Notes under the pieces: generated by a model
Database searches by the model: none
What the model was told of the DNA's origin: nothing
What the model saw: the letters and a program-made list of their open reading frames with translations, nothing else
Part shown: piece by piece, positions 1-64,000 of the stretch
Numbering within the stretch: the stretch's first letter is position 1
Layout: each line of letters starts with the position of its first letter
Assembly (NCBI RefSeq): GCF_001544755.2
Contig: NZ_FCOF02000014.1
Coordinates: 1-64,000 of the forward strand
Reading direction: 5' to 3'
DNA: 64,000 bases
Origin: Caballeronia catudaia
GTDB lineage: Bacteria > Pseudomonadota > Gammaproteobacteria > Burkholderiales > Burkholderiaceae
Made by a program: the position numbers and the translations under genes

Positions 1-1
1 C

Positions 2-79
2 GACGTGTGCCCGAAGGGGCTCAATCCGACCAAGGCGATCGGCAAGATCAAGGAATTGATGGTGCGCCGGGCGGTTTAA
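2..79 (+). CDS. sdhB: Succinate dehydrogenase iron-sulfur subunit, C-terminal end (partial)
   Basis: Only the last 25 codons are in the window. The frame starting at base 2 reads DVCPKGLNPTKAIGKIKE and ends with a TAA at 77-79. The CPKGLNPT motif is the C-terminal cluster-binding signature of SdhB, which carries the [2Fe-2S], [4Fe-4S] and [3Fe-4S] clusters of complex II and passes electrons from the flavoprotein SdhA to ubiquinone at the inner membrane. The ending MVRRAV is what I expect for Burkholderiaceae SdhB. A strong hairpin terminator follows 17 bases later, so the sdh operon ends here and sdhE and gltA do not follow directly on this strand. Confidence 0.78.
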   Translation, partial: DVCPKGLNPTKAIGKIKELMVRRAV

Positions 80-96
80 CTCCCGCTTTTGACGCA

Positions 97-139
97 AAAA
101 TGGCGCAGTCTCGAAAGAGGCTGCGCCATTTTTTTTTTT
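97..139 (+). terminator. Rho-independent terminator after sdhB
   Basis: An inverted repeat with arms AATGGCGCAG and CTGCGCCATT and a loop containing GAAA is followed by an unbroken run of T (130-139). It lies just after the stop codon at 77-79. This is the classic intrinsic terminator layout and separates sdhB from the next gene. Confidence 0.9.
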
Positions 140-257
140 GCGCTTTGATGAAGTGATTGCATAGCTAAGCGGTCGTGTCGATCAGACATTTCAATCTTGT
201 AATGAGACTGTTGTCTCACTAGAATGAAACTGGCAGGCATGACGCAAGGAGGCAATC

Positions 258-680
258 ATGACGCTGACCCGTGTGGAGATGGACCAGAAAATCGACGAGC
301 ATTTCGGCTTCGAGCGGCGCGACGATGTCGAAGGCGTGCTCGCCACGCTGACGGACGACGTGGAGCACGATATCGTCGGCTGGCCCGCTGGCCCCGCGCA
401 TGGACGCGAGCGCGCGCGGCCGTTCTATGAGGCGCTGTTCGCGGATTTGTCGGAGAGCCGTGTCGAATGTCTGCGGCGTCTCTATGGCGATGGCTTCGTC
501 ATCGACGAATCGATGTGGCAAGGCAAGGCGCCGGGCACGCCGTTCGGACTCGAAGGGCGCGGACGTGCGCTGCAATTTCGCATGCTGCATGTCGTCGAAT
601 TCAGCGAGAGCGGGCAGATCAAGCGCGAGAACGTGTGGGTCGATCTCGCGGCGATCATCGGTCAGTTGCCGCAGGAGTGA
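258..680 (+). CDS. SnoaL-like / NTF2-superfamily protein
   Basis: A 140-residue protein with the size and pattern of the NTF2-like (SnoaL, ketosteroid-isomerase-like) alpha+beta barrel. It has an N-terminal helix (MDQKIDEHFGFERRDDVEGV), a segment with LTDDVEHDIVGWPAGP followed by GRERARPFYEALF, and a C-terminal strand series ending in FSESGQIKRENVWVD. Members of this superfamily are small cytosolic binding proteins or isomerases with a cone-shaped pocket, and the substrate cannot be read from the sequence. The start is set by AGGAGG at 247-252, six bases upstream. One base separates its stop from the start of the following TetR-type regulator, so the two genes are almost certainly co-transcribed and the regulator may control this gene. 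Confidence 0.85.
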   Translation: MTLTRVEMDQKIDEHFGFERRDDVEGVLATLTDDVEHDIVGWPAGPAHGRERARPFYEALFADLSESRVECLRRLYGDGFVIDESMWQGKAPGTPFGLEGRGRALQFRMLHVVEFSESGQIKRENVWVDLAAIIGQLPQE

Positions 681-681
681 T

Positions 682-1311
682 ATGGCTGTATCCGTCACGA
701 AAACGCGCGGGAATCAGAAGCAGCGCACGCGCAAGGATCTGCTGCAGGCAGCATCGCGGCTCATGAAGCAGGGGCACAAACCGAGTCTCGAAGAGATCGC
801 CGGTGAAGCGCTGGTGTCGCGCGCAACGGCGTACCGGCATTTCCCGAGCGTCGATGCGCTATTGCTCGAAGCGTCGCTCGATGTCGATACGCCGGACGCC
901 GGCACGCTCTTTTCCGCGCGCGGATCGGACGATCCTGTCGCGCGATTGCTGCGTGTCGATGCCGCGCTCAACGACATGATCCTCGCCAACGAAGCGCCCC
1001 TGCGCATGATGCTCGCGCATTCGCTCGAACGCGTGGCGAAGGGCGAACCGGAAGACGAGATGCCGCTGCGCCAGAACCGGCGCACGCCGTTGATCGAAGC
1101 GGCGCTCGCGCCCGCGCGCGATCGGTTGAAGCCCGCCTCGTTCGATACGTTGACTCAGGCGCTTGCGCTCGTCATCGGCACGGAAGCGATGATCGTCTGC
1201 AAGGACGTGCTGCAACTCGACAAAGCGCGTGCGCGTAAGGTCCGGCGCTGGGCGATCCGCGCGCTGGTGGACGCGGCGAGGCGAGCCGGAATGGACGAAG
1301 CAGATAACTAG
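682..1311 (+). CDS. TetR/AcrR-family transcriptional regulator
   Basis: A 209-residue protein with an N-terminal TetR helix-turn-helix at about residues 15-60. Recognisable parts are RTRKDLLQAASRLMKQG, the turn PSLEEIAGEALVSRATAYRHF and the following VDALLLEAS. The C-terminal two thirds is the helical ligand-binding and dimerisation part and is not assignable to a ligand class. TetR proteins are usually dimeric repressors released by a small molecule. I chose the ATG at 682, one base after the stop of the NTF2-like gene, with GCAGGAGTG as ribosome site inside that gene's end; the frame is open further upstream but only as a shadow of the NTF2-like gene. A role in regulating its upstream neighbour is inference. 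Confidence 0.9.
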   Translation: MAVSVTKTRGNQKQRTRKDLLQAASRLMKQGHKPSLEEIAGEALVSRATAYRHFPSVDALLLEASLDVDTPDAGTLFSARGSDDPVARLLRVDAALNDMILANEAPLRMMLAHSLERVAKGEPEDEMPLRQNRRTPLIEAALAPARDRLKPASFDTLTQALALVIGTEAMIVCKDVLQLDKARARKVRRWAIRALVDAARRAGMDEADN

Positions 1312-1442
1312 GTATGGGATAATCTCAAAATTCGCGCGGGTTCGAATCGAAGCGCGACCCAAAAGGTCGCCGCAGCCCGGCGCGCAAGGGCCGTTACCCT
1401 CGTGGCCCGTGTCTATCCCGCGATATTCCAACAGCAACCACG

Positions 1443-3302
1443 ATGCCCACATACCGTTCCAAAACTTCCACCGCCGGCCGCAACATGGCGGGCGCGCGCT
1501 CGCTCTGGCGCGCCACCGGCATGAAAGACGAAGATTTCTCGAAGCCGATTATCGCCGTCGTCAATTCGTTCACCCAATTCGTGCCGGGCCACGTCCATCT
1601 GAAAGACCTGGGCCAGCTCGTCGCGCGCGAGATCGAAGCCGCGGGCGGCGTCGCGAAAGAGTTCAACACCATCGCCGTCGATGACGGCATCGCGATGGGT
1701 CACGACGGCATGCTGTATTCGCTGCCGAGCCGCGAAATCATCGCGGATTCGGTCGAATACATGGTCAACGCGCACTGCGCCGACGCCATGGTCTGCATCT
1801 CGAACTGCGACAAGATCACGCCCGGCATGCTGATGGCCGCGATGCGCCTGAACATTCCCGTGATCTTCGTTTCGGGCGGTCCGATGGAAGCGGGCAAGAC
1901 GCGCCTCGCGAATCCCGTCACGAAGGCGATGGAGTTCAAGAAGCTCGATCTCGTCGACGCCATGGTGATCGCCGCGGACCAAAAGTATTCCGATGCCGAA
2001 GTTGCCGAAGTGGAGCGCTCCGCGTGCCCGACGTGCGGCTCGTGCTCGGGCATGTTCACGGCCAACTCGATGAACTGCCTCACCGAAGCGCTCGGTCTCT
2101 CGCTGCCAGGGAACGGCACCGTGGTCGCGACGCACGCGGATCGCGAGCAGCTTTTCAAGCGCGCGGGACGCGGCATCGTCGAGCTGGCGCGACGTTACTA
2201 CGAACAGGAAGAGGCGCGCGTGCTGCCGCGCGCGGTCGGCTTCGAGGCGTTCGAAAATGCGATGACGCTCGATATCGCGATGGGCGGCTCGACCAACACG
2301 ATCCTGCACTTGCTCGCGATCGCGCGCGAAGCGGAGATCGACTTCACGATGAAGGATATCGACCGTCTTTCGCGCACCGTGCCGCAACTGTGCAAGGTCG
2401 CGCCGAACACGAACAAGTATCACATCGAGGACGTGCATCGCGCGGGCGGCATCATGGCGATCCTCGGCGAACTGGATCGCGCGGGCAAGCTGCACACGGA
2501 TGCGCCGACCGTGCATGCGCCCACGCTGAAGGACGCGCTCGCGCAGTGGGACGTCAAGCTCACCGACGACGAAGCCGTGAAGACCTTCTACATGGCCGGT
2601 CCCGCGGGCGTGCCGACGCAAATCGCGTTCAGCCAGAACACGCGCTGGCCGAGTCTCGACACCGACCGCGCCGAAGGCTGCATCCGTTCCTACGAGCATG
2701 CGTTCTCGAAGGAAGGCGGCCTCGCGGTGCTGACGGGCAACATCGCGCTGGATGGCTGCGTCGTGAAGACCGCGGGCGTCGATGAAAGCATCCTCGTGTT
2801 CGAAGGCACGGCGCACGTCACCGAATCGCAGGACGAGGCGGTCGAGAACATTCTCAGCGACAAGGTGAAGGCGGGCGATGTCGTCATCGTCCGGTACGAA
2901 GGTCCGAAGGGCGGCCCCGGCATGCAGGAAATGCTGTATCCGACGAGCTATATCAAGTCGAAGGGTCTCGGCAAGGCGTGCGCGCTGCTGACGGACGGCC
3001 GCTTCTCGGGCGGCACGTCGGGACTGTCGATCGGCCACTGCTCGCCGGAAGCGGCGGCGGGCGGCGCGATCGGTCTCGTGCGCGACGGCGACAAGATCCG
3101 CATCGACATTCCGAATCGCACGATCGACGTGCTCCTGTCCGACGAGGAACTCGCCCGCCGTCGCGAGGAGCAGAACGCGAAGGGCTGGAAGCCGGCGAAG
3201 GCGCGTCCGCGCAAGGTGTCGGCGGCGCTGAAGGCCTATGCGAAGCTGGTGATGTCGGCGGACAAGGGCGCGGTGCGCGACCTGTCCATGCTCGACGACT
3301 GA
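1443..3302 (+). CDS. ilvD: Dihydroxy-acid dehydratase
   Basis: A 619-residue, full-length IlvD of the long (E. coli-like, about 616 residue) type. It dehydrates 2,3-dihydroxy-isovalerate and 2,3-dihydroxy-3-methylvalerate to the 2-oxo acids in valine, leucine and isoleucine synthesis, in the cytosol. Visible signatures are [17 protein letters not shown], the first cluster cysteine in [12 protein letters not shown] (Cys122), the second motif [18 protein letters not shown] (Cys195-Cys201), MGGSTNT, and the C-terminal [20 protein letters not shown]. The iron-sulfur cluster and Mg2+ serve as Lewis acid. No strong Shine-Dalgarno is visible before the ATG. A hairpin terminator stands 23 bases after the stop, so it appears to be transcribed alone. 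Confidence 0.97.
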
Positions 3303-3325
3303 AGCAGCGTTCGCGGCGAGACTCG

Positions 3326-3352
3326 AAAGCCGCTCTTCGGAGCGGCTTTTTT
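3326..3352 (+). terminator. Intrinsic terminator after ilvD, shared with the convergent gene
   Basis: The hairpin AAGCCGCTC-TTCG-GAGCGGCTT has a perfect stem and a UUCG tetraloop, followed by a T run on the plus strand. The stop codon of the convergent minus-strand dehydrogenase lies at 3351-3353 within the T run. Read on the minus strand the same stem is followed by TTTC, so it may serve both genes. Confidence 0.88.
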
Positions 3353-4223
3353 AATTGCCGAGCAGATTCGGCAACTCCAGCAACGTCCGATGCGCCCCGC
3401 CTTGCTCGACCGCGCCCGCATACGTCGCTTGCACGGAGGCGGCGATTACATCGACGGCGTTCGTGTCGCCGGTCATCGTCACGTAATAGCCGAGGTCTTT
3501 CAGTGCGTTGGACATGTGAAACGGCATGCCCGACGGATCGCCATCCACGAGCGACGGACGCAGCCGCTCAAGCGCCGCGCCGCCGCCACCGCCTTTCGCG
3601 AGCACATCGACGAAGGTCTGCGCATCGACGCCCGCGCGTTTCGCGCAGGCCGCCGCTTCGGAGATCAGCGCGATCGTCCCGAGCGACACGAAGTTGTGCA
3701 GCAGCTTCATGCTGTGCCCCGCGCCGACGCCGCCGACGAGCGTCACGTTCTCCGCATACGTGCGCAACAGCGGCTCGATGCGCGCGAACAGTTCGGCTGA
3801 AGCGCCGACCAGCAGATTCAGGCGTCCTTCATGCGCTTCCTTCGCGGTGCGCGTCATCGGCGCATCGACGAACAGGCCGCCCGCTTCCGTGACGAGCGCG
3901 GCCATGCGCCGCGTCGATGCGGGCACCGCCGTCGAGCAGTCGATCACGATCGCGCCCGGCTGCAAGCCCGCGAGCACGCCATCGGGCGCGGTCAACACCG
4001 CTTCGACTTCGGGCGAACCCGTCACGCACAGAATGACGATGTCCGACTCGCGCGCGAGCGCCTCGCCGTTCGCGGCGGTCTTCACGCCGCCCGCGCGCAG
4101 TTCGTCGAGCGGCTGATTGCCGGGATGCTCGACCACCGTCAGCGGATAGCCGTGCTTCATGACATTGCGTGCGATGCCGTGCCCCATCAGGCCGATGCCG
4201 ATCATGCCGATACGCTGTTTCAT
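3351..4223 (-). CDS. NAD(P)-dependent 3-hydroxyisobutyrate / tartronate-semialdehyde reductase family dehydrogenase
   Basis: A 290-residue beta-hydroxyacid dehydrogenase. The N-terminal Rossmann motif GMIGIGLMGHGIARN (GxGxxG) binds the nucleotide. VIDCSTAVPASTRRMA and FVDAPMTRTAKEAHEGRLNLLVG match the substrate-binding signature, where DAPMTR replaces the usual DAPVSGG. GAGHSMKLLHNFVSLG carries the catalytic lysine (the K of KLLHN). The family reduces or oxidises short 3-hydroxy acids such as 3-hydroxyisobutyrate or tartronate semialdehyde/glycerate. It lies 32 bases downstream of an MFS transporter gene on the same strand, and opposite a tartrate-dehydrogenase-like block, so a role in hydroxy-dicarboxylate catabolism is a reasonable inference. 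AGGAAGAG precedes the ATG. Confidence 0.88.
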   Translation of the reverse strand: MKQRIGMIGIGLMGHGIARNVMKHGYPLTVVEHPGNQPLDELRAGGVKTAANGEALARESDIVILCVTGSPEVEAVLTAPDGVLAGLQPGAIVIDCSTAVPASTRRMAALVTEAGGLFVDAPMTRTAKEAHEGRLNLLVGASAELFARIEPLLRTYAENVTLVGGVGAGHSMKLLHNFVSLGTIALISEAAACAKRAGVDAQTFVDVLAKGGGGGAALERLRPSLVDGDPSGMPFHMSNALKDLGYYVTMTGDTNAVDVIAASVQATYAGAVEQGGAHRTLLELPNLLGN

Positions 4224-4255
4224 GCTTTGTCTCTTCCTTTTATGCGGTAAAAAGC

Positions 4256-5596
4256 TCAGCGGTTCACGAGCCGCTTCGGCAGCAGCATCGTCAGAACGAT
4301 GCCGAGCGCGAGGCAGCCGACCATCGAGAAGATCGGCAGCGTCATGCCGCCCGACGCCTGTTTCAGAAAGCCGACCGCATACGGGCCGAAGAAGCCGCCG
4401 AGATTGCCGAACGCGCTGATCCATGCAATGCCGACCGCCGCGGCCGCCGGGCCGAGCACGGCGGTGGGCATGCTCCAGAAGAGCGGCGGAAACGACAGCA
4501 AACCCGCATTCGCGATGCACAGCGCGAACATGCCGAGCCACAGATTGTCGTGCCAGAGCACGGAGAGCGAAAGCCCGAGCGCGCCCATCAGCAGCAGCGC
4601 CGCGACGTGCAGGCGCCGCTCGCCGCGCTTGTCCGCGCTGCGGCCGAACAGCACCATCACGACGACCGCGACCGCATTGGGCAAGGCCGCGAGCGCGCCG
4701 ATCGCGAAGTCGCCGGTGATGCCCATCGACTTGATCATCGTCGGGGCCCAGAAGGTGTAGCCGTAGATGGCGAAGACATCGAGAAAATAGATGAAGCAGA
4801 ACGCCCACACGAGAAAGCTCGAGAAGAGGCCCGTGTGATTCGATTGCGCCGTCACCGCGCGATCTTCCGCCAGCACGCGCGCCAGGAACGCGCGATCGGT
4901 TTCGCTGTAGCGCGGGCTTTTCGTCACGTCGTCGTCGAGGCCCTTCCAGGTGTAGAACGCCGCGAGAAACGCGGGCAATGCCTCGACGATGAAGATCCAC
5001 TTCCAGCCGGGCAACTGCATGAGGCCGTCGAAGTACTGCATGATGAAGCCGGTCAACGGCGAGCCGATCAGCCCGGCAAGCGCGAGCGCCGCATAGAACA
5101 TGCTCAGGATGCGCGCGCGACGATCACGCGGGAACGACCGGCCGATATAGAACACGATCGCCGGAATGAAGCCGGCCTCCGCGACGCCGAGCAGGCAGCG
5201 CATCACATAGAACTGCATCGGCGTGGAGACGAAGGCCGTCAGCCCGGACACGATGCCCCACGACAGAATGATCCGCGTGATCCAGCGCCGCGCGCCGACG
5301 CGTTGCAGGATCATGTTGCTCGGCACTTCGAATACCACGTAGCCGAGAAAGAAGATGCCCGCGCCGAAGCCGAACACGGCATCGGAAAAGCCGAGCTGCT
5401 GCGCCATCTGCAGTTTCGCGAAGCTCACGTTCACGCGATCGATGTACGACGTGATGTACGCGAACATCAATATCGGCAGGATGTGCAGCGCAAGACGGCG
5501 GAAGATGCGGTCGGCGGTGGCCGCATCGTGTGAAGAGGCGGGCGGTGCCGCGCCGCGGGCCAACCTGGTCGCATCGATTTCCACGTCTGTCTCCAT
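4256..5596 (-). CDS. MFS transporter, anion:cation symporter (tartrate/phthalate-permease-like) family
   Basis: A 446-residue, 12-TM major facilitator. The early signature ILPILMFAYITSYIDRVNVS, with the YxDRxN motif, and the A-motif-like GFGAGIFFLGYVVFEVPSN are typical of the ACS family, which imports organic anions such as tartrate, glucarate, 4-hydroxyphenylacetate or phthalate with protons. The start is the first ATG of the frame (METDVEI). It is the first gene of a two-gene minus-strand unit with the hydroxyacid dehydrogenase, and is divergent from a LysR gene over a 219-bp gap. Together with the TtuC-like dehydrogenase 1.2 kb away it recalls the ttuB-ttuC tartrate genes of Agrobacterium, but the substrate is inferred from context only. 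Confidence 0.9.
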   Translation of the reverse strand: METDVEIDATRLARGAAPPASSHDAATADRIFRRLALHILPILMFAYITSYIDRVNVSFAKLQMAQQLGFSDAVFGFGAGIFFLGYVVFEVPSNMILQRVGARRWITRIILSWGIVSGLTAFVSTPMQFYVMRCLLGVAEAGFIPAIVFYIGRSFPRDRRARILSMFYAALALAGLIGSPLTGFIMQYFDGLMQLPGWKWIFIVEALPAFLAAFYTWKGLDDDVTKSPRYSETDRAFLARVLAEDRAVTAQSNHTGLFSSFLVWAFCFIYFLDVFAIYGYTFWAPTMIKSMGITGDFAIGALAALPNAVAVVVMVLFGRSADKRGERRLHVAALLLMGALGLSLSVLWHDNLWLGMFALCIANAGLLSFPPLFWSMPTAVLGPAAAAVGIAWISAFGNLGGFFGPYAVGFLKQASGGMTLPIFSMVGCLALGIVLTMLLPKRLVNR

Positions 5597-5815
5597 GTCT
5601 GTTTTTTGGCCTCTGCTCGCGAAAGACGCGGCGGGACAGGGGAAATGTAGCGGCTGCTGAGCGCAGGTGATATGCGAAATCCGTGAAGCGGGCTTTCGAA
5701 TAGTTCGAATGCCTCGCATGCACGCGCACTAGGGTTTTCCTGTACCGCACCGCGAAGCAGCGCGCGCAGGCCAATGCCATACTGCGCGGCATGATCTTTT
5801 TCGGAGCGTTGCGTT

Positions 5816-6736
5816 TTGTTCGATCTCACGTCGCTGGCTCTTTTTCTGCGCGCCGTCGAAATGGGCAGCCTGTCCAAGGCGGCGCAGCAATCGCATATGT
5901 CGCTGTCGACTGCGAGCCGGCGCATCGCGCTACTCGAACATCACTTTCGCGTCGGATTATTGAACCGCACGTCCGCCGGCGTCGAGCCCACGCCCGCGGG
6001 CGAAGCGCTCGCGCGTCATGCCACGGAACTGCTGCTCAAGACCGACGCCATCTACAGCGAGCTTTCCGATTACACCAAAGGCTCCGTCGGCCGCGTGCGC
6101 GTGTTCGCCAATATCTCCGCGATCAGCCAGGACTTGCCCGATCATCTGCGCGCGTTCTCGCAGCGGTATCAGGACATCAAGCTGCATATCAGCGAATTGC
6201 GCAGCATGGACATTCTTCAGGCGCTGCGCGAGGGGCGCGCGGACGTCGGCGTGGTGACGTCGCAGGCTGGCATGGAAGGCATTCGCCTCGCGCCGTATTG
6301 CACGGACCGCATCAGTGTGGTCGTGCCGGAGGATCACGTTTTGCAAGGCGAGGAGATCGAGTTCAAGGCGCTGCTGGAGCACGATATCGTCGGCCTCGAC
6401 GATAAAGCCGAGGTCACGCGCATGCTCGTCAAGGAAGCGGCGCTCGCGGGCCGCACGATCCGCTTTCGCGTGCAGGTGCAAAGCTTCGAGGCGATGTGCC
6501 GTCTGATCGCGGCGGGGCAGGGCATCGGCGTATTGCCGGAGGGCGCGGTGCGGCTCTTTCGCGAGCCGATGCATCTGCGCTTCATCCGCCTGACGAATCC
6601 GTGGGCCGAGCGCGTGATGTCGGTCGGAATTCGCGCGGGCGCGGCGCCGCTGCCCGCGCGCAGGCTTTTCGATTTTCTCGCCGCCTTCGCGCCCGCGTCG
6701 CTCGTCGCGCCCGGCGCCGAACGTCCGGCCGGCTGA
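5816..6736 (+). CDS. LysR-family transcriptional regulator (start TTG)
   Basis: A 306-residue LTTR. The N-terminal winged helix-turn-helix (LALFLRAVEMGSLSKAAQQ, then SLSTASRRIALLEHHF) occupies residues 4-65, followed by the linker and a PBP2-type effector domain (GRVRVFANISAISQDLPDHL; GIGVLPEGAVRLF). The start is a TTG at 5816, supported by GGAGCG nine bases upstream; the ATG at 5791 is in another frame. It is divergent from the MFS/dehydrogenase pair and upstream of the TtuC-like operon on its own strand, so it is the natural candidate to regulate both. LTTRs usually act as tetramers bound upstream of divergent targets. Confidence 0.92.
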   Translation: MFDLTSLALFLRAVEMGSLSKAAQQSHMSLSTASRRIALLEHHFRVGLLNRTSAGVEPTPAGEALARHATELLLKTDAIYSELSDYTKGSVGRVRVFANISAISQDLPDHLRAFSQRYQDIKLHISELRSMDILQALREGRADVGVVTSQAGMEGIRLAPYCTDRISVVVPEDHVLQGEEIEFKALLEHDIVGLDDKAEVTRMLVKEAALAGRTIRFRVQVQSFEAMCRLIAAGQGIGVLPEGAVRLFREPMHLRFIRLTNPWAERVMSVGIRAGAAPLPARRLFDFLAAFAPASLVAPGAERPAG

Positions 6737-6859
6737 GCCCTTGCGGATATTCGAAGACTCCCGTTCCCGGATTCGCACTTCCTTCACGCGAAAGCGTCCG
6801 CTAGATTCCCCTCCTGTATGACGGGCGGTTCCACGTCGAATAACAGGAGACAGAGCGCA

Positions 6860-7963
6860 ATGGCAACAACGCATCACATCGCCGTCATTCCGGGCGACGG
6901 CATCGGCAAGGAAGTCATGGTCGAAGGCCTGCGCGTGCTGAAGGCCGCCGCCGCGCGTTACGACATCCCGCTCGATTTCGACGAATTCGCGTCGTGGTGC
7001 ACCGAGCACTACGTGCAGCACGGCACGATGATGCCCGCCGACTGGGCTAAACAGATAGGCAAGCACGACGCGATTTTCTTCGGCGCGGTCGGCACGCCCG
7101 ACGTCGTGCCGGATCACACGGCCGTGTGGGAATCGATCATCAGGATTCGCCGCGAATTCGATCAATACGTGAACCTGCGCCCCGTGCGCCTGATGCCCGG
7201 CGTGCCTTCGCCGCTCGCGAACCGCAAGCCCGGCGAGATCGACTTTCTGGTCGTGCGCGAAAACACCGAAGGCGAATATTCGTCGGTCGGCGGGCGCATG
7301 TTCGAAGGCACCGAGCGCGAGTTCGCGACGCAGCAGTCGGTGTTCACGCGCACGGGCGTCGACCGCATTCTCGACTTCGCGTTCCAGCTCGCGCAAGGCC
7401 GCCCGAAAAAGCAGCTCACGGCGGCGACGAAATCGAACGGCATCTCGATCACGATGCCTTACTGGGACGAGCGCCTGGCTGAGGCCGCGAAGCGCTATCC
7501 CGAGATCGCGACGAACAAGTTCCACATCGACATTCTGTGCGCGCATTTCGTGCAGCATCCGGATCGCTTCGATGTGGTCGTCGCGTCGAATCTCTTCGGC
7601 GACATTCTTTCGGATCTCGGGCCGGCATGCACCGGCACCATCGGCATCGCGCCTTCGGCGAACCTGAATCCGGAGCGGCGCTTCCCGTCGCTCTTCGAGC
7701 CGGTGCACGGCTCGGCGCCGGATATCGCGGGCAAGGGCATCGCGAATCCGATCGGGCAGATCTGGTCGGCCGCATTGATGCTGCAACATCTCGGCCGCGG
7801 CGAAGCGCGCTACGAAGCGGCGGCGAAGACCATCGTTGCCGCCATCGAAGCCGTGCTCGAAAACGGCCCGCGCACGCCCGACATGGGCGGCGCGGCGAAC
7901 ACCATCGAAGTCGGCACGGCGATCGCCGCGGCCGTCACGGAACACGCACTGATTACGGAGTAA
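6860..7963 (+). CDS. ttuC: Tartrate dehydrogenase / D-malate dehydrogenase family
   Basis: A 367-residue member of the isocitrate/isopropylmalate dehydrogenase fold. Signatures are HHIAVIPGDGIGKEVM at the N-terminus, DAIFFGAVGTPDVVPDH, FDQYVNLRPVRLMPGV (substrate arginines), VVRENTEGEYSSVGG (the phosphate-binding serine is in ENTEGEYSS), DILSDLGPACTGTIGIAPS and FEPVHGSAPDIAGKG. The variant FDQYVNLRP plus ENTEGEYSSVGGR is that of TtuC/DmlA, which oxidises and decarboxylates tartrate or D-malate with NAD+ and Mn2+. CAGGAGA lies ten bases before the ATG. It opens a three-gene operon with an aldehyde dehydrogenase (3-base gap) and a DUF2520 protein (overlapping start). Whether the real substrate is tartrate or D-malate cannot be told here. 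Confidence 0.9.
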   Translation: MATTHHIAVIPGDGIGKEVMVEGLRVLKAAAARYDIPLDFDEFASWCTEHYVQHGTMMPADWAKQIGKHDAIFFGAVGTPDVVPDHTAVWESIIRIRREFDQYVNLRPVRLMPGVPSPLANRKPGEIDFLVVRENTEGEYSSVGGRMFEGTEREFATQQSVFTRTGVDRILDFAFQLAQGRPKKQLTAATKSNGISITMPYWDERLAEAAKRYPEIATNKFHIDILCAHFVQHPDRFDVVVASNLFGDILSDLGPACTGTIGIAPSANLNPERRFPSLFEPVHGSAPDIAGKGIANPIGQIWSAALMLQHLGRGEARYEAAAKTIVAAIEAVLENGPRTPDMGGAANTIEVGTAIAAAVTEHALITE

Positions 7964-7966
7964 GCA

Positions 7967-9415
7967 ATGGAATATCGTCACTTCATCGGCAACGCGTGGA
8001 AAGCGGCGGATAACGGCGAATCGCTCGATGTCATCGATCCGAGCAATGGCGAGCCGTTCGCGTCGATCGCACGCGGGAATGCCGCCGATATCGACGTCGC
8101 GGTAACGGCGGCGCGAAGCGCGATGGGCGAAGCGCTCGACGGTCCGTGGGCGAAGCTCTCGCCGGTCGAGCGCGCGAACCTGCTGTTCGCGTATGCCGCG
8201 GCCGTGCTCGATCACGCCGACGAGCTCGCGCAACTCGAAGCGCGCGACACCGGCAAGGCGCTCAAGACCGCGCGCACCGACGCCGCCGTGCTCGCGCGTT
8301 ACCTCCAGTACTACGCAGGCTGCGTCGACAAACTGCACGGCGAAACGCTGCCCTATACGACGGGCTTCACGGTGATGACGGTGCGCGAGCCGATCGGCGT
8401 GACGGGGCACATCATCCCGTGGAATTACCCGATGCAGATTTATGGGCGCAGCGTCGGCGCGTCGCTCGCGGCGGGCAATGCGTGCGTCGTGAAGCCTGCG
8501 GAGGACGCGAGCCTGTCGATTCTGCGGCTCGCCGAAATCGCCGCCGACGTCGGCTTTCCGGCGGGCGCGATCAACGTCGTCACGGGTCTGGGAAGCGAAG
8601 CGGGCGCGGCGTTGTCGGCGAACGAAGGCATCGGCCATATTTCGTTCACAGGCTCGACGGCGACCGGCGCGCTCGTCGGACGCACGGCTGCGGAACGTCA
8701 TTGCCCGAGCGTGCTGGAACTCGGCGGCAAGTCGCCGCAACTCGTCTTCGACGACGCCGATCTCGACGAAGCGCTGCCCGTCATTCTCAACGCGATCGTG
8801 CAGAACGCCGGACAGACGTGCTCGGCGGGCAGCCGTCTGCTGGTTCAGCGCGGCATCTACGAAACGGTGATCGAGCGTCTGACCGAACGCTTCGAAGCGC
8901 TGCGCACCGGGCCTTCTTCGCTGGATCTCGACATGGGCCCGCTCGTCAACGCGAAGCAGCAGGCACGCGTGCGCGGCATCGTAGAGCAGGCGGAAGGCGA
9001 GGGCATTCGCGTTGCGGCGCGCGGCAGGATCGCGGTGGAAGCATCGCGCAACGGCTTCTTCCAGGAAGCCGTGCTGTTCCGCGACGTGCCGCCGCACAGC
9101 AAGCTCGCGCAGGAAGAAGTCTTCGGCCCGGTGCTCGCCGTGATGTCGTTCGATGACGAAGCGCAAGCCGTGAAGCTCGCGAACGGCACGAACTACGGTC
9201 TGGTTGCGGGCGTGTGGACGCGCGACGGCTCGCGCGGCCTGCGTCTCGCGCGCAAGCTGCAGGCGGGGCAAGTGTTCGTGAACAACTATGGCGCGGGCGG
9301 CGGCGTCGAGTTGCCGTTCGGCGGCGTGAAGGCGAGCGGCCACGGACGCGAAAAAGGCTTCGAAGCGCTGTACGGCTTCACGAGTCTGAAAACCATCGCG
9401 ATCAAGCACGGCTGA
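7967..9415 (+). CDS. NAD(P)+-dependent aldehyde dehydrogenase
   Basis: A 482-residue ALDH-superfamily enzyme of normal length. It shows GVTGHIIPWNYPMQIYGRS (Asn of the oxyanion hole in PWNYP), FTGSTATGALVGRTAAE (coenzyme loop), LELGGKSPQLVFDDADL (general base Glu), QNAGQTCSAGSRLLVQ (nucleophile Cys) and EEVFGPVLAVMSF. These place it in the betaine-aldehyde/gamma-aminobutyraldehyde-like branch, but the substrate is not determined. The ATG is three bases after the TtuC-like stop, and its TGA overlaps the next gene's ATG, so it is the middle gene of a tight operon. A role in oxidising a semialdehyde arising from hydroxy-acid breakdown is inference. Confidence 0.95.
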   Translation: MEYRHFIGNAWKAADNGESLDVIDPSNGEPFASIARGNAADIDVAVTAARSAMGEALDGPWAKLSPVERANLLFAYAAAVLDHADELAQLEARDTGKALKTARTDAAVLARYLQYYAGCVDKLHGETLPYTTGFTVMTVREPIGVTGHIIPWNYPMQIYGRSVGASLAAGNACVVKPAEDASLSILRLAEIAADVGFPAGAINVVTGLGSEAGAALSANEGIGHISFTGSTATGALVGRTAAERHCPSVLELGGKSPQLVFDDADLDEALPVILNAIVQNAGQTCSAGSRLLVQRGIYETVIERLTERFEALRTGPSSLDLDMGPLVNAKQQARVRGIVEQAEGEGIRVAARGRIAVEASRNGFFQEAVLFRDVPPHSKLAQEEVFGPVLAVMSFDDEAQAVKLANGTNYGLVAGVWTRDGSRGLRLARKLQAGQVFVNNYGAGGGVELPFGGVKASGHGREKGFEALYGFTSLKTIAIKHG

Positions 9416-10248
9416 TGGCGATTCTCAACATCATCGGCGCGGGGCGCGTGGGCGCGACGCTCGGCAATCTCATCGTCGCGAACCGCGTGCTCGATATCGG
9501 CGACGTGTGCGATACGGATCTCTCGCGCGCGCGCGATGCGGTCGATTTCATCGGCGCGGGCCGCGCGCTCGACGATATCGCCGCGATGCGCCCCGCCGAT
9601 ATCTGGCTGCTGTCTGTGCCGGACATGCGCATCGCCGACGTGGCGCTGGCGCTCGCGCAGCATCGCAAGGACGCAGCGCCCGCGGTCGCCGTGCATTGCA
9701 GCGGCGCGCTCGATACGGACACGCTCGCGCCCTTGCGCGCGATCGGCTGGAGCGTCGCGAGCGCGCATCCGATGCTGAGCTTCGCGAATCCCGGCACGTC
9801 CGTGTTCCAGTTCGAAGGCACACCGTGCGGGCTCGAAGGCGACGGCGCCGCGCGCGCCGCGTGGAGCGACGTGCTCGCGGCGATCGGCGCGCGCTGCTTC
9901 GAGATCGAGCCGGGCAGCAAGCAGCTTTACCACGCGGCGGCGGTCGTCGCGTCGAACTTTCTGCCGGTGCTCGCGGCGATGTCGGTCGAGATGTGGCAGG
10001 CGGCGGGCATTCCACAGCCGCTCATCGACGACATGATGCACACGCTGTCGCGCAATGCCGTCGACAACGTGCTCGCGCTCGGCCCGAAGGATGCGCTGAC
10101 CGGTCCCGCCGCGCGCGGCGACCGCGCGGTGGTCGAGTCGCAGGCGCGGGCGATCGGCGGATGGGATGCGGTGTCGCGCGAGGCCTACAACGCGCTCTCC
10201 GCGCTCGCGACGCGCCTCGCGCTCACGGGCAAAGTGCGCGACGCATGA
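9415..10248 (+). CDS. Rossmann-like / DUF2520 domain protein
   Basis: A 277-residue protein with an N-terminal Rossmann-like domain (LNIIGAGRVGATLGNLI, GxGxxG-type) and a C-terminal all-helical DUF2520 domain (LYHAAAVVASNFLPVLAAM, then GPAARGDRAVVESQARAI). It resembles the 6-phosphogluconate/ketopantoate-reductase-like NAD(P)-dependent reductase fold; VHCSGALDTDTLAPL and SAHPMLSFANP are the usual conserved blocks of the family. The biochemical reaction is not known to me. The ATG overlaps the preceding TGA (TGATG), implying translational coupling with the aldehyde dehydrogenase. It could be a dehydrogenase working in the same catabolic route. Confidence 0.88.
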   Translation: MAILNIIGAGRVGATLGNLIVANRVLDIGDVCDTDLSRARDAVDFIGAGRALDDIAAMRPADIWLLSVPDMRIADVALALAQHRKDAAPAVAVHCSGALDTDTLAPLRAIGWSVASAHPMLSFANPGTSVFQFEGTPCGLEGDGAARAAWSDVLAAIGARCFEIEPGSKQLYHAAAVVASNFLPVLAAMSVEMWQAAGIPQPLIDDMMHTLSRNAVDNVLALGPKDALTGPAARGDRAVVESQARAIGGWDAVSREAYNALSALATRLALTGKVRDA

Positions 10249-10394
10249 CGCGCACGCTCGATCGCGCTGTCGCTCCCGCTCATGCACGTCGCGAAATCCG
10301 TCGAGCTGGCCAACGCTTTCCAGCTTTCCGTTTCCGCCGCGACATACGCGTTCCTTTCCGCGATCGCCTTCAGCGTGCAGCGCCTCGCGCCGCC

Positions 10395-10585
10395 ACGCTC
10401 GGCAATCTGCGGCGCGCGGCCATTGATCAGGGGATTTCGCCGCAGGCCGCGAGTCATGCGGTCAGCTGACGCAGCGCGAATCGGTCTACATCTACTACCG
10501 GCACCGGACGAAGCAGCCGCTGCGCGTACGAACGTTCATTGATTTCACGATCGGAAGGCTCGCATTTCGCCCTCTCGGCGGCTGA
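10395..10585 (+). pseudogene. Degenerate LysR-family regulator (head-to-tail remnant)
   Basis: The frame from 10395 reads TLGNLRRAAIDQGISPQAAS then HAVS, which looks like a LysR recognition helix region. It stops at a TGA (10467-10469). The overlapping frame from 10463 continues QL, then TQRESVYIYYRHRTKQPLRV and RTFIDFTIGRLAFRPLGG to a TGA at 10583, which is a typical LysR C-terminus (PLRVRTFIDF). About 200-240 codons of an ordinary LTTR would be missing between the halves, so this is best read as a gene with an internal deletion plus frameshift. The rest of the gap (10249-10394 and 10586-10715) shows nothing I can name. Confidence 0.5.
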
Positions 10586-10715
10586 ATTGCGCGCTTTTGC
10601 CGTCGCGTGAATCGTGTGGCTCTCCTGATGAATGAAACTATCCCTTGGATGTGGCGCATCGCCGACTAGAATTCATCGTGCCCTTCCGACCTTCACGCCA
10701 CCCTGGAGCCAAGCG

Positions 10716-11078
10716 ATGAAAACGATCAATGCGCTCAAACTCGCCGCCGCCGCGACGGCGGTCGTCTTTTCCGTCAACGTGTGGCCGCAAACCACCGATG
10801 CGGCGTCCGGCACGACCGCGCCGTCCGCGAGCGCCAAGCCCTCGAAATCCCAGGTCCGCAAGGCCAACCGCGCACTCAGCAAGAAGGTGCAGCAGGCGCT
10901 GCAAAAGGGCGGCGTCGATACGGCCGGCATGAACGTGATCGCAAAGAATGGCGCCATCACGCTCGCCGGGCACACCGCCGACGCGACGCAGATCGACAAG
11001 GCCGCGCAGATCGCGAAGGGCGTCGACGGCGTCACGTCCGTGAAGAATGTTCTGACGATTCAGGAAGGCGGGCAGTAA
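10716..11078 (+). CDS. Secreted BON-domain protein
   Basis: A 120-residue protein with an N-terminal signal sequence (MKTINALKLAAAATAVVFSV, cleavage near VWPQTTDA) and one BON domain in the second half (VQQALQKGGVDTAGMNVIAK, GAITLAGHTADATQIDKAAQ, GVDGVTSVKNVLTI). BON domains occur in periplasmic or outer-membrane-associated proteins (OsmY-like) and are thought to bind phospholipid surfaces, often induced by osmotic or envelope stress. The start is the ATG at 10716 with TGGAGCC upstream, as it gives a clean signal peptide. The gene is followed after 52 bases by an MFS exporter on the same strand. Confidence 0.88.
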   Translation: MKTINALKLAAAATAVVFSVNVWPQTTDAASGTTAPSASAKPSKSQVRKANRALSKKVQQALQKGGVDTAGMNVIAKNGAITLAGHTADATQIDKAAQIAKGVDGVTSVKNVLTIQEGGQ

Positions 11079-11130
11079 GCGCACGGCGCGGGCGCGTCGA
11101 CCACGTGCTCGCGCGCGGCGGGAGCACGGC

Positions 11131-12729
11131 ATGAGCGCGTTCATCGACGTTCACGATCCCGAGCGGCAGCGCCTGCCGTTTCGCGAATCGCTGCTCGCGA
11201 TGCTCGGCATCGCCCTGGTGACGATGCTGGTCGCGCTCGACCAGACCATCGTCGGCACGGCGATGCCGCGCATCGTCGCCGAGTTGAAAGGCTTCGACCT
11301 GTACGCGTGGGTCGCGACGTCGTACATGCTCGCGTCCGTCATCACGATCCCGATTTTCGGGCGCCTGGGCGACCTGTACGGACGCAAGCCGTTTCTGCTC
11401 GCCGCCGTCGTGTTGTTCACCTTGGCTTCCGTCCTGTGCGGGCTCGCGAACGGCATGCTGTTTCTCGTCATCGCGCGCGGCGTGCAGGGCATCGGCGGCG
11501 GCATTCTGCTCGGCACGGTGTTCGCGACCGTCGCCGATCTCTTCCCCGACCCGAGGCTGCGCCTGCGCTGGCTCGTGATCGTCACGTCGACGTTCGGCAT
11601 CGCGAACGTGATCGGCCCGACGCTCGGCGGCATGCTCACGCAGATGCACGGCTGGCGGCTCGTGTTTTTCGTCAACGTGCCGATCGGCCTCGTCTCGCTG
11701 ATGTTCGTGCAACTGTTCGTGCCGAACCTGCATCGTCTGAAACGGCGCGAGCGGATTCAGCTCGACTGGCTCGGCGCGTGCGTCGTCGCGGTGACGCTGG
11801 GCGCGTTGCAACTGCTGATCGAAATGCTGCCGAAGGAAGGACTGAGCGGCACGACGATCGTGCTTTCGCTCGTCACGCTCGTGTTCGGCGCGACGCTGTA
11901 CTTCTGGGAAAAGCGCATGGGCTATCCCGTCGTGCCCGTCGATGTGCTGCTCGACCGCAAGCTCGCGGCGCTGTTCGCGATCTCGGTGCTCGGCGGCTTC
12001 GCGCTTTTCTCGATGGCCTTCTACATTCCGCTGCTGTTTCAGGGCGGCTACGGCATGTCGCCGCACGATTCCGGCATGCTGATCACGCCGCTCCTGCTCG
12101 GCACGACGGTCGGCAGCATGCTCAACAATCGCATCGTCACGCGCATCCGCCGCGCGAACATGCTGCTGTACGCGGGCTTCGCGCTATGCACGGCGGGCTG
12201 TCTCGCACTCGTCTCGCTGAATGGGCACGAACCGCATGCCATCTGGATGGCGTGCATGGGCGCGAGCGGCCTCGGCCTCGGGCTCGTCGCGACGAATCTC
12301 ACCATCTGCTCGCAGCAGATCGTCGCGCGCGAACAGCTCGGCGCGGTCACCGCCCTGCTGCAATCGCTGCGCATTTTCGGCGGCATGCTGGGCACCGCGA
12401 TCACGGGCGCGCTGCTCGGGCATCTCTATGCGAACAATGTGCATCGTCCGCTCGATTCATATCAGGCGACGCAATGGCTCAAATCGTTCGCGAGCCCGGA
12501 TTTGCTGATAGATCGTGCGGAACAGTCCGCGCTGATCGAGCGTCTCGTCGCCGCCGGCCAGTCGAACGACGCGATGACGATGATGCACTCGGCGCGCATG
12601 GCGCTCGTCGAGTCGATTCATGTCGGGCTTGCCGTGGCCGCGCTCGCCGCGTTCGTCGGCTTGTGTCTCGCGTGGTTCGTGCCCGCGGTGCGCGTCGTGT
12701 ATGGCGATGCGCCGGAGCAGCGCGCGTGA
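11131..12729 (+). CDS. MFS drug exporter, DHA2 (EmrB/QacA, 14-TM) family
   Basis: A 532-residue protein with the 14-TM DHA2 pattern. Motifs are MLVALDQTIVGTAMPRIVAE (motif D1 with the membrane Asp), FGRLGDLYGRKPFLLAAVV (motif A), ARGVQGIGGGILLGTVFA (motif B) and NVIGPTLGGMLTQMHGWRLV (motif C, antiporter). Such proteins expel hydrophobic drugs in exchange for protons across the inner membrane. No adjacent EmrA-type adaptor or TolC-like factor is present, so it may act alone or pair with partners elsewhere. The C-terminal tail ends at residue 532 after a last helix (VESIHVGLAVAALAAFVGLC). Confidence 0.93.
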   Translation: MSAFIDVHDPERQRLPFRESLLAMLGIALVTMLVALDQTIVGTAMPRIVAELKGFDLYAWVATSYMLASVITIPIFGRLGDLYGRKPFLLAAVVLFTLASVLCGLANGMLFLVIARGVQGIGGGILLGTVFATVADLFPDPRLRLRWLVIVTSTFGIANVIGPTLGGMLTQMHGWRLVFFVNVPIGLVSLMFVQLFVPNLHRLKRRERIQLDWLGACVVAVTLGALQLLIEMLPKEGLSGTTIVLSLVTLVFGATLYFWEKRMGYPVVPVDVLLDRKLAALFAISVLGGFALFSMAFYIPLLFQGGYGMSPHDSGMLITPLLLGTTVGSMLNNRIVTRIRRANMLLYAGFALCTAGCLALVSLNGHEPHAIWMACMGASGLGLGLVATNLTICSQQIVAREQLGAVTALLQSLRIFGGMLGTAITGALLGHLYANNVHRPLDSYQATQWLKSFASPDLLIDRAEQSALIERLVAAGQSNDAMTMMHSARMALVESIHVGLAVAALAAFVGLCLAWFVPAVRVVYGDAPEQRA

Positions 12730-12743
12730 CGGCTGACTGAATC

Positions 12744-13115
12744 TCAGCGTTTGCTGCGATTTCCGTTGAGCGCCTTGACGATCAGCTTGGTCGGTTCACT
12801 GGCGGCAAGACGCGGGATGTCCGCAACGTGAACCCAGCGGCATCGGTCGATTTCGTTGCTGGCGCGAGGTTTGGCGCTCTTCGGGACATCGCAGACGAAC
12901 ACGTGATGATGCTTCTGTCTTCCGCGATGCTGAAACAGAAACTTCGCCGACTTGCCGGAAAGACGCGTTTCCTCCTTGAGCTCGCGCAGCGCGGCGTCGG
13001 ACAGCTGTTCACCACGCTTGAGCATGCCGCCGGGCAGCGCCCATTTGGTGCGGCGCCGCGCGACGAGCAGAATGTGGTCCCCTCGTCGACAGATGACCGT
13101 AGCTCGCTTTTTCAA
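12744..13115 (-). CDS. NUDIX hydrolase (start TTG)
   Basis: A 123-residue single-domain NUDIX protein. The box reads GMLKRGEQLSDAALRELKEE then TRL, matching G-x5-E-x7-REUxEExxU with the metal-binding REXXEE glutamates intact. The preceding ALPGG is also standard. NUDIX enzymes cleave nucleoside diphosphates linked to another group (oxidised nucleotides, NDP-sugars, ADP-ribose), and the substrate is not evident. The TTG at 13115 is preceded by CGGAG, and the frame is open upstream (RRIKTAIGVG) so a longer protein is possible. It is convergent with the DHA2 exporter and divergent from the CHAD gene. Confidence 0.85.
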   Translation of the reverse strand: MKKRATVICRRGDHILLVARRRTKWALPGGMLKRGEQLSDAALRELKEETRLSGKSAKFLFQHRGRQKHHHVFVCDVPKSAKPRASNEIDRCRWVHVADIPRLAASEPTKLIVKALNGNRSKR

Positions 13116-13235
13116 ACCGACTCCGATAGCTGTTTTGATTCGTCTTCGAATGTGCAGGGGCGTCCTGCGCGCGGGTGAATTTTATCGAACGCGCATAGCG
13201 TTGTGGGGCACGCACAAATAGTGGCATGTCCGGTA

Positions 13236-13250
13236 TTGCGCATTGCGCAA
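13236..13250. promoter_or_regulatory. Perfect palindrome between the divergent NUDIX and CHAD genes
   Basis: TTGCGC-ATT-GCGCAA is a perfect inverted repeat with a 3-base centre, about 90 bases before the CHAD start and 120 bases before the NUDIX start. It lacks a T run and so is not a terminator. It could be an operator for a dimeric regulator; no cognate regulator is identified. Confidence 0.35.
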
Positions 13251-13341
13251 AACCTGTTCCTCGGCTCAAAAAATGCAGTGGGCCGCGTCGCCGGGCAGGT
13301 ATGCATGTTGCACTACGAAGGGCATTCACGAGGAGGACATC

Positions 13342-14190
13342 ATGACCCTGAACGACGACAGACGCGACGGTCATCGCGACGACAAGCGCGCCAGGCCCGA
13401 AACGGCGCAATCGAGATTCGGCGATCTTGCTTCGCCGCTGATCGACGAGGCGACGCACCATGCATCCGCGCTCAACGCGAATTCGGACCCGGAAGAACTG
13501 CACAAGCTGCGGGTCGCGCTGCGCCGGTTGCGTACGTTGTTCTGGGCGTACCGGCCCCTGCTGGACGAGGAGTTCGACACGCGCCAGCGCGCAGTCTTCA
13601 AATATCTCGCGACCTCCGCGGGAAGCGCGCGCGACTGGGACATCCTGCTCGAATTGATGAAGGAGCTCGATGTAGAAGGGCTCGACGAGCCCGCGAAAGA
13701 GCGTCGTGCGGCGGTGCTCGCGACGAGCATCGAGACCATTGCGAATGCGGACGTCAAGCATGTGTTGTGGACGGGGCTCAAGGAAGCGAATCAGGAGCTC
13801 AACACGGGACGCAAGCGCGTGCCCGTCGAACGGTTCGCGAAGAAGCGCATCGACGCGGCGCGCACTCAGTTGAAGAAGCGCATCAAGCGCGCGCTGCACG
13901 CGAAGCAGTCGGACTATGCGGCTTATCACGAAGTGCGCAAGGCCGGAAAAAAGGTGCGTTATCTGCTCGAATTCTTCGATCCGGATATCAAGCCGAAACT
14001 ACGCTCGAAGGTGAAGAGCCTGAAGCGCCTGCAAAAGCGCTTCGGCGCATTGAACGATGTCGTCGCGAGCCACGATCTGCTGGCGCAGGGCACGCTTCCC
14101 ATCGGCGACAGTGTGACGAAACATGCGCTGCGCGCGCTCGACGCCGAACAGAAGCAGCGCATCAAGGCTGCGAGAAAAGCCATTCGCTGA
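13342..14190 (+). CDS. CHAD-domain protein
   Basis: A 282-residue, strongly basic all-helical protein of the CHAD (conserved histidine alpha-helical) domain. Conserved blocks are ELHKLRVALRRLRTLFWAYR (the HKLRVxxRRLR signature), GSARDWDILLELM, EVRKAGKKVRYLLEFF and LKRLQKRFGALNDVVASHDL. CHAD domains bind inorganic polyphosphate through the basic residues and often associate with polyphosphate granules; some are found with CYTH domains, which is absent here. The ATG at 13342 has a very good AGGAGGA eight to ten bases upstream. The N-terminal 25 residues are hydrophilic and probably disordered. Confidence 0.92.
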   Translation: MTLNDDRRDGHRDDKRARPETAQSRFGDLASPLIDEATHHASALNANSDPEELHKLRVALRRLRTLFWAYRPLLDEEFDTRQRAVFKYLATSAGSARDWDILLELMKELDVEGLDEPAKERRAAVLATSIETIANADVKHVLWTGLKEANQELNTGRKRVPVERFAKKRIDAARTQLKKRIKRALHAKQSDYAAYHEVRKAGKKVRYLLEFFDPDIKPKLRSKVKSLKRLQKRFGALNDVVASHDLLAQGTLPIGDSVTKHALRALDAEQKQRIKAARKAIR

Positions 14191-14282
14191 TCTTGGCGCG
14201 GGTGCGGACTTCATCTGCGAGCTGAACGGAAGGATGTCACACTTGTCGCATCAAATGATCGCTCACTTCACGGAGCAGCATC

Positions 14283-15032
14283 ATGGCGCGCAATGAATAT
14301 GTTCTCTTCAAAGGCAAGGTGAGGCTCGGCGTTCCCTTTCTCGCGGGTTACAAGGGCGACCCGCACTATGTCATCGTTAGCGACGATGCGAACGGCAAGG
14401 AATTCCGTATCGTCACCAATGTGAAATCGGATAGCTCGCTGACGGGGCCGGCAGGTTATCTCGTGCTCTATCTCTGGAACCAGTACTTCGATCATCCGAT
14501 GACCGCCGATCTCGCGAAGCTGCCCGCGGGCGTTTCGATGTCGGGATTCCCGAAGCTCGATTACGTGCACGATACGCGTCTCGTCGATCTGAGCGCAATG
14601 CGTCCAATTCCGCTCGACACCGAGCACGAGCAGAACGATATCAACGCGCTGCTCGACGAGATGCTGCAACTCGACATGTCCGCCGATGGCGTCGACTTCG
14701 TTTATCCGACGCCGAGCTACAAGGACCATCGCCTCGGCTGGAAGCCCACGAAGGACGTCACCGTGTACGGCTTCGGCTTTCTCTTCGAACCGGCGAAGGA
14801 CGGCCTTCACGAAACGCATATGAACCAGGGCAATCCGAAGCCGGGCAATGGCAGCCAGGTCAAAGATCATTCGAACGAGAACGGCGTCTTCCAGGACGGC
14901 GCGGTGATGATCGAAGTCGACGGCAAGTTTCAGGCGCTCTTCGTCGCGTTCCAGACGCAACTCGTTCCGACCGACAATCGCGGACGTCCGATACCGGGGC
15001 AATCGCATCCCATTCTGGATGGCAAGGCATGA
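14283..15032 (+). CDS. DUF2278 (YukJ-like) family protein
   Basis: A 249-residue protein that resembles the DUF2278/YukJ family. It begins with a beta-rich stretch (NEYVLFKGKVRLGVPFLA, HYVIVSDDANGKEFRIVTNV) and contains HETHMNQGNPKPGNGSQV followed by NENGVFQDGAVMIEV. The last two blocks are the conserved centre, which carries a motif like HMNQGN with polar residues suited to binding metal or a phosphate. Function is unknown to me. CGGAGCAGC precedes the ATG. Its neighbours, a CHAD protein and an efflux pump, give no functional hint. Confidence 0.8.
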   Translation: MARNEYVLFKGKVRLGVPFLAGYKGDPHYVIVSDDANGKEFRIVTNVKSDSSLTGPAGYLVLYLWNQYFDHPMTADLAKLPAGVSMSGFPKLDYVHDTRLVDLSAMRPIPLDTEHEQNDINALLDEMLQLDMSADGVDFVYPTPSYKDHRLGWKPTKDVTVYGFGFLFEPAKDGLHETHMNQGNPKPGNGSQVKDHSNENGVFQDGAVMIEVDGKFQALFVAFQTQLVPTDNRGRPIPGQSHPILDGKA

Positions 15033-15216
15033 TCGCCTCGCTGTAAAGAACAACTGACGCTTCGCGTGATTAGCTAACGCCGATGCCTTCGTTGGCTTGA
15101 CCACTGCGCGCGACGTGGCCTTTGAGCGATGCGCGCGTTCGACAGGCACAATACGATGATTCCGCCATCCGGGCCGGCCCGAAGACGCAGCCGCGCCCTG
15201 CTCACTCATCGTTGTC

Positions 15217-16452
15217 ATGAACCACGCTCCTGCGAAGAATTCCCCGCGTTTCCTGCTGTTTCTGGTGTGCCTGTTCGCTTCGGCGGGGCAACTCGCCATC
15301 GACATCTACGTGCCGGCGCTGCCCGCGATGGCGCGTTACTTCGCGACCTCGCCGCAGGCGATCCAGTCGAGCGTCTCCGGTTATATGGCGGCGTATGCGA
15401 TCGGCCAGCTCGTGCTGGGCCCCATCGCCGATGCTTACGGCCGCAAGCGGGTGCTGGCGTTCGGGCTCGTCGTCTTCACGCTCGGCTGCCTGCTCTCGCT
15501 GGCCGCGACGGATCTCGAAACCTTCCTGCTCGCGCGCTGCCTGCAGGGCTTCGGCATCGCCGCGACGAACCTGCTCGCGAAGACCATCATCACGGATTCG
15601 TTCTCGGGTCAGGCGCTGATGCACGTGTTCACCTATATGTCGATCGCGTGGGGACTCGCGCCGATCGTCGCGCCCGTCATCGGCGCGCATTTGCAGACGT
15701 GGTTCGGCTGGAAGGCCTGCCTCGTGTTCCTGCTGATCTATGCGATCGTCATGTCGACGTTCGTATGGCGTTATCGCGAGACCTTGCAGAAGCCCGTGCA
15801 GCTCGCGCCGCGCACGCTGATATCGAACGCGGGCAAGGTGTTGTCGAGCCGCGTGTTTCAGAGCTGCTTTCTCGCGCAAGGCCTGTGTTACAGCATTCTG
15901 CTGGTGTTCAACATCGTCGGCCCGTTCATGGTGCAGAACACGCTGCACAAGCCGCCGACTTACTTCGGCTATCTCGCGCTCGCCATCGGCATGATGTACT
16001 TTCTCGGTGGCTTGTCTAACCGCGTGCACGGTCCGCGTCTGCCGAACGCCGAGCAACGGCTGCGCATCGGCGCGCGCGTGATGGCGGGCGCGTCGGTCGT
16101 CATGCTGCTGCTGTCGTTGACGATCGGCCTCACCGTCTGGACGCTCTGCGCGCCCGTTCTCGTGATGGGCTTCTGCGCGGGCGCGATGTACCCGACGTTC
16201 ATGGCGAAGGGCAACTCGCTGTTTCCGCATATCGCGGGGCTGACGGCGGCCATCCTCGGCTGCGCGCTGCTGCTCGTTTCGTCGGCGATGATGGGTCTGG
16301 CGGGTTTCGTTTCGGTGCAGATTCTCACGCCGCTCGCGGTGTTCTTCGTGATTCTTGCATTCACCGTCGTCGCCATGGTCACGCTGCTTCTGCGGCATCT
16401 GGAGCAGGCGCAGGCCGGGCGCGCGGTGCGCAGCGAGGCCGACGCGGCCTGA
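15217..16452 (+). CDS. MFS multidrug exporter, Bcr/CflA (DHA1) family
   Basis: A 411-residue, 12-TM drug:H+ antiporter. It shows AIDIYVPALPAMARYFATS (the Bcr/CflA N-terminal LPxM block), GQLVLGPIADAYGRKRVLAF (motif A), LARCLQGFGIAATNLLAKT and SIAWGLAPIVAPVIGAHLQT (motif C). The Bcr/CflA family exports bicyclomycin, chloramphenicol and related compounds across the inner membrane. The C-terminal half contains a weaker stretch (GGLSNRVHGPRLPNAEQRLR) where the second motif A lies. It stands alone, with 184 bases upstream and 180 downstream without another gene. Confidence 0.92.
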   Translation: MNHAPAKNSPRFLLFLVCLFASAGQLAIDIYVPALPAMARYFATSPQAIQSSVSGYMAAYAIGQLVLGPIADAYGRKRVLAFGLVVFTLGCLLSLAATDLETFLLARCLQGFGIAATNLLAKTIITDSFSGQALMHVFTYMSIAWGLAPIVAPVIGAHLQTWFGWKACLVFLLIYAIVMSTFVWRYRETLQKPVQLAPRTLISNAGKVLSSRVFQSCFLAQGLCYSILLVFNIVGPFMVQNTLHKPPTYFGYLALAIGMMYFLGGLSNRVHGPRLPNAEQRLRIGARVMAGASVVMLLLSLTIGLTVWTLCAPVLVMGFCAGAMYPTFMAKGNSLFPHIAGLTAAILGCALLLVSSAMMGLAGFVSVQILTPLAVFFVILAFTVVAMVTLLLRHLEQAQAGRAVRSEADAA

Positions 16453-16632
16453 TCGCGGGTCCGTTCGAGACTCCATTTGTGAAACAGCCTGTTTGCATTC
16501 GAGCAACCCGACTTCGGAGACCTCTTAGAAAGTCACGCTTCGTAAGAACCTATACTCGGACGCTTCAGACTCTCATTGGCCGGACAGCGCCGTCGTCCCT
16601 ACGACCGCGGAAGTAATCGTCCGGGCCTCTTC

Positions 16633-17667
16633 ATGCCCGAGATAGCCTTGTCATCCTCTCCTCTCGTCACTGTCGTCATTCCGGCTTTCAACGCCGAATC
16701 ATTCATCGGCGAAGCGATCGCCTCCATCCAGCATCAGACGCTCGATGACTGGCAGCTCATCGTCGTGAACGACGGCTCGACCGATCAGACCCTGGCCGCC
16801 GCGCGGCAGGCCGCCGGCGAAGACCCGCGCATCCGTCTCATACATTTCGACCGGAACCAGGGCATCAGCGTCGCGTCGAACGCCGGTTTCGATGCGGCTC
16901 GCGGCGAGTTCATCGCGCGTCTCGACTCGGACGACATCGCGCTTCCGCAAAGGCTCGCTGTCCAGATCGCCGCGTTCCGGGACAACGACTGCCTGGCCGC
17001 CGCCGGATCACACGCGCGCGTGTTCGGCGACGTTCCCGAGGGCATCGCGTATTGCGCGCTCGGCGATGGCGACATCAAGGCGCACCTGTTCGACGGCCTC
17101 AACACGATCAGCGGCGGCACGCTCATGGTGCGTGGCTCGTTCATCCGCAGGCATCGCATCCGCTTCGACGAATGCGCCGCCAGCGCCGAAGATCTCGACT
17201 ATCTCACCTCCGTCATGGCCGCCGGTGGCAAGCTCGCCAACGTCGACGAAGTGCTCACCGAGCACAGGTCGCATCGCGGCAGCTTCACCAACAGCCGGCA
17301 CGACGTGGCGCGCGAGTTCCTGCAAATCGCCCGGCGCCGCCTTCTGGCGCTGTGGTATCCCGGCCTCGATCCACACGACATCGAGCGCATCGTCGCCATG
17401 TACTCCAGCCTCTTCGAGGCCCATGCGGACGCCTTCATCAACACCGTGCGCGCGGTCGACAGACTCGCCACCGCCAATGCGCGCGACTATGGGCAGGACA
17501 CGTCCATCGTTCACCGCATCATCCTCGATCGGCTGGCGAAAGTAGCGGGCGTCTATCGCGACAACAACTTCCTCGATGACTCGCACGTGCAGGCGATGCG
17601 CTGCTTCGTTTCGCCGGCCGTCAGCGCCGTCTTCGACCGGATCGAGCTCGGCGCGCACGCGGCCTGA
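16633..17667 (+). CDS. Family 2 glycosyltransferase
   Basis: A 344-residue GT-A fold transferase. The N-terminus has LVTVVIPAFNAESFIGEAIA, LIVVNDGSTDQTLAAAR (nucleotide-sugar-binding NDGSTD) and GEFIARLDSDDIALPQRLAV (metal-binding DSD). Further on there is GGTLMVRGSFIRRHRIRFDE then AEDLDYLTSVMA, where the ED acts as the usual catalytic-base region. There are no membrane helices, so it is a soluble or peripheral enzyme that adds a sugar to a glycan or other acceptor. The frame is open for 19 codons before the ATG at 16633; I prefer this ATG because homologues begin just before SPLVTVVIPAFN. No polysaccharide cluster surrounds it, so the acceptor is unknown. Confidence 0.9.
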   Translation: MPEIALSSSPLVTVVIPAFNAESFIGEAIASIQHQTLDDWQLIVVNDGSTDQTLAAARQAAGEDPRIRLIHFDRNQGISVASNAGFDAARGEFIARLDSDDIALPQRLAVQIAAFRDNDCLAAAGSHARVFGDVPEGIAYCALGDGDIKAHLFDGLNTISGGTLMVRGSFIRRHRIRFDECAASAEDLDYLTSVMAAGGKLANVDEVLTEHRSHRGSFTNSRHDVAREFLQIARRRLLALWYPGLDPHDIERIVAMYSSLFEAHADAFINTVRAVDRLATANARDYGQDTSIVHRIILDRLAKVAGVYRDNNFLDDSHVQAMRCFVSPAVSAVFDRIELGAHAA

Positions 17668-17771
17668 TGCCTCACGGCGGCGCGGCCTTGCAATGCATAG
17701 CAGAAAAGCTTGTTTGTCCAGGCGTTCTTTACGGCCTAGATTTGAGCTATTCATGCATTGGGAGCCGATCC

Positions 17772-17966
17772 ATGCCGCACTTTCTGACTCGATACGTGCG
17801 TAAGCACTTTACGAAAGACGACGCGGCGCGGGCTGCGCCGACGCAGAACGACACCACGCGCGCGGAACAGCTCGAGCACATTTCCGCCTATGCGCGTGCG
17901 GGATATTTCAACATGGGCTATACCGTCGACGCATTCCAGTTGTCGGGAGAGTCGGCGCTGCACTGA
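17772..17966 (+). CDS. Small hypothetical protein, 64 residues
   Basis: A short hydrophilic protein beginning MPHFLTRYVRKHFTKDDAAR and ending NMGYTVDAFQLSGESALH. It has no signal peptide and no cysteine. GGGAGCCGATCC precedes the ATG at a plausible distance, and a hairpin follows the stop after seven bases, which supports a real gene. I do not recognise the family. Confidence 0.65.
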   Translation: MPHFLTRYVRKHFTKDDAARAAPTQNDTTRAEQLEHISAYARAGYFNMGYTVDAFQLSGESALH

Positions 17967-17972
17967 AACGGA

Positions 17973-17995
17973 AAGCTGCGCGCGATGCGCAGCTT
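17973..17995. terminator. Hairpin between convergent genes
   Basis: AAGCTGCGC-GCGAT-GCGCAGCTT forms a perfect 9-bp stem. It lies between the stop of the 64-residue protein (17966) and the stop of the convergent FMN reductase (18009). T tracts are short on both sides, so it is a probable but weak bidirectional terminator. Confidence 0.6.
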
Positions 17996-18008
17996 CATCG
18001 TTCGACAT

Positions 18009-18647
18009 TCAATCCTGCGTGAGCGCGACGCGCCGTTCCACGGCGTGATGATCGTCCGCGCGCGCCGCGCCGAACGCGAGCGCAAAGCTCGAAGCCTGCC
18101 GCCCCACGGTGCGAAGCTGCTCGACCACCTTCGGATCGGAACACGTATCGGCGGATTCAAAGCGCGTTTCGAGCGTATTGACCGCGGCGCCGAACGGCGT
18201 CGGCCATCCGCGCAGCGCATGCACGATCGAGCGCAATGACGTGAGCACCGTGCCCGCCGCCTGCCATCCATATGCCGTGACGATGCTGCCGACCGCGCGG
18301 CCCTCGAGATAGGGACGTTCGTCGAGACGCAGCTCTTCCAGCGTATCCAGCGCGTTTTTCACGAGCCCCGAGATGCCGCCGTGATAACCCGGCGTCGCGA
18401 TGACGAGCGCATCCGCTGCGCGCACGGCTTCGATGAGTTCATGTTGCTCGTCGGTGAGCTCGCGCGTTTCCGGCGCATAGTGCGGCAGGCTGTGCAGGAA
18501 CGCGCCGCCGAAGAGCTGCACGCCCGCACCGGCTTCCTGCGCGCCGCGCAGCGCGAAAGCGAGCGCCCGTTCGGTCGATGATTGTGGCCGCGTCGTGCCG
18601 CCGATGCCGACCACGCGTGGCCGTCGCGATGAAATGGATCGAGACAA
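18009..18647 (-). CDS. NADPH-dependent FMN reductase family protein (start TTG)
   Basis: A 212-residue flavodoxin-like protein. RVVGIGGTTRPQSSTERALA is the N-terminal FMN phosphate loop, and ADALVIATPGYHGGISGLVK with NALDTLEEL is the second FMN-binding loop (the PxYHGGxSGxLKNAlD type). GRAVGSIVTAYGWQAAGTVL follows. Such enzymes reduce FMN, quinones or azo compounds with NADPH in the cytosol, or supply FMNH2 to a monooxygenase; no monooxygenase is adjacent. The TTG start at 18647 is supported by AGGGAGC seven bases upstream. Convergent with the small protein at 17772. Confidence 0.88.
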   Translation of the reverse strand: MSRSISSRRPRVVGIGGTTRPQSSTERALAFALRGAQEAGAGVQLFGGAFLHSLPHYAPETRELTDEQHELIEAVRAADALVIATPGYHGGISGLVKNALDTLEELRLDERPYLEGRAVGSIVTAYGWQAAGTVLTSLRSIVHALRGWPTPFGAAVNTLETRFESADTCSDPKVVEQLRTVGRQASSFALAFGAARADDHHAVERRVALTQD

Positions 18648-18759
18648 GTTCGATGCTCCCTGGATTTCGAGTCAGATGACCGCGTTCTGATTTAAAGACG
18701 TCATCCATCTACGTTATGGGAGCGGATCGCATTCGCCAACGAAGCGAATCTGCTAAGCA

Positions 18760-19017
18760 ATGCACGCGGACGGCTTTTACGACGATGGCCAAATGCCACG
18801 TGATGCGCATGGCATCTCGTCGTGGACGCAGAACATGCCGGCCGTCGAGAAGAATTATCTGGAGAAGATGAAGCAAAGCCCGGCGCGGGCGAAGTTCTCA
18901 GCCGAGCATGGACGATCGGAATTCCATGCGCTCGACAGGCGACTGGCAGCACGTGAGCAGCGCATTGCGGATACGCTCTACCGGTCGGGCGATGCGCAGG
19001 CAGTGGCGGGGCGGTGA
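18760..19017 (+). CDS. Small hypothetical protein, 85 residues
   Basis: A hydrophilic, probably helical protein (VEKNYLEKMKQSPARAKFSA, ALDRRLAAREQRIADTLYR). There is no clear Shine-Dalgarno before the ATG at 18760; a second in-frame ATG at 18793 (MPRDAHGIS) is possible. I do not recognise a family. It may be a real small gene because its codons are GC3-rich like the neighbours and the amphipathic helix is coherent, but the evidence is thin. Confidence 0.5.
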   Translation: MHADGFYDDGQMPRDAHGISSWTQNMPAVEKNYLEKMKQSPARAKFSAEHGRSEFHALDRRLAAREQRIADTLYRSGDAQAVAGR

Positions 19018-19105
19018 AGTGTGTCGATGGGGCAGCTCGTGAATGACGACCGCGCGATATGGCTTGCAGCCATACCGCGCTTCATTACTGTGCGCCGTTC
19101 ACGCC

Positions 19106-19870
19106 TTACTGCGGATTTCTCGCACTGAGATACGCGAGCGGGTCCACCGGTGATCGATCTATTCGTACTTCGAATAGAAACGATGGCTGACCATCAGCCC
19201 GAGCGCCCATTTCTGCAATGGCCTGTCCTTGCTTCACAGAGGCGCCCGCGCGCACGAGTGCGCGATGCACATTGCCATAGGCCGTGATGAGATGCTCGTC
19301 GTGCTTGATCACGACCAGGTTTCCATATCCCTCGATTTTGCTGCCCACATAGACAACGCGTCCGTTCCGGACCGATTTGATCGGTTCGCCGGCGGCGCCG
19401 CCCACGGTGATTCCCTTCGAACCCGATGCTCCAAAGGGTGCGATGAGCGGGCCAGTTGCGGGCCAGGGAAATCGGTCAGCGGCTTGTTTTCCCGAATCGG
19501 GCCGAACCGTTTCGGGCGGAATCGCGCGAGACGATGAAGCCGCAGGCGGACCGACTCGCAACCGCTGACCCACGCTTAACGCAACGTCAGCGGAGATCGC
19601 GTTCCAGGAAGCGAGCTCCGTGACGCTGCGTCCGTAGGCGTTCGCTATCGAGGCCAGCGTGTCGCCCGGCGCGACGGCGTAGTAGCCCGCGGGCAGCGCC
19701 GTAGCGGAAGTGGGTGCGATGAGCGAACCGGGCATGACGGGTTGCGCTTCCGGTCCGGATGCATTGCTCGCGCAGCCGGCCGCGATAAGCGGGATGCACA
19801 TGAGGCCGGTTCTGACCGTGTTCCGGAGCAGGACGTTACGTCCGTTGATAAGACTGAATCGATACGACAT
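19106..19870 (-). CDS. LysM / M23-like lipoprotein (NlpD-type murein hydrolase activator)
   Basis: A 254-residue protein from the chosen ATG at 19870. It has an N-terminal signal with a lipobox (MCIPLIAAGCAS, lipidated Cys), a LysM domain (YYAVAPGDTLASIANAYGRS, WNAISADVALSVGQRLRVG) and a C-terminal LytM/M23-like domain (PLIAPFGASGSKGITVGGAA, YGNLVVIKHDEHLITAYGNV, GQPSFLFEVRI). In the first M23 motif the usual HxGxD is SKGITVGG, and the later HxH is replaced by FLFEV, so the zinc ligands are lost and it should be inactive, acting like NlpD/EnvC to activate amidases at the outer membrane. The frame is open for 45 more codons upstream. Divergently placed small and RlpA-like envelope genes lie nearby. 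Confidence 0.85.
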   Translation of the reverse strand: MSYRFSLINGRNVLLRNTVRTGLMCIPLIAAGCASNASGPEAQPVMPGSLIAPTSATALPAGYYAVAPGDTLASIANAYGRSVTELASWNAISADVALSVGQRLRVGPPAASSSRAIPPETVRPDSGKQAADRFPWPATGPLIAPFGASGSKGITVGGAAGEPIKSVRNGRVVYVGSKIEGYGNLVVIKHDEHLITAYGNVHRALVRAGASVKQGQAIAEMGARADGQPSFLFEVRIDRSPVDPLAYLSARNPQ

Positions 19871-19937
19871 CTTTTGAATTCGTTGACCTTCTGATGACTT
19901 GACTTGGGCTGCTACCAACCCTTTCCGGAACCATCTC

Positions 19938-20210
19938 TTAGTGCGGAGTTGCCTCGGTGGCAACCGGTTCATGATCCGTGCCCGGCTCTTTGTTGTCATG
20001 CCCATGTGCCCGGGCCCTCGACGCGCTGCGATGCTTCCCCCAGTAGTTGCGATCGGGCGCTCTCACGACAGCCTCGGTAGCCGGTATCGGCTTCGACCCG
20101 TCGACGCCGCCTTGCGCTCCGGCTGTCTTGCCACGATCTATGACGGAGTGAGCCAGACACGAAGCCGCTACGCACGCCGCAACGATGAGAAATGGGATCA
20201 GAGGCTTCAT
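19938..20210 (-). CDS. Small exported hypothetical protein, 90 residues
   Basis: The ATG at 20210 gives MKPLIPFLIVAACVAASCLA, a convincing signal sequence, possibly a lipoprotein (AASC). The mature part is polar and rich in His, Arg and charged residues (HRSASRARAHGHDNKEPG). It has no recognised domain, and no clear ribosome site is visible. It lies 67 bases upstream of the LysM/M23 lipoprotein gene on the same strand and could be co-transcribed with it. Confidence 0.5.
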   Translation of the reverse strand: MKPLIPFLIVAACVAASCLAHSVIDRGKTAGAQGGVDGSKPIPATEAVVRAPDRNYWGKHRSASRARAHGHDNKEPGTDHEPVATEATPH

Positions 20211-21008
20211 GAGGTGGTCATCGAATGCTGAATGATCGCGGGGGGACTCGTGCGTGATCGAGAGACAAAAAGACGCGATTTCACAGGGATTTCCGCAAGG
20301 GCGTGATGAGAATGTGAGTGGCATCGCCATCAGGCAACGGACTGGAAAAACCTTGTGTCAACCAGACAGACCAGCGGTACGCGAGCCGGAACTCTGCTTT
20401 TTGCCCGAGGTAATGAAAGCGTTCGGCACAGTAGAGCAATCAACAGTCTTCAACCATAGGAGTAATCCGAGTCGGTATGGCCATGACCTCGAATCGAAAA
20501 GCAATGCTCGGCGCGAATTTCACTGAATGCGCCGCATAGTTGTCAAAGATTTTGATTGCGGGACCGTCTGGTCAACTTCCCGAAACGTACGGCGTTACTG
20601 CCTGACCGATCGAATGGATCGAGCGCGGATGCGGCCAAGGCAGCGTCGAACAGCGCCGTGTCGGTGGCTGCGGCCTGCGCTCCGGTCGCCGCATCGGCGC
20701 CGAAGCAATAAGCGTCGCAGATCGTTGTGATCTGTGCGGCGGAAGCACGAGAACGCTGACTCGTTCCGATACTTTCGCGTCATCCGTCGACCCATTCCTG
20801 ATCCGGAGGCAGATCGCGAAACACGCGGTCTTTCTGGCTGCAGTGAGAGACGCATCGAATTCATGGTGTGTCTTCTCACCGCATTTCTAATGCGCGTCTT
20901 GAAGGTCTGGATTCGTGATTCACGAAGAAGCTTCTTCGCTCTTCGTCCAACAGTCATGGCGAATCCCGTCGAGCCTTCGAACCTTCTCACGATTCAAGGA
21001 GAGAAGCC
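20211..21008. other. 798-base stretch without a convincing gene
   Basis: Composition here is lower in GC and codon usage in all frames is irregular. Open frames at 20254-20526 (+), 20734-21072 (+) and 20595-20990 (-) lack ribosome sites and recognisable domains. The plus-strand frame 20556-20711 ends in an Ala-rich tail (NGSSADAAKAASNS, then CAPVAASAPKQ) that looks like the end of a decayed exported protein, but I cannot name it. The last 15 bases hold the AAGGAGAGA ribosome site of rlpA. Confidence 0.5.
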
Positions 21009-21566
21009 GTGTCGTATCGAATGTTGTCGTGGACTGCCTGTCTGCTGTTCGCGGGTTGCGCGGGACAATTAAAAAATCCCGCGGTAGTAGAAAGCCGGCC
21101 GGCAGATATTCAAATTGCGATGCAGCCCGAATCCTCTCCGGATTCTGCTGCTTCCAGCGTGAATGCCTCATCGGCCATTGGGCTTCAGAGTGCGCCGCTC
21201 GCACTAAAGCCGCCTGCGCAAGCAAGCACGGATTTTGTGCAGGCTGGCAGGGCGTCATGGTACGGCAAGAAGTTTCAGGGGCGTCGTACGGCGAGCGGCG
21301 AGCGTTTCGATATGCATGCTTTGACAGCGGCACATCGAACGCTGCCTTTTGGAACTTACGTTCGTGTCAGCAATGGATCGAAGACGAGATCGGTGATCGT
21401 CCGTATCAATGATCGAGGACCGTACACCAAAGGACGCATCATTGATTTGTCGTTTGCGGCGGCAAGGATGCTTGGATTGCGTGAAATCGAAGCGGGGCCC
21501 GTTAATTTAGAGAGGGTTGGCGACGGCAACCGGCTTACACCGCCATATACGGATGCGCATAAGTAA
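21009..21566 (+). CDS. rlpA: RlpA-family septal-ring lytic transglycosylase-like lipoprotein (start GTG)
   Basis: A 185-residue protein with a short lipoprotein signal (WTACLLFAGCAG) and a C-terminal double-psi beta-barrel RlpA domain: GRASWYGKKFQGRRTASGER, FDMHALTAAHRTLPFGTYV and IVRINDRGPYTKGRIIDLSF followed by AAARMLGL. The catalytic Asp (NDRGP) and the conserved GERFD are present. RlpA cleaves naked glycan strands at the division septum or acts as a scaffold there. The SPOR domain of longer RlpAs is absent, so this is a short paralogue. The GTG start is fixed by AAGGAGAGA at 20997-21005. The flanking DNA has lower GC than the core of the window. Confidence 0.88.
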   Translation: MSYRMLSWTACLLFAGCAGQLKNPAVVESRPADIQIAMQPESSPDSAASSVNASSAIGLQSAPLALKPPAQASTDFVQAGRASWYGKKFQGRRTASGERFDMHALTAAHRTLPFGTYVRVSNGSKTRSVIVRINDRGPYTKGRIIDLSFAAARMLGLREIEAGPVNLERVGDGNRLTPPYTDAHK

Positions 21567-21821
21567 GCGAAATCGCAAGCCAAACCGTTCAACTCATACT
21601 GCCCGAGCGCTTGATAGTTCCATCGCACGCTGTCGTGCAAGCTATGCGTTCTTGCGTCGAGTCAGTGCCGGTCGAGGTTATGCGACCGCAGCTTTGAATC
21701 GGAGCGTATATGCGAAAGGAATCGTTCATCCATTGATTTGCTTAGCAGCGTAAATTCGTTCGCGTCGGCCGATGCGTCGCTTATGCTTCTACGCTGGCAT
21801 AGCTCGCGCAAAGATATCTTC

Positions 21822-22415
21822 ATGACACATCGACCCGCTCCCACCGATATCGCCATTCATCCGCTGATCGCGGGACGCTGGAGCCCGCGCGCGTATGCGG
21901 ATCGGCCCGTCGCGCATGCGCAAGTGGTCGCGTTGCTCGAAGCGGCGCGCTGGGCGCCATCGGCATACAACGCGCAACCGTGGCGCTTCGTCGTGTTCGA
22001 GAAGTCGCGGGATGCCGATGCCTTCGCGCGCGCGTTTTCGTTTCTCGTGCCGTTCAATCAGACGTGGAATGCGAATGCGCAAGTGCTGATCGTCGTGCTC
22101 GCGGACACGCTCAACGCGAAGGGCGAGCCGGTTCCGAACGCAAGTTATGACGCGGGCGCCGCCGCAATGGCGATCCTGCTTCAGGCGCATGCGCAGGATC
22201 TTGCCGCCCACGCGATGAGCGGCTTCGATGCAAACGGCTTCGAAAAGACGTTCGCGATTCCCGAGCGCTTGACCGCGCTTTCCGTGATTTCCGTCGCGCA
22301 TCATGGCGATGCGCGCGCTTTGCCTTCGGCATTGGCCGAGCGTGAGCTTGCGCCGCGCGCGAGATTGTCGCTCGAGGATATCGTGCAATTCGGGGGATGG
22401 AAGCAAACGGCTTGA
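21822..22415 (+). CDS. Nitroreductase-family protein
   Basis: A 197-residue FMN-dependent nitroreductase-fold protein. Blocks are LIAGRWSPRAYADRPV (FMN phosphate Arg/Ser), LLEAARWAPSAYNAQPWRFV (the WAPSxxNxQPWRF signature) and NASYDAGAAAMAILLQAHAQ. Such enzymes reduce nitroaromatics, quinones or flavins with NAD(P)H, as cytosolic dimers. The ATG at 21822 gives a normal N-terminus; another ATG 13 codons upstream is possible and no strong ribosome site decides. The physiological substrate is unknown. Confidence 0.88.
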   Translation: MTHRPAPTDIAIHPLIAGRWSPRAYADRPVAHAQVVALLEAARWAPSAYNAQPWRFVVFEKSRDADAFARAFSFLVPFNQTWNANAQVLIVVLADTLNAKGEPVPNASYDAGAAAMAILLQAHAQDLAAHAMSGFDANGFEKTFAIPERLTALSVISVAHHGDARALPSALAERELAPRARLSLEDIVQFGGWKQTA

Positions 22416-22541
22416 TTTTCGCCTTCGCTCTCGCACGATCGTGCGCCGCATTGCCACACGTCCTTGGCGACGCGTGTGGTATAAGCACCGCATGCGCGCG
22501 CCAAGCCTCGCGGCGCGCAACGAACGTGACAGGAGCATGCA

Positions 22542-22826
22542 GTGAGACGGACCGCCGAAAACAAGTTGAAGGTGGTCGCAGTGCGGGTCGATCCACAATT
22601 CGAGCAACGGCTGCGACTATTGGCTGAAGTGACGGGACGCAAGCAATCGTTCTTTCTTCAGCAGATGATCGAGAACGGCATCAGCGCAATGGAGGAGACC
22701 TGGCTGCCGCCGGATCTTCTCGAACAAGTGAAGAGCGGCACGTTGCCTGCGTTGCAGCAGGATCGCATCGCGACCGCGGATCTTTTCGGCGACCCGTCCA
22801 CCGAAGAGCCGGATCAGGTTTCATGA
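22542..22826 (+). CDS. Ribbon-helix-helix (CopG-like) DNA-binding protein (start GTG)
   Basis: A 94-residue protein with a ribbon-helix-helix at residues 8-50: LKVVAVRVDPQFEQRLRLLA (beta strand plus helix A), then VTGRKQSFFLQQMIENGISA (turn and helix B). The tail (LPPDLLEQVKSGTLPALQQD) is acidic-polar and could contact a partner. RHH proteins are dimeric repressors, often antitoxins. The GTG start has CAGGAGC six bases before it. Its stop overlaps the ATG of the chorismatase gene by four bases, so the two are translationally coupled. A regulator of that operon is more likely than a toxin-antitoxin pair, since the downstream protein is not a toxin type. Confidence 0.85.
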   Translation: MRRTAENKLKVVAVRVDPQFEQRLRLLAEVTGRKQSFFLQQMIENGISAMEETWLPPDLLEQVKSGTLPALQQDRIATADLFGDPSTEEPDQVS

Positions 22827-23773
22827 TCGCGTCCCGCTTCGTCCGTATCGACGAGACGTGTGAGGGCGGCGCGCTTGCGCGCATCGTCTTCGGCGATACG
22901 AGCGGGCGGCCACGCATCGAGAACGGTGTGCCGACGCTGCACCTCGACATGTACGACGACGCGCGCGATGGCTTCGCCGAAATCTGGCCTGGCGCCGCGC
23001 CGGTTCGCAGCGGAATCTTCCACGGTCTCGTCTTCGCCCACGACGACGAGTTCCTGTTTTGCGCAGGGTTCATCCCGTCTTCCGACCGATACACCGACGC
23101 CACGCGCCAGGCGTATGGCGATGCGTTTGCGCTCGTCCGCGAACTGGGCTTTCCGAAGATTTTCCGCATGTGGAACTTCATTCCGCATATCAACGGAGAG
23201 AACCGGGAAGGGCTGGAGGTGTATCGCGATTTCTGCCGCGGGCGCGCAGTCGCATTCGAAGAGGATTACGCGGCGGCCTCGGGCATGCCGGCGGCGACGG
23301 GCATCGGCACATCGGGCGATGGCGTCGGCTTCTATTTTCTGGCGTGCCGTGAGAGCGCGATGAGGCACATCGAGAATTCGCGTCAGACGCCCGCGTATGA
23401 ATATCCGCAGCGTTACGGTCCGAAAGCGCCGAGCTTCGCGCGCGGCACGCAATTGGGCGACGCGCTGTTCGTATCGGGCACGGCCAGCATTCTCGGGCAC
23501 GAGACGGTGCATGCGGGCGATCTGCGCAAGCAGTGGGGCGTCGCGATCGACAACATCGCGCATCTGATCGGCTCGCAAAACTACGCGCTGCATAATCTCG
23601 ATCAGATCAAGGTCTATTACCGGCACGCGACGGACTTGCCATCGGTGACGAAGCTCGCAAAGGCCGCGTTTCATCCCGACGCCAACATCCGTTTTCTGAA
23701 GGTCGATATCTGCCGCGCCGATCTGCTGGTCGAGATCGAAGGCATCGCGTCACGACTGCTTCGATCAGACTGA
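22823..23773 (+). CDS. Chorismatase (FkbO/Hyg5/XanB2-like chorismate hydrolase)
   Basis: A 316-residue protein of the chorismatase family, built on a trimer-of-YjgF-like fold. Visible blocks are RMWNFIPHINGENREGLEVY followed by RDFCRGR, SGMPAATGIGTSGDGVGFYF and ENSRQTPAYEYPQRYGPKAP with SFARG, which carry the substrate-binding and catalytic residues (the E in the C-terminal VDICRADLLVEIEG, and R and Y in QRYGP). Family members convert chorismate to 3-hydroxybenzoate, 4-hydroxybenzoate or a dihydrodiol plus pyruvate; which product this one makes cannot be told. In xanthomonads the XanB2 member supplies ubiquinone and pigment precursors. The gene overlaps the upstream RHH regulator by 4 bases and its end overlaps the convergent LysR gene by 9. 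Confidence 0.87.
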   Translation: MIASRFVRIDETCEGGALARIVFGDTSGRPRIENGVPTLHLDMYDDARDGFAEIWPGAAPVRSGIFHGLVFAHDDEFLFCAGFIPSSDRYTDATRQAYGDAFALVRELGFPKIFRMWNFIPHINGENREGLEVYRDFCRGRAVAFEEDYAAASGMPAATGIGTSGDGVGFYFLACRESAMRHIENSRQTPAYEYPQRYGPKAPSFARGTQLGDALFVSGTASILGHETVHAGDLRKQWGVAIDNIAHLIGSQNYALHNLDQIKVYYRHATDLPSVTKLAKAAFHPDANIRFLKVDICRADLLVEIEGIASRLLRSD

Positions 23774-24634
23774 CGCCGATTGCCTGAGCGTCTTCACGAG
23801 CAGGCTGTGCAGGCTATCGACCGCTTTCGAGCCGCGCGAATCGCGGCTTCGATATACCGCGACTTCCATCGGCGCCAATGGCCCGAGACCTTCGTCGCTG
23901 CCGAGAATCTGCAAATGCTCCGGCGCACTGCATTGCGTGAGCGCCGCGACGGCCAGGCCGCTTTCGACGGCCGCGATCTGCCCCGCGAGACTGGAACTGT
24001 TGTAGACCACCTTGTAGCGTCGCCCTTGCTGCGCGAGCGAATTGATCGCGCCGCGCCGCGCGAGGCTCGTGCTTTCATAGACGGCGATCGGCAACGGATC
24101 GCGCCGCCATGACTCGAACTGCGTCGCGCCGACCCAGACCATCGGCTCGTGGAAAAGTAGCGTGCCGCGTCGGCCGTGGTCGCGCGAAACCAGCGCGATA
24201 TCGAGTTCGCCATTCGCGACACGCGGAATCAGCGAAGTCGATTGCTCGCAGATCAGTTCGATTTCGACGCCGCTGTGCTTCGGCGCAAAGCGCTTGAGCA
24301 CGGGCGTCAGATACTTCGCCGCGTAGTCGTCGGGCACGCCGAGGCGCACGCGGCCGCTCAGTTGCTCGCCTTGCAGCGCGACGTGGGCTTCGGCGTGCAG
24401 ATCGAGAATGCGTCGCGCGTAGCCGAGCAGCGTCTGGCCGTCGTGGGTCAATTCGAGCGTGCGCAAACTCCGCTCGATGAGACGCAATCCCAGCGCGCTT
24501 TCCAGCTTCTTCAACTGCATGCTCACCGCCGATTGCGAGCGATGCACTTCGCTGGCCGCGCTCGACAGCGATCCCGCGTCGACGACCGCGACGAAGCATT
24601 TGAGCCAGTCGGTTTGCAGATCGTGTTGTTTCAT
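23765..24634 (-). CDS. LysR-family transcriptional regulator
   Basis: A 289-residue LTTR. The winged helix is at residues 8-68 (WLKCFVAVVDAGSLSSAASE, SQSAVSMQLKKLESALGLRL then IERSLRTLELTHDG), followed by a PBP2 domain (GRVRLGVPDDYAAKYLTPVL, ELICEQSTSLIPRVANGELD). It is divergent from an EamA transporter gene with 86 bases between starts, the usual arrangement for an LTTR and its target. Its 3' end overlaps the chorismatase gene. Confidence 0.92.
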   Translation of the reverse strand: MKQHDLQTDWLKCFVAVVDAGSLSSAASEVHRSQSAVSMQLKKLESALGLRLIERSLRTLELTHDGQTLLGYARRILDLHAEAHVALQGEQLSGRVRLGVPDDYAAKYLTPVLKRFAPKHSGVEIELICEQSTSLIPRVANGELDIALVSRDHGRRGTLLFHEPMVWVGATQFESWRRDPLPIAVYESTSLARRGAINSLAQQGRRYKVVYNSSSLAGQIAAVESGLAVAALTQCSAPEHLQILGSDEGLGPLAPMEVAVYRSRDSRGSKAVDSLHSLLVKTLRQSASV

Positions 24635-24720
24635 GGTCGATGCGATGCTTTCGAAAAGCGAATGGATGACGTTCGAATTATGCGCTTTTCGTTCGCATCA
24701 GCGGGGCACACACTGCGGGC

Positions 24721-25623
24721 ATGGATACCCATCACACGACAATGCGCTTTGCGGAGCGCCGCGCGCCAGACGCCTGGCCTTTTTTGCTCGGCTGCGCGCT
24801 GCTGGGCACCATCGGCGTTTTCCTGCACGAAGCCCACGCCGATCCATTGACCGCGACGTGGTTTCGCTGCGCATTCGGACTGCTCGGCATGAGCGCGTGG
24901 GTCATCCTGCGCGGGCAAACGGGTTTTCTGCGTCTGACGCGAACCACCGGGCCGTGGGTGCTCGCCGCCGGCATGCTGATGGTGCTGAACTGGGCGCTGT
25001 TCTTCAGCGCGGTCGAGCGCATTTCGGCGGGCGTCGCGATCGTGCTGTTTCATGTTCAGCCGATGTGGGTGCTGGTGCTAGCATCGTTGTTGCTCAAGGA
25101 GGCGATCGGCGGACGGCGCATCGTTGCGGTGGCGGTCGCGATGTTCGGACTGGTGCTTGCGACCGGCATCGTCGAGCACGCGACAGGCGGCACGCTGAAG
25201 GCCGATTATTGGATCGGCGTTGCCGCATGCATCGCGGGTTCGTTCTGTCTGGCGTGCGTGACCATCATCGCGAAACGGCTGCGTGGCATGCCGGCCGGCG
25301 TCCTCGCTTGGTGGCAATGCGCGGTCGGCACGCTGGTATTGTCGGTCTGGCCGATTGAGCACGGATGGCCCGCGTGGGGCGTGTCGTGGGTGTGGCTCGC
25401 GGGGCTCGGGTTGATCCACACGGGGCTCGCGTACACGCTCATCTACATCGGCATGGCGCGTCTGAATACGGGCCGCATCGCGGTGTTTCAGTTCGTTTAT
25501 CCGGCGGTGGCCATCGTCATCGACTGGTGGTATTTCGATCAGCGATTGAGCAGCGTGCAGCTTGCGGGGATTGGGGTGATGTCGGTGGCGATAGGGTTTG
25601 CGGAGCGACGGGCGAACAAGTGA
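24721..25623 (+). CDS. EamA/DMT-superfamily transporter
   Basis: A 300-residue, 10-TM drug/metabolite transporter with two EamA repeats. The first repeat runs from WPFLLGCALLGTIGVFLHEA to LVLASLLLKEAIGGRRIVAV. The second runs from DYWIGVAACIAGSFCLACVT to FQFVYPAVAIVIDWWYFDQ. These proteins export amino acids, nucleosides or other metabolites. The ATG at 24721 or the one at 24742 (MRFAERRAP) could be the start. It is divergent from the LysR gene, which is likely to control it. The 246 bases after it up to the next (convergent) gene show nothing of note. Confidence 0.9.
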   Translation: MDTHHTTMRFAERRAPDAWPFLLGCALLGTIGVFLHEAHADPLTATWFRCAFGLLGMSAWVILRGQTGFLRLTRTTGPWVLAAGMLMVLNWALFFSAVERISAGVAIVLFHVQPMWVLVLASLLLKEAIGGRRIVAVAVAMFGLVLATGIVEHATGGTLKADYWIGVAACIAGSFCLACVTIIAKRLRGMPAGVLAWWQCAVGTLVLSVWPIEHGWPAWGVSWVWLAGLGLIHTGLAYTLIYIGMARLNTGRIAVFQFVYPAVAIVIDWWYFDQRLSSVQLAGIGVMSVAIGFAERRANK

Positions 25624-25869
25624 CAGGCAATGCCGGCGAGCGATACTGCGCACGTGTTTATCCGCACATGCGATGCATATGGTTCAGGCATTTGTCACCC
25701 GTGTCGACGTTCCGTCGAAAAGCCAATCCGAAAAAGCCGTAAAAATCACGCGCACGCTGATCAATGTCTCGCGTAGCGGTGAACGAGGCCTGCGGGAAGA
25801 GGCACAGGAAATAACGGCGATTCAAGGAAGAGTCCGCCCTACGTGGTCGATATGCAAGGCGACATGTAG

Positions 25870-26805
25870 CTACTGGCCACGCACATCAGCGGACGCCGCA
25901 GGCACACGCCCCCGTCCCGCCTTCTGCGCCCGATCGAGCATGAAGTCGATGAAAGCCAGCGTCGCGCGCGTGTGATGCCGGTTCGGCATATACAGCATGT
26001 ACATGTGCGTGCCGAAGATGCTGAGACGCCATTCATCGAGCGCGGTGACCACATCGCCGCGCCGCATGTCTTCCATCACGACATAATCCGGCACGATGCC
26101 GACGCCCAGTCCCGCGAGAATCGAATCGCGCAGAAAGAGAAAGTTCTCCGATATCACGCTCGGTTCCAGCAGCACTTCATGACGTTCGTCGCCGAGATAG
26201 GCGGCCACGCGCGTCTGCTTGCCGATCACCGACGCGGTGATCACCGGCGCGACGCGCAGTGCTTCGAGCCGCGTCGGCATGCCGTGCGCCTGCGCATAGG
26301 CCGACGACGCGCACGCGACATAACGCACCGGCCCCATATCGCGCGCGACGAGGCTCGGCGGCGGCTCGGGCATCACGCGCACGGCGATATCGACTTCATC
26401 GCGCAGCAGGTCTTCGACGCGATTCTCGAACATCACGTCGAGCACGATATCCGGATACTCCCGCTTGAACGCGATCAGCCATTCCGACATCACGAGCTGC
26501 CCGTAACCGCTCGGCACCGATAGTCGCACGCGTCCCTGCAGCCGCTGCCCGAGCGTCGACACCGATTCCTGCGCCGCGAGCAGCGCGTTGCGGATCGACA
26601 GCCCATGCTCATACAGCTTCAGGCCGATCTCGGTCGGCTCGACGCGGCGCGTGGTGCGCCGCACGAGTTGCAGACCAACCGACTTTTCGAGCTGATTCAG
26701 GTGATAGCTGACATTGGCGCGGCTCATCTTGAGGCGCCGCGCGGCTTCGCTCAGATTGCCCGCATCGAGGATTTCGACCAGCAGCGTGAGTTCGTTGACA
26801 TCCAC
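25870..26805 (-). CDS. LysR-family transcriptional regulator of the beta-oxidation operon
   Basis: An LTTR of 311 residues from the GTG at 26805 (MDVNELTLLVEILDAGNLSE). It has the helix-turn-helix AARRLKMSRANVSYHLNQLE, the wing, and a PBP2 domain of the CrgA-like type (GRVRLSVPSGYGQLVMSEWL, then YPDIVLDVMFENRVEDLLRD). The frame is open to a TTG at 26823, which would add TINIAV, but that TTG forms part of the AATTGTCAA operator-like repeat, so I prefer the GTG. Neither start has a good Shine-Dalgarno. It is divergent from the FadB-like operon across a 126-base region with a promoter and repeats, and probably regulates it. Confidence 0.9.
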   Translation of the reverse strand: MDVNELTLLVEILDAGNLSEAARRLKMSRANVSYHLNQLEKSVGLQLVRRTTRRVEPTEIGLKLYEHGLSIRNALLAAQESVSTLGQRLQGRVRLSVPSGYGQLVMSEWLIAFKREYPDIVLDVMFENRVEDLLRDEVDIAVRVMPEPPPSLVARDMGPVRYVACASSAYAQAHGMPTRLEALRVAPVITASVIGKQTRVAAYLGDERHEVLLEPSVISENFLFLRDSILAGLGVGIVPDYVVMEDMRRGDVVTALDEWRLSIFGTHMYMLYMPNRHHTRATLAFIDFMLDRAQKAGRGRVPAASADVRGQ

Positions 26806-26814
26806 GGCAATATT

Positions 26815-26864
26815 AATTGTCAAAAGCGATTTGACAGTCTGTCAACCGGCGCTGTAATTGTCAA
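26815..26864 (+). promoter_or_regulatory. Promoter and LysR-type operator for the beta-oxidation operon
   Basis: TTGACA (26831-26836), a 16-base spacer and TGTAAT (26853-26858) make a near-consensus sigma-70 promoter pointing at the FadB-like gene. The -35 lies within a perfect 15-base palindrome TTGACA-GTC-TGTCAA (26831-26845), which contains a T-N11-A core (26832-26844) typical of LysR sites. Identical direct copies of AATTGTCAA flank it at 26815-26823 and 26856-26864, 41 bases apart (about four helical turns). The placement suggests that a tetrameric LTTR from the divergent gene controls RNA polymerase here. Confidence 0.7.
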
Positions 26865-26931
26865 GGATGCCTTTCCCCGCGACAATGCACCCACGCCATT
26901 CCGAAAAAAATCCAATCAGGAGACTTGCTCC

Positions 26932-29058
26932 ATGACGCTTTCGAGCGCGCCCGAAACCGCGGCCGTCCAACATGAATTGCGCGGCGGCGTCCTCGTCGTG
27001 ACGATCGATCATGCGCCCGTCAACGCGATCAACGCAGGCGTGCGGCGCGGCCTCATCGACGCGATCGACGCCGCCGATGCCAACGCGTCCGCGCGCGCGG
27101 TGCTGATCGTCGGCGCGGGCCGCGGCTTCATCGCGGGCGCGGATATCCGCGAGTTCGGCAAGCCGCCGGTGCCGCCGTCGCTGCCCGACGTGTGCAATCG
27201 CATCGAAGCGTGCGGCAAGCCGGTGATCGCGGCGATTCACGGCGCGGCGCTCGGCGGCGGGCTGGAAATCGCGCTGGCGTCGCATTACCGGATCGCCGTC
27301 GAGGGCGCGAAGCTCGGTCTGCCCGAAGTGCTGCTGGGTCTTTTACCCGGCGCGGGCGGCACGCAGCGCTCGGCGCGTCTGATCGGCGCGCAGGCCGCGT
27401 TGTCGCTGATGCTGAGCGGCCGTCACGTCGGCGCGCAGGAAGCGCTGCGTCTCGGTCTCGTCGATCGCGTCGGCCAGAGCGACGACGTGGTCGCCGAAGG
27501 GCTCGCCTTCGCGCACGAACTCATCGCGACGCAGGCCGCGCCGCGTCGCACGAAAAACGCGCGCGGTCTCGCGGACAAGGACGCGAGCACCGCCGCGATC
27601 GCCGCCGCGCGCGCGGAAACGCAGAAGAAATCGCGCGGGCTGCTGTCGCCGCTGAAGATCGTCGACTGCGTGGAAGCGGCGCTGAATCTTCCCTTCGATG
27701 AAGGTCTGCGCTTCGAGCGCGAACGATTCCTCGAATGCCGAGAAAGCCCGCAGCGCGCGGGACTCGTGCATGCGTTCTTCGCCGAGCGCGAGGTGCAGAA
27801 GTCGCCGGAAACGCGCGATGCAAAGCCGCGCGAGATTCGCTCCGTCGGAGTCGTCGGCGGCGGGACGATGGGCGCGGGCATCGCCGTCGCGCTGCTCGAT
27901 GCGGGCCTCGCGGTGACGATGATCGAACGCGACGACGCATCGCTCGAACGCGGCCGCGCGCACATCGAAAACGTGTACGACGCGCTGATCGGGAAAGGGC
28001 GCATCACGCAGGAAGCGAAGGCGCGTGCGCTGCAGCGCTTCGACGGCGCCACGCGCTACGACGCGCTCGCCGACGCCGATGTCGTGATCGAAGCCGTCTT
28101 CGAGGACATGGCGGTGAAGAAAGCCGTTTTCGCCGAGCTCGATCGCGTGTGCAAGCCGGGCGCGGTGCTCGCGACCAACACGTCCTATCTCGACATCGAC
28201 GAGATCGCGGCGAGCATCTCGCGTCCGCAAGACGTGCTCGGGCTGCACTTCTTTTCGCCGGCGAACATCATGAAGCTGCTCGAAGTGGTCGTGCCCGCGC
28301 GCGTCGCCGCCGATGTCGTCGCGACCGGCTTCGAGCTCGCGAAGAAGCTGAAGAAAGTGGCCGTGCGCGCGGGCGTGTGCGACGGCTTCATCGGCAATCG
28401 CATGCTCGCGGTGTATCGCGCGGCGGCGGATCATCTGATGGAAGACGGCGCGTCGCCGTATCAGATCGATCAAGCCGTGCGCGACTTCGGCTTTCCGATG
28501 GGCCCGTATCAGGTCATCGATCTCGCGGGCGGCGACATCGGCTGGGCCGCGAGAAAGCGCCGCGCCGCAACGCGCGATCCGAATGCGCGCTATGTGCGTG
28601 TCGGCGATGAACTGTGCGAGCGCGGATGGTTCGGCCAGAAAACGGGACGCGGTTTCTATCGATACGAAGACGGCGCGCGCATCGGCAAGCCGGATGCGGA
28701 AGTCGAGGCGATCATCGACGCGGAGCGCGCGCGTGCGGGCGTTACGCCGCGCACGTTCAGCGACGACGAGATCGTGCGCCGCTATATGGCCGCGATGATC
28801 AACGAAGGCGCGAACATCGTGCATGAAGGCGTCGCGCAGCGTCCGCTCGATGTCGACGCCACGCTGATGCACGGCTTCGGTTTTCCGCGCCATCGCGGCG
28901 GTCCGATGCACTACGCTGACACCATCGGCCTTGCCAACGTGCTCGCCGATATCCGCGCGTTCGCGAAGGAAGATCCGCTGTTCTGGCGCGCATCGCCATT
29001 GATCGTCGATCTCGTCGAGCGCGGCAAAAACTTCGCGAGCCTGAATCGAACTTCATAG
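26932..29058 (+). CDS. Bifunctional enoyl-CoA hydratase / 3-hydroxyacyl-CoA dehydrogenase
   Basis: A 708-residue fusion. Residues 1-290 are a crotonase domain (GAGRGFIAGADIREFG; HGAALGGGLEIALASHYRIA; LPEVLLGLLPGAGGTQRSAR, with both catalytic glutamates). Residues 300-480 are the NAD-binding domain (VGVVGGGTMGAGIAVALLDA; LHFFSPANIMKLLEVVVPAR with the catalytic His). The rest is the tandem 3HCDH C-terminal domain (DGFIGNRMLAVYRAAADHL; HGFGFPRHRGGPMHYADTIG). It hydrates trans-2-enoyl-CoA and oxidises the 3-hydroxyacyl-CoA in beta-oxidation. The ATG has CAGGAGAC upstream. Followed after 12 bases by an acyl-CoA dehydrogenase; the set resembles pimF-pimC-pimD, which degrades dicarboxylates such as pimelate in Rhodopseudomonas. 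Confidence 0.95.
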   Translation: MTLSSAPETAAVQHELRGGVLVVTIDHAPVNAINAGVRRGLIDAIDAADANASARAVLIVGAGRGFIAGADIREFGKPPVPPSLPDVCNRIEACGKPVIAAIHGAALGGGLEIALASHYRIAVEGAKLGLPEVLLGLLPGAGGTQRSARLIGAQAALSLMLSGRHVGAQEALRLGLVDRVGQSDDVVAEGLAFAHELIATQAAPRRTKNARGLADKDASTAAIAAARAETQKKSRGLLSPLKIVDCVEAALNLPFDEGLRFERERFLECRESPQRAGLVHAFFAEREVQKSPETRDAKPREIRSVGVVGGGTMGAGIAVALLDAGLAVTMIERDDASLERGRAHIENVYDALIGKGRITQEAKARALQRFDGATRYDALADADVVIEAVFEDMAVKKAVFAELDRVCKPGAVLATNTSYLDIDEIAASISRPQDVLGLHFFSPANIMKLLEVVVPARVAADVVATGFELAKKLKKVAVRAGVCDGFIGNRMLAVYRAAADHLMEDGASPYQIDQAVRDFGFPMGPYQVIDLAGGDIGWAARKRRAATRDPNARYVRVGDELCERGWFGQKTGRGFYRYEDGARIGKPDAEVEAIIDAERARAGVTPRTFSDDEIVRRYMAAMINEGANIVHEGVAQRPLDVDATLMHGFGFPRHRGGPMHYADTIGLANVLADIRAFAKEDPLFWRASPLIVDLVERGKNFASLNRTS

Positions 29059-29070
29059 GGATCGGCAGTC

Positions 29071-30249
29071 ATGGACCTGAAATTCACCGCGGAGGAAAAG
29101 AGCTTCCGCGCCGAAGTGCTCGAATTCCTGCGCACGTCGTTGCCGGAGCACATCGCGCAAAAAGTGCGTACAGGCAAGCGTCTGATGCGCGACGACATGG
29201 CGCAATGGCACGGCATTCTCGACGCGAAAGGCTGGCTCGCGAATCACTGGCCGAAGGAATACGGCGGACCCGGTTGGACCGCGGTGCAGAAGTTCATCTT
29301 CGAGAACGAATGCGCGATTGCGGGCGCGCCGCGCATCGTGCCCTTTGGCGTGAACATGCTTGGGCCGGTGCTCATCAAGTACGGCAGCGAGGCACAGAAG
29401 CGCCACTGGCTGCCGCGCATTCTCGATGGCTCCGACTGGTGGTGTCAGGGTTATTCGGAGCCGGGCGCGGGCTCCGATCTCGCATCGGTGCGCACGTCGG
29501 CGGTGCGTACGATGGAGAACGGCGAGGAGGTCTACGTCGTCAACGGACAGAAGACGTGGACCACGCTCGCGCACTACGCGAACATGATCTTCTGCCTCGT
29601 GCGCACATCGCGGGACGCGCGCAAGCAGGAAGGCATCAGCTTTCTGCTGATCGACATGAACACGCCGGGCGTGGAAGTGCGTCCGATCATCACGCTCGAC
29701 GGCGAGCATGAAGTCAACGAAGTCTTCTTCACCGATGTCCGCGTGCCCGCCGCGAATCTCGTCGGTGAGGAGAACAAGGGCTGGACTTATGCGAAATATC
29801 TGCTGACCTACGAGCGCACGAATATCGCGGGCGTGGGCTTTTCGGTCGCGGCGCTTGGCCGCCTGAAAGCGGCGGCGGGCAGGATGCAGAGCAATGGCCG
29901 CGCGCTCATCGACGATCCCTTGTTCGCCGCGCGTCTCGCGCGTGTGGAGATCGATCTCGAGAACATGAAGACGACGAACCTGCGTGTGCTCGCGGCGGTT
30001 GCGGGCGGCGGCGCGCCGGGCGCGGAAAGCTCGATGCTCAAGATTCGCGGCACGGAGATTCGCCAGGAGATCTCGTCGCTGATGCGCCGCGCGATGGGGC
30101 CGTATGCGCAGCCTGTCATCGAATATGGTTCGGATGACGAAACTTCAACGGAGGCCGCGCAGTACTTCAACAATCGCAAGCTGTCGATCTTCGGCGGCTC
30201 CAACGAAATTCAGAAGAACATCATCGCGAAGATGATGCTCGGGCTCTAA
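29071..30249 (+). CDS. Acyl-CoA dehydrogenase (pimeloyl-CoA dehydrogenase large-subunit-like)
   Basis: A 392-residue FAD-dependent acyl-CoA dehydrogenase. Conserved parts are NHWPKEYGGPGWTAVQKFIF, WWCQGYSEPGAGSDLASVRT (the GYSEPGxGSD FAD loop), NGQKTWTTLAHYANMIFCLV and IRQEISSLMRRAMGPYAQPV, with KLSIFGGSNEIQKNIIAKMM at the C-terminus (GGSNEIQKNI, FAD dimer contact). The FadE-related type with this C-terminus works with a smaller partner subunit, and the next gene is of the same superfamily, 12 bases downstream. It introduces the trans-2 double bond and passes electrons to ETF. Confidence 0.94.
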   Translation: MDLKFTAEEKSFRAEVLEFLRTSLPEHIAQKVRTGKRLMRDDMAQWHGILDAKGWLANHWPKEYGGPGWTAVQKFIFENECAIAGAPRIVPFGVNMLGPVLIKYGSEAQKRHWLPRILDGSDWWCQGYSEPGAGSDLASVRTSAVRTMENGEEVYVVNGQKTWTTLAHYANMIFCLVRTSRDARKQEGISFLLIDMNTPGVEVRPIITLDGEHEVNEVFFTDVRVPAANLVGEENKGWTYAKYLLTYERTNIAGVGFSVAALGRLKAAAGRMQSNGRALIDDPLFAARLARVEIDLENMKTTNLRVLAAVAGGGAPGAESSMLKIRGTEIRQEISSLMRRAMGPYAQPVIEYGSDDETSTEAAQYFNNRKLSIFGGSNEIQKNIIAKMMLGL

Positions 30250-30261
30250 AGGAATCGCGCG

Positions 30262-31401
30262 ATGAATTTCCAGCACACCGAAGACCGGCGGATGCTCGCG
30301 GATTCGCTGAATCGCTTCATCGTCGAACAATACGGGTTCGACATGCGTGATCGCATCGCGCGCTCCGAAGAAGGCTTCAGCCGCGACATGTGGCGGCGTT
30401 TTTGCGAGCTCGGCATCATCGGCGCGTTTTTCGATGAAGCGGCGGGCGGCTTCGGCGGCGATGGTTTCGATGTCGCCGTCGTGTTCGAAGCGCTCGGGCG
30501 CGGGCTCGTCGTCGAGCCGTTTATCGATGCGCTGATCGTCGGGCGCGCGCTCGCGCATGCGGGCAGCGAGGCGCAGCGTGACATCATCGCGAAGTTGATT
30601 GAGGGCGAAACGATCGCGGCATTCGCGCACGATGAACCCGGCTCGCACTACGAGCGCGCGCGCGTGACGACGCGCGCCATACGGCGTGGCGATCAATGGG
30701 TGTTGAAAGGCGCGAAGGGCGTCGTGCAGCAGGGCGAGCATGCGGACGTGTTGCTCGTGTCGGCGCGCACGTCCGGCGGCGATTTCGAACGAGCGGGCAT
30801 AGCGCTTTTCATGGTGCCGCGTGAGCATCGAGGCGTGAGCGTGCGTGGCTATCGAAAGATCGATGGCGGACGCGCGGCGGAAGTCTTGCTCGACGATGTC
30901 ACGCTCGATGCCGACGCGCTCGTCGGTCATGAAGGCGATGGCTACGCGACGCTGGAGCATGCAGTGGGCTATGGACTCGTCGCGCTGGCATCGGAAGCGG
31001 TTGGCGCGATGGACGTCGCGAAAGAGCACACGCTCGAGTATCTGCGCACGCGAAAGCAGTTCGGCACGCCGATCGGCGCGTTTCAGGCGCTGCAGCATCG
31101 CATGGCCGATGTGCTGATCGAGATCGAACAGGCGCGCTCGGCTGCGATCAACGCGGCGGCGGCGGTCGGTGAATCGGGTGTCGCGCGTGAACGTGCATTG
31201 TCGGCGGCGAAGTATTCGGTCGGGCGCATCGGCGCGCGCGTCGCAGAGGAGTCGATTCAACTGCATGGCGGCATCGGCATGACGTGGGAGCTGCCGCTTG
31301 CTCATTACGCGAAGCGCCTCGTGATGATCGATCATCAACTCGGCGACGAGGATCATCATCTTGCCCGCTATATGGAACTTGGACGTGCTTCCGTTTCCTG
31401 A
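30262..31401 (+). CDS. Acyl-CoA dehydrogenase (pimeloyl-CoA dehydrogenase small-subunit-like)
   Basis: A 379-residue acyl-CoA dehydrogenase homologue. It has FCELGIIGAFFDEAAGGFGG, FAHDEPGSHYERARVTTRAI in place of the standard FAD loop, LKGAKGVVQQGEHADVLLVS, and ESIQLHGGIGMTWELPLAHY (HGGIGMTWE) near the C-terminus. The loop differs from GYSEPGAGSD of its neighbour, consistent with a divergent partner subunit. It forms a heterotetramer with the preceding gene product in the PimC/PimD model; that is inference from order and similarity. Last gene of the operon, with no terminator of clear quality after it. Confidence 0.92.
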   Translation: MNFQHTEDRRMLADSLNRFIVEQYGFDMRDRIARSEEGFSRDMWRRFCELGIIGAFFDEAAGGFGGDGFDVAVVFEALGRGLVVEPFIDALIVGRALAHAGSEAQRDIIAKLIEGETIAAFAHDEPGSHYERARVTTRAIRRGDQWVLKGAKGVVQQGEHADVLLVSARTSGGDFERAGIALFMVPREHRGVSVRGYRKIDGGRAAEVLLDDVTLDADALVGHEGDGYATLEHAVGYGLVALASEAVGAMDVAKEHTLEYLRTRKQFGTPIGAFQALQHRMADVLIEIEQARSAAINAAAAVGESGVARERALSAAKYSVGRIGARVAEESIQLHGGIGMTWELPLAHYAKRLVMIDHQLGDEDHHLARYMELGRASVS

Positions 31402-31444
31402 GCGCGTGTCAGGCAAATGAACTAGCCTGAGGCTTTGAACGACC

Positions 31445-31699
31445 ATGCTCGCGATCATTAACGACACCGTCCGAAGCGACGCGGCCAAGCTGGCCGACAA
31501 GGAAGATACCACGCTCTGGCGCTGGTTTTCCGGACTGTACGACGAAGGACGAATCCGCTGGTGCCGGTCCGCGCAAGGATGGCTCGTCAGCGTGGACCAC
31601 AAGCATCTCGCGACGGCGCCGGACTTCGATACGGCGATCCGCGTATCGCGTGAACGGTACTACAGCGGCAGGCTGAAACGCGCGGAGCTTCGTCGCTGA
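31445..31699 (+). CDS. Small hypothetical protein, 84 residues
   Basis: A compact protein of mixed character beginning MLAIINDTVRSDAAKLADKE and ending RERYYSGRLKRAELRR. It has two tryptophans in TLWRWFSGLYDEGRIRWCRS and one in GWLVSVDHKHLATAPDF. No signal or membrane segment. I do not recognise a family, but the reading frame has typical GC3-rich codon use and no competing frame. It may be a stand-alone gene, 43 bases after the beta-oxidation operon. Confidence 0.6.
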   Translation: MLAIINDTVRSDAAKLADKEDTTLWRWFSGLYDEGRIRWCRSAQGWLVSVDHKHLATAPDFDTAIRVSRERYYSGRLKRAELRR

Positions 31700-31837
31700 A
31701 GCAGGCTTGTGTATCGCAATGTATCCGGGCGGCGCGGCGATACATAGCGATTCAACTTCACCCGCATTCGACATGAGCCGGATACGTCGGCCGGTTCTAA
31801 TATCCCCAAGCCAACACGCACAACAAGGGGAAATGCC

Positions 31838-32875
31838 ATGTCGGATCCGATCAATACACGCCGCCGCCGTTTGCTGGGCACGATCGTTGCCGGCATCGGC
31901 CTTCTCGAACTCGGCCTGAGCGGGCTCGCGAAAGCGCAGCACGCGAGCACGCCGCGCAGCATGTTCACGCCGCCCGCTTCGTTCACGAATCTACGCTATG
32001 TCGAGACGTCGACGCTTCGCATCGGTTATGCGGAAGCCGGACCGCGCAATGGTCCCGTCGTCATACTCGTGCACGGCTGGCCGTATGACATCTATAGCTT
32101 CGCCGAAGTCACGCCGATGCTCACGTCGGCGGGTTATCGCGTGCTCGTTCCGTATCTGCGAGGCTACGGCCCGACGCGCATTCTTTCCTCCGACACGCCG
32201 CGCAACGGGCAGCAGGCGGCGATCGCGCATGACATCATCGAATTCATGGATGCCTTGAAGATCGACAAGGCGATTCTCGGCGGCTTCGACTGGGGCGCGC
32301 GCACGGTCAATATCATCGCGGCGCTGTGGCCGGAGCGCTGCAAGGCGATGGTGTCGGTGAGCGGCTATCTCATCGGCAATCAGAAGGCCGGCGAAACGCC
32401 GTTGCCGCCCAAGGCGGAGCTGCAGTGGTGGTATCAGTTCTACTTCGCGACGGAGCGCGGCCGCGCGGGTTATGAAGCGAATCGCCACGACTTCAACAAG
32501 CTGATCTGGCGCCTCGCATCGCCCCAATGGCAGTTCGACGATACCGCTTATGAACTTTCGGCCGCTTCGTTCGATAATCCGGATCACGTGGCTATCGTGA
32601 TTCACAACTATCGCTGGCGTCTGGGACTCGCGCAGGGCGAGCCGCAATTCGATGCGCTCGAAGCGCGCCTCGCCACCGCGCCGACGATCGCCGTGCCGAC
32701 CATCACGATGGAAGGCGATGCGAACGGCGCGCCGCATCCCGAGCCGTCCGCGTATGCGAAGAAGTTCACCGGCAAGTATGAGCATCGGAATATTGGTGGC
32801 GGCGTCGGGCATAACTTGCCGCAGGAAGCGCCGCGCGCTTTCGCCGATGCGGTGATCGAGGCGGACCGGATGTGA
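31838..32875 (+). CDS. Exported alpha/beta hydrolase, epoxide-hydrolase-like (Tat signal)
   Basis: A 345-residue protein. The N-terminus TRRRRLLGTIVAGIGLLELG followed by AKAQH is a twin-arginine signal, so it is exported folded to the periplasm. The hydrolase core has the oxyanion HGWPYDIYSFAEV, the nucleophile elbow GGFDWGARTVNIIA (Asp at the D of FDWG, as in epoxide hydrolases and haloalkane dehalogenases), a cap region (WWYQFYFATERGRAGYEANR) and a late His in GGVGHNLPQEAPRAF. The acid is likely in the ITMEGDANGAPH loop. It probably hydrolyses an epoxide or halide; the true substrate is unknown. AAGGGGA precedes the ATG. Confidence 0.9.
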   Translation: MSDPINTRRRRLLGTIVAGIGLLELGLSGLAKAQHASTPRSMFTPPASFTNLRYVETSTLRIGYAEAGPRNGPVVILVHGWPYDIYSFAEVTPMLTSAGYRVLVPYLRGYGPTRILSSDTPRNGQQAAIAHDIIEFMDALKIDKAILGGFDWGARTVNIIAALWPERCKAMVSVSGYLIGNQKAGETPLPPKAELQWWYQFYFATERGRAGYEANRHDFNKLIWRLASPQWQFDDTAYELSAASFDNPDHVAIVIHNYRWRLGLAQGEPQFDALEARLATAPTIAVPTITMEGDANGAPHPEPSAYAKKFTGKYEHRNIGGGVGHNLPQEAPRAFADAVIEADRM

Positions 32876-33355
32876 GCGGGCGGTTGTAACGCCCGGTTTC
32901 AGATGAAGGCAGGGTAGGGACTATCAAACAGTCCACCGGGAGACTCGGCGTTGTCAGGAACGCGCCCGACGCATGGTAGGCGAACGCGCTACGCGTCCCT
33001 GATGCGTTCAACCAGAGGTGCATATCGAGGGAAGCCATGACGCTGTAAGCGACGTCGGCGGGCATGGCGGCGGACTCAGGTACCTGAACGCGCGGCCCAG
33101 GCCGCGGCGTCTTTCCACTTGTCTCCGCCGCAGCGGTAACTGCCACCGCCGGAAAGTCTTCAACCACTAGGAATGCTCCCAATTATACGGACTGCGATTG
33201 ATTGTTGACTCCAGGCAGTAAAAATTTAGGTCACAATCGAACGGTTTGACCCGAATTACAAAGCTAATTCGTGGCATGTGATCCGATGGGGCGTAGCGCA
33301 ACGCTTCAGTGTAGTCGTCGAGCCAACGGCGCAAGTTCAGCAGGGAGTATTTCGC
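32876..33355. other. 480-base stretch leading into the T6SS island; no convincing gene
   Basis: A minus-strand frame (32766-33182) is open but overlaps the hydrolase and lacks a recognisable domain. From 33180 on the DNA turns AT-rich, as expected of a promoter and of the left boundary of the vgrG island. It contains TTGACT and TTGACC elements but no convincing -10 at proper spacing. CAGGGAG at 33341-33347 is the ribosome site of vgrG. Confidence 0.5.
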
Positions 33356-36019
33356 ATGTCGATGGTGTTACCGAGTCAGGCGTATAGCCTGGTACTCAAG
33401 CCGCAGCCCGGGCTTATCTCTGTGTCGAGCTTCAATGGAAAGCTTGATATTAGTGAGTTATACAAATTCAATATCGAATTCACCAGTCCGGACTCCGATA
33501 TCGGAATGGACGAGGTGGTTGGGCGTCCCGCAGCGTTCACGGTGGAACCCGTGGACCCGGATATGGACTATCTTTCCCGTATGTTTGGCGAGCGGGCAAA
33601 GGACTTCAGCAAGGTGCCCAAGGCGTTTGCGACGCACGGGATCATTGACACGTTCGAAAAACTCGGCACGTCGGCCGACGAGACGCGATATCGCGTCACA
33701 CTCGTGCCGAAAATCGCAGATTTGGCCAGGGTGCGCAAAAGCAGACTGTTTCAGAAACAGTCGGTCGTTGAAATTATCACGGACACCTTGCGCCACTACG
33801 GTTACCGCTTGGGCGTGGACTTCGATTTTCTGAAACTTCGCGGCAAGTATAAGCGGCACGAGTACGTCACTCAATATCACGAGACGACCTTTGCATTCGT
33901 TCAAAGGCTCTGTGCGGAGGAAGGCCTTTGGTTCCGCTTCGAGCAAAAGCGCGATCGCGCCGTGATTATATTCGGGGATGATCTGGAGGCCTATGCTCGT
34001 AAGAAAAGGATTGTGCCATTTCGTCTGTATTCGGGCCTTGAGAGCGCAGGCGCGGAGTCGATCCGTTCGCTCAAAACCATCACCCGGCGCGTGCCTGAAG
34101 CGATCCAGTTGAACGACTACAACCATCGGCAAGCGGATGTTTCGCTGCTGGTGGAAGAGAATGTCGCGCCGGCGGACAAGACCACGGATGGCGTGGATTC
34201 GACTTGGGGTGAACATTACGAAACCCGCGAAGAGGGTAAGGAGATCGCGCGCCGTCGCCATGAAGAGCATCTGGCCACGCAGATCAGCTTTCGCGGACGG
34301 GGCAATCCGTTCTCGCTCGAGATCGGTGAAGCGATGAACCTGGACGTCAACCCGAAGGATGCGCCGCACGGGTTGCTCGTGACGTCCATCCGTCTCGGCG
34401 GCGGTCGGCGCACGTCGTACTGGTGCGCATTCCGGGCGATTCCAGCGGATCGGAGGTGGCGTACGAGCATCAGTTCGATCACGCGACCCAAAATCGAAGG
34501 CATCCTGCCAGCGCGAATCGATTCGCCGGGGAAGTACACCTATTCGTATCTGACCGAGAAAGGGCTGTACGTCACCACGATGCCGTTCGATCTGGACGAA
34601 TGGAGTCCGGGTGGCCGCAGCCGTGCGATTCGGATGATGAAGCCGTATGCGGGGCAGAACTACGGTCACCATTTCCCGCTGATCGACGGGGCGGAAGTTG
34701 CGCTGATCTTCACTGCGCAAGATCCGAATCGGCCCATGATTGCGGGCGCCTTGCATGACAGTCTGAATCCGGACCTCGTCAACAACCTGAATCACACGCG
34801 GAATATCATCCGCACCGCCGCGCTCAATGAGATGCGTATGGAGGACAAGCGGGGATTCGAGCATATCCATCTGACGACGCCATTTCAGGCCAGTGAGCTC
34901 ACTCTCGGGCACATGGTCGATGGGGATCGCAAGGAGAGGGGGCGCGGGGCGGAGCTGCGCAGCGATGAGCACGTCGCCGTCCGAGGGGGGAAGGGCGTAT
35001 TCATTTCTGCGGACGTGCAGAATGCGGCCGGCGGCAAACAGCTTGATATGCAGCCCGCACAAGGCCTGCTCGAACAGGCGTTGCTACAAACTCAGTCCCT
35101 CGTCGTGACTGCCAAGGCGGCGCAGGCCATTGCGGCCGACTATGAGAGTCAGAAGGCGCTGCTTGACGGCACCCTGCGCGAACTGAAGAAGGCGGGCGTA
35201 CTGGTGAGCGCTCCAGCGGGCGTGGGCGTTGCATCGGGTGAGCATCTGCAGCTGACTGCGGCCAAGAACCTCATGGCGACTGCGGGGGGAAGCGCCGATA
35301 TTGGTGTGCTGCGTCGCTTCACAGTCGCAGCGGGCGAAGCGGTGTCGATTTTTGCGCAAAGACTGGGGATGAAGTTGTTCGCAAAGGGCAAGGTGGAAGT
35401 GCAGTCGCAGGGCGATGAGATGGCACTGTCGGCGCTCAAGGACGTGACGATTTCGAGCGTGGACGGTCGGCTCGTACTGTCCGCGGCCAAAGAAGTTTGG
35501 ATTGGTGCGGGCGGGTCGTACATCAAGATCAACGCCAATCGCATCGAGAACGGCACGCCAGGGGACATTCTCGAGAAATGTGCGGTGTGGAGCAAGCCGA
35601 GCGCAGCGTCGGCGCAGATCAGTTCGAAGCTGCCAGACAGCCTGCCGGGCCAGCCGCTTACGATCAATCTGGCCGCATCACCGGCGTCCAGATCGGTTGT
35701 TCCTGCGGGCATGCCGTACACACTTTCTGCTGATGGCAAAGTCGTTAGCAAAGGGTTGATCAGCAAAAACGGTCAGATACCCGTCAACCACATGACCACG
35801 ACAAAGGAATATAGGTTGGAGCTAGCGAACGGCGTGACTTACTCCGTGCCAGTCGCGGAAAACTATCGGGGTAATGCCGCCAACGGCGAACTCGCTAACA
35901 AGGGCTTTCAGTTTCACGAAGGATTGGCTGGCTCAGAGGATGCGGTGGACAGGGCTGTTCACCGCATGCAATACAGCAATCTATTGAATTCAACCGACTC
36001 AGAGAACAGTGATGTCTAG
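33356..36019 (+). CDS. vgrG: T6SS spike protein VgrG
   Basis: An 887-residue VgrG. The N-terminal part (residues about 8-330) is the gp27-like ring (FNGKLDISELYKFNIEF, VQRLCAEEGLWFRFEQ, the KTI block before YNHRQADVSLLVEE). Residues about 390-480 form the gp5 OB-fold (GLYVTTMPFDLDEWSPGGRS, GHHFPLIDGAEVALIFTAQD, PNRPMIAGALHDS). A DUF2345 region follows (DMQPAQGLLEQALLQTQSLV, GVGVASGEHLQLTAAKNLMA), then a C-terminal extension of about 150 residues (LPGQPLTINLAASPASRS onwards) resembling a small beta-sandwich adaptor. VgrG trimers cap the Hcp tube and carry effectors. Its stop overlaps the phospholipase D start by 8 bases, so that effector is its cargo. Confidence 0.95.
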   Translation: MSMVLPSQAYSLVLKPQPGLISVSSFNGKLDISELYKFNIEFTSPDSDIGMDEVVGRPAAFTVEPVDPDMDYLSRMFGERAKDFSKVPKAFATHGIIDTFEKLGTSADETRYRVTLVPKIADLARVRKSRLFQKQSVVEIITDTLRHYGYRLGVDFDFLKLRGKYKRHEYVTQYHETTFAFVQRLCAEEGLWFRFEQKRDRAVIIFGDDLEAYARKKRIVPFRLYSGLESAGAESIRSLKTITRRVPEAIQLNDYNHRQADVSLLVEENVAPADKTTDGVDSTWGEHYETREEGKEIARRRHEEHLATQISFRGRGNPFSLEIGEAMNLDVNPKDAPHGLLVTSIRLGGGRRTSYWCAFRAIPADRRWRTSISSITRPKIEGILPARIDSPGKYTYSYLTEKGLYVTTMPFDLDEWSPGGRSRAIRMMKPYAGQNYGHHFPLIDGAEVALIFTAQDPNRPMIAGALHDSLNPDLVNNLNHTRNIIRTAALNEMRMEDKRGFEHIHLTTPFQASELTLGHMVDGDRKERGRGAELRSDEHVAVRGGKGVFISADVQNAAGGKQLDMQPAQGLLEQALLQTQSLVVTAKAAQAIAADYESQKALLDGTLRELKKAGVLVSAPAGVGVASGEHLQLTAAKNLMATAGGSADIGVLRRFTVAAGEAVSIFAQRLGMKLFAKGKVEVQSQGDEMALSALKDVTISSVDGRLVLSAAKEVWIGAGGSYIKINANRIENGTPGDILEKCAVWSKPSAASAQISSKLPDSLPGQPLTINLAASPASRSVVPAGMPYTLSADGKVVSKGLISKNGQIPVNHMTTTKEYRLELANGVTYSVPVAENYRGNAANGELANKGFQFHEGLAGSEDAVDRAVHRMQYSNLLNSTDSENSDV

Positions 36020-38057
36020 CCCTAGCACAATTGTTACGCCTATTGCTCTGTCTAGTACGAATAGTGCAACGGGCACGTTTCCATGGTTCGTTCAGAAAAC
36101 GGAATACAACCCGGCAGACGCTACCTACCGCCAATTGGTCAACGGGGAGGAAGCATTCGGAGCAGTGTATGACGCCATACTACAAGCCAAGAAAAGTGTC
36201 GACATCATTTGTTGGGGATTTCAACCGTCAATGTATTTCAAGAGGGCGGCTGGAAACTCCGATTACTTGCCTATCGGTTCGTTGCTTGTCAAGAAGGGCG
36301 CAGAAGGGGTGAAGGTGCGGCTCCTTTGCTGGATGGATATCCTTCATCTCGCAGAGATTTCGGAGAACAACATGCCCGGGAACAGTGTGGCGACCGAAGC
36401 GCAACAGCATCTACCTGATGGCGTGGTGAAGCGCATTCCGGTCGTGTCGTCTATGTTCTCGCGACCTTATGAGACGGATGATCAGCTTGATTTCGATCGG
36501 GAGTGGTATCGCCGCGCCAACAAGAATAACGTTACGAAGTCACTCATTTTGCCCCTGGTGTCCAAATCCACGATGGATAGACTGTTCACGGGGCCGATCA
36601 CACCGATGGTCGAATCTTTGCTCGGCAAAGGGAGTTTCAAGAACATCGATCTTGCTACACGAGGATTCGACACAAAAGATCGCGCGGAGATTGCCTTCAG
36701 GACGGCGCTGCTTGGCAAAGACAAACAACGAAGTGCGGGAGGCAAAGCGGAGAATGGCGCTGTAATGGGCGCCTTTGCCACGCATCATCAGAAGATGGTG
36801 TTGGTTGACTACGAGGATCCTGAAAACGCAGTGGGATTCGTCATGGGGCATAACATGCTCGATACCTATTGGGATAAGGACGACCACAGTTGCGTGCGGC
36901 AAAAGCCGAACGTGGGGCGAAATGGCTTGCATCCGAGACATGACATCTCAAGTCGAGTGAGTGGGCCAATCCTGAAGGATCTCAACCATAACTTCTGTGA
37001 GGCGTGGGACGATGCAACCGGCGAGTTTCTCGCTGTCTCGCGGGCGTTGCTCTATAAGAAACTGAAACGACGAACTGACCTTGGTGACCATTCGACGGTT
37101 CGGGCTCAGATTCTTCGAACGCAGTCTCAGAAAGGCAAGCGAGACATTGAACAGCTCTATCTGCAGGCGGCGAACAACGTCTCGAACTATATCTATGTGG
37201 AGAATCAGTATTTTCGGTTCGTGCCGCTAGCGGAAAAAATCAAGACAGCCGTCGCACGCCAAATAACGAAGGGGCGAAGTCCTGATAACCCGATTTATCT
37301 GTTCGTAATTACAAATTCGAATGACGAAGGGATCGGCCCTGGAACAGTCAATACCTATCGGATGTTAGAGGCACTCGGCAGTGCAGATCAAATTCCAGGC
37401 GTTGCGACCCTTGAGCGAGAGGATGCAAGGCAAGCTGATCTGGTGAAACGAGCATCGCAGGCCGACTACGAGGCGAGTCAGCTTGAATGGGCGCTTCAAC
37501 AGGCCGCGGGACGGTTTCCGGAGTCGGTGGTGAATCCTACGCGAGAGCGAGCTAAGGCGGCTCGCGCACAAGCGGCGAAGTTCAAGGAGCAAATGAAGCA
37601 GAAGCCAGGGCCGGTCGTCCCGACGCCTATTCCCGGGCTCAAGATGCATATCTGCACGCTTGTAGCGCCAGATTCGCCGCCAAGTGCATGGGATTACGTG
37701 TATATCCACGCTAAGTTGATGATTGTGGACGACGTCTTCACGACGCAGGGATCGGCGAACTTGAATTCTCGAAGCATGGAAGGAGACAGTGAGTTGAATA
37801 TCTGTCACGAAAACACTGAGGTTACAAGGCCTTTGAGGAAGCGCTTGTGGGAGATGCATACGAAGATGCGTCGAGCAGGTTCAGACGGTGTCGACAGCGA
37901 TCTGAATGGTTCACAGGATGATGCCGGAAAGGCTTTCAGGGCATGGGAAGATATATTAAAAATAAACGAGCGTCGGGAAGCCACCGGTAAGGCTTCACCG
38001 CTTGCGTCGGTAGTAAAGTTCATCAGGTTATCGGCGGATCGGCAGGATAGTGATTGA
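36012..38057 (+). CDS. Phospholipase D-family T6SS effector (Tle5/PldA-like)
   Basis: A 681-residue protein with two HKD motifs: HHQKMVLVDYEDPEN (H259, K261) and YIHAKLMIVDD (H566, K568) followed by GSANLNSRSMEGDSELN. The first domain begins with FGAVYDAILQAKKSVDIICW. Between the motifs lies NNVSNYIYVENQYFRFVPLA, typical of the PldA/Tle5 effectors that hydrolyse phosphatidylethanolamine in the prey inner membrane. No signal peptide, as expected for a T6SS cargo. Codon use and GC are lower than in the core genes (29 of 60 bases G/C at 36481-36540). Flanked by vgrG (8-base overlap) and a lipoprotein (TGATG overlap), the standard effector-immunity order. Confidence 0.93.
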   Translation: MSSPSTIVTPIALSSTNSATGTFPWFVQKTEYNPADATYRQLVNGEEAFGAVYDAILQAKKSVDIICWGFQPSMYFKRAAGNSDYLPIGSLLVKKGAEGVKVRLLCWMDILHLAEISENNMPGNSVATEAQQHLPDGVVKRIPVVSSMFSRPYETDDQLDFDREWYRRANKNNVTKSLILPLVSKSTMDRLFTGPITPMVESLLGKGSFKNIDLATRGFDTKDRAEIAFRTALLGKDKQRSAGGKAENGAVMGAFATHHQKMVLVDYEDPENAVGFVMGHNMLDTYWDKDDHSCVRQKPNVGRNGLHPRHDISSRVSGPILKDLNHNFCEAWDDATGEFLAVSRALLYKKLKRRTDLGDHSTVRAQILRTQSQKGKRDIEQLYLQAANNVSNYIYVENQYFRFVPLAEKIKTAVARQITKGRSPDNPIYLFVITNSNDEGIGPGTVNTYRMLEALGSADQIPGVATLEREDARQADLVKRASQADYEASQLEWALQQAAGRFPESVVNPTRERAKAARAQAAKFKEQMKQKPGPVVPTPIPGLKMHICTLVAPDSPPSAWDYVYIHAKLMIVDDVFTTQGSANLNSRSMEGDSELNICHENTEVTRPLRKRLWEMHTKMRRAGSDGVDSDLNGSQDDAGKAFRAWEDILKINERREATGKASPLASVVKFIRLSADRQDSD

Positions 38058-39355
38058 TGATGAAAAAGACTTTTATCCTATCGGCCGTTGCGACGGTGAT
38101 TTTGTTGAATGCATGTGAGAGGGAGAATTCAGTGTCCGCATCTGTACCTGACCTTAAAGAAGTTCGAGCAAATCTGGCATTCACATGCTCGCATGAAGTA
38201 AATCGTCTACCGTCGTTGGACGGTCGAACCGAGAGCTTGTTTGCGTACGGTCGTTACCTATACAAACAAGATGGGGAGAAGAACTTCAATCAAGTAGCTC
38301 GCTACTACCGGATTGCAGCGGCGCACGATCACTACAAGGCCAATCACAACCTACAGCTATTGATTTCGCAAGGGCTTGCCGATTCTCCAGACGGGGTTGG
38401 TGAAGTCCTTGGTTTGGCGGAACAACTGATCAAGCAAGGTGTACCCGGTGGCTACTACGATATCGGTCACTATCTGGAGCTTGGGTATGGTCTGAAACAA
38501 GATTCTGAGATGTCGCTCCGATATTTCCGGAGAGCGGCGGACTTGGGTAACCCGGATGCCCAGTTTTATGTTGGAGAAAAGCTTTCTCCTCACGACAAAG
38601 CGCCAGAGGTTGCGAAAAAGTTGTATGCCTGCGCCGCTGACCAAGGGAACGGTGAAGCGGCGTTGTCGCTTGGACTGATGCTGCAAATTGGAGATCGTCA
38701 GTTCGTCGATGCAGTTCGATCTCTCCAGATCGGAGTCAAGGCAGGAAATCGAACGTCAGCTTCGATGCTAGCTATGGGCTTTGAGACCGCCTCTGCAGAG
38801 GATGACGCTACGTTCTTCGCTTTGCCTAAGGACCCAGAACGCGTCGGACGTTATCGAAAGATCGCAGACTTTCTAAGTTCAAACGAGAGCCGCAACCCCA
38901 AGGTCCCGGACATCGACAAGATCGTACCGCTTCCACCGGCGAAGCTACCACCGTGGGACGGCACTTTTGAATGGCAAAAGCAGCAGGACGCGGCAGTTCC
39001 TCCGCCGAAGCCATCTGAAGAACTAGTCGAACGGCTGGCCAAGGAAAAGAGTCTCGACCCTGCCACGGGACTGCCGCTATCGGAGCAACAAAAATCCGCT
39101 ATGGCGACGAAGGTCCCATTGAATACCACGGTTCGCGCTATGGAAGTCTGCCCGCAATCCGGCGTTTGGCGAGCCTGCCCGCCGTCGGGTTATGTGGCGA
39201 CATCCGCCGAACGAAGTTTCCAGAAGGGCGAGAAACTTCCGCTTCTCGAGGTCGTGCAACCGCGGGCGATCGGCATGCTCGATAGCATGCTCGGCGTTCG
39301 TCGCATGCACACCGATGGCGTGTGGCGCTTGATTTCATACGGCAACGAAGCATAA
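38057..39355 (+). CDS. Sel1-repeat lipoprotein, probable immunity protein to the phospholipase
   Basis: A 432-residue protein with a lipoprotein signal (LSAVATVILLNACERE, lipidated Cys20), so it should face the periplasm. It contains TPR-like Sel1 repeats (YDIGHYLELGYGLKQDSEMS, LRYFRRAADLGNPDAQFYVG, KKLYACAADQGNGEAALSLG), followed by a Pro-rich domain (DKIVPLPPAKLPPWDGTFEW) that looks like DUF6396, and a conserved C-terminal module ending MHTDGVWRLISYGNEA. Sel1-repeat lipoproteins are the known immunity partners (Tli5) of PldB-type phospholipases. The start (ATG 38057, or 38060) overlaps the phospholipase stop. Composition rises toward the 3' end, hinting at a mosaic gene. Confidence 0.87.
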   Translation: MMKKTFILSAVATVILLNACERENSVSASVPDLKEVRANLAFTCSHEVNRLPSLDGRTESLFAYGRYLYKQDGEKNFNQVARYYRIAAAHDHYKANHNLQLLISQGLADSPDGVGEVLGLAEQLIKQGVPGGYYDIGHYLELGYGLKQDSEMSLRYFRRAADLGNPDAQFYVGEKLSPHDKAPEVAKKLYACAADQGNGEAALSLGLMLQIGDRQFVDAVRSLQIGVKAGNRTSASMLAMGFETASAEDDATFFALPKDPERVGRYRKIADFLSSNESRNPKVPDIDKIVPLPPAKLPPWDGTFEWQKQQDAAVPPPKPSEELVERLAKEKSLDPATGLPLSEQQKSAMATKVPLNTTVRAMEVCPQSGVWRACPPSGYVATSAERSFQKGEKLPLLEVVQPRAIGMLDSMLGVRRMHTDGVWRLISYGNEA

Positions 39356-39441
39356 CCAACGACGAAGTCGCGATGCGTAGTGAGGAAGCTGCGCATCGCC
39401 GGGTCGTACCAGCAGCCTTTCTTAACCCGATAGACGTAACC

Positions 39442-39693
39442 ATGCCCGACCTGATTCTTCTCGGCGACGCCACCGACCACGGTGGCCGCGTCATTACCGC
39501 ATCGACCACGATGATCTACGAAGGGCGTGGCGTCGCCCGCAAGGGCGACCAGGTGACCTGCCCGAAGCATCCCGAGGTCAAGCCGAACCTCATTATCGAT
39601 GGCGACGAAGAGACGGTGGACGAGGGCGTGCCCGTAGCTCGCCACGGCTATCGCGCGATGTGCGGTTGTCACCTCATCTCCAGTTTGCTCTGA
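39442..39693 (+). CDS. PAAR-domain tip protein
   Basis: An 83-residue PAAR protein from the ATG at 39442 (MPDLILLGDATDHGGRVITA). PAAR features are GDATDHGGRVITASTTMIYE, VARKGDQVTCPKHPEVKPN and HGYRAMCGCHLISSL, with His and Cys residues for the tip zinc. It forms the sharp point on the VgrG spike. The frame is open upstream to 39322 and an ATG at 39373 is possible, but the chosen start is where family members begin. It follows the immunity gene and precedes a membrane protein by 8 bases. Confidence 0.9.
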   Translation: MPDLILLGDATDHGGRVITASTTMIYEGRGVARKGDQVTCPKHPEVKPNLIIDGDEETVDEGVPVARHGYRAMCGCHLISSLL

Positions 39694-39701
39694 GTCGCAC
39701 G

Positions 39702-40919
39702 ATGCCGGTCGAGTTGCCTCCCGAGAAGTCCACCGAGGATCGTCCCAAGCCGCCGAACGTCATCGTTTGGCTGGTTCTGCTGCTCGTATTCATGGTGGCG
39801 GGCGTCACGATCACGCTTCTTACCTGGCCGAAGGGCGAACCTACCGGCACGGTCCAATTCTGGATTCGCCTGCTGGGTGTTCCTCCGCTCGCGTGGGCCG
39901 TCGCGCTCGGGTTTCGCCTTCTGTATCGCGATCAGGAGAACGAGCGCCTGGACGCGGAAGAGGAAGTCTTGCGCGAGGACCGCGAGAAAGCGCTTGAATT
40001 CGCGAGCGAGCCGCTCGCGGTGACGGCATTGGCGTATCTGAGCGCAGCGGGTACTCAGAACGAGCACGTAGCCGCCGATGTCGTGAAACTCAAAAGCGTG
40101 ATCGAGGCGCAAGATACGCTGGACGGGAAGCCTGCGATTCGGCACTCCGCGCTTGAATTGGTGAGCAACGACGAGAACCCTTGTCGCTATCGCGTGTGCT
40201 TCAAGCGGGTGATCGCTTCGGTAAATAAGGCAATCGAAGCTGTTCCATTCGATGTGCCTTTCGGTGTGCGCCTGCAACTACCCGCCGATGTCGATCAAAT
40301 GGCATTGCAACAGACTTGGCAAACCTGTTGGGATGAGACGATGAATCGCCCCGCCCATTCCGTGCTCGTTTCGCCCGATCAAGGTGCGATGGCGTTGGAC
40401 GAATGGCTCGATGAGCAGGGCGGCCCGACGCTTGAGAAGTTCCTGCTGTTCGTCGCTGTGCAACTGCATGACTCGCCACCTCAGAACAGCGGCGAAGCGG
40501 CGGTGGCGATGCTGATCGGCTGGCCGCAGCTTGCGTCACGTCGGCGGATCGGATGCATCGGATCGCTGCATCGTCCGGTGTACGTATCAGGCGAGGATAT
40601 CAACGGACCGCTATCCACCGCACTGCAATGGGGCCGTGCGAAACATGACGCCGTCACCGATCTGTGGCAGGCCGGACTCGATAAAGCGGACAAGGCAACT
40701 GTGCTGAATGGTTCATCGGCGCTCGAACTCGGCGTGTCGAAGGCCGATGACTTAAGCGGCATACATGATGTTGATGCCGCGCTCGGCCGAAGCGGCTGTG
40801 CCTCGGCATGGCTTGCGTTGGCGCTGAGTCTCGAACACGCGGCACGGACGCATCGACCACAACTTGTGGCGTGGCGCGATGCATCGCTTCGTTTCTCGAT
40901 CGTTCAACCGGTCGCCTGA
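39702..40919 (+). CDS. T6SS-island membrane protein of unknown function, 405 residues
   Basis: A 405-residue protein with two N-terminal membrane helices (VIVWLVLLLVFMVAGVTITL and WIRLLGVPPLAWAVALGFRL), followed by about 330 soluble residues without a familiar motif. Parts such as RYRVCFKRVIASVNKAIEAV and GRSGCASAWLALALSLEHAA are conserved-looking. The order PAAR / this gene / TssM-like gene, with 8- and 21-base gaps, indicates one transcript and probably a shared membrane complex. I recall such genes as neighbours of orphan vgrG sets in Burkholderiaceae, but I cannot name the family. Confidence 0.75.
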   Translation: MPVELPPEKSTEDRPKPPNVIVWLVLLLVFMVAGVTITLLTWPKGEPTGTVQFWIRLLGVPPLAWAVALGFRLLYRDQENERLDAEEEVLREDREKALEFASEPLAVTALAYLSAAGTQNEHVAADVVKLKSVIEAQDTLDGKPAIRHSALELVSNDENPCRYRVCFKRVIASVNKAIEAVPFDVPFGVRLQLPADVDQMALQQTWQTCWDETMNRPAHSVLVSPDQGAMALDEWLDEQGGPTLEKFLLFVAVQLHDSPPQNSGEAAVAMLIGWPQLASRRRIGCIGSLHRPVYVSGEDINGPLSTALQWGRAKHDAVTDLWQAGLDKADKATVLNGSSALELGVSKADDLSGIHDVDAALGRSGCASAWLALALSLEHAARTHRPQLVAWRDASLRFSIVQPVA

Positions 40920-40940
40920 ACTTATTTTCCCATTCGAAGT

Positions 40941-43900
40941 ATGAAGTTTTCAAAAATCTCCGGCTATTGGCTGCTGGCTGGCGCGCTCACTGTGAGCGGC
41001 GCGATCTTTGCCTGGTACAACGGGGACAGCATTGATCCATCACCTTATAAGCGGGTGATGTACGTGTGTGCCATCGGCGCGTTCGCACTCGTGGCGCGAG
41101 CGAATTTCACTGGGGGATGGCGCCGTGTGGCACGTAGTACAGCGCGTGACGGCGCCAAAAAGCATGAACGCGAGGCTTCCGCCCGTGCGAAGTCAACTGA
41201 AGTCACCGCCGCCGATCTCGGGTCATCGCGCCGCGAGAAACTGGAACTGACGCTTCGTGACCGACACGGACGACGTTGGCGCTATCGAGACCGGTGGCTT
41301 GCCATCGTCGGTGATGAGCGGGTGGTCGCACGCATGACGCCCGGTTTGGTTGAGAACGGCTACGCCGTTGCCGGTTCGACTGTCCTCCTTTATGCGAGAC
41401 AGAACGGCGATTCGCTCGACGCAAGCTGGCTCGAACAAATTCGTGAACTTCGGCGGGGGCGTCCCGTTGACGCAATGGTGGCGATCGAACAGTCGAGCGC
41501 TCAAATAACGCGATCGTTCGATGGGCCAGCCATCGCGCAAAAGCTCGCTCGTCACGCCCGTGCGCTCGGGTGGGCCGCGCCCGCATACTTGCTCAACGTG
41601 CTTGATCTAGGGCGCAACGCATCGAGCAGCTTCGACGTGGTCGGTGAGACATGGGGAGAGGCCCGTGTGAATCCGGCAGAACTGAACGGGACGCTGCAAA
41701 CGTTGGCGGCGCGTCTGGCGGATACCGGCGTGGTGCGTCTTGCCGGCAATCCCCGCGATCGCTTCCTTGGAGCGCTTTCGCTGCACATCGAGAGTCTGCG
41801 GGTGGTGCTGGTGGACCTTGTGACGCAGGCGGGAGCATCGCATCTCGCGCGTTGTTCCGTGCAAGGGTTGCTGTTTGCATCGCTTCCGATCGGCAAGACG
41901 CCTGAGGAGTTGGCCCGTCATGCGGATATTAACGCGTCGGCCATCGAGCAGAACGTGCAGCATCCGGTTTGGCAAACCATCGCGGATCACAGCCGCAAGG
42001 TTCATGGCCGGCGAGTGAGCTTCTCGTTGTCGACGATAGCGGCCTGGATCGCGATCGCCGTACTTGCGCTCTGGTCGCTCGGCACCGTCATTTCGGGTGT
42101 ATCGAATCGCGCATCGATGCAGGAAGCGTCGGCGACGCTGTCCAAATTCTCGTCCGTGCAAGACACGACGCAAGCGGTGCTGGCCCTCGAGAGCCTGGAC
42201 AAACAGATCGACACGCTCGAAGTGCATCGCAAGGAAGGTGCGCCGTGGTTCGAGCGTTTCGGGCTGAACCATGACGCCGAGTTGCTGGAAGCGCTCCGAC
42301 CAGGCTACCAGCGCGCAGCCTCGCGCGTGCTGATCGCACCGATTCAGGCCAAACTCGAAGAACGTCTCAATCAACTCGCCTCGCTCTCCGACGCCGAGAT
42401 CGCCAGCGGCGGCAACGCGCAAGTGCAGGCGGCGTACGACACGCTCAAGACGTACCTGATGCTCGCGCACCCTGAGCACGCCGATCCGGCGTTCCTGACC
42501 GCGCAACTGCTGGCGACCAACGCACCGACGCGTCCCAACAATTCGTCCGTGACGCCTGGCACCTGGGAAGACCTACGCCAGCACGCGATCGCGTTCTACG
42601 CGAGCCACCTCAAACGTGACTCCGCACCGGCCATCACGCCGGACGTATCCCTTGTCGCCTCCACGCGTCAGACGATCATCGGCGTGCGCGGCATCCAGAA
42701 CTCGACGGATGAGATCTATCAGCAGATCATCGAGGACGCGAAGCCGAAGTATCCGCCGATCACGCTCGCAACCTTGCTGGGCGACCACCCAAGCCGCGGC
42801 CTATTCAACACGACCGCCACGGTTCCCGGCGTCTTCACGCGCGCGGCATGGGACGAGCGCATCCCGAAGGCGATTGATGAGGCGAGCGAGCAGCGCACGG
42901 TCACGGGCGACTGGGTGCTGTCCGACGCCAAGATCGACAACACCGCACCTTCGACGCTAAAGGCCGAACTGCGTCAGCGCTACTTCGACGACTACGCCCG
43001 CGCGTGGGCCCAGTTCCTGAACAGCATCCGCTGGCAGAACGCATCATCGCTCTCGGGCACGGTCGATCAACTGACGTTGCTCGGCGACCCGCAACGCTCG
43101 CCGCTCGTGGCGCTGATGAACGCGATCGTCTATCAGGCAAGCGCGGGCGCTTCGACGCAGTCGCTCTCGGACAACCTGATCGCGAAGGCACAACACTGGG
43201 CGGGCACGGACGAAAAAGACCCGTCGAAGCAGACTCAAGCCGAACTTGCGCCGCTGGCCGCGGCCTTTGGCCCGATCCTGCGTCTGACGGGCAGCGACGT
43301 GGCCAACACCGCCAAAACACAACAACAGCAGACAGGCGACCTGAGCCTGCCACGCTATCTGGAGCGCGTGACCGCCATGCGCCTCAAAACGCAGCAGATG
43401 ATGGCGAGCGCCGACCCAGACGCCGTGTCGCGCATGGCCGCTCAAGCGATGCTGCAAGGCAAGACCTCGGATATCGCCGACAGCCGCGACTACGCGAGCC
43501 GCCTCGCCGCGAGTCTGGGCGAACAGTGGTCGGGCTTCGGACATCTGTTCGAAGCGCCGCTGGATCAAACGTGGCAGGTCGTCGTACAGCCCGCGTCGTC
43601 GAGCCTGAACGATATCTGGCGCACCTCGGTCGTGGCTGACTGGAACCGCGCCTTCGGCGGACGCTATCCCTTCGCCGATTCAGACAACGATGCGTCGTTG
43701 CCCGACATGGCTCGCTTCATGCGCCCGGACAACGGCCTGATCGCGCAGTTCGTCGCGACGGAACTCGCGGGCGTCGTCAAGCGCCAAGGCGATCGGTGGG
43801 TCGCGGCGCAAGGCACGAATCAAGGCACGCTCGCACTCGATCCGACGTTTCTCGCGGCCTTGAACAAGCTCACGCAAGTCTCGACGGTGCTATTCCCCTC

Positions 43901-44420
43901 AGGCGACGCCCGCGTGCGCTTCGAGCTACGCGGCGTGCCCACGCCGGGCATCACGGACATGAAGTTCATCTCATCGGGCCAGCAATTGCACTACTTCAAC
44001 CAGATGGAGCAATGGATACCGTTCGAATGGCCGGGCCAGGCGCTCGACAACAACGCGCAACTCGAATGGCAGACCGAGCAGGCGGGCCTGCGCTCGACGA
44101 TGTACGCGCAGGGCCGTTTCGCACTGATCCGCCTGCTGGAACGCGCGAAGGTCGAACAGCAGGACAACGCGCGCTATCTGCTGTCGTGGACGCCCGAGCA
44201 GGGCACGAGCCTGCCGCTGTCGGTGCAACTGCGCGCTGAGGCGGGCGCGGGTCCGCTCGACGTGCTGCAGTTGCGGCATTTCGCGCTGCCTGCGCGCATC
44301 TTCGTGACGAGCTCGGCGAAAGATGGATCGAAGCTTTCGGGACCGACACCGCCGCCCCTGCCGCCGGGCGCCATCGCGTCCGCACAAAAGCTCGGCGTAC
44401 CGCTGCCGTCGATGAAGTGA
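40941..44420 (+). CDS. Orphan TssM/IcmF-like inner-membrane protein without P-loop
   Basis: A 1159-residue protein similar to TssM/IcmF (about 1100-1300 residues). Two N-terminal TM helices (YWLLAGALTVSGAIFAWYN; VMYVCAIGAFALVARANF) precede a cytosolic domain and a third TM (STIAAWIAIAVLALWSLGTV, about residue 360). The large periplasmic part has VPGVFTRAAWDERIPKAIDE and TGDWVLSD, and the end has FEWPGQALDNNAQLEWQTEQ then AGLRSTMYAQGRFALIRLLE, all TssM-like. The cytosolic GTPase-type domain keeps its place but has no GxxGxGKT; LAIVGDERVVARMT and GSTVLLYARQNGD stand there instead. TssM anchors the T6SS to the envelope; this copy is probably a paralogue for the vgrG island. GC is normal, higher than in the effector genes. 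Confidence 0.85.
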   Translation: MKFSKISGYWLLAGALTVSGAIFAWYNGDSIDPSPYKRVMYVCAIGAFALVARANFTGGWRRVARSTARDGAKKHEREASARAKSTEVTAADLGSSRREKLELTLRDRHGRRWRYRDRWLAIVGDERVVARMTPGLVENGYAVAGSTVLLYARQNGDSLDASWLEQIRELRRGRPVDAMVAIEQSSAQITRSFDGPAIAQKLARHARALGWAAPAYLLNVLDLGRNASSSFDVVGETWGEARVNPAELNGTLQTLAARLADTGVVRLAGNPRDRFLGALSLHIESLRVVLVDLVTQAGASHLARCSVQGLLFASLPIGKTPEELARHADINASAIEQNVQHPVWQTIADHSRKVHGRRVSFSLSTIAAWIAIAVLALWSLGTVISGVSNRASMQEASATLSKFSSVQDTTQAVLALESLDKQIDTLEVHRKEGAPWFERFGLNHDAELLEALRPGYQRAASRVLIAPIQAKLEERLNQLASLSDAEIASGGNAQVQAAYDTLKTYLMLAHPEHADPAFLTAQLLATNAPTRPNNSSVTPGTWEDLRQHAIAFYASHLKRDSAPAITPDVSLVASTRQTIIGVRGIQNSTDEIYQQIIEDAKPKYPPITLATLLGDHPSRGLFNTTATVPGVFTRAAWDERIPKAIDEASEQRTVTGDWVLSDAKIDNTAPSTLKAELRQRYFDDYARAWAQFLNSIRWQNASSLSGTVDQLTLLGDPQRSPLVALMNAIVYQASAGASTQSLSDNLIAKAQHWAGTDEKDPSKQTQAELAPLAAAFGPILRLTGSDVANTAKTQQQQTGDLSLPRYLERVTAMRLKTQQMMASADPDAVSRMAAQAMLQGKTSDIADSRDYASRLAASLGEQWSGFGHLFEAPLDQTWQVVVQPASSSLNDIWRTSVVADWNRAFGGRYPFADSDNDASLPDMARFMRPDNGLIAQFVATELAGVVKRQGDRWVAAQGTNQGTLALDPTFLAALNKLTQVSTVLFPSGDARVRFELRGVPTPGITDMKFISSGQQLHYFNQMEQWIPFEWPGQALDNNAQLEWQTEQAGLRSTMYAQGRFALIRLLERAKVEQQDNARYLLSWTPEQGTSLPLSVQLRAEAGAGPLDVLQLRHFALPARIFVTSSAKDGSKLSGPTPPPLPPGAIASAQKLGVPLPSMK

Positions 44421-44449
44421 CGCCCGTGTGCGTCACCATGCGAATCTGA

Positions 44450-44746
44450 ATGAAGAACGATAAAACGCCCGGCGTCGAACAGAATGCCGACCAGCATCCC
44501 GATCCCGTGCTGCACTACCACGAAGTCGAGATGCGCTACCTGCGCGAGGCGGGGCGCGAGTTCACACGCGCGCATCCGGACCGGGCGCGCATGCTCAATC
44601 TCGACCGCGTGGGTGACCGTGATCCATACGTCGAACGTCGCCTGTATCTGGGGTTGCCGACCGCCTTCGCGATGCACCTGGCGCTCACGCGTCAAATCCA
44701 CACGATCGAATCGCCGCGCAGCAAGACATGGCGGGCGCCGCTATGA
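44450..44746 (+). pseudogene. N-terminal stub of T6SS baseplate protein TssF
   Basis: A 98-residue frame. Residues 20-62 (LHYHEVEMRYLREAGREFTR, then AHPDRARMLNLDRVGDRDPY, VER) match the N-terminus of TssF, which is normally about 600 residues and begins with a similar YYExELxYLRxxGxEFAxxxP pattern. After VER the similarity ends and the frame runs to a stop in unrelated residues (IHTIESPRSKTWRAPL). Either a truncated pseudogene left by recombination or a tiny orphan. It lies between the TssM-like gene and the zinc-module gene. Confidence 0.65.
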
Positions 44747-44776
44747 AACCGAGTGAGATACGAAGTTGGGCAAGTC

Positions 44777-46828
44777 ATGAATAGAGATCCGCGTTGTGAA
44801 CCCAATCCGCACCTGGCCAGGCTTCACGCCCGGGCCACGGAGCTTGGCTGGCGATGCCTCTCCCATGAATGGGCAGGCCGCGCAGCGTTCTACGTCTTCG
44901 AATGTGCGCGTGGGCATCGCAGCGAGCGCGTTGCCGCGGCTTTTCTGGATAGGATGCCGCGATGCGTTGCTTGCCGTGACGATGCAATTCGCGTGCGCTG
45001 CCTGGAAAACGTGGCCGCGCATGGCGGCGTCATGCTGGGTCCTTTCAAAGGACTGAGCGAGCGCCACCGCCTGCGTTGCGCGAACGGTCACGAGTGGGAG
45101 ACACTCGGTATCCATACGAGCAACGGGAAATGGTGTCCGGTATGCGCTTGTGAGCAAAGGTCACTGGCTCGGCGTCGCAGCGATGGTTTGGAAAAACTGC
45201 AAGCGGTGGCCGCTTCAAGAGGCGGACGCTGTCTGTCCGATACCTACACGACGGGGCATGACCACTATCTGTTCGAATGCGCGAAGGGGCATCGATGGGA
45301 GGCGGCGGGTAATGCGGTCATCCGAAGGACATGGTGCCGTCGATGCGCCGACGCCGAAGTTGGGCTTCGGGCGGCGAAAGCGCTCACTTGTCGATACGGC
45401 CTCGAGAGGCTACACGATGCGGCACGAAAGCATGGTGGCGAATGTCTATCGAGTGAATACACCAACCAGCGGGCGAAATACCAGTTTCGGTGTGCGGCTG
45501 GCCACGAGTGGACGCAGACGGCCAATGCGATCTGGCAGGGCTCGTGGTGCGCACGCTGCGCGCATTTTGCACAGCGCACGCCCATCGAAACGCTGCAGGA
45601 GATCGCCGAGGCGCGTGGGGGAAAATGTCTTTCGTCGCAGCGAGATGATGTCAAAGACAAGCTGACGTGGCAGTGCGGGATGGGGCATGTGTGGCAGGCC
45701 AATCCCAACAATGTGACGAGCGGGCAGTGGTGCCCCAGGTGCGCCATTCTCGAACGGGGACAGGACAACGCGCAGCGCTACGCCTCGGCGCGTGCGCGGG
45801 CGAGCGCCGACTCCTCGCATCCGCACCTCAGGCGACTTCAGGAAATTGCAGCGGAGCTGGGTTGGCGTTGCGTCTCGCAAGGATGGGTGGGCGAGAAGAC
45901 GCAATACGATTTCGAGTGTGCGAAGGGACACCGTTTGAAACGGCACGCGAGCCATGTAATGCGCGGCACGAAGAGCGTCCCCCGATGCGAGGAATGCCAG
46001 GCCGATGAAATCAGGGCGCGTTGGCTCGACACTGTTCATGCGCGCGGCGGAGTCTTGCTTGGCGCCTTTACCGGGCTCAGCGAAAAGTATCGCCTGCGCT
46101 GTGCGAGCGGGCATGAATGGGAGACGCTTGGGACCGTCATTCGTCAAGGCAGTTGGTGTCCTCAATGCGCACAAGAGGCGAGCAGGCAGGCCCAGCTCAA
46201 GACGGGTGGTCTGGCGCGATTACAAGCGATGGCGGTGGACAAAGGGGGACGGTGTCTGGCCGACGTGTACATGGGAACCATGGCTTTTTATCCGTTCGAA
46301 TGCGCGCGCGGGCATCGCTGGGAGGCGGCGGGGCACACCATCGTGCAAGGCAGTTGGTGTGCCAAGTGCGCGCACATGGAGCACGGCGATCGGGTTAGGG
46401 AAGCGCTCTTGTTCAAGGACGGTTTGCAGCGCCTTCAGGAGGCCGCGCGTCAGCGCAACGGTGAATGCCTGTCCACCGTCTATGACGGCTCTCAAAAGCA
46501 GTATGCATTTCGCTGCGCTCAAGGACATGAATGGACAACCAGCGCGGCACGTATATGGCAAGGTACGTGGTGTAAGCGTTGCGCCGATCTGGGACGCCGG
46601 ACCCTCACCATTGAACGATTGCGTGAGATTGCGAAATCACGCGGCGGGGAGTGTCTTTCAACCGAGGTGAATCACAGCAGTGAAAAGCTCGAATGGAAGT
46701 GCCATCTGGCACACGTCTGGAAGGCATTGCCGCACAACATCAATAAAGGCAGATGGTGTCCGAACTGCGCCGTTCTCGAGCGAACCAAAAATCTTCTGAA
46801 GCGTAAGCGCTACGATTTCGAGGGATAG
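44777..46828 (+). CDS. Tandem zinc-module repeat protein, ten Cys3His modules
   Basis: A 683-residue protein made almost wholly of ten modules of about 60-70 residues. Each contains a helix (RLQEAARQRNGECLS), a C-x3-H (FECAKGH, LRCANGH, FRCAAGH and so on) and a C-x2-C (WCPRC, WCAKC, WCKRC), giving a Cys3His site of treble-clef type. Modules 1-5 (44810-45823, 338 codons) and 6-10 (45824-46825, 334 codons) match one to one, so a five-module block was duplicated. Only the last module has AH for GH. Single modules resemble zinc-ribbon domains of prokaryotic endonucleases and DUF4379, but no nuclease motif is visible. No signal or TM. Start ATG 44777; a GTG at 44753 is possible. Function unknown, maybe nucleic-acid binding or T6SS-linked. 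Confidence 0.85.
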   Translation: MNRDPRCEPNPHLARLHARATELGWRCLSHEWAGRAAFYVFECARGHRSERVAAAFLDRMPRCVACRDDAIRVRCLENVAAHGGVMLGPFKGLSERHRLRCANGHEWETLGIHTSNGKWCPVCACEQRSLARRRSDGLEKLQAVAASRGGRCLSDTYTTGHDHYLFECAKGHRWEAAGNAVIRRTWCRRCADAEVGLRAAKALTCRYGLERLHDAARKHGGECLSSEYTNQRAKYQFRCAAGHEWTQTANAIWQGSWCARCAHFAQRTPIETLQEIAEARGGKCLSSQRDDVKDKLTWQCGMGHVWQANPNNVTSGQWCPRCAILERGQDNAQRYASARARASADSSHPHLRRLQEIAAELGWRCVSQGWVGEKTQYDFECAKGHRLKRHASHVMRGTKSVPRCEECQADEIRARWLDTVHARGGVLLGAFTGLSEKYRLRCASGHEWETLGTVIRQGSWCPQCAQEASRQAQLKTGGLARLQAMAVDKGGRCLADVYMGTMAFYPFECARGHRWEAAGHTIVQGSWCAKCAHMEHGDRVREALLFKDGLQRLQEAARQRNGECLSTVYDGSQKQYAFRCAQGHEWTTSAARIWQGTWCKRCADLGRRTLTIERLREIAKSRGGECLSTEVNHSSEKLEWKCHLAHVWKALPHNINKGRWCPNCAVLERTKNLLKRKRYDFEG

Positions 46829-46979
46829 GCGCCTTGGTTATGCCGCGACGGGAACCCCCAATTCCCCGTCTTCCCACCCAAATCCGCCAAATGAGAGAGA
46901 ATATCGGCCGAGCTCGCTGACCCAAGGACCGTGCAGAGCAAAGATAAACTCGCGAGCCAGTATCCGGGATTTCCAAATA

Positions 46980-48503
46980 GTGGCCACCGAAAAACTCTCC
47001 GACCCGAGTCTGAACCCGCCGGCGCCTGCGCGCCGCCGGCTCTCCGCGCCGAGTGTCATCGTGTTATGCGGCACTGTCATCGCGCTCGCGATGGTGTCGC
47101 TGTGCGGGCTGGTGCTGTATCAGGGCAGAATCGACGCGCTCGATCGCGCACGCGATACGTCGCGCAATCTGGCGCTGCTCGCCGAGCGCGACATCGAGCG
47201 CAATTTCGAACTTTACGAACTCTCCTTGCTGGCCGTCGTCGAAGGCGTGCGACGCGCCGATGTCATGGCCTTGCCGCCACGACTGCGCAGCGACGTGCTG
47301 TTCGATCGCGCCGCGACCGCGCGCGATCTCGGATCCATCCTCGTGCTCGATGCGAACGGCAAAATCGTCATCGATTCCGGCAGTCTCACGCCGAGGCCCG
47401 GCGACTTCTCGGACCGCGCGTACTTCACGGCGCAGCGGGATCATCCCGACACCGGGCTTTTCATCAGCGGCCCGTATGCGTCGCGCTTGCGCGACGGTGC
47501 GCCCAGCATCGCGCTCAGCCGAAGGCTCTCGCATCCCGACGGATCGTTCGCGGGCGTCGCGATGATCGCCGTCAACCTCGAATACTTTCGCAATCTTTTC
47601 GCGGGCCTTTCGCTCGGGCCGCACGGCGCCGTGTCGCTGATCGGGCAGGACGGCCTCATGATCATGCGTCAGCCCTTCGACGCAAAGGTGATCGGCCGCG
47701 ACATCAGCAACGCCGACACGTTCAAGCGCTTTCGCACCGCCGAGCAAGGGAGCTTCGCCGAGAAATCGTCCATCGACGGCAGGCGGCGCCTCTACTACTT
47801 CCGCAATTTTCCGACGCTGCCGCTCATCATCATGGTCGCCGAGGGCGAAGAGGATATCTATGCGGCGTGGCATCGGCGGGCGATCATCATCGGCTCGTCG
47901 ATGGGCGTGCTCGCAATCGGTTTCATCGCGTTGTCGTTCGTGCTCGCCGCGCAATTCAGGCGGCGCATGCGCGCGGAGTCCGAGTTGCAATTGCTCGCCC
48001 GCACCGATGGCCTGACGGGTCTCCACAATCGCCGCACGCTCGGCGAGATTCTCGATCAGGAATGGCGCCGCGCGCGCCGCACGCGCAGTCTCTTTTCATT
48101 GCTGTTCGTCGATATCGACCGCTTCAAGGCCTTCAACGACGCTTACGGTCATCAGGCCGGCGACGATGCGCTCGCGGCCGTCGCGCGCTGCATCGGCGAT
48201 AACATCCGGCGGCCCGCCGATACCGCCGCGCGCTATGGCGGCGAGGAGTTCATCGTCGTGTTGCCCGATACGTCCGCCGACGGAGCGGCATGCATCGCGG
48301 AGAAGATTCGCGCGGCCATCAGCGACCTGTCGATCGAGCATGCGGGCAGCGAGTTCGGCCGCGTGACGGCGAGCATCGGCCTCGCGAGCTGGCAGCCCGA
48401 ACGCGACGACGACGTGAGCGCGCTCATCCGCGCCGCCGATGAAGCGCTCTACGACGCGAAGGCATCCGGACGCAACCGCGTGATGCAGTCGAGTCCCGCG
48501 TGA
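46980..48503 (+). CDS. Membrane-bound diguanylate cyclase with periplasmic Cache-like sensor (start GTG)
   Basis: A 507-residue GGDEF protein. Two TM helices (SVIVLCGTVIALAMVSLCGL and IIIGSSMGVLAIGFIALSFV) flank a periplasmic PDC/Cache-like sensor (residues about 50-300; SILVLDANGKIVIDSGSL, DRAYFTAQRDHPDTGLFIS). The C-terminal GGDEF domain has RTDGLTGLHNRRTLGEIL, FVDIDRFKAFNDAYGHQAGD and the active loop ARYGGEEFIVVLP. An I-site RPAD stands five residues before GGEEF, so product inhibition by c-di-GMP is likely. It makes c-di-GMP for biofilm/motility control. The GTG start is preceded by CGGGAT, a modest site. Stand-alone gene. Confidence 0.93.
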   Translation: MATEKLSDPSLNPPAPARRRLSAPSVIVLCGTVIALAMVSLCGLVLYQGRIDALDRARDTSRNLALLAERDIERNFELYELSLLAVVEGVRRADVMALPPRLRSDVLFDRAATARDLGSILVLDANGKIVIDSGSLTPRPGDFSDRAYFTAQRDHPDTGLFISGPYASRLRDGAPSIALSRRLSHPDGSFAGVAMIAVNLEYFRNLFAGLSLGPHGAVSLIGQDGLMIMRQPFDAKVIGRDISNADTFKRFRTAEQGSFAEKSSIDGRRRLYYFRNFPTLPLIIMVAEGEEDIYAAWHRRAIIIGSSMGVLAIGFIALSFVLAAQFRRRMRAESELQLLARTDGLTGLHNRRTLGEILDQEWRRARRTRSLFSLLFVDIDRFKAFNDAYGHQAGDDALAAVARCIGDNIRRPADTAARYGGEEFIVVLPDTSADGAACIAEKIRAAISDLSIEHAGSEFGRVTASIGLASWQPERDDDVSALIRAADEALYDAKASGRNRVMQSSPA

Positions 48504-48641
48504 TTTCGTCGAAAATCCGCTGAATGCGGTGGACGAAAGTTCGTCTTTTATCGTAGATATTGTTGTGGCGTGACCGTGTGCTACGTTTGACGTAAGCTCT
48601 CGTCGCCGTGCCCTGCACACGCGCTCAACAAGAATCCACCG

Positions 48642-50294
48642 ATGAACGATGCACCCGATTTCGACGCCGCCCGCCCGTCCGCTCTCGCGCGTTACCGCGC
48701 GCTGTTCGATACGATCGACGACGGCTTCTGCATCATCGAATTCTTCGACGGTCCGCACGGACCGCTCAGCGATTACGTTCACATCGAAGCCAATTCGGGT
48801 TACGAGCGGCATACGGGCATTCGCGATGTCGTCGGCAAGACGCTGCGTGATATCGATCCGACCGACGCCGACCGATGGATCGATCTCTACGGCGCGGTGC
48901 TGCGCACCGGTGCGCCCGCGCGCTTCGAGCGTTACTTTCTGACGGCGGCGCGGCATATCGAAGTGTCGGCGGCGCGCGTCGAGCCGCCGAGCCTGCGCCA
49001 GGTGTCCGTGCTCTTTCGCGATATTTCCGCGCGCAGGAAGGCGGAGGAGGAGCGCGATCGCGCGGCGGCATCGCTGCGTGCGCTCAACGAGACGCTGGAG
49101 CAGCGCGTCGCCGAGCGCACCGCCGAACTCATGCGCGCGGAAGAGCAGTTACGGCAGTCGCAGAAGATGGAAGCGGTCGGCCAGCTCACCGGTGGCCTCG
49201 CGCATGACTTCAACAATCTGCTCGCGGGCGTGTCGGGCTCGCTGCAATTGCTGAGCATCCGCTTGAGTCAGGGGCGCGTCGCCGATGTCGATAAATACGT
49301 CGTCGCCGCGCAAGGAGCGGTGCGCCGCGCCGCGGGGCTGACGCATCGGCTGCTCGCGTTCTCACGACGTCAGACGCTCGATCCGCGTCCCACCGATGTC
49401 AACGCGCTCGTCAACGGCATGACCGATCTGATCCAGCGCACGGTCGGGCCGGGCATCAGGGTCGAGGCAGTCGGCGCGGCGGGTTCGTGGCCCGCGCTCG
49501 TCGATTCGGGCCAGCTCGAAAACGCGCTGCTGAACCTGTGCATCAACGCACGCGACGCGATGCCCGACGGCGGGCGCATCACGATCGAGACGGCCAACAA
49601 GTGGATCGACCGGCACGCGGCCCGGACCCTCGACATGCCCGAAGGCCAGTTCCTGTCGCTGTGCGTGACGGATACCGGCACCGGCATGACGCGCGACGTC
49701 ATGGCGAAGGTGTTCGACCCGTTCTTCACCACGAAGCCGATCGGCATGGGCACCGGTCTCGGCCTCTCGATGATCTACGGCTTCGCGAAGCAGTCCGGCG
49801 GGCAAGTGCGGATCTACTCCGAAGTCGGGCAGGGCACGACCGTGTGCATCTATCTGCCGCGCTTCTACGGCGATGCCGATGGCGAAGCCGCGCATCACGC
49901 CGCGCCGCCCATTTCGGGCAGCGAAGCGGGCGAGACCGTGCTGATCGTCGACGATGAACCGAGCGTGCGCATGCTCGTCACCGATGTGCTCGAAGAAGCC
50001 GGCTACGCGGTGATTGAAGCAGCCGACAGCGTCGCGGGCCTGAAGCTGCTGCAATCGAACGTGCGGATCGACCTGCTGATCAGCGATGTCGGCCTTCCCG
50101 GCGGCATGAACGGCCGCCAGATGGCCGATGCGGCGCGGCAGGCGCGTCCCGGCCTGAAGGTGCTGTTCATCACCGGCTACGCGGAAAATTCGGTGATCGG
50201 CAACGGGCGGCTCGAACCCGGCATGCAGGTGCTGACCAAGCCGTTCGCGATCGAAACGCTCGCAGCGCGCGTGCGGCAACTCATCCAGGACTAG
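48642..50294 (+). CDS. PAS-domain hybrid histidine kinase with C-terminal receiver
   Basis: A 550-residue soluble hybrid kinase. Residues 15-130 form a PAS domain (YRALFDTIDDGFCIIEFFDG, HTGIRDVVGKTLRDIDP), a coiled coil follows (LRALNETLEQRVAERTAELM), then HisKA with the H-box AVGQLTGGLAHDFNNLLAGV (H188), the HATPase (NALLNLCINARDAM, DTGTGM, FDPFFTTK, GTGLGLSMIYG) and a receiver domain (VLIVDDEPSVRML, LISDVGLPGGMNGRQMADAA with D482, GYA, and LTKPF). No TM helices. The GGLAHDFNNLL class is common among hybrid kinases without a dedicated partner. It follows the diguanylate cyclase by 138 bases but the link is not proven. Confidence 0.93.
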   Translation: MNDAPDFDAARPSALARYRALFDTIDDGFCIIEFFDGPHGPLSDYVHIEANSGYERHTGIRDVVGKTLRDIDPTDADRWIDLYGAVLRTGAPARFERYFLTAARHIEVSAARVEPPSLRQVSVLFRDISARRKAEEERDRAAASLRALNETLEQRVAERTAELMRAEEQLRQSQKMEAVGQLTGGLAHDFNNLLAGVSGSLQLLSIRLSQGRVADVDKYVVAAQGAVRRAAGLTHRLLAFSRRQTLDPRPTDVNALVNGMTDLIQRTVGPGIRVEAVGAAGSWPALVDSGQLENALLNLCINARDAMPDGGRITIETANKWIDRHAARTLDMPEGQFLSLCVTDTGTGMTRDVMAKVFDPFFTTKPIGMGTGLGLSMIYGFAKQSGGQVRIYSEVGQGTTVCIYLPRFYGDADGEAAHHAAPPISGSEAGETVLIVDDEPSVRMLVTDVLEEAGYAVIEAADSVAGLKLLQSNVRIDLLISDVGLPGGMNGRQMADAARQARPGLKVLFITGYAENSVIGNGRLEPGMQVLTKPFAIETLAARVRQLIQD

Positions 50295-50309
50295 CGCTTT
50301 GGTGAGGCG

Positions 50310-51254
50310 TCACTGAGACTCCCCGCCCGCCATCGTTTCGATGATGCTTTCGAGCTGCGCGCTCATCGGCATGTCGAGGCTCTTGCCGGACGGCAGACGT
50401 TGCAGGAACCAGCGCTTGTATTGCCGCTCGATTTCGCCATCGGCGGCGAGCTGCTGAAACGTGTCCCTCACCACTTGCGCGAGTTGCGGATCGTTCTTGC
50501 GGTACATGATGCCGTACGGGTCGTACGACAGATAATCGCCGATCACCTGATACGCGCCGCCCTTGGCGGCATTCTCGGCGATGAGGCCGTACAGCAGTAC
50601 GTCGTCGGTGGCGAACGCATCGGCCTGGCCGCTCGCCACGCGCGCGAAGCCTTCCGCATGATCCGGCACGACCTGCAAGTGCATGCCGAGTGCGAATTTC
50701 CTGTCGAGATCGCGCAAGGCTTTCTCGTTCGTCGTGCCCGCCGTCACCGCGACGTTCTTTCCCGCGAGATCGCGGAACGAGCGGATCGGCGAGCCCTTCT
50801 TGACCATCACCTTGGTGCCGGCGACAAAGAAGATCGGCGAGAAGGCCACGCGCTTTTGCCGCTCCACATTGCTCGTGGTCGAGCCGCATTCCAGATCGAC
50901 GCGGCCATCGACGACCGCATCGATACGCGTTTCCGGCGTGACCGGCACCCACTGAATGTTCAGGTTCTTGTGGACCGCGTTGCCGATCGCGGCGACGAGC
51001 GCCTTGCACAGTTCGATCGAATAGCCGATGGGCTGCTTGCGCGCATCGAGATAGGAGAACGGCACGGAGGCATCGCGATAACCGATCGCGATGGCGCCCG
51101 TATCGCGCGCCTTCGCCAGCGTGCCGGTCAGCGCGGCGGGCGCGTAGGCGTCGTTGTCGGGTGCGGGCGTATGCACGTCTTCGGCCCGCGCGCCGCTGGC
51201 GATGGCGACGAGGCTCGCCATCGCCAGCGCCGTCCAGAAGCGCTGCGTCTTCAT
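50310..51254 (-). CDS. Periplasmic amino-acid/dicarboxylate-type solute-binding protein
   Basis: A 314-residue protein with a signal peptide (FWTALAMASLVAIASGARAE) and the family 3 solute-binding fold: GYRDASVPFSYLDARKQPIG, YSIELCKALVAAIG, ERQKRVAFSPIFFVAGTKVM, FRDLAGKNVAVTAGTTNEKA and QADAFATDDVLLYGLIAE. The closest type is the glutamate/aspartate binding protein GltI. It lies 12 bases downstream of a secondary symporter gene on the same strand, and no ABC permease or ATPase is in sight. It is therefore probably co-transcribed with the symporter; whether it hands substrate to that carrier or to an ABC system elsewhere is open. Confidence 0.92.
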   Translation of the reverse strand: MKTQRFWTALAMASLVAIASGARAEDVHTPAPDNDAYAPAALTGTLAKARDTGAIAIGYRDASVPFSYLDARKQPIGYSIELCKALVAAIGNAVHKNLNIQWVPVTPETRIDAVVDGRVDLECGSTTSNVERQKRVAFSPIFFVAGTKVMVKKGSPIRSFRDLAGKNVAVTAGTTNEKALRDLDRKFALGMHLQVVPDHAEGFARVASGQADAFATDDVLLYGLIAENAAKGGAYQVIGDYLSYDPYGIMYRKNDPQLAQVVRDTFQQLAADGEIERQYKRWFLQRLPSGKSLDMPMSAQLESIIETMAGGESQ

Positions 51255-51266
51255 GGCTCGCCTCCG

Positions 51267-52574
51267 TCAGACTTGCGCCGGGTGCGCAAGCGAGGCGTCC
51301 TGTTCGGCCTCGATGCGCGCCGCATTCGCTGCCGCGTCAGACTCCGACAGCAACTCGCCTTCCCACTTCGCGACCACCGCGCTCGCGATCGAATTGCCCA
51401 CGGCGTTCGTCGCGGAACGGCCCATGTCGAGGAACGTGTCGACACCCAGAATCAGCAGCAGGCCCGCCTCTGGAATGTTGAAGTGATTGAGCGTGGCCGC
51501 GATGACGACCAGCGACGCGCGCGGCACGCCCGCCATGCCCTTCGACGTCAGCATCAGGATCAGGAGCATCGTGATCTGCGTGCTGAGCGGCAGATGGATG
51601 TTGTACGCCTGCGCGATGAACAGCGTCGCGAAGGTGCAGTACATCATCGAGCCGTCGAGGTTGAAGGAATATCCCATCGGCATCACGAAGCTGGAGATCT
51701 TGCGCTTCACGCCGAAGCGGTCGAGCGCGTCGAGAATCTTCGGATACGCGGCTTCGGAGCTGGCGGTCGCGAACGAGAGCATGAACGCTTCCTTGATGAG
51801 CGACAGCAGCCTGAAGACGCGTCGTTTGAGAAACAGGAAGCCCGCGAGCACGAGCAGCCCCCACAGCAGGAACAGGCTGAGATAGAAGTCGGCCATGAAG
51901 ACGGCGAACTTGAGCAGGATCGTGAGGCCGTTGACCGCGACGGTCGCGGCCATCGCGGCGAACACGGCCAGCGGCGCGAGCTTCATCACGTAGCCGGTTA
52001 TCTTCAGCATGACGTGCGAGAGCTGATCGATCGCGGCGAGCAGGATCTTGCCCTTGTCGCCGAGCGCGGCGAGCGCGACGCCGAAGAACATCGAGAACAC
52101 GACGATCTGCAGGATCTCGTTGTTGGTCATCGCTTCGGCGAACGAGCGCGGCACCATGTGGCTGACGAAGTCCTTCAGCGTGAACTTCGATGTCGCGAGA
52201 TTCGCCGACGCGCCGATGTCGGGTAGCGGCAGCCCGAGGTTGTCGCCGGGCTTCAGCAGGTTCGACATCACCAGCCCGAGCAGCAGCGAAATGAGCGAGG
52301 CGGTGACGAACCAGCCCAGCGCCTTGGCGAACACGCGCCCGACCGACGCCGCGTCGCCCATGTGCGCAATGCCGACGACCAGCGTGGAAAACACGAGCGG
52401 CCCGATCAGCATCTTGATGAGCCGCAGAAAGACGTCCGACACGAGCGAGATGTAACCCGCGATTTCGGTGGCGCTCTTCTTGTCGGGAAAACTCGTGAAG
52501 ATCATGTAGCCCACGCCGATGCCGATGACCATCGCGACCAGAATCCAGACGGCTGCGGAATTCTTCTTGTTCAT
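51267..52574 (-). CDS. Dicarboxylate/amino-acid:cation symporter (DAACS family)
   Basis: A 435-residue symporter of the GltP/DctA family. Blocks are FLRLIKMLIGPLVFSTLVVG, LLLGLVMSNLLKPGDNL, SFATASSEAAYPKILDALDR (a serine-rich HP1 hairpin, here SFATASSEA), MPMGYSFNLDGSMMYCTFAT (NLDGS substrate site, TM7) and GMAGVPRASLVVIAATLNHF (HP2) followed by GVDTFLDMGRSATNAVGNSI (TM8, with the D and N of the substrate site). These take up C4-dicarboxylates or Glu/Asp with Na+ or H+. The R of MGRSATNAVGN suggests acidic-amino-acid or dicarboxylate specificity. The SBP gene follows 12 bases downstream. Confidence 0.94.
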   Translation of the reverse strand: MNKKNSAAVWILVAMVIGIGVGYMIFTSFPDKKSATEIAGYISLVSDVFLRLIKMLIGPLVFSTLVVGIAHMGDAASVGRVFAKALGWFVTASLISLLLGLVMSNLLKPGDNLGLPLPDIGASANLATSKFTLKDFVSHMVPRSFAEAMTNNEILQIVVFSMFFGVALAALGDKGKILLAAIDQLSHVMLKITGYVMKLAPLAVFAAMAATVAVNGLTILLKFAVFMADFYLSLFLLWGLLVLAGFLFLKRRVFRLLSLIKEAFMLSFATASSEAAYPKILDALDRFGVKRKISSFVMPMGYSFNLDGSMMYCTFATLFIAQAYNIHLPLSTQITMLLILMLTSKGMAGVPRASLVVIAATLNHFNIPEAGLLLILGVDTFLDMGRSATNAVGNSIASAVVAKWEGELLSESDAAANAARIEAEQDASLAHPAQV

Positions 52575-52756
52575 CTCCAGGCCTCCATTGACTGCATATC
52601 GGGCGACTGCATTTCAAATTTCGGAACAGGCGATGCGGGGCGGCGTGCGTCCGTAAACGGTTAAATGTTAGCTGCGCTCTTCGATTTTTGCTGAAAGTCG
52701 CGCAATTGCGATAGTGCAGCCGGTCCGCGAGGCCGGTCGGCGTTCCAGCGCACGGA

Positions 52757-52978
52757 TTGCCTACACTGAAACGACAGGCTCGATCCGCGCTCCATGCGCA
52801 CGGCCCGAGTCTCGGGCTCGGTCTGCATATCGCGTACCGCATCGTGGTGAACCGGCATGGCGGAACGATCGGCGTGCGATCGGATGTGAGCGGAACGGTC
52901 TTTCGCGTTTCGCTGCCGCTCGCGGGGCGGCGCGGCGAGACGCACGCCGGCGAGCGGCTCGCGGGCCCGGTGCTGTGA
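52757..52978 (+). pseudogene. C-terminal remnant of a histidine kinase ATPase domain
   Basis: The frame reads SLGLGLHIAYRIVVNRHGGT, then IGVRSDVSGTVFRVSLPL. This is the G2 box and last strands of a HATPase domain, and closely resembles the end of the kinase at 54726-56129 (NGLGLHIAYRTVVLRHDGR). No H-box, N-box or F-box precedes it. It is a degraded tail fragment that may derive from a duplication of that kinase. It lies in the intergenic gap 52575-53067, whose remainder shows nothing else. Confidence 0.75.
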
Positions 52979-53067
52979 GGCATGCAAGCTGCGCGAAACC
53001 TGCGCCGTCATAGCGCCTACAATGTCTGCAACGTATGCCGCGCCCTACGCCCGGCGCGTGAATAATC

Positions 53068-54729
53068 ATGGACAAACCCGTGATCCTCGCCGTCGACGAC
53101 GACCCCATCGTGGCCGGCGCGGTCGCGCGCGATCTGCAGGTCGCGTATGGCGAGCACTACCAGATCGTGCGCATGGATTCGGGTCCGGCGGCGCTCGAAG
53201 CAGCGCAGCATCTGCGCCTGCAGAATCGCTCCGTGGCGCTTTTCATCGCGGATCAGCGCATGCCGAAAATGAGCGGCATCGAGTTCCTCGAACAGGCCAT
53301 CGAACTGTTTCCCGAGGCCAAGCGCGTGCTGCTGACCGCTTACGCCGACACCGATGCCGCCATCCGCGCGATCAACACGGTGCATCTCGATCAATATCTG
53401 CTCAAGCCGTGGCATCCGCCCGAGCAGAACTTCTATCCCGCGCTCGACGATCTGCTCGCCGACTGGCACGCGTCGTCGCGCTCGGCGTTTCAGGGCATCC
53501 GCATTCTCGATCATCGCTGGTCGCCGCAAGGGCATCAGTTGCGCGATTTCATGGCGCGCAATCACATTCCGTTCCGCTGGTTCGATGTCGAGCGGCACGC
53601 CGAGGCCGATCCGCTGCTGAATGCGCTTGCCCCGGGCCAGCGTCAGTTGCCCGTCGTCGTGTTCGAGGACGGCTCCGTGCAAAGCCGTCCGACGATCGCG
53701 CAAATCGCTGAAAAAGTCGGGCTGCACACGCGCTCGACGACGCCTTTCTACGATCTCGTCATCGTCGGCGGCGGGCCGGCGGGACTGGCGGCGGCCGTGT
53801 ATGGCGCATCGGAGGGGCTGCATGTCGCGATCATCGAGTGCGATGCGCCCGGCGGCCAGGCGGGCACGAGCTCGCATATCGACAACTATCTCGGCTTTCC
53901 GTCCGGCGTGAGCGGCGCGGATCTTTCGAGGCGCGCGCTCGCGCAGGCGCGGCGCTTCGGCGCCGAGATGATCCTCACGCAGCACGCGGTGGGATTGCGC
54001 ATCGAGCCGCCGTACAAGTTCGTCAAGCTCTCCGATGGCTCCGAGGTGAGCTGTCTCGCGCTGATGGTCGCGAGCGGCGTGTCGTATCGCAAGCTGGAAG
54101 CGCGCGGCATGCACGAGCTCACCGGCGCGGGCGTGTACTACGGCGCGGCGCTGGTGGAAGCGGTCGCGTGCTCGAAGCAGGATCTGTTTATCGTGGGCGG
54201 CGCGAATTCGGCCGGGCAGGGCGCGATGTTTCTGTCGAAGTACGCGCGCTCGGTCACGATCCTGTGCCGCGGGCCATCGTTGAGCGTGGGCATGTCGCAT
54301 TATCTCGTCGAGCAGATTCACGAGACGGAGAACATCCATGTCCGGCCGCATACGGAAGTCGAAAGCGTGAGCGGCGATGGCCATCTCGCGGAGATCACGC
54401 TGCGCGACCTGCAGACCGGGCGTTCGGAAACGGTGCCGGCGAGCGGGCTTTTCGTGTTCATCGGCGCGGCGCCGTGCACGGAATGGCTGCGCGGCGTGGT
54501 GGAGCGCGACGAGCACGGTTTTCTGCTGACGGGCCGCGCGCTCGTGAAAGGCGGGCGCGCGCCCGCGGGATGGGAGCCCGGCCGCGACCCGTTCCTGCTT
54601 GAAACGAGCGTGCCCGGCGTCTTCGCGGCGGGCGACGTGCGCGCCGATTCGGTCAAGCGCGTCGCCGCGGCGGTCGGCGAGGGTTCGATCGCGGTGCACT
54701 TCATTCATCAATATCTCGCCAACCCATGA
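53068..54729 (+). CDS. Receiver / glutaredoxin-like / thioredoxin-reductase-like fusion flavoprotein
   Basis: A 553-residue fusion. Residues 1-125 are a receiver domain with the acidic pocket (VDDDP, 9-13), phospho-Asp D62 (FIADQRMPKMSG), T90 and K113 (LLKPW). Residues about 145-225 are a thioredoxin/glutaredoxin-like domain where the active-site CPxC is WSPQGH and LPVVVFEDGSVQSRPT marks the cis-Pro region. Residues 229-553 are TrxR-like: DLVIVGGGPAGLAAAVYGAS (FAD), GGQAGTSSHIDNYLGFPSGV and DLFIVGGANSAGQGAMFLSK (NADPH), ending VFAAGDVRADSVKRVAAAVG. The redox-active CATC pair is missing; only a single Cys (VACSKQD) lies nearby. It may be a phospho-regulated flavin oxidoreductase or redox/pyridine-nucleotide sensor. 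The kinase gene overlaps its stop by 4 bases. Confidence 0.9.
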   Translation: MDKPVILAVDDDPIVAGAVARDLQVAYGEHYQIVRMDSGPAALEAAQHLRLQNRSVALFIADQRMPKMSGIEFLEQAIELFPEAKRVLLTAYADTDAAIRAINTVHLDQYLLKPWHPPEQNFYPALDDLLADWHASSRSAFQGIRILDHRWSPQGHQLRDFMARNHIPFRWFDVERHAEADPLLNALAPGQRQLPVVVFEDGSVQSRPTIAQIAEKVGLHTRSTTPFYDLVIVGGGPAGLAAAVYGASEGLHVAIIECDAPGGQAGTSSHIDNYLGFPSGVSGADLSRRALAQARRFGAEMILTQHAVGLRIEPPYKFVKLSDGSEVSCLALMVASGVSYRKLEARGMHELTGAGVYYGAALVEAVACSKQDLFIVGGANSAGQGAMFLSKYARSVTILCRGPSLSVGMSHYLVEQIHETENIHVRPHTEVESVSGDGHLAEITLRDLQTGRSETVPASGLFVFIGAAPCTEWLRGVVERDEHGFLLTGRALVKGGRAPAGWEPGRDPFLLETSVPGVFAAGDVRADSVKRVAAAVGEGSIAVHFIHQYLANP

Positions 54730-56129
54730 GCGATCCATCGATGCTCTTCGAGATGCCGCTTTTTGCGGGATTGTCGGCCGAGCGGAAGGTTTGGCTGCGC
54801 GCGAATCTGAGCGAGCATCGGCTGAAGAAGGGCGACGTTCTGATGCGCGAAGGGCAGACGGTGACGCATCACTACATTCTGCTCGAGGGCGAGCTGCTGA
54901 CGGAGAAGCGCGTCGCGGGCCGTCAGGTGATCGACGACACGCGGACCGCGCCGGTATCGGTGGCGGAGGCCTCGCTGCTCGCGGGCATGCCGCTGCCGCT
55001 CACCTTCACCGCGAACACGGATTGCTATCTCGTCTCGCTGACCGAGAGCGTCGTGCGCACGCTGATGAACGAATGCGAGTCGTTCAGCAAGCAGATCTTC
55101 CGTTCGATGTACGGCCGCATCAGCGCCTACGACATGTTCATTCTCAGCGGCGAAAAACTTGCCGCGCTGGGACGGCTATCGGCAGGGCTCGCGCATGAGC
55201 TGAACAATCCGGCGGCGGCGGTGTCGCGCGCGGCGGACGGCATGCGCGATGCGCTCGACAGCCTGCATCGCGCGACGCGCGCGCTCGTCCTGAGCGCGAT
55301 GCCCGCTGAGATCATGAATACGCTCGACGCCTGGGCGAGCCGCGCGCCGCCCGCCATCGACGCCACGCCGCAGGGCGCATTGCGGCAGAGCGAGGCGGAA
55401 GACCGTTTCGCGCAGTGGCTCTCATCGTATGGATTCGAGAAGCCCTGGCTCATCGCGCCGCGGCTCGTGGCGGCGGGCTTTGCGCCCGACGAGCTGGAGG
55501 CCGTGGCGCAGCGCGCGAGCCGCGATCAGTTCGTCGCGGGCGTGCGCTGGCTCGCGGCGACCTTCGAGATGCGCTTTCTGTCGGAGCAGACGTGGCTCGG
55601 CGCCGGGCGCATCTCCGAGATCGTGAAGGCGATGAAGTCGTATTCCTACATGGATCAGGCGCCGCTGCAGGAAGTCGACATTCACAGCGGCATCGAGGAT
55701 ACGTTGACGATCATGCAGCATCGCCTGAAGCATGGCGTCGTCGTGAAGCGGGACTACGATCGCGCGCTGCCGCCCGTGCCGGTGTACGGCAGCGAGATGA
55801 ATCAGGTGTGGACCAACCTGATCGACAACGCCATCGACGCAATGGACGAAAGCGGCGAGCTCACGATCCGCTCGCATCAGGAAGGCAACTGCGCGGTGAT
55901 CGAGATTTCGGACACCGGCCACGGCATTCCCGCCGATATCCTGCCGCGCCTCTTCGAGCCGTTCTTCACGACGAAGCCGCCCGGCAAGGGCAATGGCCTC
56001 GGGCTGCACATCGCGTACCGGACGGTGGTGCTGCGCCACGACGGACGGCTCAATGTCGTGGCCAACGAAGGCGGGACCACGTTTCAGGTGCGCCTGCCGC
56101 TCGTGCACCGGCACGCGGCGGTGCGATGA
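54726..56129 (+). CDS. Cyclic-nucleotide-domain histidine kinase
   Basis: A 467-residue soluble sensor kinase. An N-terminal CAP_ED domain (residues 6-120; MPLFAGLSAERKVWLRANLS, LKKGDVLMREGQTVTHHYIL) is followed by the H-box LAALGRLSAGLAHELNNPAA (H157), a long helical linker (residues about 190-300), then a HATPase domain with N-box VWTNLIDNAIDAMDE, G1 DTGHGIP, F-box FEPFFTTK and G2 GNGLGLHIAYR. The CAP_ED lacks a clear full cAMP-binding arginine cassette, so another ligand or none is possible. The ATGA overlap couples it to the receiver/TrxR fusion, which is its natural phosphotransfer partner. Confidence 0.92.
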   Translation: MSDPSMLFEMPLFAGLSAERKVWLRANLSEHRLKKGDVLMREGQTVTHHYILLEGELLTEKRVAGRQVIDDTRTAPVSVAEASLLAGMPLPLTFTANTDCYLVSLTESVVRTLMNECESFSKQIFRSMYGRISAYDMFILSGEKLAALGRLSAGLAHELNNPAAAVSRAADGMRDALDSLHRATRALVLSAMPAEIMNTLDAWASRAPPAIDATPQGALRQSEAEDRFAQWLSSYGFEKPWLIAPRLVAAGFAPDELEAVAQRASRDQFVAGVRWLAATFEMRFLSEQTWLGAGRISEIVKAMKSYSYMDQAPLQEVDIHSGIEDTLTIMQHRLKHGVVVKRDYDRALPPVPVYGSEMNQVWTNLIDNAIDAMDESGELTIRSHQEGNCAVIEISDTGHGIPADILPRLFEPFFTTKPPGKGNGLGLHIAYRTVVLRHDGRLNVVANEGGTTFQVRLPLVHRHAAVR

Positions 56130-56134
56130 GCGCG

Positions 56135-57670
56135 TCAGCCTGGCGTGCGCCCGGAGACCGTGACGTGATGGGCGTCGTAGGACGGCGCGTTTTCATCGGC
56201 GGGCAATGACGAGCCTTGCGCCGCCGACAGAAGGCTTTCGACGGACGGGCCCATCGCGTCCGTGAACGTCTTCGGATGCACGCCGATCGCGAGCACCAGC
56301 ACGGCCATCGCGCCGAACAATGCGAACTCGCGCTTGCCCAGATCGCGCAGCATCGCCACGCGGTCGTTCTTCACCGCGCCGAAGATCACGCGCTTGACCA
56401 TCCACAGCGTATAGGCCGCGCTCAGAATCAGCGACGATGCCGCCGCCGCGCCGATCCAGAAGTTCACGCGGATCGCGCCCATCAGCACCAGAAATTCGCC
56501 GACGAAACCCGACGTGCCCGGCAAGCCGACATTGGCCATCGAGAACAGCATCGCGCAGGCGGCGAACCTCGGCATCGTGTTGGCGACGCCGCCGTAGGCA
56601 TCTATCGAACCGTTGTTCGTGCGCTCGACCAGCACGCCCGTGCATAGCAGCATCGCGCCGGACACGATGCCGTACGACAACATCTGCACGACCGCGCCTT
56701 CGGTGCCGAGGCGGTCGAAGGTGAAGAGGCCGAGCGTGACGAGCCCCATGTGCGCGACGGCCGAGTACGCGAGCAGCTTGCGCATGTCCGTCTGCGCGAG
56801 CGCGACGAGACTGCCGTAGATGACCGCGACGAGCGACAGCGCGATCATCGCCGGGGCGAAGAAATGCGCGGCGTCGGGCACGATCGGCAGTACGTAGCGG
56901 AGCATCCCGTAGCCGCCGATCTTCAGCATGCCGAGCAGCACCGCCGCGCCAGTCGGCCCTTCTGCGTTGACGTCGGGCAGCCAGGTGTGGACCGGCCACA
57001 TCGGCACCTTGACGGAGAAGGCCGCGAGGAAACAGACGAAGATCGCGATCTGCGGCGCGAAGCCAAGTTCGAGATGGCGCCATGCGTCGATGTCGAAGGT
57101 ATGCGCCTGCGACCACAGATAGATCAGCGCGGCGAGCATCGCGAGCGAGCCGAGCAGCGAGAAGAAGAAGTAGCGGATGGCCGCGTAGACGCGCCGCTCG
57201 CCGCCGCCCCACGTGCCGATGAGCAGATACAGCGGAATCAGCGACGCCTCGAAGAACACGAAGAACAGCATGCCGTCGAGCGAGGCGAACACGCCCTGCA
57301 TGCAGCCCGAGAGCACGAGAAACGCGCCGTAATACTGCGCGACCTGCTTCGTGACCGACTGCCACGACGCGATGAAGACGATGAGCGTCGTCACCGCCGT
57401 CAGCACGGTGAACCACAGCGAAATGCCATCGACACCGAGGTGATACGCGATGCCGAACTGCGGCAGCCATTCAACGCGCTCGACGAACTGCATCGCGCCC
57501 GAGGCAGCGTCGAAGTGCGCGACGAGCGGCACGAGCGGCAGCGCGCCGAGCACCGCGCCGAACAGGGCGGCCGCGCGCGCGAGCGTCGCGGACGGGCTGA
57601 ACGTCAGCACGAAGATGCCTGACACCACGGGAATCCAGATGAGAAAGCTGAGGACTGACGGCAGATGCAT
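56135..57670 (-). CDS. nuoM: NADH-quinone oxidoreductase subunit M paralogue (isolated)
   Basis: A 511-residue, 14-TM proton-pumping antiporter-like subunit. Motifs are FGIAYHLGVDGISLWFTVLT, FFVFFEASLIPLYLLIGTWG (the key Glu of TM5), FSVKVPMWPVHTWLPDVNAE (key Lys of TM7 and the amphipathic link) and LLAYSAVAHMGLVTLGLFTF. It normally forms the middle pumping unit of complex I. Here it stands alone: no nuoL, nuoN or other nuo gene adjoins it. Two possible starts; I chose the ATG at 57670 (MHLPSVLSFLIW), with MFSQARSS at 57733 as alternative. It is convergent with the CAP_ED kinase. It may be a spare subunit or part of a cation antiporter. Confidence 0.9.
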   Translation of the reverse strand: MHLPSVLSFLIWIPVVSGIFVLTFSPSATLARAAALFGAVLGALPLVPLVAHFDAASGAMQFVERVEWLPQFGIAYHLGVDGISLWFTVLTAVTTLIVFIASWQSVTKQVAQYYGAFLVLSGCMQGVFASLDGMLFFVFFEASLIPLYLLIGTWGGGERRVYAAIRYFFFSLLGSLAMLAALIYLWSQAHTFDIDAWRHLELGFAPQIAIFVCFLAAFSVKVPMWPVHTWLPDVNAEGPTGAAVLLGMLKIGGYGMLRYVLPIVPDAAHFFAPAMIALSLVAVIYGSLVALAQTDMRKLLAYSAVAHMGLVTLGLFTFDRLGTEGAVVQMLSYGIVSGAMLLCTGVLVERTNNGSIDAYGGVANTMPRFAACAMLFSMANVGLPGTSGFVGEFLVLMGAIRVNFWIGAAAASSLILSAAYTLWMVKRVIFGAVKNDRVAMLRDLGKREFALFGAMAVLVLAIGVHPKTFTDAMGPSVESLLSAAQGSSLPADENAPSYDAHHVTVSGRTPG

Positions 57671-57999
57671 GGGTTCGGTCGAAATCGAAAGCAAAGCGCG
57701 GCCGGCACGCGATGAGCGTGCTTGCGAAAACATTGCGCGATGACAGTGGAATGTAAGACAGGACGGTCGCGCGGATAGTCTCAGACCGGGCGCAACCTAA
57801 GGGTTAACGAGAATAACTCAAAGAAAAGATTTTGGGGGATTTGCGGCGCATCAAATTCATTGTGCGCGGCGGGATTGACATTTCCACGGCTTTTGCCGGG
57901 CGAAGGCGTCGGAGTGAATAAAACCGTTCGTTCGCTCCGGGCTTGCCCTGATTTGCCTTGAGCCGGCTGGCCCTTAGCCTAGAACGCAAGGAGACACGC
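57671..57999. other. 329-base intergenic stretch between nuoM paralogue and small exported protein
   Basis: It contains the divergent upstream regions of the two genes. No coding frame of note. An AT-richer patch with AAAGAAAAGATTTTGGGGGA at 57820 and a TTGACA at about 57876 could be promoter elements, but no well-spaced -10 is visible. AAGGAGACACGC just before 58000 is the ribosome site of the next gene. Confidence 0.5.
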
Positions 58000-58227
58000 A
58001 TGCAGAAGATATTCAAGGCCACCGTTCTGGCGCTCGTCGCGTACCTCGTCGCCGACCGCGCGACGCTCCACGCTCAGGGAAGCGAAGTCGCGGCGGCGTC
58101 GTGCGTCGAGCGCGCCGCGCAGATCGAATTCGACGCGCTCGCCAAGGGCTTCAGCCACGCCGCCGCGAGCAGCCAGCGCGACGCGTCCCGGTCGCAATGT
58201 CTCGTGTCGGGACGCGCGCGCTCCTGA
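58000..58227 (+). CDS. Small secreted protein, 75 residues
   Basis: A 75-residue protein with a signal peptide (KIFKATVLALVAYLVADRAT, cleavage near LHAQG). The mature part has two cysteines (CVERAAQIEFDALAKGF; SQCLVSG) that may form a disulfide in the periplasm. AAGGAGACACGC gives a strong ribosome site. I do not recognise the family. Confidence 0.7.
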   Translation: MQKIFKATVLALVAYLVADRATLHAQGSEVAAASCVERAAQIEFDALAKGFSHAAASSQRDASRSQCLVSGRARS

Positions 58228-58234
58228 ACTGCCG

Positions 58235-59569
58235 TCAGTTCAGCTTCACCGTGGGGCGCACGCGTTCGCGCAGCCATTGGCTCGCCGCGTACATCGCCGC
58301 GCGCTTGACGCCCGTCAGCCCCATGATGTGCCTGCGATAAAGATGCCGGTAGGCCGACGCCGCGATCCATCCGTCGACGAACAGCGGCCCGCGCAGCAGC
58401 TCGCTCATCAGCGCGCCCGCCGCGCCCGCGCGTCCGAACGAAATGAGCGTGCCCTGATCGCGATATGAGAAGTCCTGCACGGCTCGACCGTCGAGACGCC
58501 GCGTGAGGGCATCGGCGAGATAGACCGCTTGCTGGCACGCGGCCTGCGCGCGCGGCGGCACGAGCGCGTCGCCTTTCGATGCGGCGCACGCGGCGCAATC
58601 GCCCATCGCGTAGATGCCTGAGTCGGGCGCGATCTGCAGATTTCCATCGACGATGACCTGTCCCAGCCGGTTTAACGGCAAGCCTTCGAGCGTGCGCAAC
58701 ACGGGCGGTCCTTCGACGCCCGCGGCCCAGATCGTGATGTCGCTCGCGAGCGTTTCGCCATCGGCGGTGACGACGGCGTTCGCTTCCACCGACTGCACGC
58801 GGCAGCCGAGCCGCACGTCGACGCCGAGCCCGCCGAGCACGTCTTTCGCGCGCGTCGAGATGCGCTCGGGCAACGCGGGCAGCACGCGCGGCGCGCCTTC
58901 GAGCAGGCGGATGCGGATATCGTCGGACGGATCGAGCGAGGCGAGATGATAGTCGCGCAGCATTTCCGCGGACCCGCGCAGCGCGGCGGCCAGCTCGACG
59001 CCGGTCGCGCCGCCGCCGATCACCGTCACCGACACGGGCGTCTTGACGGCGTCATGGCCCGAACGCAGCAGGCTCGACAGCAGACGCCGCCTGAAGGTCT
59101 CCGCCTGATCCACGGTTTCGAGCGTCAGCGCATGCTCGTTCGCACCCGGAATCGAAAAGAAATTGGTGACGCTGCCGAGCGCGAGCACGAGCGTATCGAA
59201 CTGGAGCGTCCGGCGCGGCAAAAGCGGGCGGCCATCGACATCGGTTGTCTCGTCGATGACGATCTCGCGGCGGCCCCGATCAATGCCCGACAGCGCGCCC
59301 TGTTCGAAGCGGAAGTGGTTCCATTTCGCGTGCGCCGCGTAATCGATCTGATGACTGGCCGCGTCGATCTGGCCTGAAGCGACTTCATGCAGGAGCGGCT
59401 TCCAGAAGTGCGTCGGAAAGCGGTCGATGAGGATGACTTCGGCCCGGCGCCGCTTGCCCGGACCATTGCCGAGCCGCGTCGCGAGCTCGAGCCCGGCCGC
59501 GCCGCCGCCCACGATGACGATGCGGTGGGGCGTATCGACCTGGTGTCGCGCATAAGTGTTCAACATCAT
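58235..59569 (-). CDS. ndh: Type II NADH dehydrogenase (NDH-2)
   Basis: A 444-residue two-dinucleotide-binding flavoprotein. HRIVIVGGGAAGLELATRLG binds FAD, FDTLVLALGSVTNFFSIPGA and SVTVIGGGATGVELAAALRG (NADH Rossmann fold) follow, then IWAAGVEGPPVL and GIYAMGDCAACA (FAD site). The C-terminal part (SELLRGPLFVDGWIAASAYR, HLYRRHIMGLTGVKRAAMY) is the membrane-attaching amphipathic region. NDH-2 oxidises NADH and reduces quinone without pumping protons. The ATG at 59569 is preceded by GGGAGA; an ATG eight codons upstream is less likely. Convergent with the small secreted gene, divergent from the LysR gene. Confidence 0.93.
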   Translation of the reverse strand: MMLNTYARHQVDTPHRIVIVGGGAAGLELATRLGNGPGKRRRAEVILIDRFPTHFWKPLLHEVASGQIDAASHQIDYAAHAKWNHFRFEQGALSGIDRGRREIVIDETTDVDGRPLLPRRTLQFDTLVLALGSVTNFFSIPGANEHALTLETVDQAETFRRRLLSSLLRSGHDAVKTPVSVTVIGGGATGVELAAALRGSAEMLRDYHLASLDPSDDIRIRLLEGAPRVLPALPERISTRAKDVLGGLGVDVRLGCRVQSVEANAVVTADGETLASDITIWAAGVEGPPVLRTLEGLPLNRLGQVIVDGNLQIAPDSGIYAMGDCAACAASKGDALVPPRAQAACQQAVYLADALTRRLDGRAVQDFSYRDQGTLISFGRAGAAGALMSELLRGPLFVDGWIAASAYRHLYRRHIMGLTGVKRAAMYAASQWLRERVRPTVKLN

Positions 59570-59698
59570 CGTTCTCCCATCGATTGAATGCATGCGTGTC
59601 GCCGCGGGCCTTGCTTGACGACGTCATGGGAAAAAATATAAGGTCGAGGAAACATTTGCGCTATTTAGTATTTATCGCCGACTCATAAGTTTTCACTA

Positions 59699-60613
59699 AT
59701 GTTAAAGACGACGACCTTCCGCCAGTTGCGCACTTTGCAGACCGTTGCGCGCGTGGGCAGCATTTCGGGCGCGGCCGAGGAATTGCATCTGACGCAGCCG
59801 GCGGTATCGCTGCAAATTTCGCTTCTGGGCGAGGCGGCGGGCACGCCGCTCTTGCGCCGCGTGGGGCGCGAGATTCAGTTGACCGCCGCGGGCGAAGTCA
59901 TGGCGCGTTACGCGAACGAGATCCTGAGTTTGTGGAACGAGGCCGGCGAAGAAGTCGCGGCGTTGCGCGGAGAACTGGGCGGCACGTTGCGCATCGGGGC
60001 GATCACGACGGCGGAGTATCTCGTGCCGCCGCTGCTCGTGAGATTCACGAAGGAGAGGCCGGGCGTGAAGCTGCAGTTTCGCATCGGCAATCGCGATGAC
60101 ATCGTGCGGATGCTCGCGACAAACGAGATCGACCTCGCGATCATGGGACGGCAGCCGCGCGAGTTGCGCACGAGCGCCGCCGCGTTCGCGAAGCATCCGA
60201 TGGCGTTCGTCGCCGCGCCATCGCATCCGCTCATGCGCGCGAAGCGCGTGTCGCTGACCGATCTCGAATCGGCCAACCTGCTCGTGAGGGAGCGCGGCTC
60301 GGGCACGCGCGTCGCGATCGAGGCGCTGTTCAAGGAAGCGGGATTGAAGCTGCATGCGGCGTCGGAGCTATCGAGCAACGAGGCGATCAAGCAGTTGGTC
60401 GAAGCGGGGCTCGGCGTCGCGTTTCTTTCGCTGCATGCGTGCGCGCTGGAGATGCAGGCGGGACTGCTCGCGACGCTGCGCGTGCCATCGACGCCGATCG
60501 AGCGGTTCTGGCATGTCGTGCATATGTCGGAGCGGAGGCTGCCTCAGGTGGCGAATGCGTTTCGGGAGTTTTTGGTGCAGTCGGGGGCGGGGGCGGGGCG
60601 GAAGGCGCGGTGA
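59699..60613 (+). CDS. LysR-family regulator, CbbR-like
   Basis: A 304-residue LTTR. The HTH is RQLRTLQTVARVGSISGAAE then LHLTQPAVSLQISLLGEAAG, and the effector domain begins GTLRIGAITTAEYLVPPLLV, with FRIGNRDDIVRMLATNEIDL followed by AIMGRQPRELRTS, the CbbR-type signature (GNR...LAIMGRxP). CbbR senses NADPH or Calvin-cycle intermediates in autotrophs. No cbb gene is near, so this copy may sense another metabolite and regulate the divergent NDH-2 gene 129 bases away (ATG to ATG). The ATG at 59699 has no clear ribosome site. Confidence 0.92.
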   Translation: MLKTTTFRQLRTLQTVARVGSISGAAEELHLTQPAVSLQISLLGEAAGTPLLRRVGREIQLTAAGEVMARYANEILSLWNEAGEEVAALRGELGGTLRIGAITTAEYLVPPLLVRFTKERPGVKLQFRIGNRDDIVRMLATNEIDLAIMGRQPRELRTSAAAFAKHPMAFVAAPSHPLMRAKRVSLTDLESANLLVRERGSGTRVAIEALFKEAGLKLHAASELSSNEAIKQLVEAGLGVAFLSLHACALEMQAGLLATLRVPSTPIERFWHVVHMSERRLPQVANAFREFLVQSGAGAGRKAR

Positions 60614-60645
60614 TTGCAGAGCGGAAGATACCGATGTGAGCTCGC

Positions 60646-60924
60646 CTAACGGTACTCGTCGATGTCGATTTCTATCCCCGTGGCATCGGCCATTTCTCGA
60701 ATGTCGTCGGGTACGTCTGGCATGCGATTGCCGGATTCGTTGATCCAAAAGCAGAAGAAGCGAGCGCTCGCGCCTTGCTGCTGGAGATGTTCGCGAAGGT
60801 CGGCACGCGGAAGGCCGAGCCGTGTTATGAGGAACCGAAAATGCGGCCCGAGCGTATCGCTCTGAACCACGCCTTCGCTGTCGAAACTCCAGACGCCGGT
60901 GCGCCGCAGCCGTGACTCAACGAA
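60646..60924 (-). pseudogene. Truncated DUF4279-like protein
   Basis: The minus-strand frame reads LRRTGVWSFDSEGVVQSDTL, GPHFRFLITRLGLPRADLRE, HLQQQGASARFFCFWINESG, NRMPDVPDDIREMADATGIE and IDIDEYR, which matches the second half of DUF4279 proteins. A stop (TAA, 60925-60927) closes the frame upstream, so the first half of the domain is lost. The longest frame with a start begins at the GTG at 60870. Such small proteins occur among immunity genes beside polymorphic toxins. Best viewed as a degraded relic. Confidence 0.6.
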
Positions 60925-60977
60925 TTAGCGCCACGCTTCGCGCGATCCTGAATGCGGCGGCAATCGCGTGGACGTGA

Positions 60978-61112
60978 AACGCCTGCACGGTCATCTACGT
61001 GCGTGGCAGCGACATCGAGATGACCGATATCGGCGGATACGAGGAGGCCTCACGATTCCCGCGCCGAGCCGACAATTTCTTCAATCTGGATATCGTTTCG
61101 GACAACTCTTAA
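60978..61112 (+). pseudogene. Gene-tail remnant
   Basis: The frame reads TVIYVRGSDIEMTDIGGYEE, ASRFPRRADNFFNLDIVSDN, S, stop at 61110. It opens directly after an in-frame TGA at 60975-60977, has no start codon or ribosome site, and its residues look like a genuine protein end. The parent gene is not recognised. Part of a zone of gene debris before the effector at 61311. Confidence 0.45.
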
Positions 61113-61172
61113 TTCACTATATTATTGATTCTGGGCAGCAAATTCTTGCGTAACAATCTGCCGGGCCTCTAA

Positions 61173-61307
61173 GTCCGCGTGGGCTTCACGAACGATGACA
61201 TCGACAGGGTGTTCGTGATGGGCGCGCATTTCGATTACTCGAAACGCAAGCACGTTCACGGACTGGATGGATTTAAGCCTACCAACTACTGTCCGCTGAC
61301 GCTTTAA
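61173..61307 (+). pseudogene. Second gene-tail remnant
   Basis: The frame reads VRVGFTNDDIDRVFVMGAHF, DYSKRKHVHGLDGFKPTNYC, PLTL, stop at 61305. It opens after a TAA at 61170-61172 and lacks a credible start. The sequence is protein-like and well composed. Its stop lies three bases before the start of the M23/GH19 effector, as if it were the tail of the gene formerly upstream of it. Confidence 0.45.
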
Positions 61308-61310
61308 ATC

Positions 61311-63644
61311 ATGATTATCAGCCCTCCATTCCTCCCGGCTGCGGGCCTGAGGAATACCGATGCCACAGTCAATCCGCCCATCGTCGATCTGATGATGGAC
61401 AAGGTGGACGAGTTCGAACTCGCCCACGGAACCTACCCGATCGGGTTTGACAGACGCTGGCATTGCGGCGCGCATCTGATGCCGTCGATGCAAAACGAAA
61501 AAGTACGCGCCATTGCTGATGGTGAGGTTGTTGCGTATCGCGTGTGCCAGAAGGCCTACGATGGCGGCGGTGGAAGGCCCGACAGCAATGCGGGCTTCGT
61601 CCTGCTCAAACACTCGACTGAGACGGGCGACGGCCGGACGCTGAAGTTTTATTCGTTGTACATGCATCTGCTCGACCTGAGTAGCTACAACGGAGCGGAT
61701 GGAACGTTGCTCCCGGAATTTTTGAAGATGCCCACGCCGGGCGGCGACACCGCGCCATCCCCCGCGCAGAAAGGCGTCAATCTCAAGGTGCGGAGAAAGG
61801 ATGTGCTCGGCTGGGTAGGTGCATGCCACGCTCAGCAGCATCTGCACTTCGAGATTTTCATGACCAAGACGGATTACGATGCCTACTTCGGTCGCACGCA
61901 GCTTGGAAAGCCGACGGCGAGTGTGGCGACCGGCAACGATTGCTGGGGGCACACCTACTATGTGATTCCCGCAGGCTCGTCGTTTCGCGCGCTCCCGCCC
62001 GGCGCCGATTCGCAGAAGAAGCTCAAGGGTATCGCCTTCGATCCTCTGCAGGCGGATCGAAACGAAGAGCAGTTGTTTGTGGAGATGTTCTTTCACAAGG
62101 GCAGTAAGTTCACCAACGTATGGGCTATATCGGGTGAAAGCCGAACGTTGCTCACGCCCACGCCAGTGAAAGAGACAGACTACGAATACGACATGTACAA
62201 GCGTGCTACGGCGCTGTACCCCGCTTGTCCGAGCGATGGCTATGAGTTGCTCCGGTTCGGACGAATTCTCTCGCCATCGCCCACGCTGGGTGTGGCGACG
62301 GGCGCCACCCCGCCGCCGGTCGATGCCAGCGTCCAGGGAAATCCTCGACCCAGAGACGGGGAGAATCCTCGCGCGACCTGGATGCGGGTGACGTTCGCCG
62401 CCGGACGGGAAGGCTATATCGACGTGAGCCCTGACGCGATTTTGAAGCTGTCCGACGCCGACTTCTCAGGGCTCGCAGGCTGGGAAAAGATCAGCGAAGG
62501 CAACACGCCGTTCAGCGCCGACGGACTGTGTGATATCGATGCGCTCAAGAAAATCGTCAGAGACACGAAGGAGCATCAAACGCCGCAGGAAACCGCGTTG
62601 AAGGCGGAGCACAAGAAGGAGGCTGTGCTTGCCAATTACGTCAAGACGAACAAGGCTATCCGTGAGCGATTAAAGGGATTCGTGTGCGAAGCGCCAAGCG
62701 AATGGGATAGCTCGAACAACGAGGAGCGTTATCGCAAGCTGAAGGATGAGGGCGAGTTTTATCACGGCGATGACGACGGCTACGCTGCATTCATGAAACT
62801 GCTGAAGTCATTTCAGTTTTGGGATAAGACGGGTTTTGCGGATGGCGAGAAGATGTGGTTTTTTCATCCGCTCGCGTTTGTGCGGCACTTTAGAAAGTGT
62901 GGGTGGTTAGGTCGAAATGATCTATCGAAGATTTATAACGAGTCTACCTATGTCGCTCTTGGAAAAAAGGGTGAGGACTATAAGGAGCTCTATCGAAAAT
63001 CGATAAATAACGTCCTTAGAAAATATGCCCTTAATAAAGCACCCCGTAGTTCTCATTTCTTCGGGCAATGCGCCATTGAATCATTTTACATGATGGTCGT
63101 GAGAGAAGCGTCGATCGGCATTGCAAATGCTGTTAAAACAGGTCACACTTCAATAATGCCTGAATCGCGTGGATATCTCCGTTCTCCGCCTGCGGCAGAA
63201 GCAGACGTGGCTTACTTCAAAAAACTGTATGAAGGACGAGCAGTCCTCGGAAATTCCGATGTTGGCGACGGAGTCAAGTTCAGAGGACGGGGTTTCAAAC
63301 AACTCACGGGTCGGTACAACTATTCGGAGTATTGGGTATATCGTGGCTGGCTAGACGGGAAATTGTATGACCACGCTTGGTTCGAAAAAACTGTCAATGG
63401 TCGGCCGATGCCCGGTCCGCAAATTGACAATCCTGAGGAAGTGGGAAACGATCCCTATAGCTGTGTAGATACAGCCGGATTTTTTTGCACGCGATATCTA
63501 GTGACTAAGGCAGCAGATAACGGCATTACGGAGAATGTGTCGAAGAGCCTCACGAAAAAGGTTAATCCTGCTGACACTACAAGTCCACCGAAGCGTTGGA
63601 AGGAAACGCAAGAGGCACATAACATCTTGGGAGATTCGGTGTGA
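61311..63644 (+). CDS. Probable T6SS peptidoglycan effector: M23 peptidase head, GH19 lysozyme tail
   Basis: A 777-residue protein. Residues about 40-195 are an M23/LytM-type peptidase: RRWHCGAHLMPSMQNEKVRA, IADGEVVAYR, KFYSLYMHLLDLSSY, QQHLHFEIF (H177 and H179 as zinc ligands). The first motif reads H51-CGA-H55, where D is usual. A beta-rich middle follows (ATWMRVTFAAGREGYIDVSP). Residues about 560-700 are a GH19-type glycoside hydrolase: FFGQCAIESFYM (catalytic Glu), YEGRAVLGNSDVGDGVKFRG then RGFKQLTGRYNYSEYW. Both would cut peptidoglycan. No signal peptide, as expected of a T6SS cargo. GC falls from 40/60 at 61981 to 25/60 at 62941. The stop overlaps the next start (GTGA). Confidence 0.88.
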   Translation: MIISPPFLPAAGLRNTDATVNPPIVDLMMDKVDEFELAHGTYPIGFDRRWHCGAHLMPSMQNEKVRAIADGEVVAYRVCQKAYDGGGGRPDSNAGFVLLKHSTETGDGRTLKFYSLYMHLLDLSSYNGADGTLLPEFLKMPTPGGDTAPSPAQKGVNLKVRRKDVLGWVGACHAQQHLHFEIFMTKTDYDAYFGRTQLGKPTASVATGNDCWGHTYYVIPAGSSFRALPPGADSQKKLKGIAFDPLQADRNEEQLFVEMFFHKGSKFTNVWAISGESRTLLTPTPVKETDYEYDMYKRATALYPACPSDGYELLRFGRILSPSPTLGVATGATPPPVDASVQGNPRPRDGENPRATWMRVTFAAGREGYIDVSPDAILKLSDADFSGLAGWEKISEGNTPFSADGLCDIDALKKIVRDTKEHQTPQETALKAEHKKEAVLANYVKTNKAIRERLKGFVCEAPSEWDSSNNEERYRKLKDEGEFYHGDDDGYAAFMKLLKSFQFWDKTGFADGEKMWFFHPLAFVRHFRKCGWLGRNDLSKIYNESTYVALGKKGEDYKELYRKSINNVLRKYALNKAPRSSHFFGQCAIESFYMMVVREASIGIANAVKTGHTSIMPESRGYLRSPPAAEADVAYFKKLYEGRAVLGNSDVGDGVKFRGRGFKQLTGRYNYSEYWVYRGWLDGKLYDHAWFEKTVNGRPMPGPQIDNPEEVGNDPYSCVDTAGFFCTRYLVTKAADNGITENVSKSLTKKVNPADTTSPPKRWKETQEAHNILGDSV

Positions 63645-64000
63645 GAATTTTTATCTTTGTTTGCTGCTTCGTTTTTTGGTTGAACAGTGCTAGTGCTGAC
63701 GCGATCAAATCATGTTCTGACGACTATTCAATCGCAATTGGTTTGCATTCGAACGTGATTCGCGTTAGTAAAGAGGGCAAGGTATTTGCGGTTGCTAAAA
63801 GCGATCACGATATCGTTGGAGGGGTTTTTAGTCTGGATGATTCATACCTTGTGGTTTATGGCTTGCCAGCGAAAGTAGATAGGAGAAGTCCGCAAGCGGA
63901 AATTCTGTCGATTTACTCTACACATCCACGACTTCATCTGATAATGAAGCGAACCTACGGAGGCGGAATCTACGACATTGGTTTCGGGGTCAATCAAAGA
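63641..64000 (+). CDS. Putative secreted immunity protein (partial, runs off the window)
   Basis: The frame from GTG 63641 is open through 64000 (120 codons, no stop). It begins with a signal peptide (VRIFIFVCCFVFWLNSASAD), placing the protein in the periplasm, where it would meet a peptidoglycan hydrolase. It overlaps the effector stop by four bases. The mature part is beta-rich (DYSIAIGLHSNVIRVSKEGK, VFAVAKSDHDIVGGVFSLDD). No family recognised. Position, export and coupling are those of a T6SS immunity protein against the preceding enzyme. AT-rich like the effector tail. Confidence 0.75.
   Translation, partial: MRIFIFVCCFVFWLNSASADAIKSCSDDYSIAIGLHSNVIRVSKEGKVFAVAKSDHDIVGGVFSLDDSYLVVYGLPAKVDRRSPQAEILSIYSTHPRLHLIMKRTYGGGIYDIGFGVNQR

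Follow-up and report, generated by a model that had tools for sequence, protein, structure and literature searches.

What does a bacterial protein that consists only of ten zinc modules do at the end of a run of T6SS genes? The question is raised by an open reading frame (ORF) of Caballeronia catudaia, in the 64,000 nucleotides of contig NZ_FCOF02000014.1 that were analysed here (the window). The original prediction, made from the letters of the DNA alone, named nucleic acid binding, zinc storage and T6SS cargo as its possible roles.

Ten zinc modules in one reading frame

The ORF at 44777..46828 on the forward strand encodes 683 aa from its ATG, or 691 aa from a GTG at 44753. It contains ten C-x3-H and ten C-x2-C motifs, that is, ten Cys-x3-His/Cys-x2-Cys modules of ~57 residues with 40 of 40 ligands present, and only linkers and short tails lie outside them. 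The motif letters predicted for the ten modules were recovered exactly, and C, H, C and C are the only invariant columns when the modules are aligned. Positional profiles, made from nine five-module blocks with both halves of the window protein among them, give the module order 1-2-3-4-5-1-2-3-4-5, in agreement with the claim that modules 6-10 mirror modules 1-5 in order.

44777..46828, forward strand: ten-module zinc array protein (ORF, motifs, Pfam DUF4379)
44777..45817, forward strand: block A, module types 1-2-3-4-5 (positional profiles)
44804..44980, forward strand: module 1, type 1 (this and all modules below by motifs and module alignment)
44981..45148, forward strand: module 2, type 2
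45179..45349, forward strand: module 3, type 3
45392..45562, forward strand: module 4, type 4
45575..45745, forward strand: module 5, type 5
45818..46825, forward strand: block B, module types 1-2-3-4-5 (positional profiles; AlphaFold2 model)
45818..46003, forward strand: module 6, type 1
46004..46171, forward strand: module 7, type 2
46202..46372, forward strand: module 8, type 3
46415..46585, forward strand: module 9, type 4
46601..46771, forward strand: module 10, type 5

GC3 is 65.8% in the array, 76.5% in tssM, 69.6% in vgrG, 58.4% in the phospholipase D-like (PLD) gene and 83.1% in the next gene; the base composition of the array is mildly accessory-like, which is not decisive.

AlphaFold2, run on block B only with 11 sequences, gave a mean pLDDT of 85.7 and a pTM of 0.39, so that the modules are confidently modelled and their mutual placement is uncertain. 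All five modules in the model have the same strand-strand-helix pattern with the ligands at the same places: the first Cys at the end of a strand or after it, the His before the next strand, and the Cys-x2-Cys at the start of the helix. These are the positions of a treble clef, and each module is predicted to be a treble-clef zinc finger. At the first three junctions the CxxC helix continues unbroken into the next module. A Foldseek search of the PDB returned no match at E<=0.001, which is a weak test for a flexible chain, and no convincing PDB relative was found by sequence, the module profile giving two matches at E 0.44 and 1.1. Against viral models, Foldseek gave 195 matches at E<=0.001, and among the 50 matches listed are treble clef zinc finger, zinc-ribbon and CapR homology domain entries as well as restriction endonuclease, homing endonuclease and VSR homing endonuclease entries.

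Kinship, spread and history of the array family

In a large class of homing endonucleases from phages and bacteria, DNA is read by treble-clef modules of the DUF4379/CapR type. The window protein matches PF14311 (DUF4379, probable treble clef zinc finger) in 7 stretches with 52.3 bits against a gathering cut-off of 24.5. Its best PHROG matches, over long stretches, are phrog_559 ('HNH endonuclease', 2e-75) and phrog_681 ('endonuclease', 3e-54), and for the array protein these three scores exclude chance. PF21817, the CapR homology domain, scores 21 bits, just under its cut-off of 24.2, and the protein is therefore not counted as a member of that family. Although the best PHROG matches carry endonuclease names, the window protein itself consists of modules, linkers and short tails. 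Pfam reports no nuclease family in it, and a Vsr-like nuclease profile built from L040-L042 has no match there, as expected from the earlier statement that it lacks a nuclease motif. It thus has the repeated CapR/DUF4379-type modules of a homing endonuclease, and no nuclease domain was found in the same protein.

The original remark that similar modules occur on endonucleases is borne out by the DUF4379, phrog_559 and phrog_681 kinship and also by seven relatives (L040, L041, L042, L158, L159, L160 and L169) in which a Vsr-like nuclease lies within the array or follows it. All seven fall outside the 46 family loci considered below, and the nuclease profile, which covers the Vsr-like kind alone, has no match in the ORFs of those 46 loci. 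In L163 (2016-3281), five zinc modules are followed by a stretch that resembles, by eye, a GIY-YIG/T5orf172-type domain. A role as a defence-system protein was rejected: a search of PADLOC-DB for anti-phage defence gave 0 families at E<=1 for the window protein.

Three known systems resemble the array in part. First, passages of PMC10448857 present CapR, encoded by the satellite PLE of V. cholerae, as a repressor of ICP1 capsid expression and as a transcription repressor that evolved from the zinc-finger domains of homing endonucleases. CapR is thus, like the window protein, a nuclease-less zinc-finger protein of homing-endonuclease descent. Its motif is given there as CxxC...CxC, whereas that of the window protein is CxxxH...CxxC; CapR belongs to a phage satellite, whereas window-type arrays lie in bacterial toxin-delivery loci, and the window protein has ten modules in a 5+5 order. 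Second, T5orf172 (GIY-YIG) homing endonucleases carry repeated CapR/DUF723 zinc-finger domains, and zinc-finger repeats duplicate by recombination between repeats, according to the same passages (which name a third zinc-finger family DUF4397 in running text but 4379 in a legend). These repeated, recombining and duplicating fingers are like the window array, but Pfam finds no T5orf172 domain in the window protein, and the window family keeps its five-module order across genera. Third, sections of PMC12350094 describe three to five ~60-aa CapR/DUF4379/DUF723-related domains preceding the EDxHD/Vsr-like nuclease in phage group II introns. Such arrays of ~60-aa modules are also seen in the window protein, but the EDxHD/Vsr-type enzymes end in a nuclease domain and none was found in the window protein. 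These sections also report thousands of UniProt matches to CapR-like and nuclease profiles, and part of another paper reports a large duplicated DUF4379 family in fungi (PMC11291939).

The five-module 1-2-3-4-5 family was found in 34 of 398 Burkholderiaceae genomes and 5 of 25 genera with a profile of nine blocks (E<=1e-60). In the rest of the class there was no match at E<=1e-50 in 368 other sampled genomes, the window's own genome being the sole match among 369. Within the genus, a match at E<=1e-10 is present in 43 of 58 genomes, in many cases covering just one or a few modules, and plasmid records from Cupriavidus, Burkholderia, Paraburkholderia and Pseudomonas, among others, also contain relatives. 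The module types specific to each position are found again in different genera. The original prediction had treated a protein made only of ten such modules as unfamiliar; this is weakened, since nuclease-less arrays of 5-8 modules recur in Burkholderiaceae. Judged by its modules, the window protein is an extreme member of this nuclease-less family, with the most modules of any nuclease-free array examined. The metal ligands are kept in 380 of 380 positions across 19 five-module blocks, and 8 of 10 close pairs gave a finite dS; their dN/dS, in reading frames taken from stop to stop, is 0.11-0.21, and the other two pairs are synonymous-saturated. The array family is under purifying selection. 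Some copies are split or have internal stops.

The two halves of the window protein had been explained by in-frame duplication of one block. The repeat order fits this explanation, but a simple recent duplication is not supported in view of the 51% protein identity (322 aligned residues) and 63% DNA identity of the halves and by the pairing of half B with another block. A tree built from 28 five-module blocks places half B as the sister of L052 (support 96/93), a block from a genome (G011) of another species of the same genus, with half A outside that pair (91/81). Blocks A and B were therefore separate lineages before the split of half B and L052, which means either that tandem genes fused or that the duplication is old; synonymous sites between the halves are saturated. 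Fusion offers a plain route to ten modules, because contig C74 of the same genome carries two separate array genes in tandem (5 + 6 modules) with a four-base overlap, and old duplication is the alternative. Rearranged arrays occur elsewhere: L127 reads 1-2-3-4-1-2-3-5 and L126 reads 1-2-3-2-3-4-5, while L050, cut by a contig end, reads 1-2-3-1.

Association with toxin-delivery loci and insertion as a single gene

The array was originally placed directly after T6SS genes, and tssM and a tssF remnant do lie immediately 5' to it. The gene order before it is VgrG, PLD, Sel1/DUF6396, PAAR, 419-aa protein, TssM and TssF remnant:

33278..36019, forward strand: VgrG
36009..38057, forward strand: phospholipase D-like protein, candidate T6SS effector by its position
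38054..39355, forward strand: Sel1/DUF6396 protein beside the PLD gene, candidate immunity protein by its position
39322..39693, forward strand: PAAR protein
39660..40919, forward strand: 419-aa protein with no Pfam match and a hydrophobic N-terminal region
40941..44420, forward strand: tssM (IcmF family), 1159 aa
44450..44746, forward strand: tssF remnant, 98 aa, with two internal deletions relative to the C74 copy, and with both gene ends and the open frame kept
44747..44776, forward strand: scar, in which homology to the C74 tssF/tssG overlap stops at ~44761

On C74, taken as the reference, the order is tssM (two ORFs), tssF, tssG, tssJ, array, array. The tssF remnant of the window keeps the original C-terminus, and neither the body of tssG nor any of tssJ precedes the start of the array. 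The array is intact although tssF has been gutted and tssG and tssJ have been lost. The observation of the tssF remnant bears on 44450-44746 of the window and on L049 (11607-13457). Several related loci have a relative of the 419-aa protein (39660-40919) in the vicinity of tssM or PAAR. The same genome carries tssF on seven further contigs (C70, C117, C94, C37, C74, C62 and C50, the last with two pieces), and thus has many T6SS clusters or part clusters.

T6SS and TPS toxin loci swap cassettes and need restraint. The neighbourhood survey for a recurrent partner, proposed in the original prediction, found that genes of these systems recur: toxin-delivery genes lie within 8 kb of the array at 26 of 46 family loci, 19 with T6SS and 7 with two-partner secretion (TPS) genes, against 1 of 20 random 17-kb stretches. 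The scan covered up to 8 kb on each side with 11 marker proteins at the 46 loci behind 50 profile-search places; these proteins were mostly drawn from the 46 loci themselves, which biases the scan toward finding them there. The control is one draw of 20 stretches from array-bearing contigs, and one of them (L176) starts ~6 kb downstream of an array. Fisher's test gives p = 5e-5 with near copies counted as they stand, and such p-values are too small because the 46 loci include near copies (L132 and L133 are 95% identical over 10 kb, and L109 and L110 have similar arrays and lengths). From 324 VgrG and 143 TpsB-like matches in 34 genomes (~256 Mb), VgrG is expected in ~2.3% and a TpsB-like protein in ~1.0% of neighbourhoods; they were seen in 10/46 and 7/46.

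The 20 loci lacking toxin-delivery neighbours comprise 11 of one genus, group g3 (taken as Cupriavidus), three cut by a contig start (L053, L054 and L055) and six others (L118, L119, L120, L123, L140 and L141). At 8 of the 11 g3 loci the neighbours belong to two families, one tested member of each being a tyrosine-type integrase and a DUF6884 protein, respectively. A gene of the ~300-aa integrase family and one of the DUF6884 family lie near the array in L112, L113, L114, L115, L116, L122, L126 and L142, and an HU gene adjoins the array in pMOL28 and in a C. pauculus plasmid. Six g3 representatives form one clade in the block tree. On the 28 blocks of this tree the T6SS label changes 3 times, the TPS label 3 times and the three labels together 4 times, with L120 set as TPS for its PPIase remnant. 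A genetic link to T6SS genes, as a T6SS effector or cargo would have, is thus present, and so are links to TPS and, in Cupriavidus, to integrases.

Further samples were similar in part. T6SS or TPS genes accompany 8 of 14 further Caballeronia array loci, hand-picked from the genus matches, and 6 of 8 plasmid regions (a count that excludes L046, L149 and L153; L147 and L135 represent a single plasmid stretch). Four more plasmid regions that match less strongly (Cytobacillus, Vibrio, Paraburkholderia 22B1P and Acinetobacter) have no annotated T6SS or TPS gene. Plasmids of B. cenocepacia, B. anthina and P. frederiksbergensis carry VgrG, EagR (DUF1795), Rhs, a small or DUF1629 gene and the array, with other genes between VgrG and EagR in the first two. 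Among 21 loci on viral contigs, only L155 (TpsA, TpsB) and L161 (VgrG, EagR, Rhs) have such genes; their arrays have no Vsr-like nuclease, and the four nuclease-bearing arrays of the viral set have no toxin-delivery neighbour. L155 and L161 are IMG/VR contigs labelled viral and are possibly bacterial stretches mistaken for viral. At 6 of the 26 loci (L128, L129, L130, L131, L135 and L137) the nearest marker is opposite in direction, so that array and marker do not share an operon at these loci.

Insertion of the array as a single-gene unit is shown at a tssJ/tssJ site. Genomes G009 and G057 have tssJ followed by a second tssJ with no array and gaps of 53 and 103 bases, and in G054, G017 and G019 a three-module array gene (238, 244 and 238 codons, respectively) lies between the two. 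Its ATG overlaps the tssJ stop, and it ends 21, 20 and 81 bases before the second tssJ. G017, G054 and G019 (L199, L203 and L202) thus have two different tssJ genes in one T6SS cluster, the second following the first with or without an array gene between them. Among 16 locus pairs compared, four (L137/L139, L137/L138, L124/L125 and L132/L141) have no segment but the array in common. Upstream homology stops inside the array in L107/L127 and at the array stop in L132/L136, and other pairs, such as L132/L133 and L118/L119, share both flanks.

Function of the array

Any account of function starts from the anatomy of the array, its kinship, the nuclease not found, purifying selection, the locus association and the single-gene insertion at one site, all of them direct observations. 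On balance, we read the array as a nuclease-less, domesticated DNA-binding protein that travels as a mobile single-gene cassette of toxin-delivery loci and may serve as a regulator like CapR. The parts of this reading differ in strength. That the array binds DNA is quite likely from its kinship and predicted fold. That it acts as a local regulator is a more tentative proposal, suggested by the analogy of CapR, purifying selection, the recurrent module order and the retention of the gene beside a ruined tss cluster. A Burkholderiaceae lineage maintains the 1-2-3-4-5 array with no cutter attached; in many cases the array forms a single-gene cassette next to a T6SS/TPS operon or at its 3' end, and in the window copy two five-module blocks are joined into ten modules. 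On the regulator proposal, the array would stretch over a single long DNA site close to its own locus and, as its most likely mode of action, block or tune local transcription, as the domesticated CapR repressor does.

Several observations weigh on this proposal. No convincing operator shared by T6SS and TPS loci was found with exact k-mers in the intergenic DNA of 4 T6SS and 7 TPS loci chosen for the search: shared k-mers exceed five mononucleotide shuffles at k=10-13 (13-mers, 6 vs 0-2) and number 2 vs 0-2 at k=14, and among those listed none occurs in more than 3 loci. The presence of one array family in very different operons is likewise not predicted by a locus-specific repressor and counts against it. 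So do the 20 of 46 loci that lack toxin-delivery neighbours and the failure of the PDB searches to give a convincing relative.

The array as the only common segment in some pairs also fits a passenger without a role for the host. This main rival, which shares most of its evidence with the regulator reading, is less probable but serious: the array, a homing-endonuclease relic or satellite that is not autonomous, would recombine into toxin loci with no particular host benefit, using its own DNA binding or a cutter supplied in trans. The sole sharing of the array in four of the 16 pairs and the end of homology in or at it in two, the one-ORF insertion between tssJ genes and the split or interrupted copies all suit a passenger, as does its sporadic spread (34/398 Burkholderiaceae, 0/368 other genomes of the class, and plasmid copies). 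Homing endonucleases also stand at exchange boundaries in phages, as passages of PMC10448857 describe. However, purifying selection with full ligand retention requires either a benefit or continual homing, the Vsr-like nuclease profile has no match in the ORFs of the 46 loci, and the preference for toxin-delivery loci is left unexplained by a passenger alone.

Export of the array as T6SS or TPS cargo, which might for instance bind nucleic acid inside cells or between them, is improbable. The gene does occupy a position typical of cargo, close to VgrG/PAAR/Rhs or behind TpsB, but Pfam reports no MIX, PAAR, Rhs, VgrG or other delivery domain in it, the same family follows unrelated export systems, and the Cupriavidus loci have no such system within 8 kb. 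The array also remains intact beside the gutted tssF and the lost tssG/tssJ, and in L148, L150 and L151 it comes after a putative immunity gene. Thus, among the roles originally offered, nucleic acid binding is the best reading in view of the endonuclease-type module kinship, and T6SS cargo is weakened by the missing delivery domain. Similarly improbable is an RNA-binding or scaffold protein of the toxin operon that does not read DNA: treble clefs have many roles, but the near kin of the array are found on DNA-cutting homing enzymes, and CapR, of the same broad kind, represses transcription according to passages of PMC10448857. Zinc storage finds no support here, since a conserved fold that differs by position and carries a single site in every ~60 residues does not suggest a store, and a cognate immunity protein is unlikely with one family beside unrelated toxins (PLD, Rhs, TPS).

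The family connects T6SS and TPS loci alike with the DNA-reading portion of a selfish gene, and its recurrent five-module order makes it a natural candidate for a modular DNA-recognition code. A wider conjecture, speculative at present, is that nuclease-free arrays recur as a third component alongside contact-dependent toxin systems. They would be mobile DNA-binding cassettes, lodged within T6SS/Rhs and TPS operons or at their ends, which may control these operons or steer the exchange of toxin cassettes, and which may be retargeted by gain, loss or duplication of modules (3 to 8, here 10). The portions of the open-access literature on zinc ribbons or treble clefs with polymorphic toxins, Rhs or VgrG that were covered, PMC3482391 among them, contain no report of such arrays in T6SS/TPS loci.

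A small protein family of 151-197 aa is encoded next to the array at five loci, with TpsB present at four, and its tested member (from L117) has no Pfam match. Its genes lie at L047 5552-6010, L048 7263-7718, L108 1942-2400, L117 7080-7547 and L120 8003-8596.
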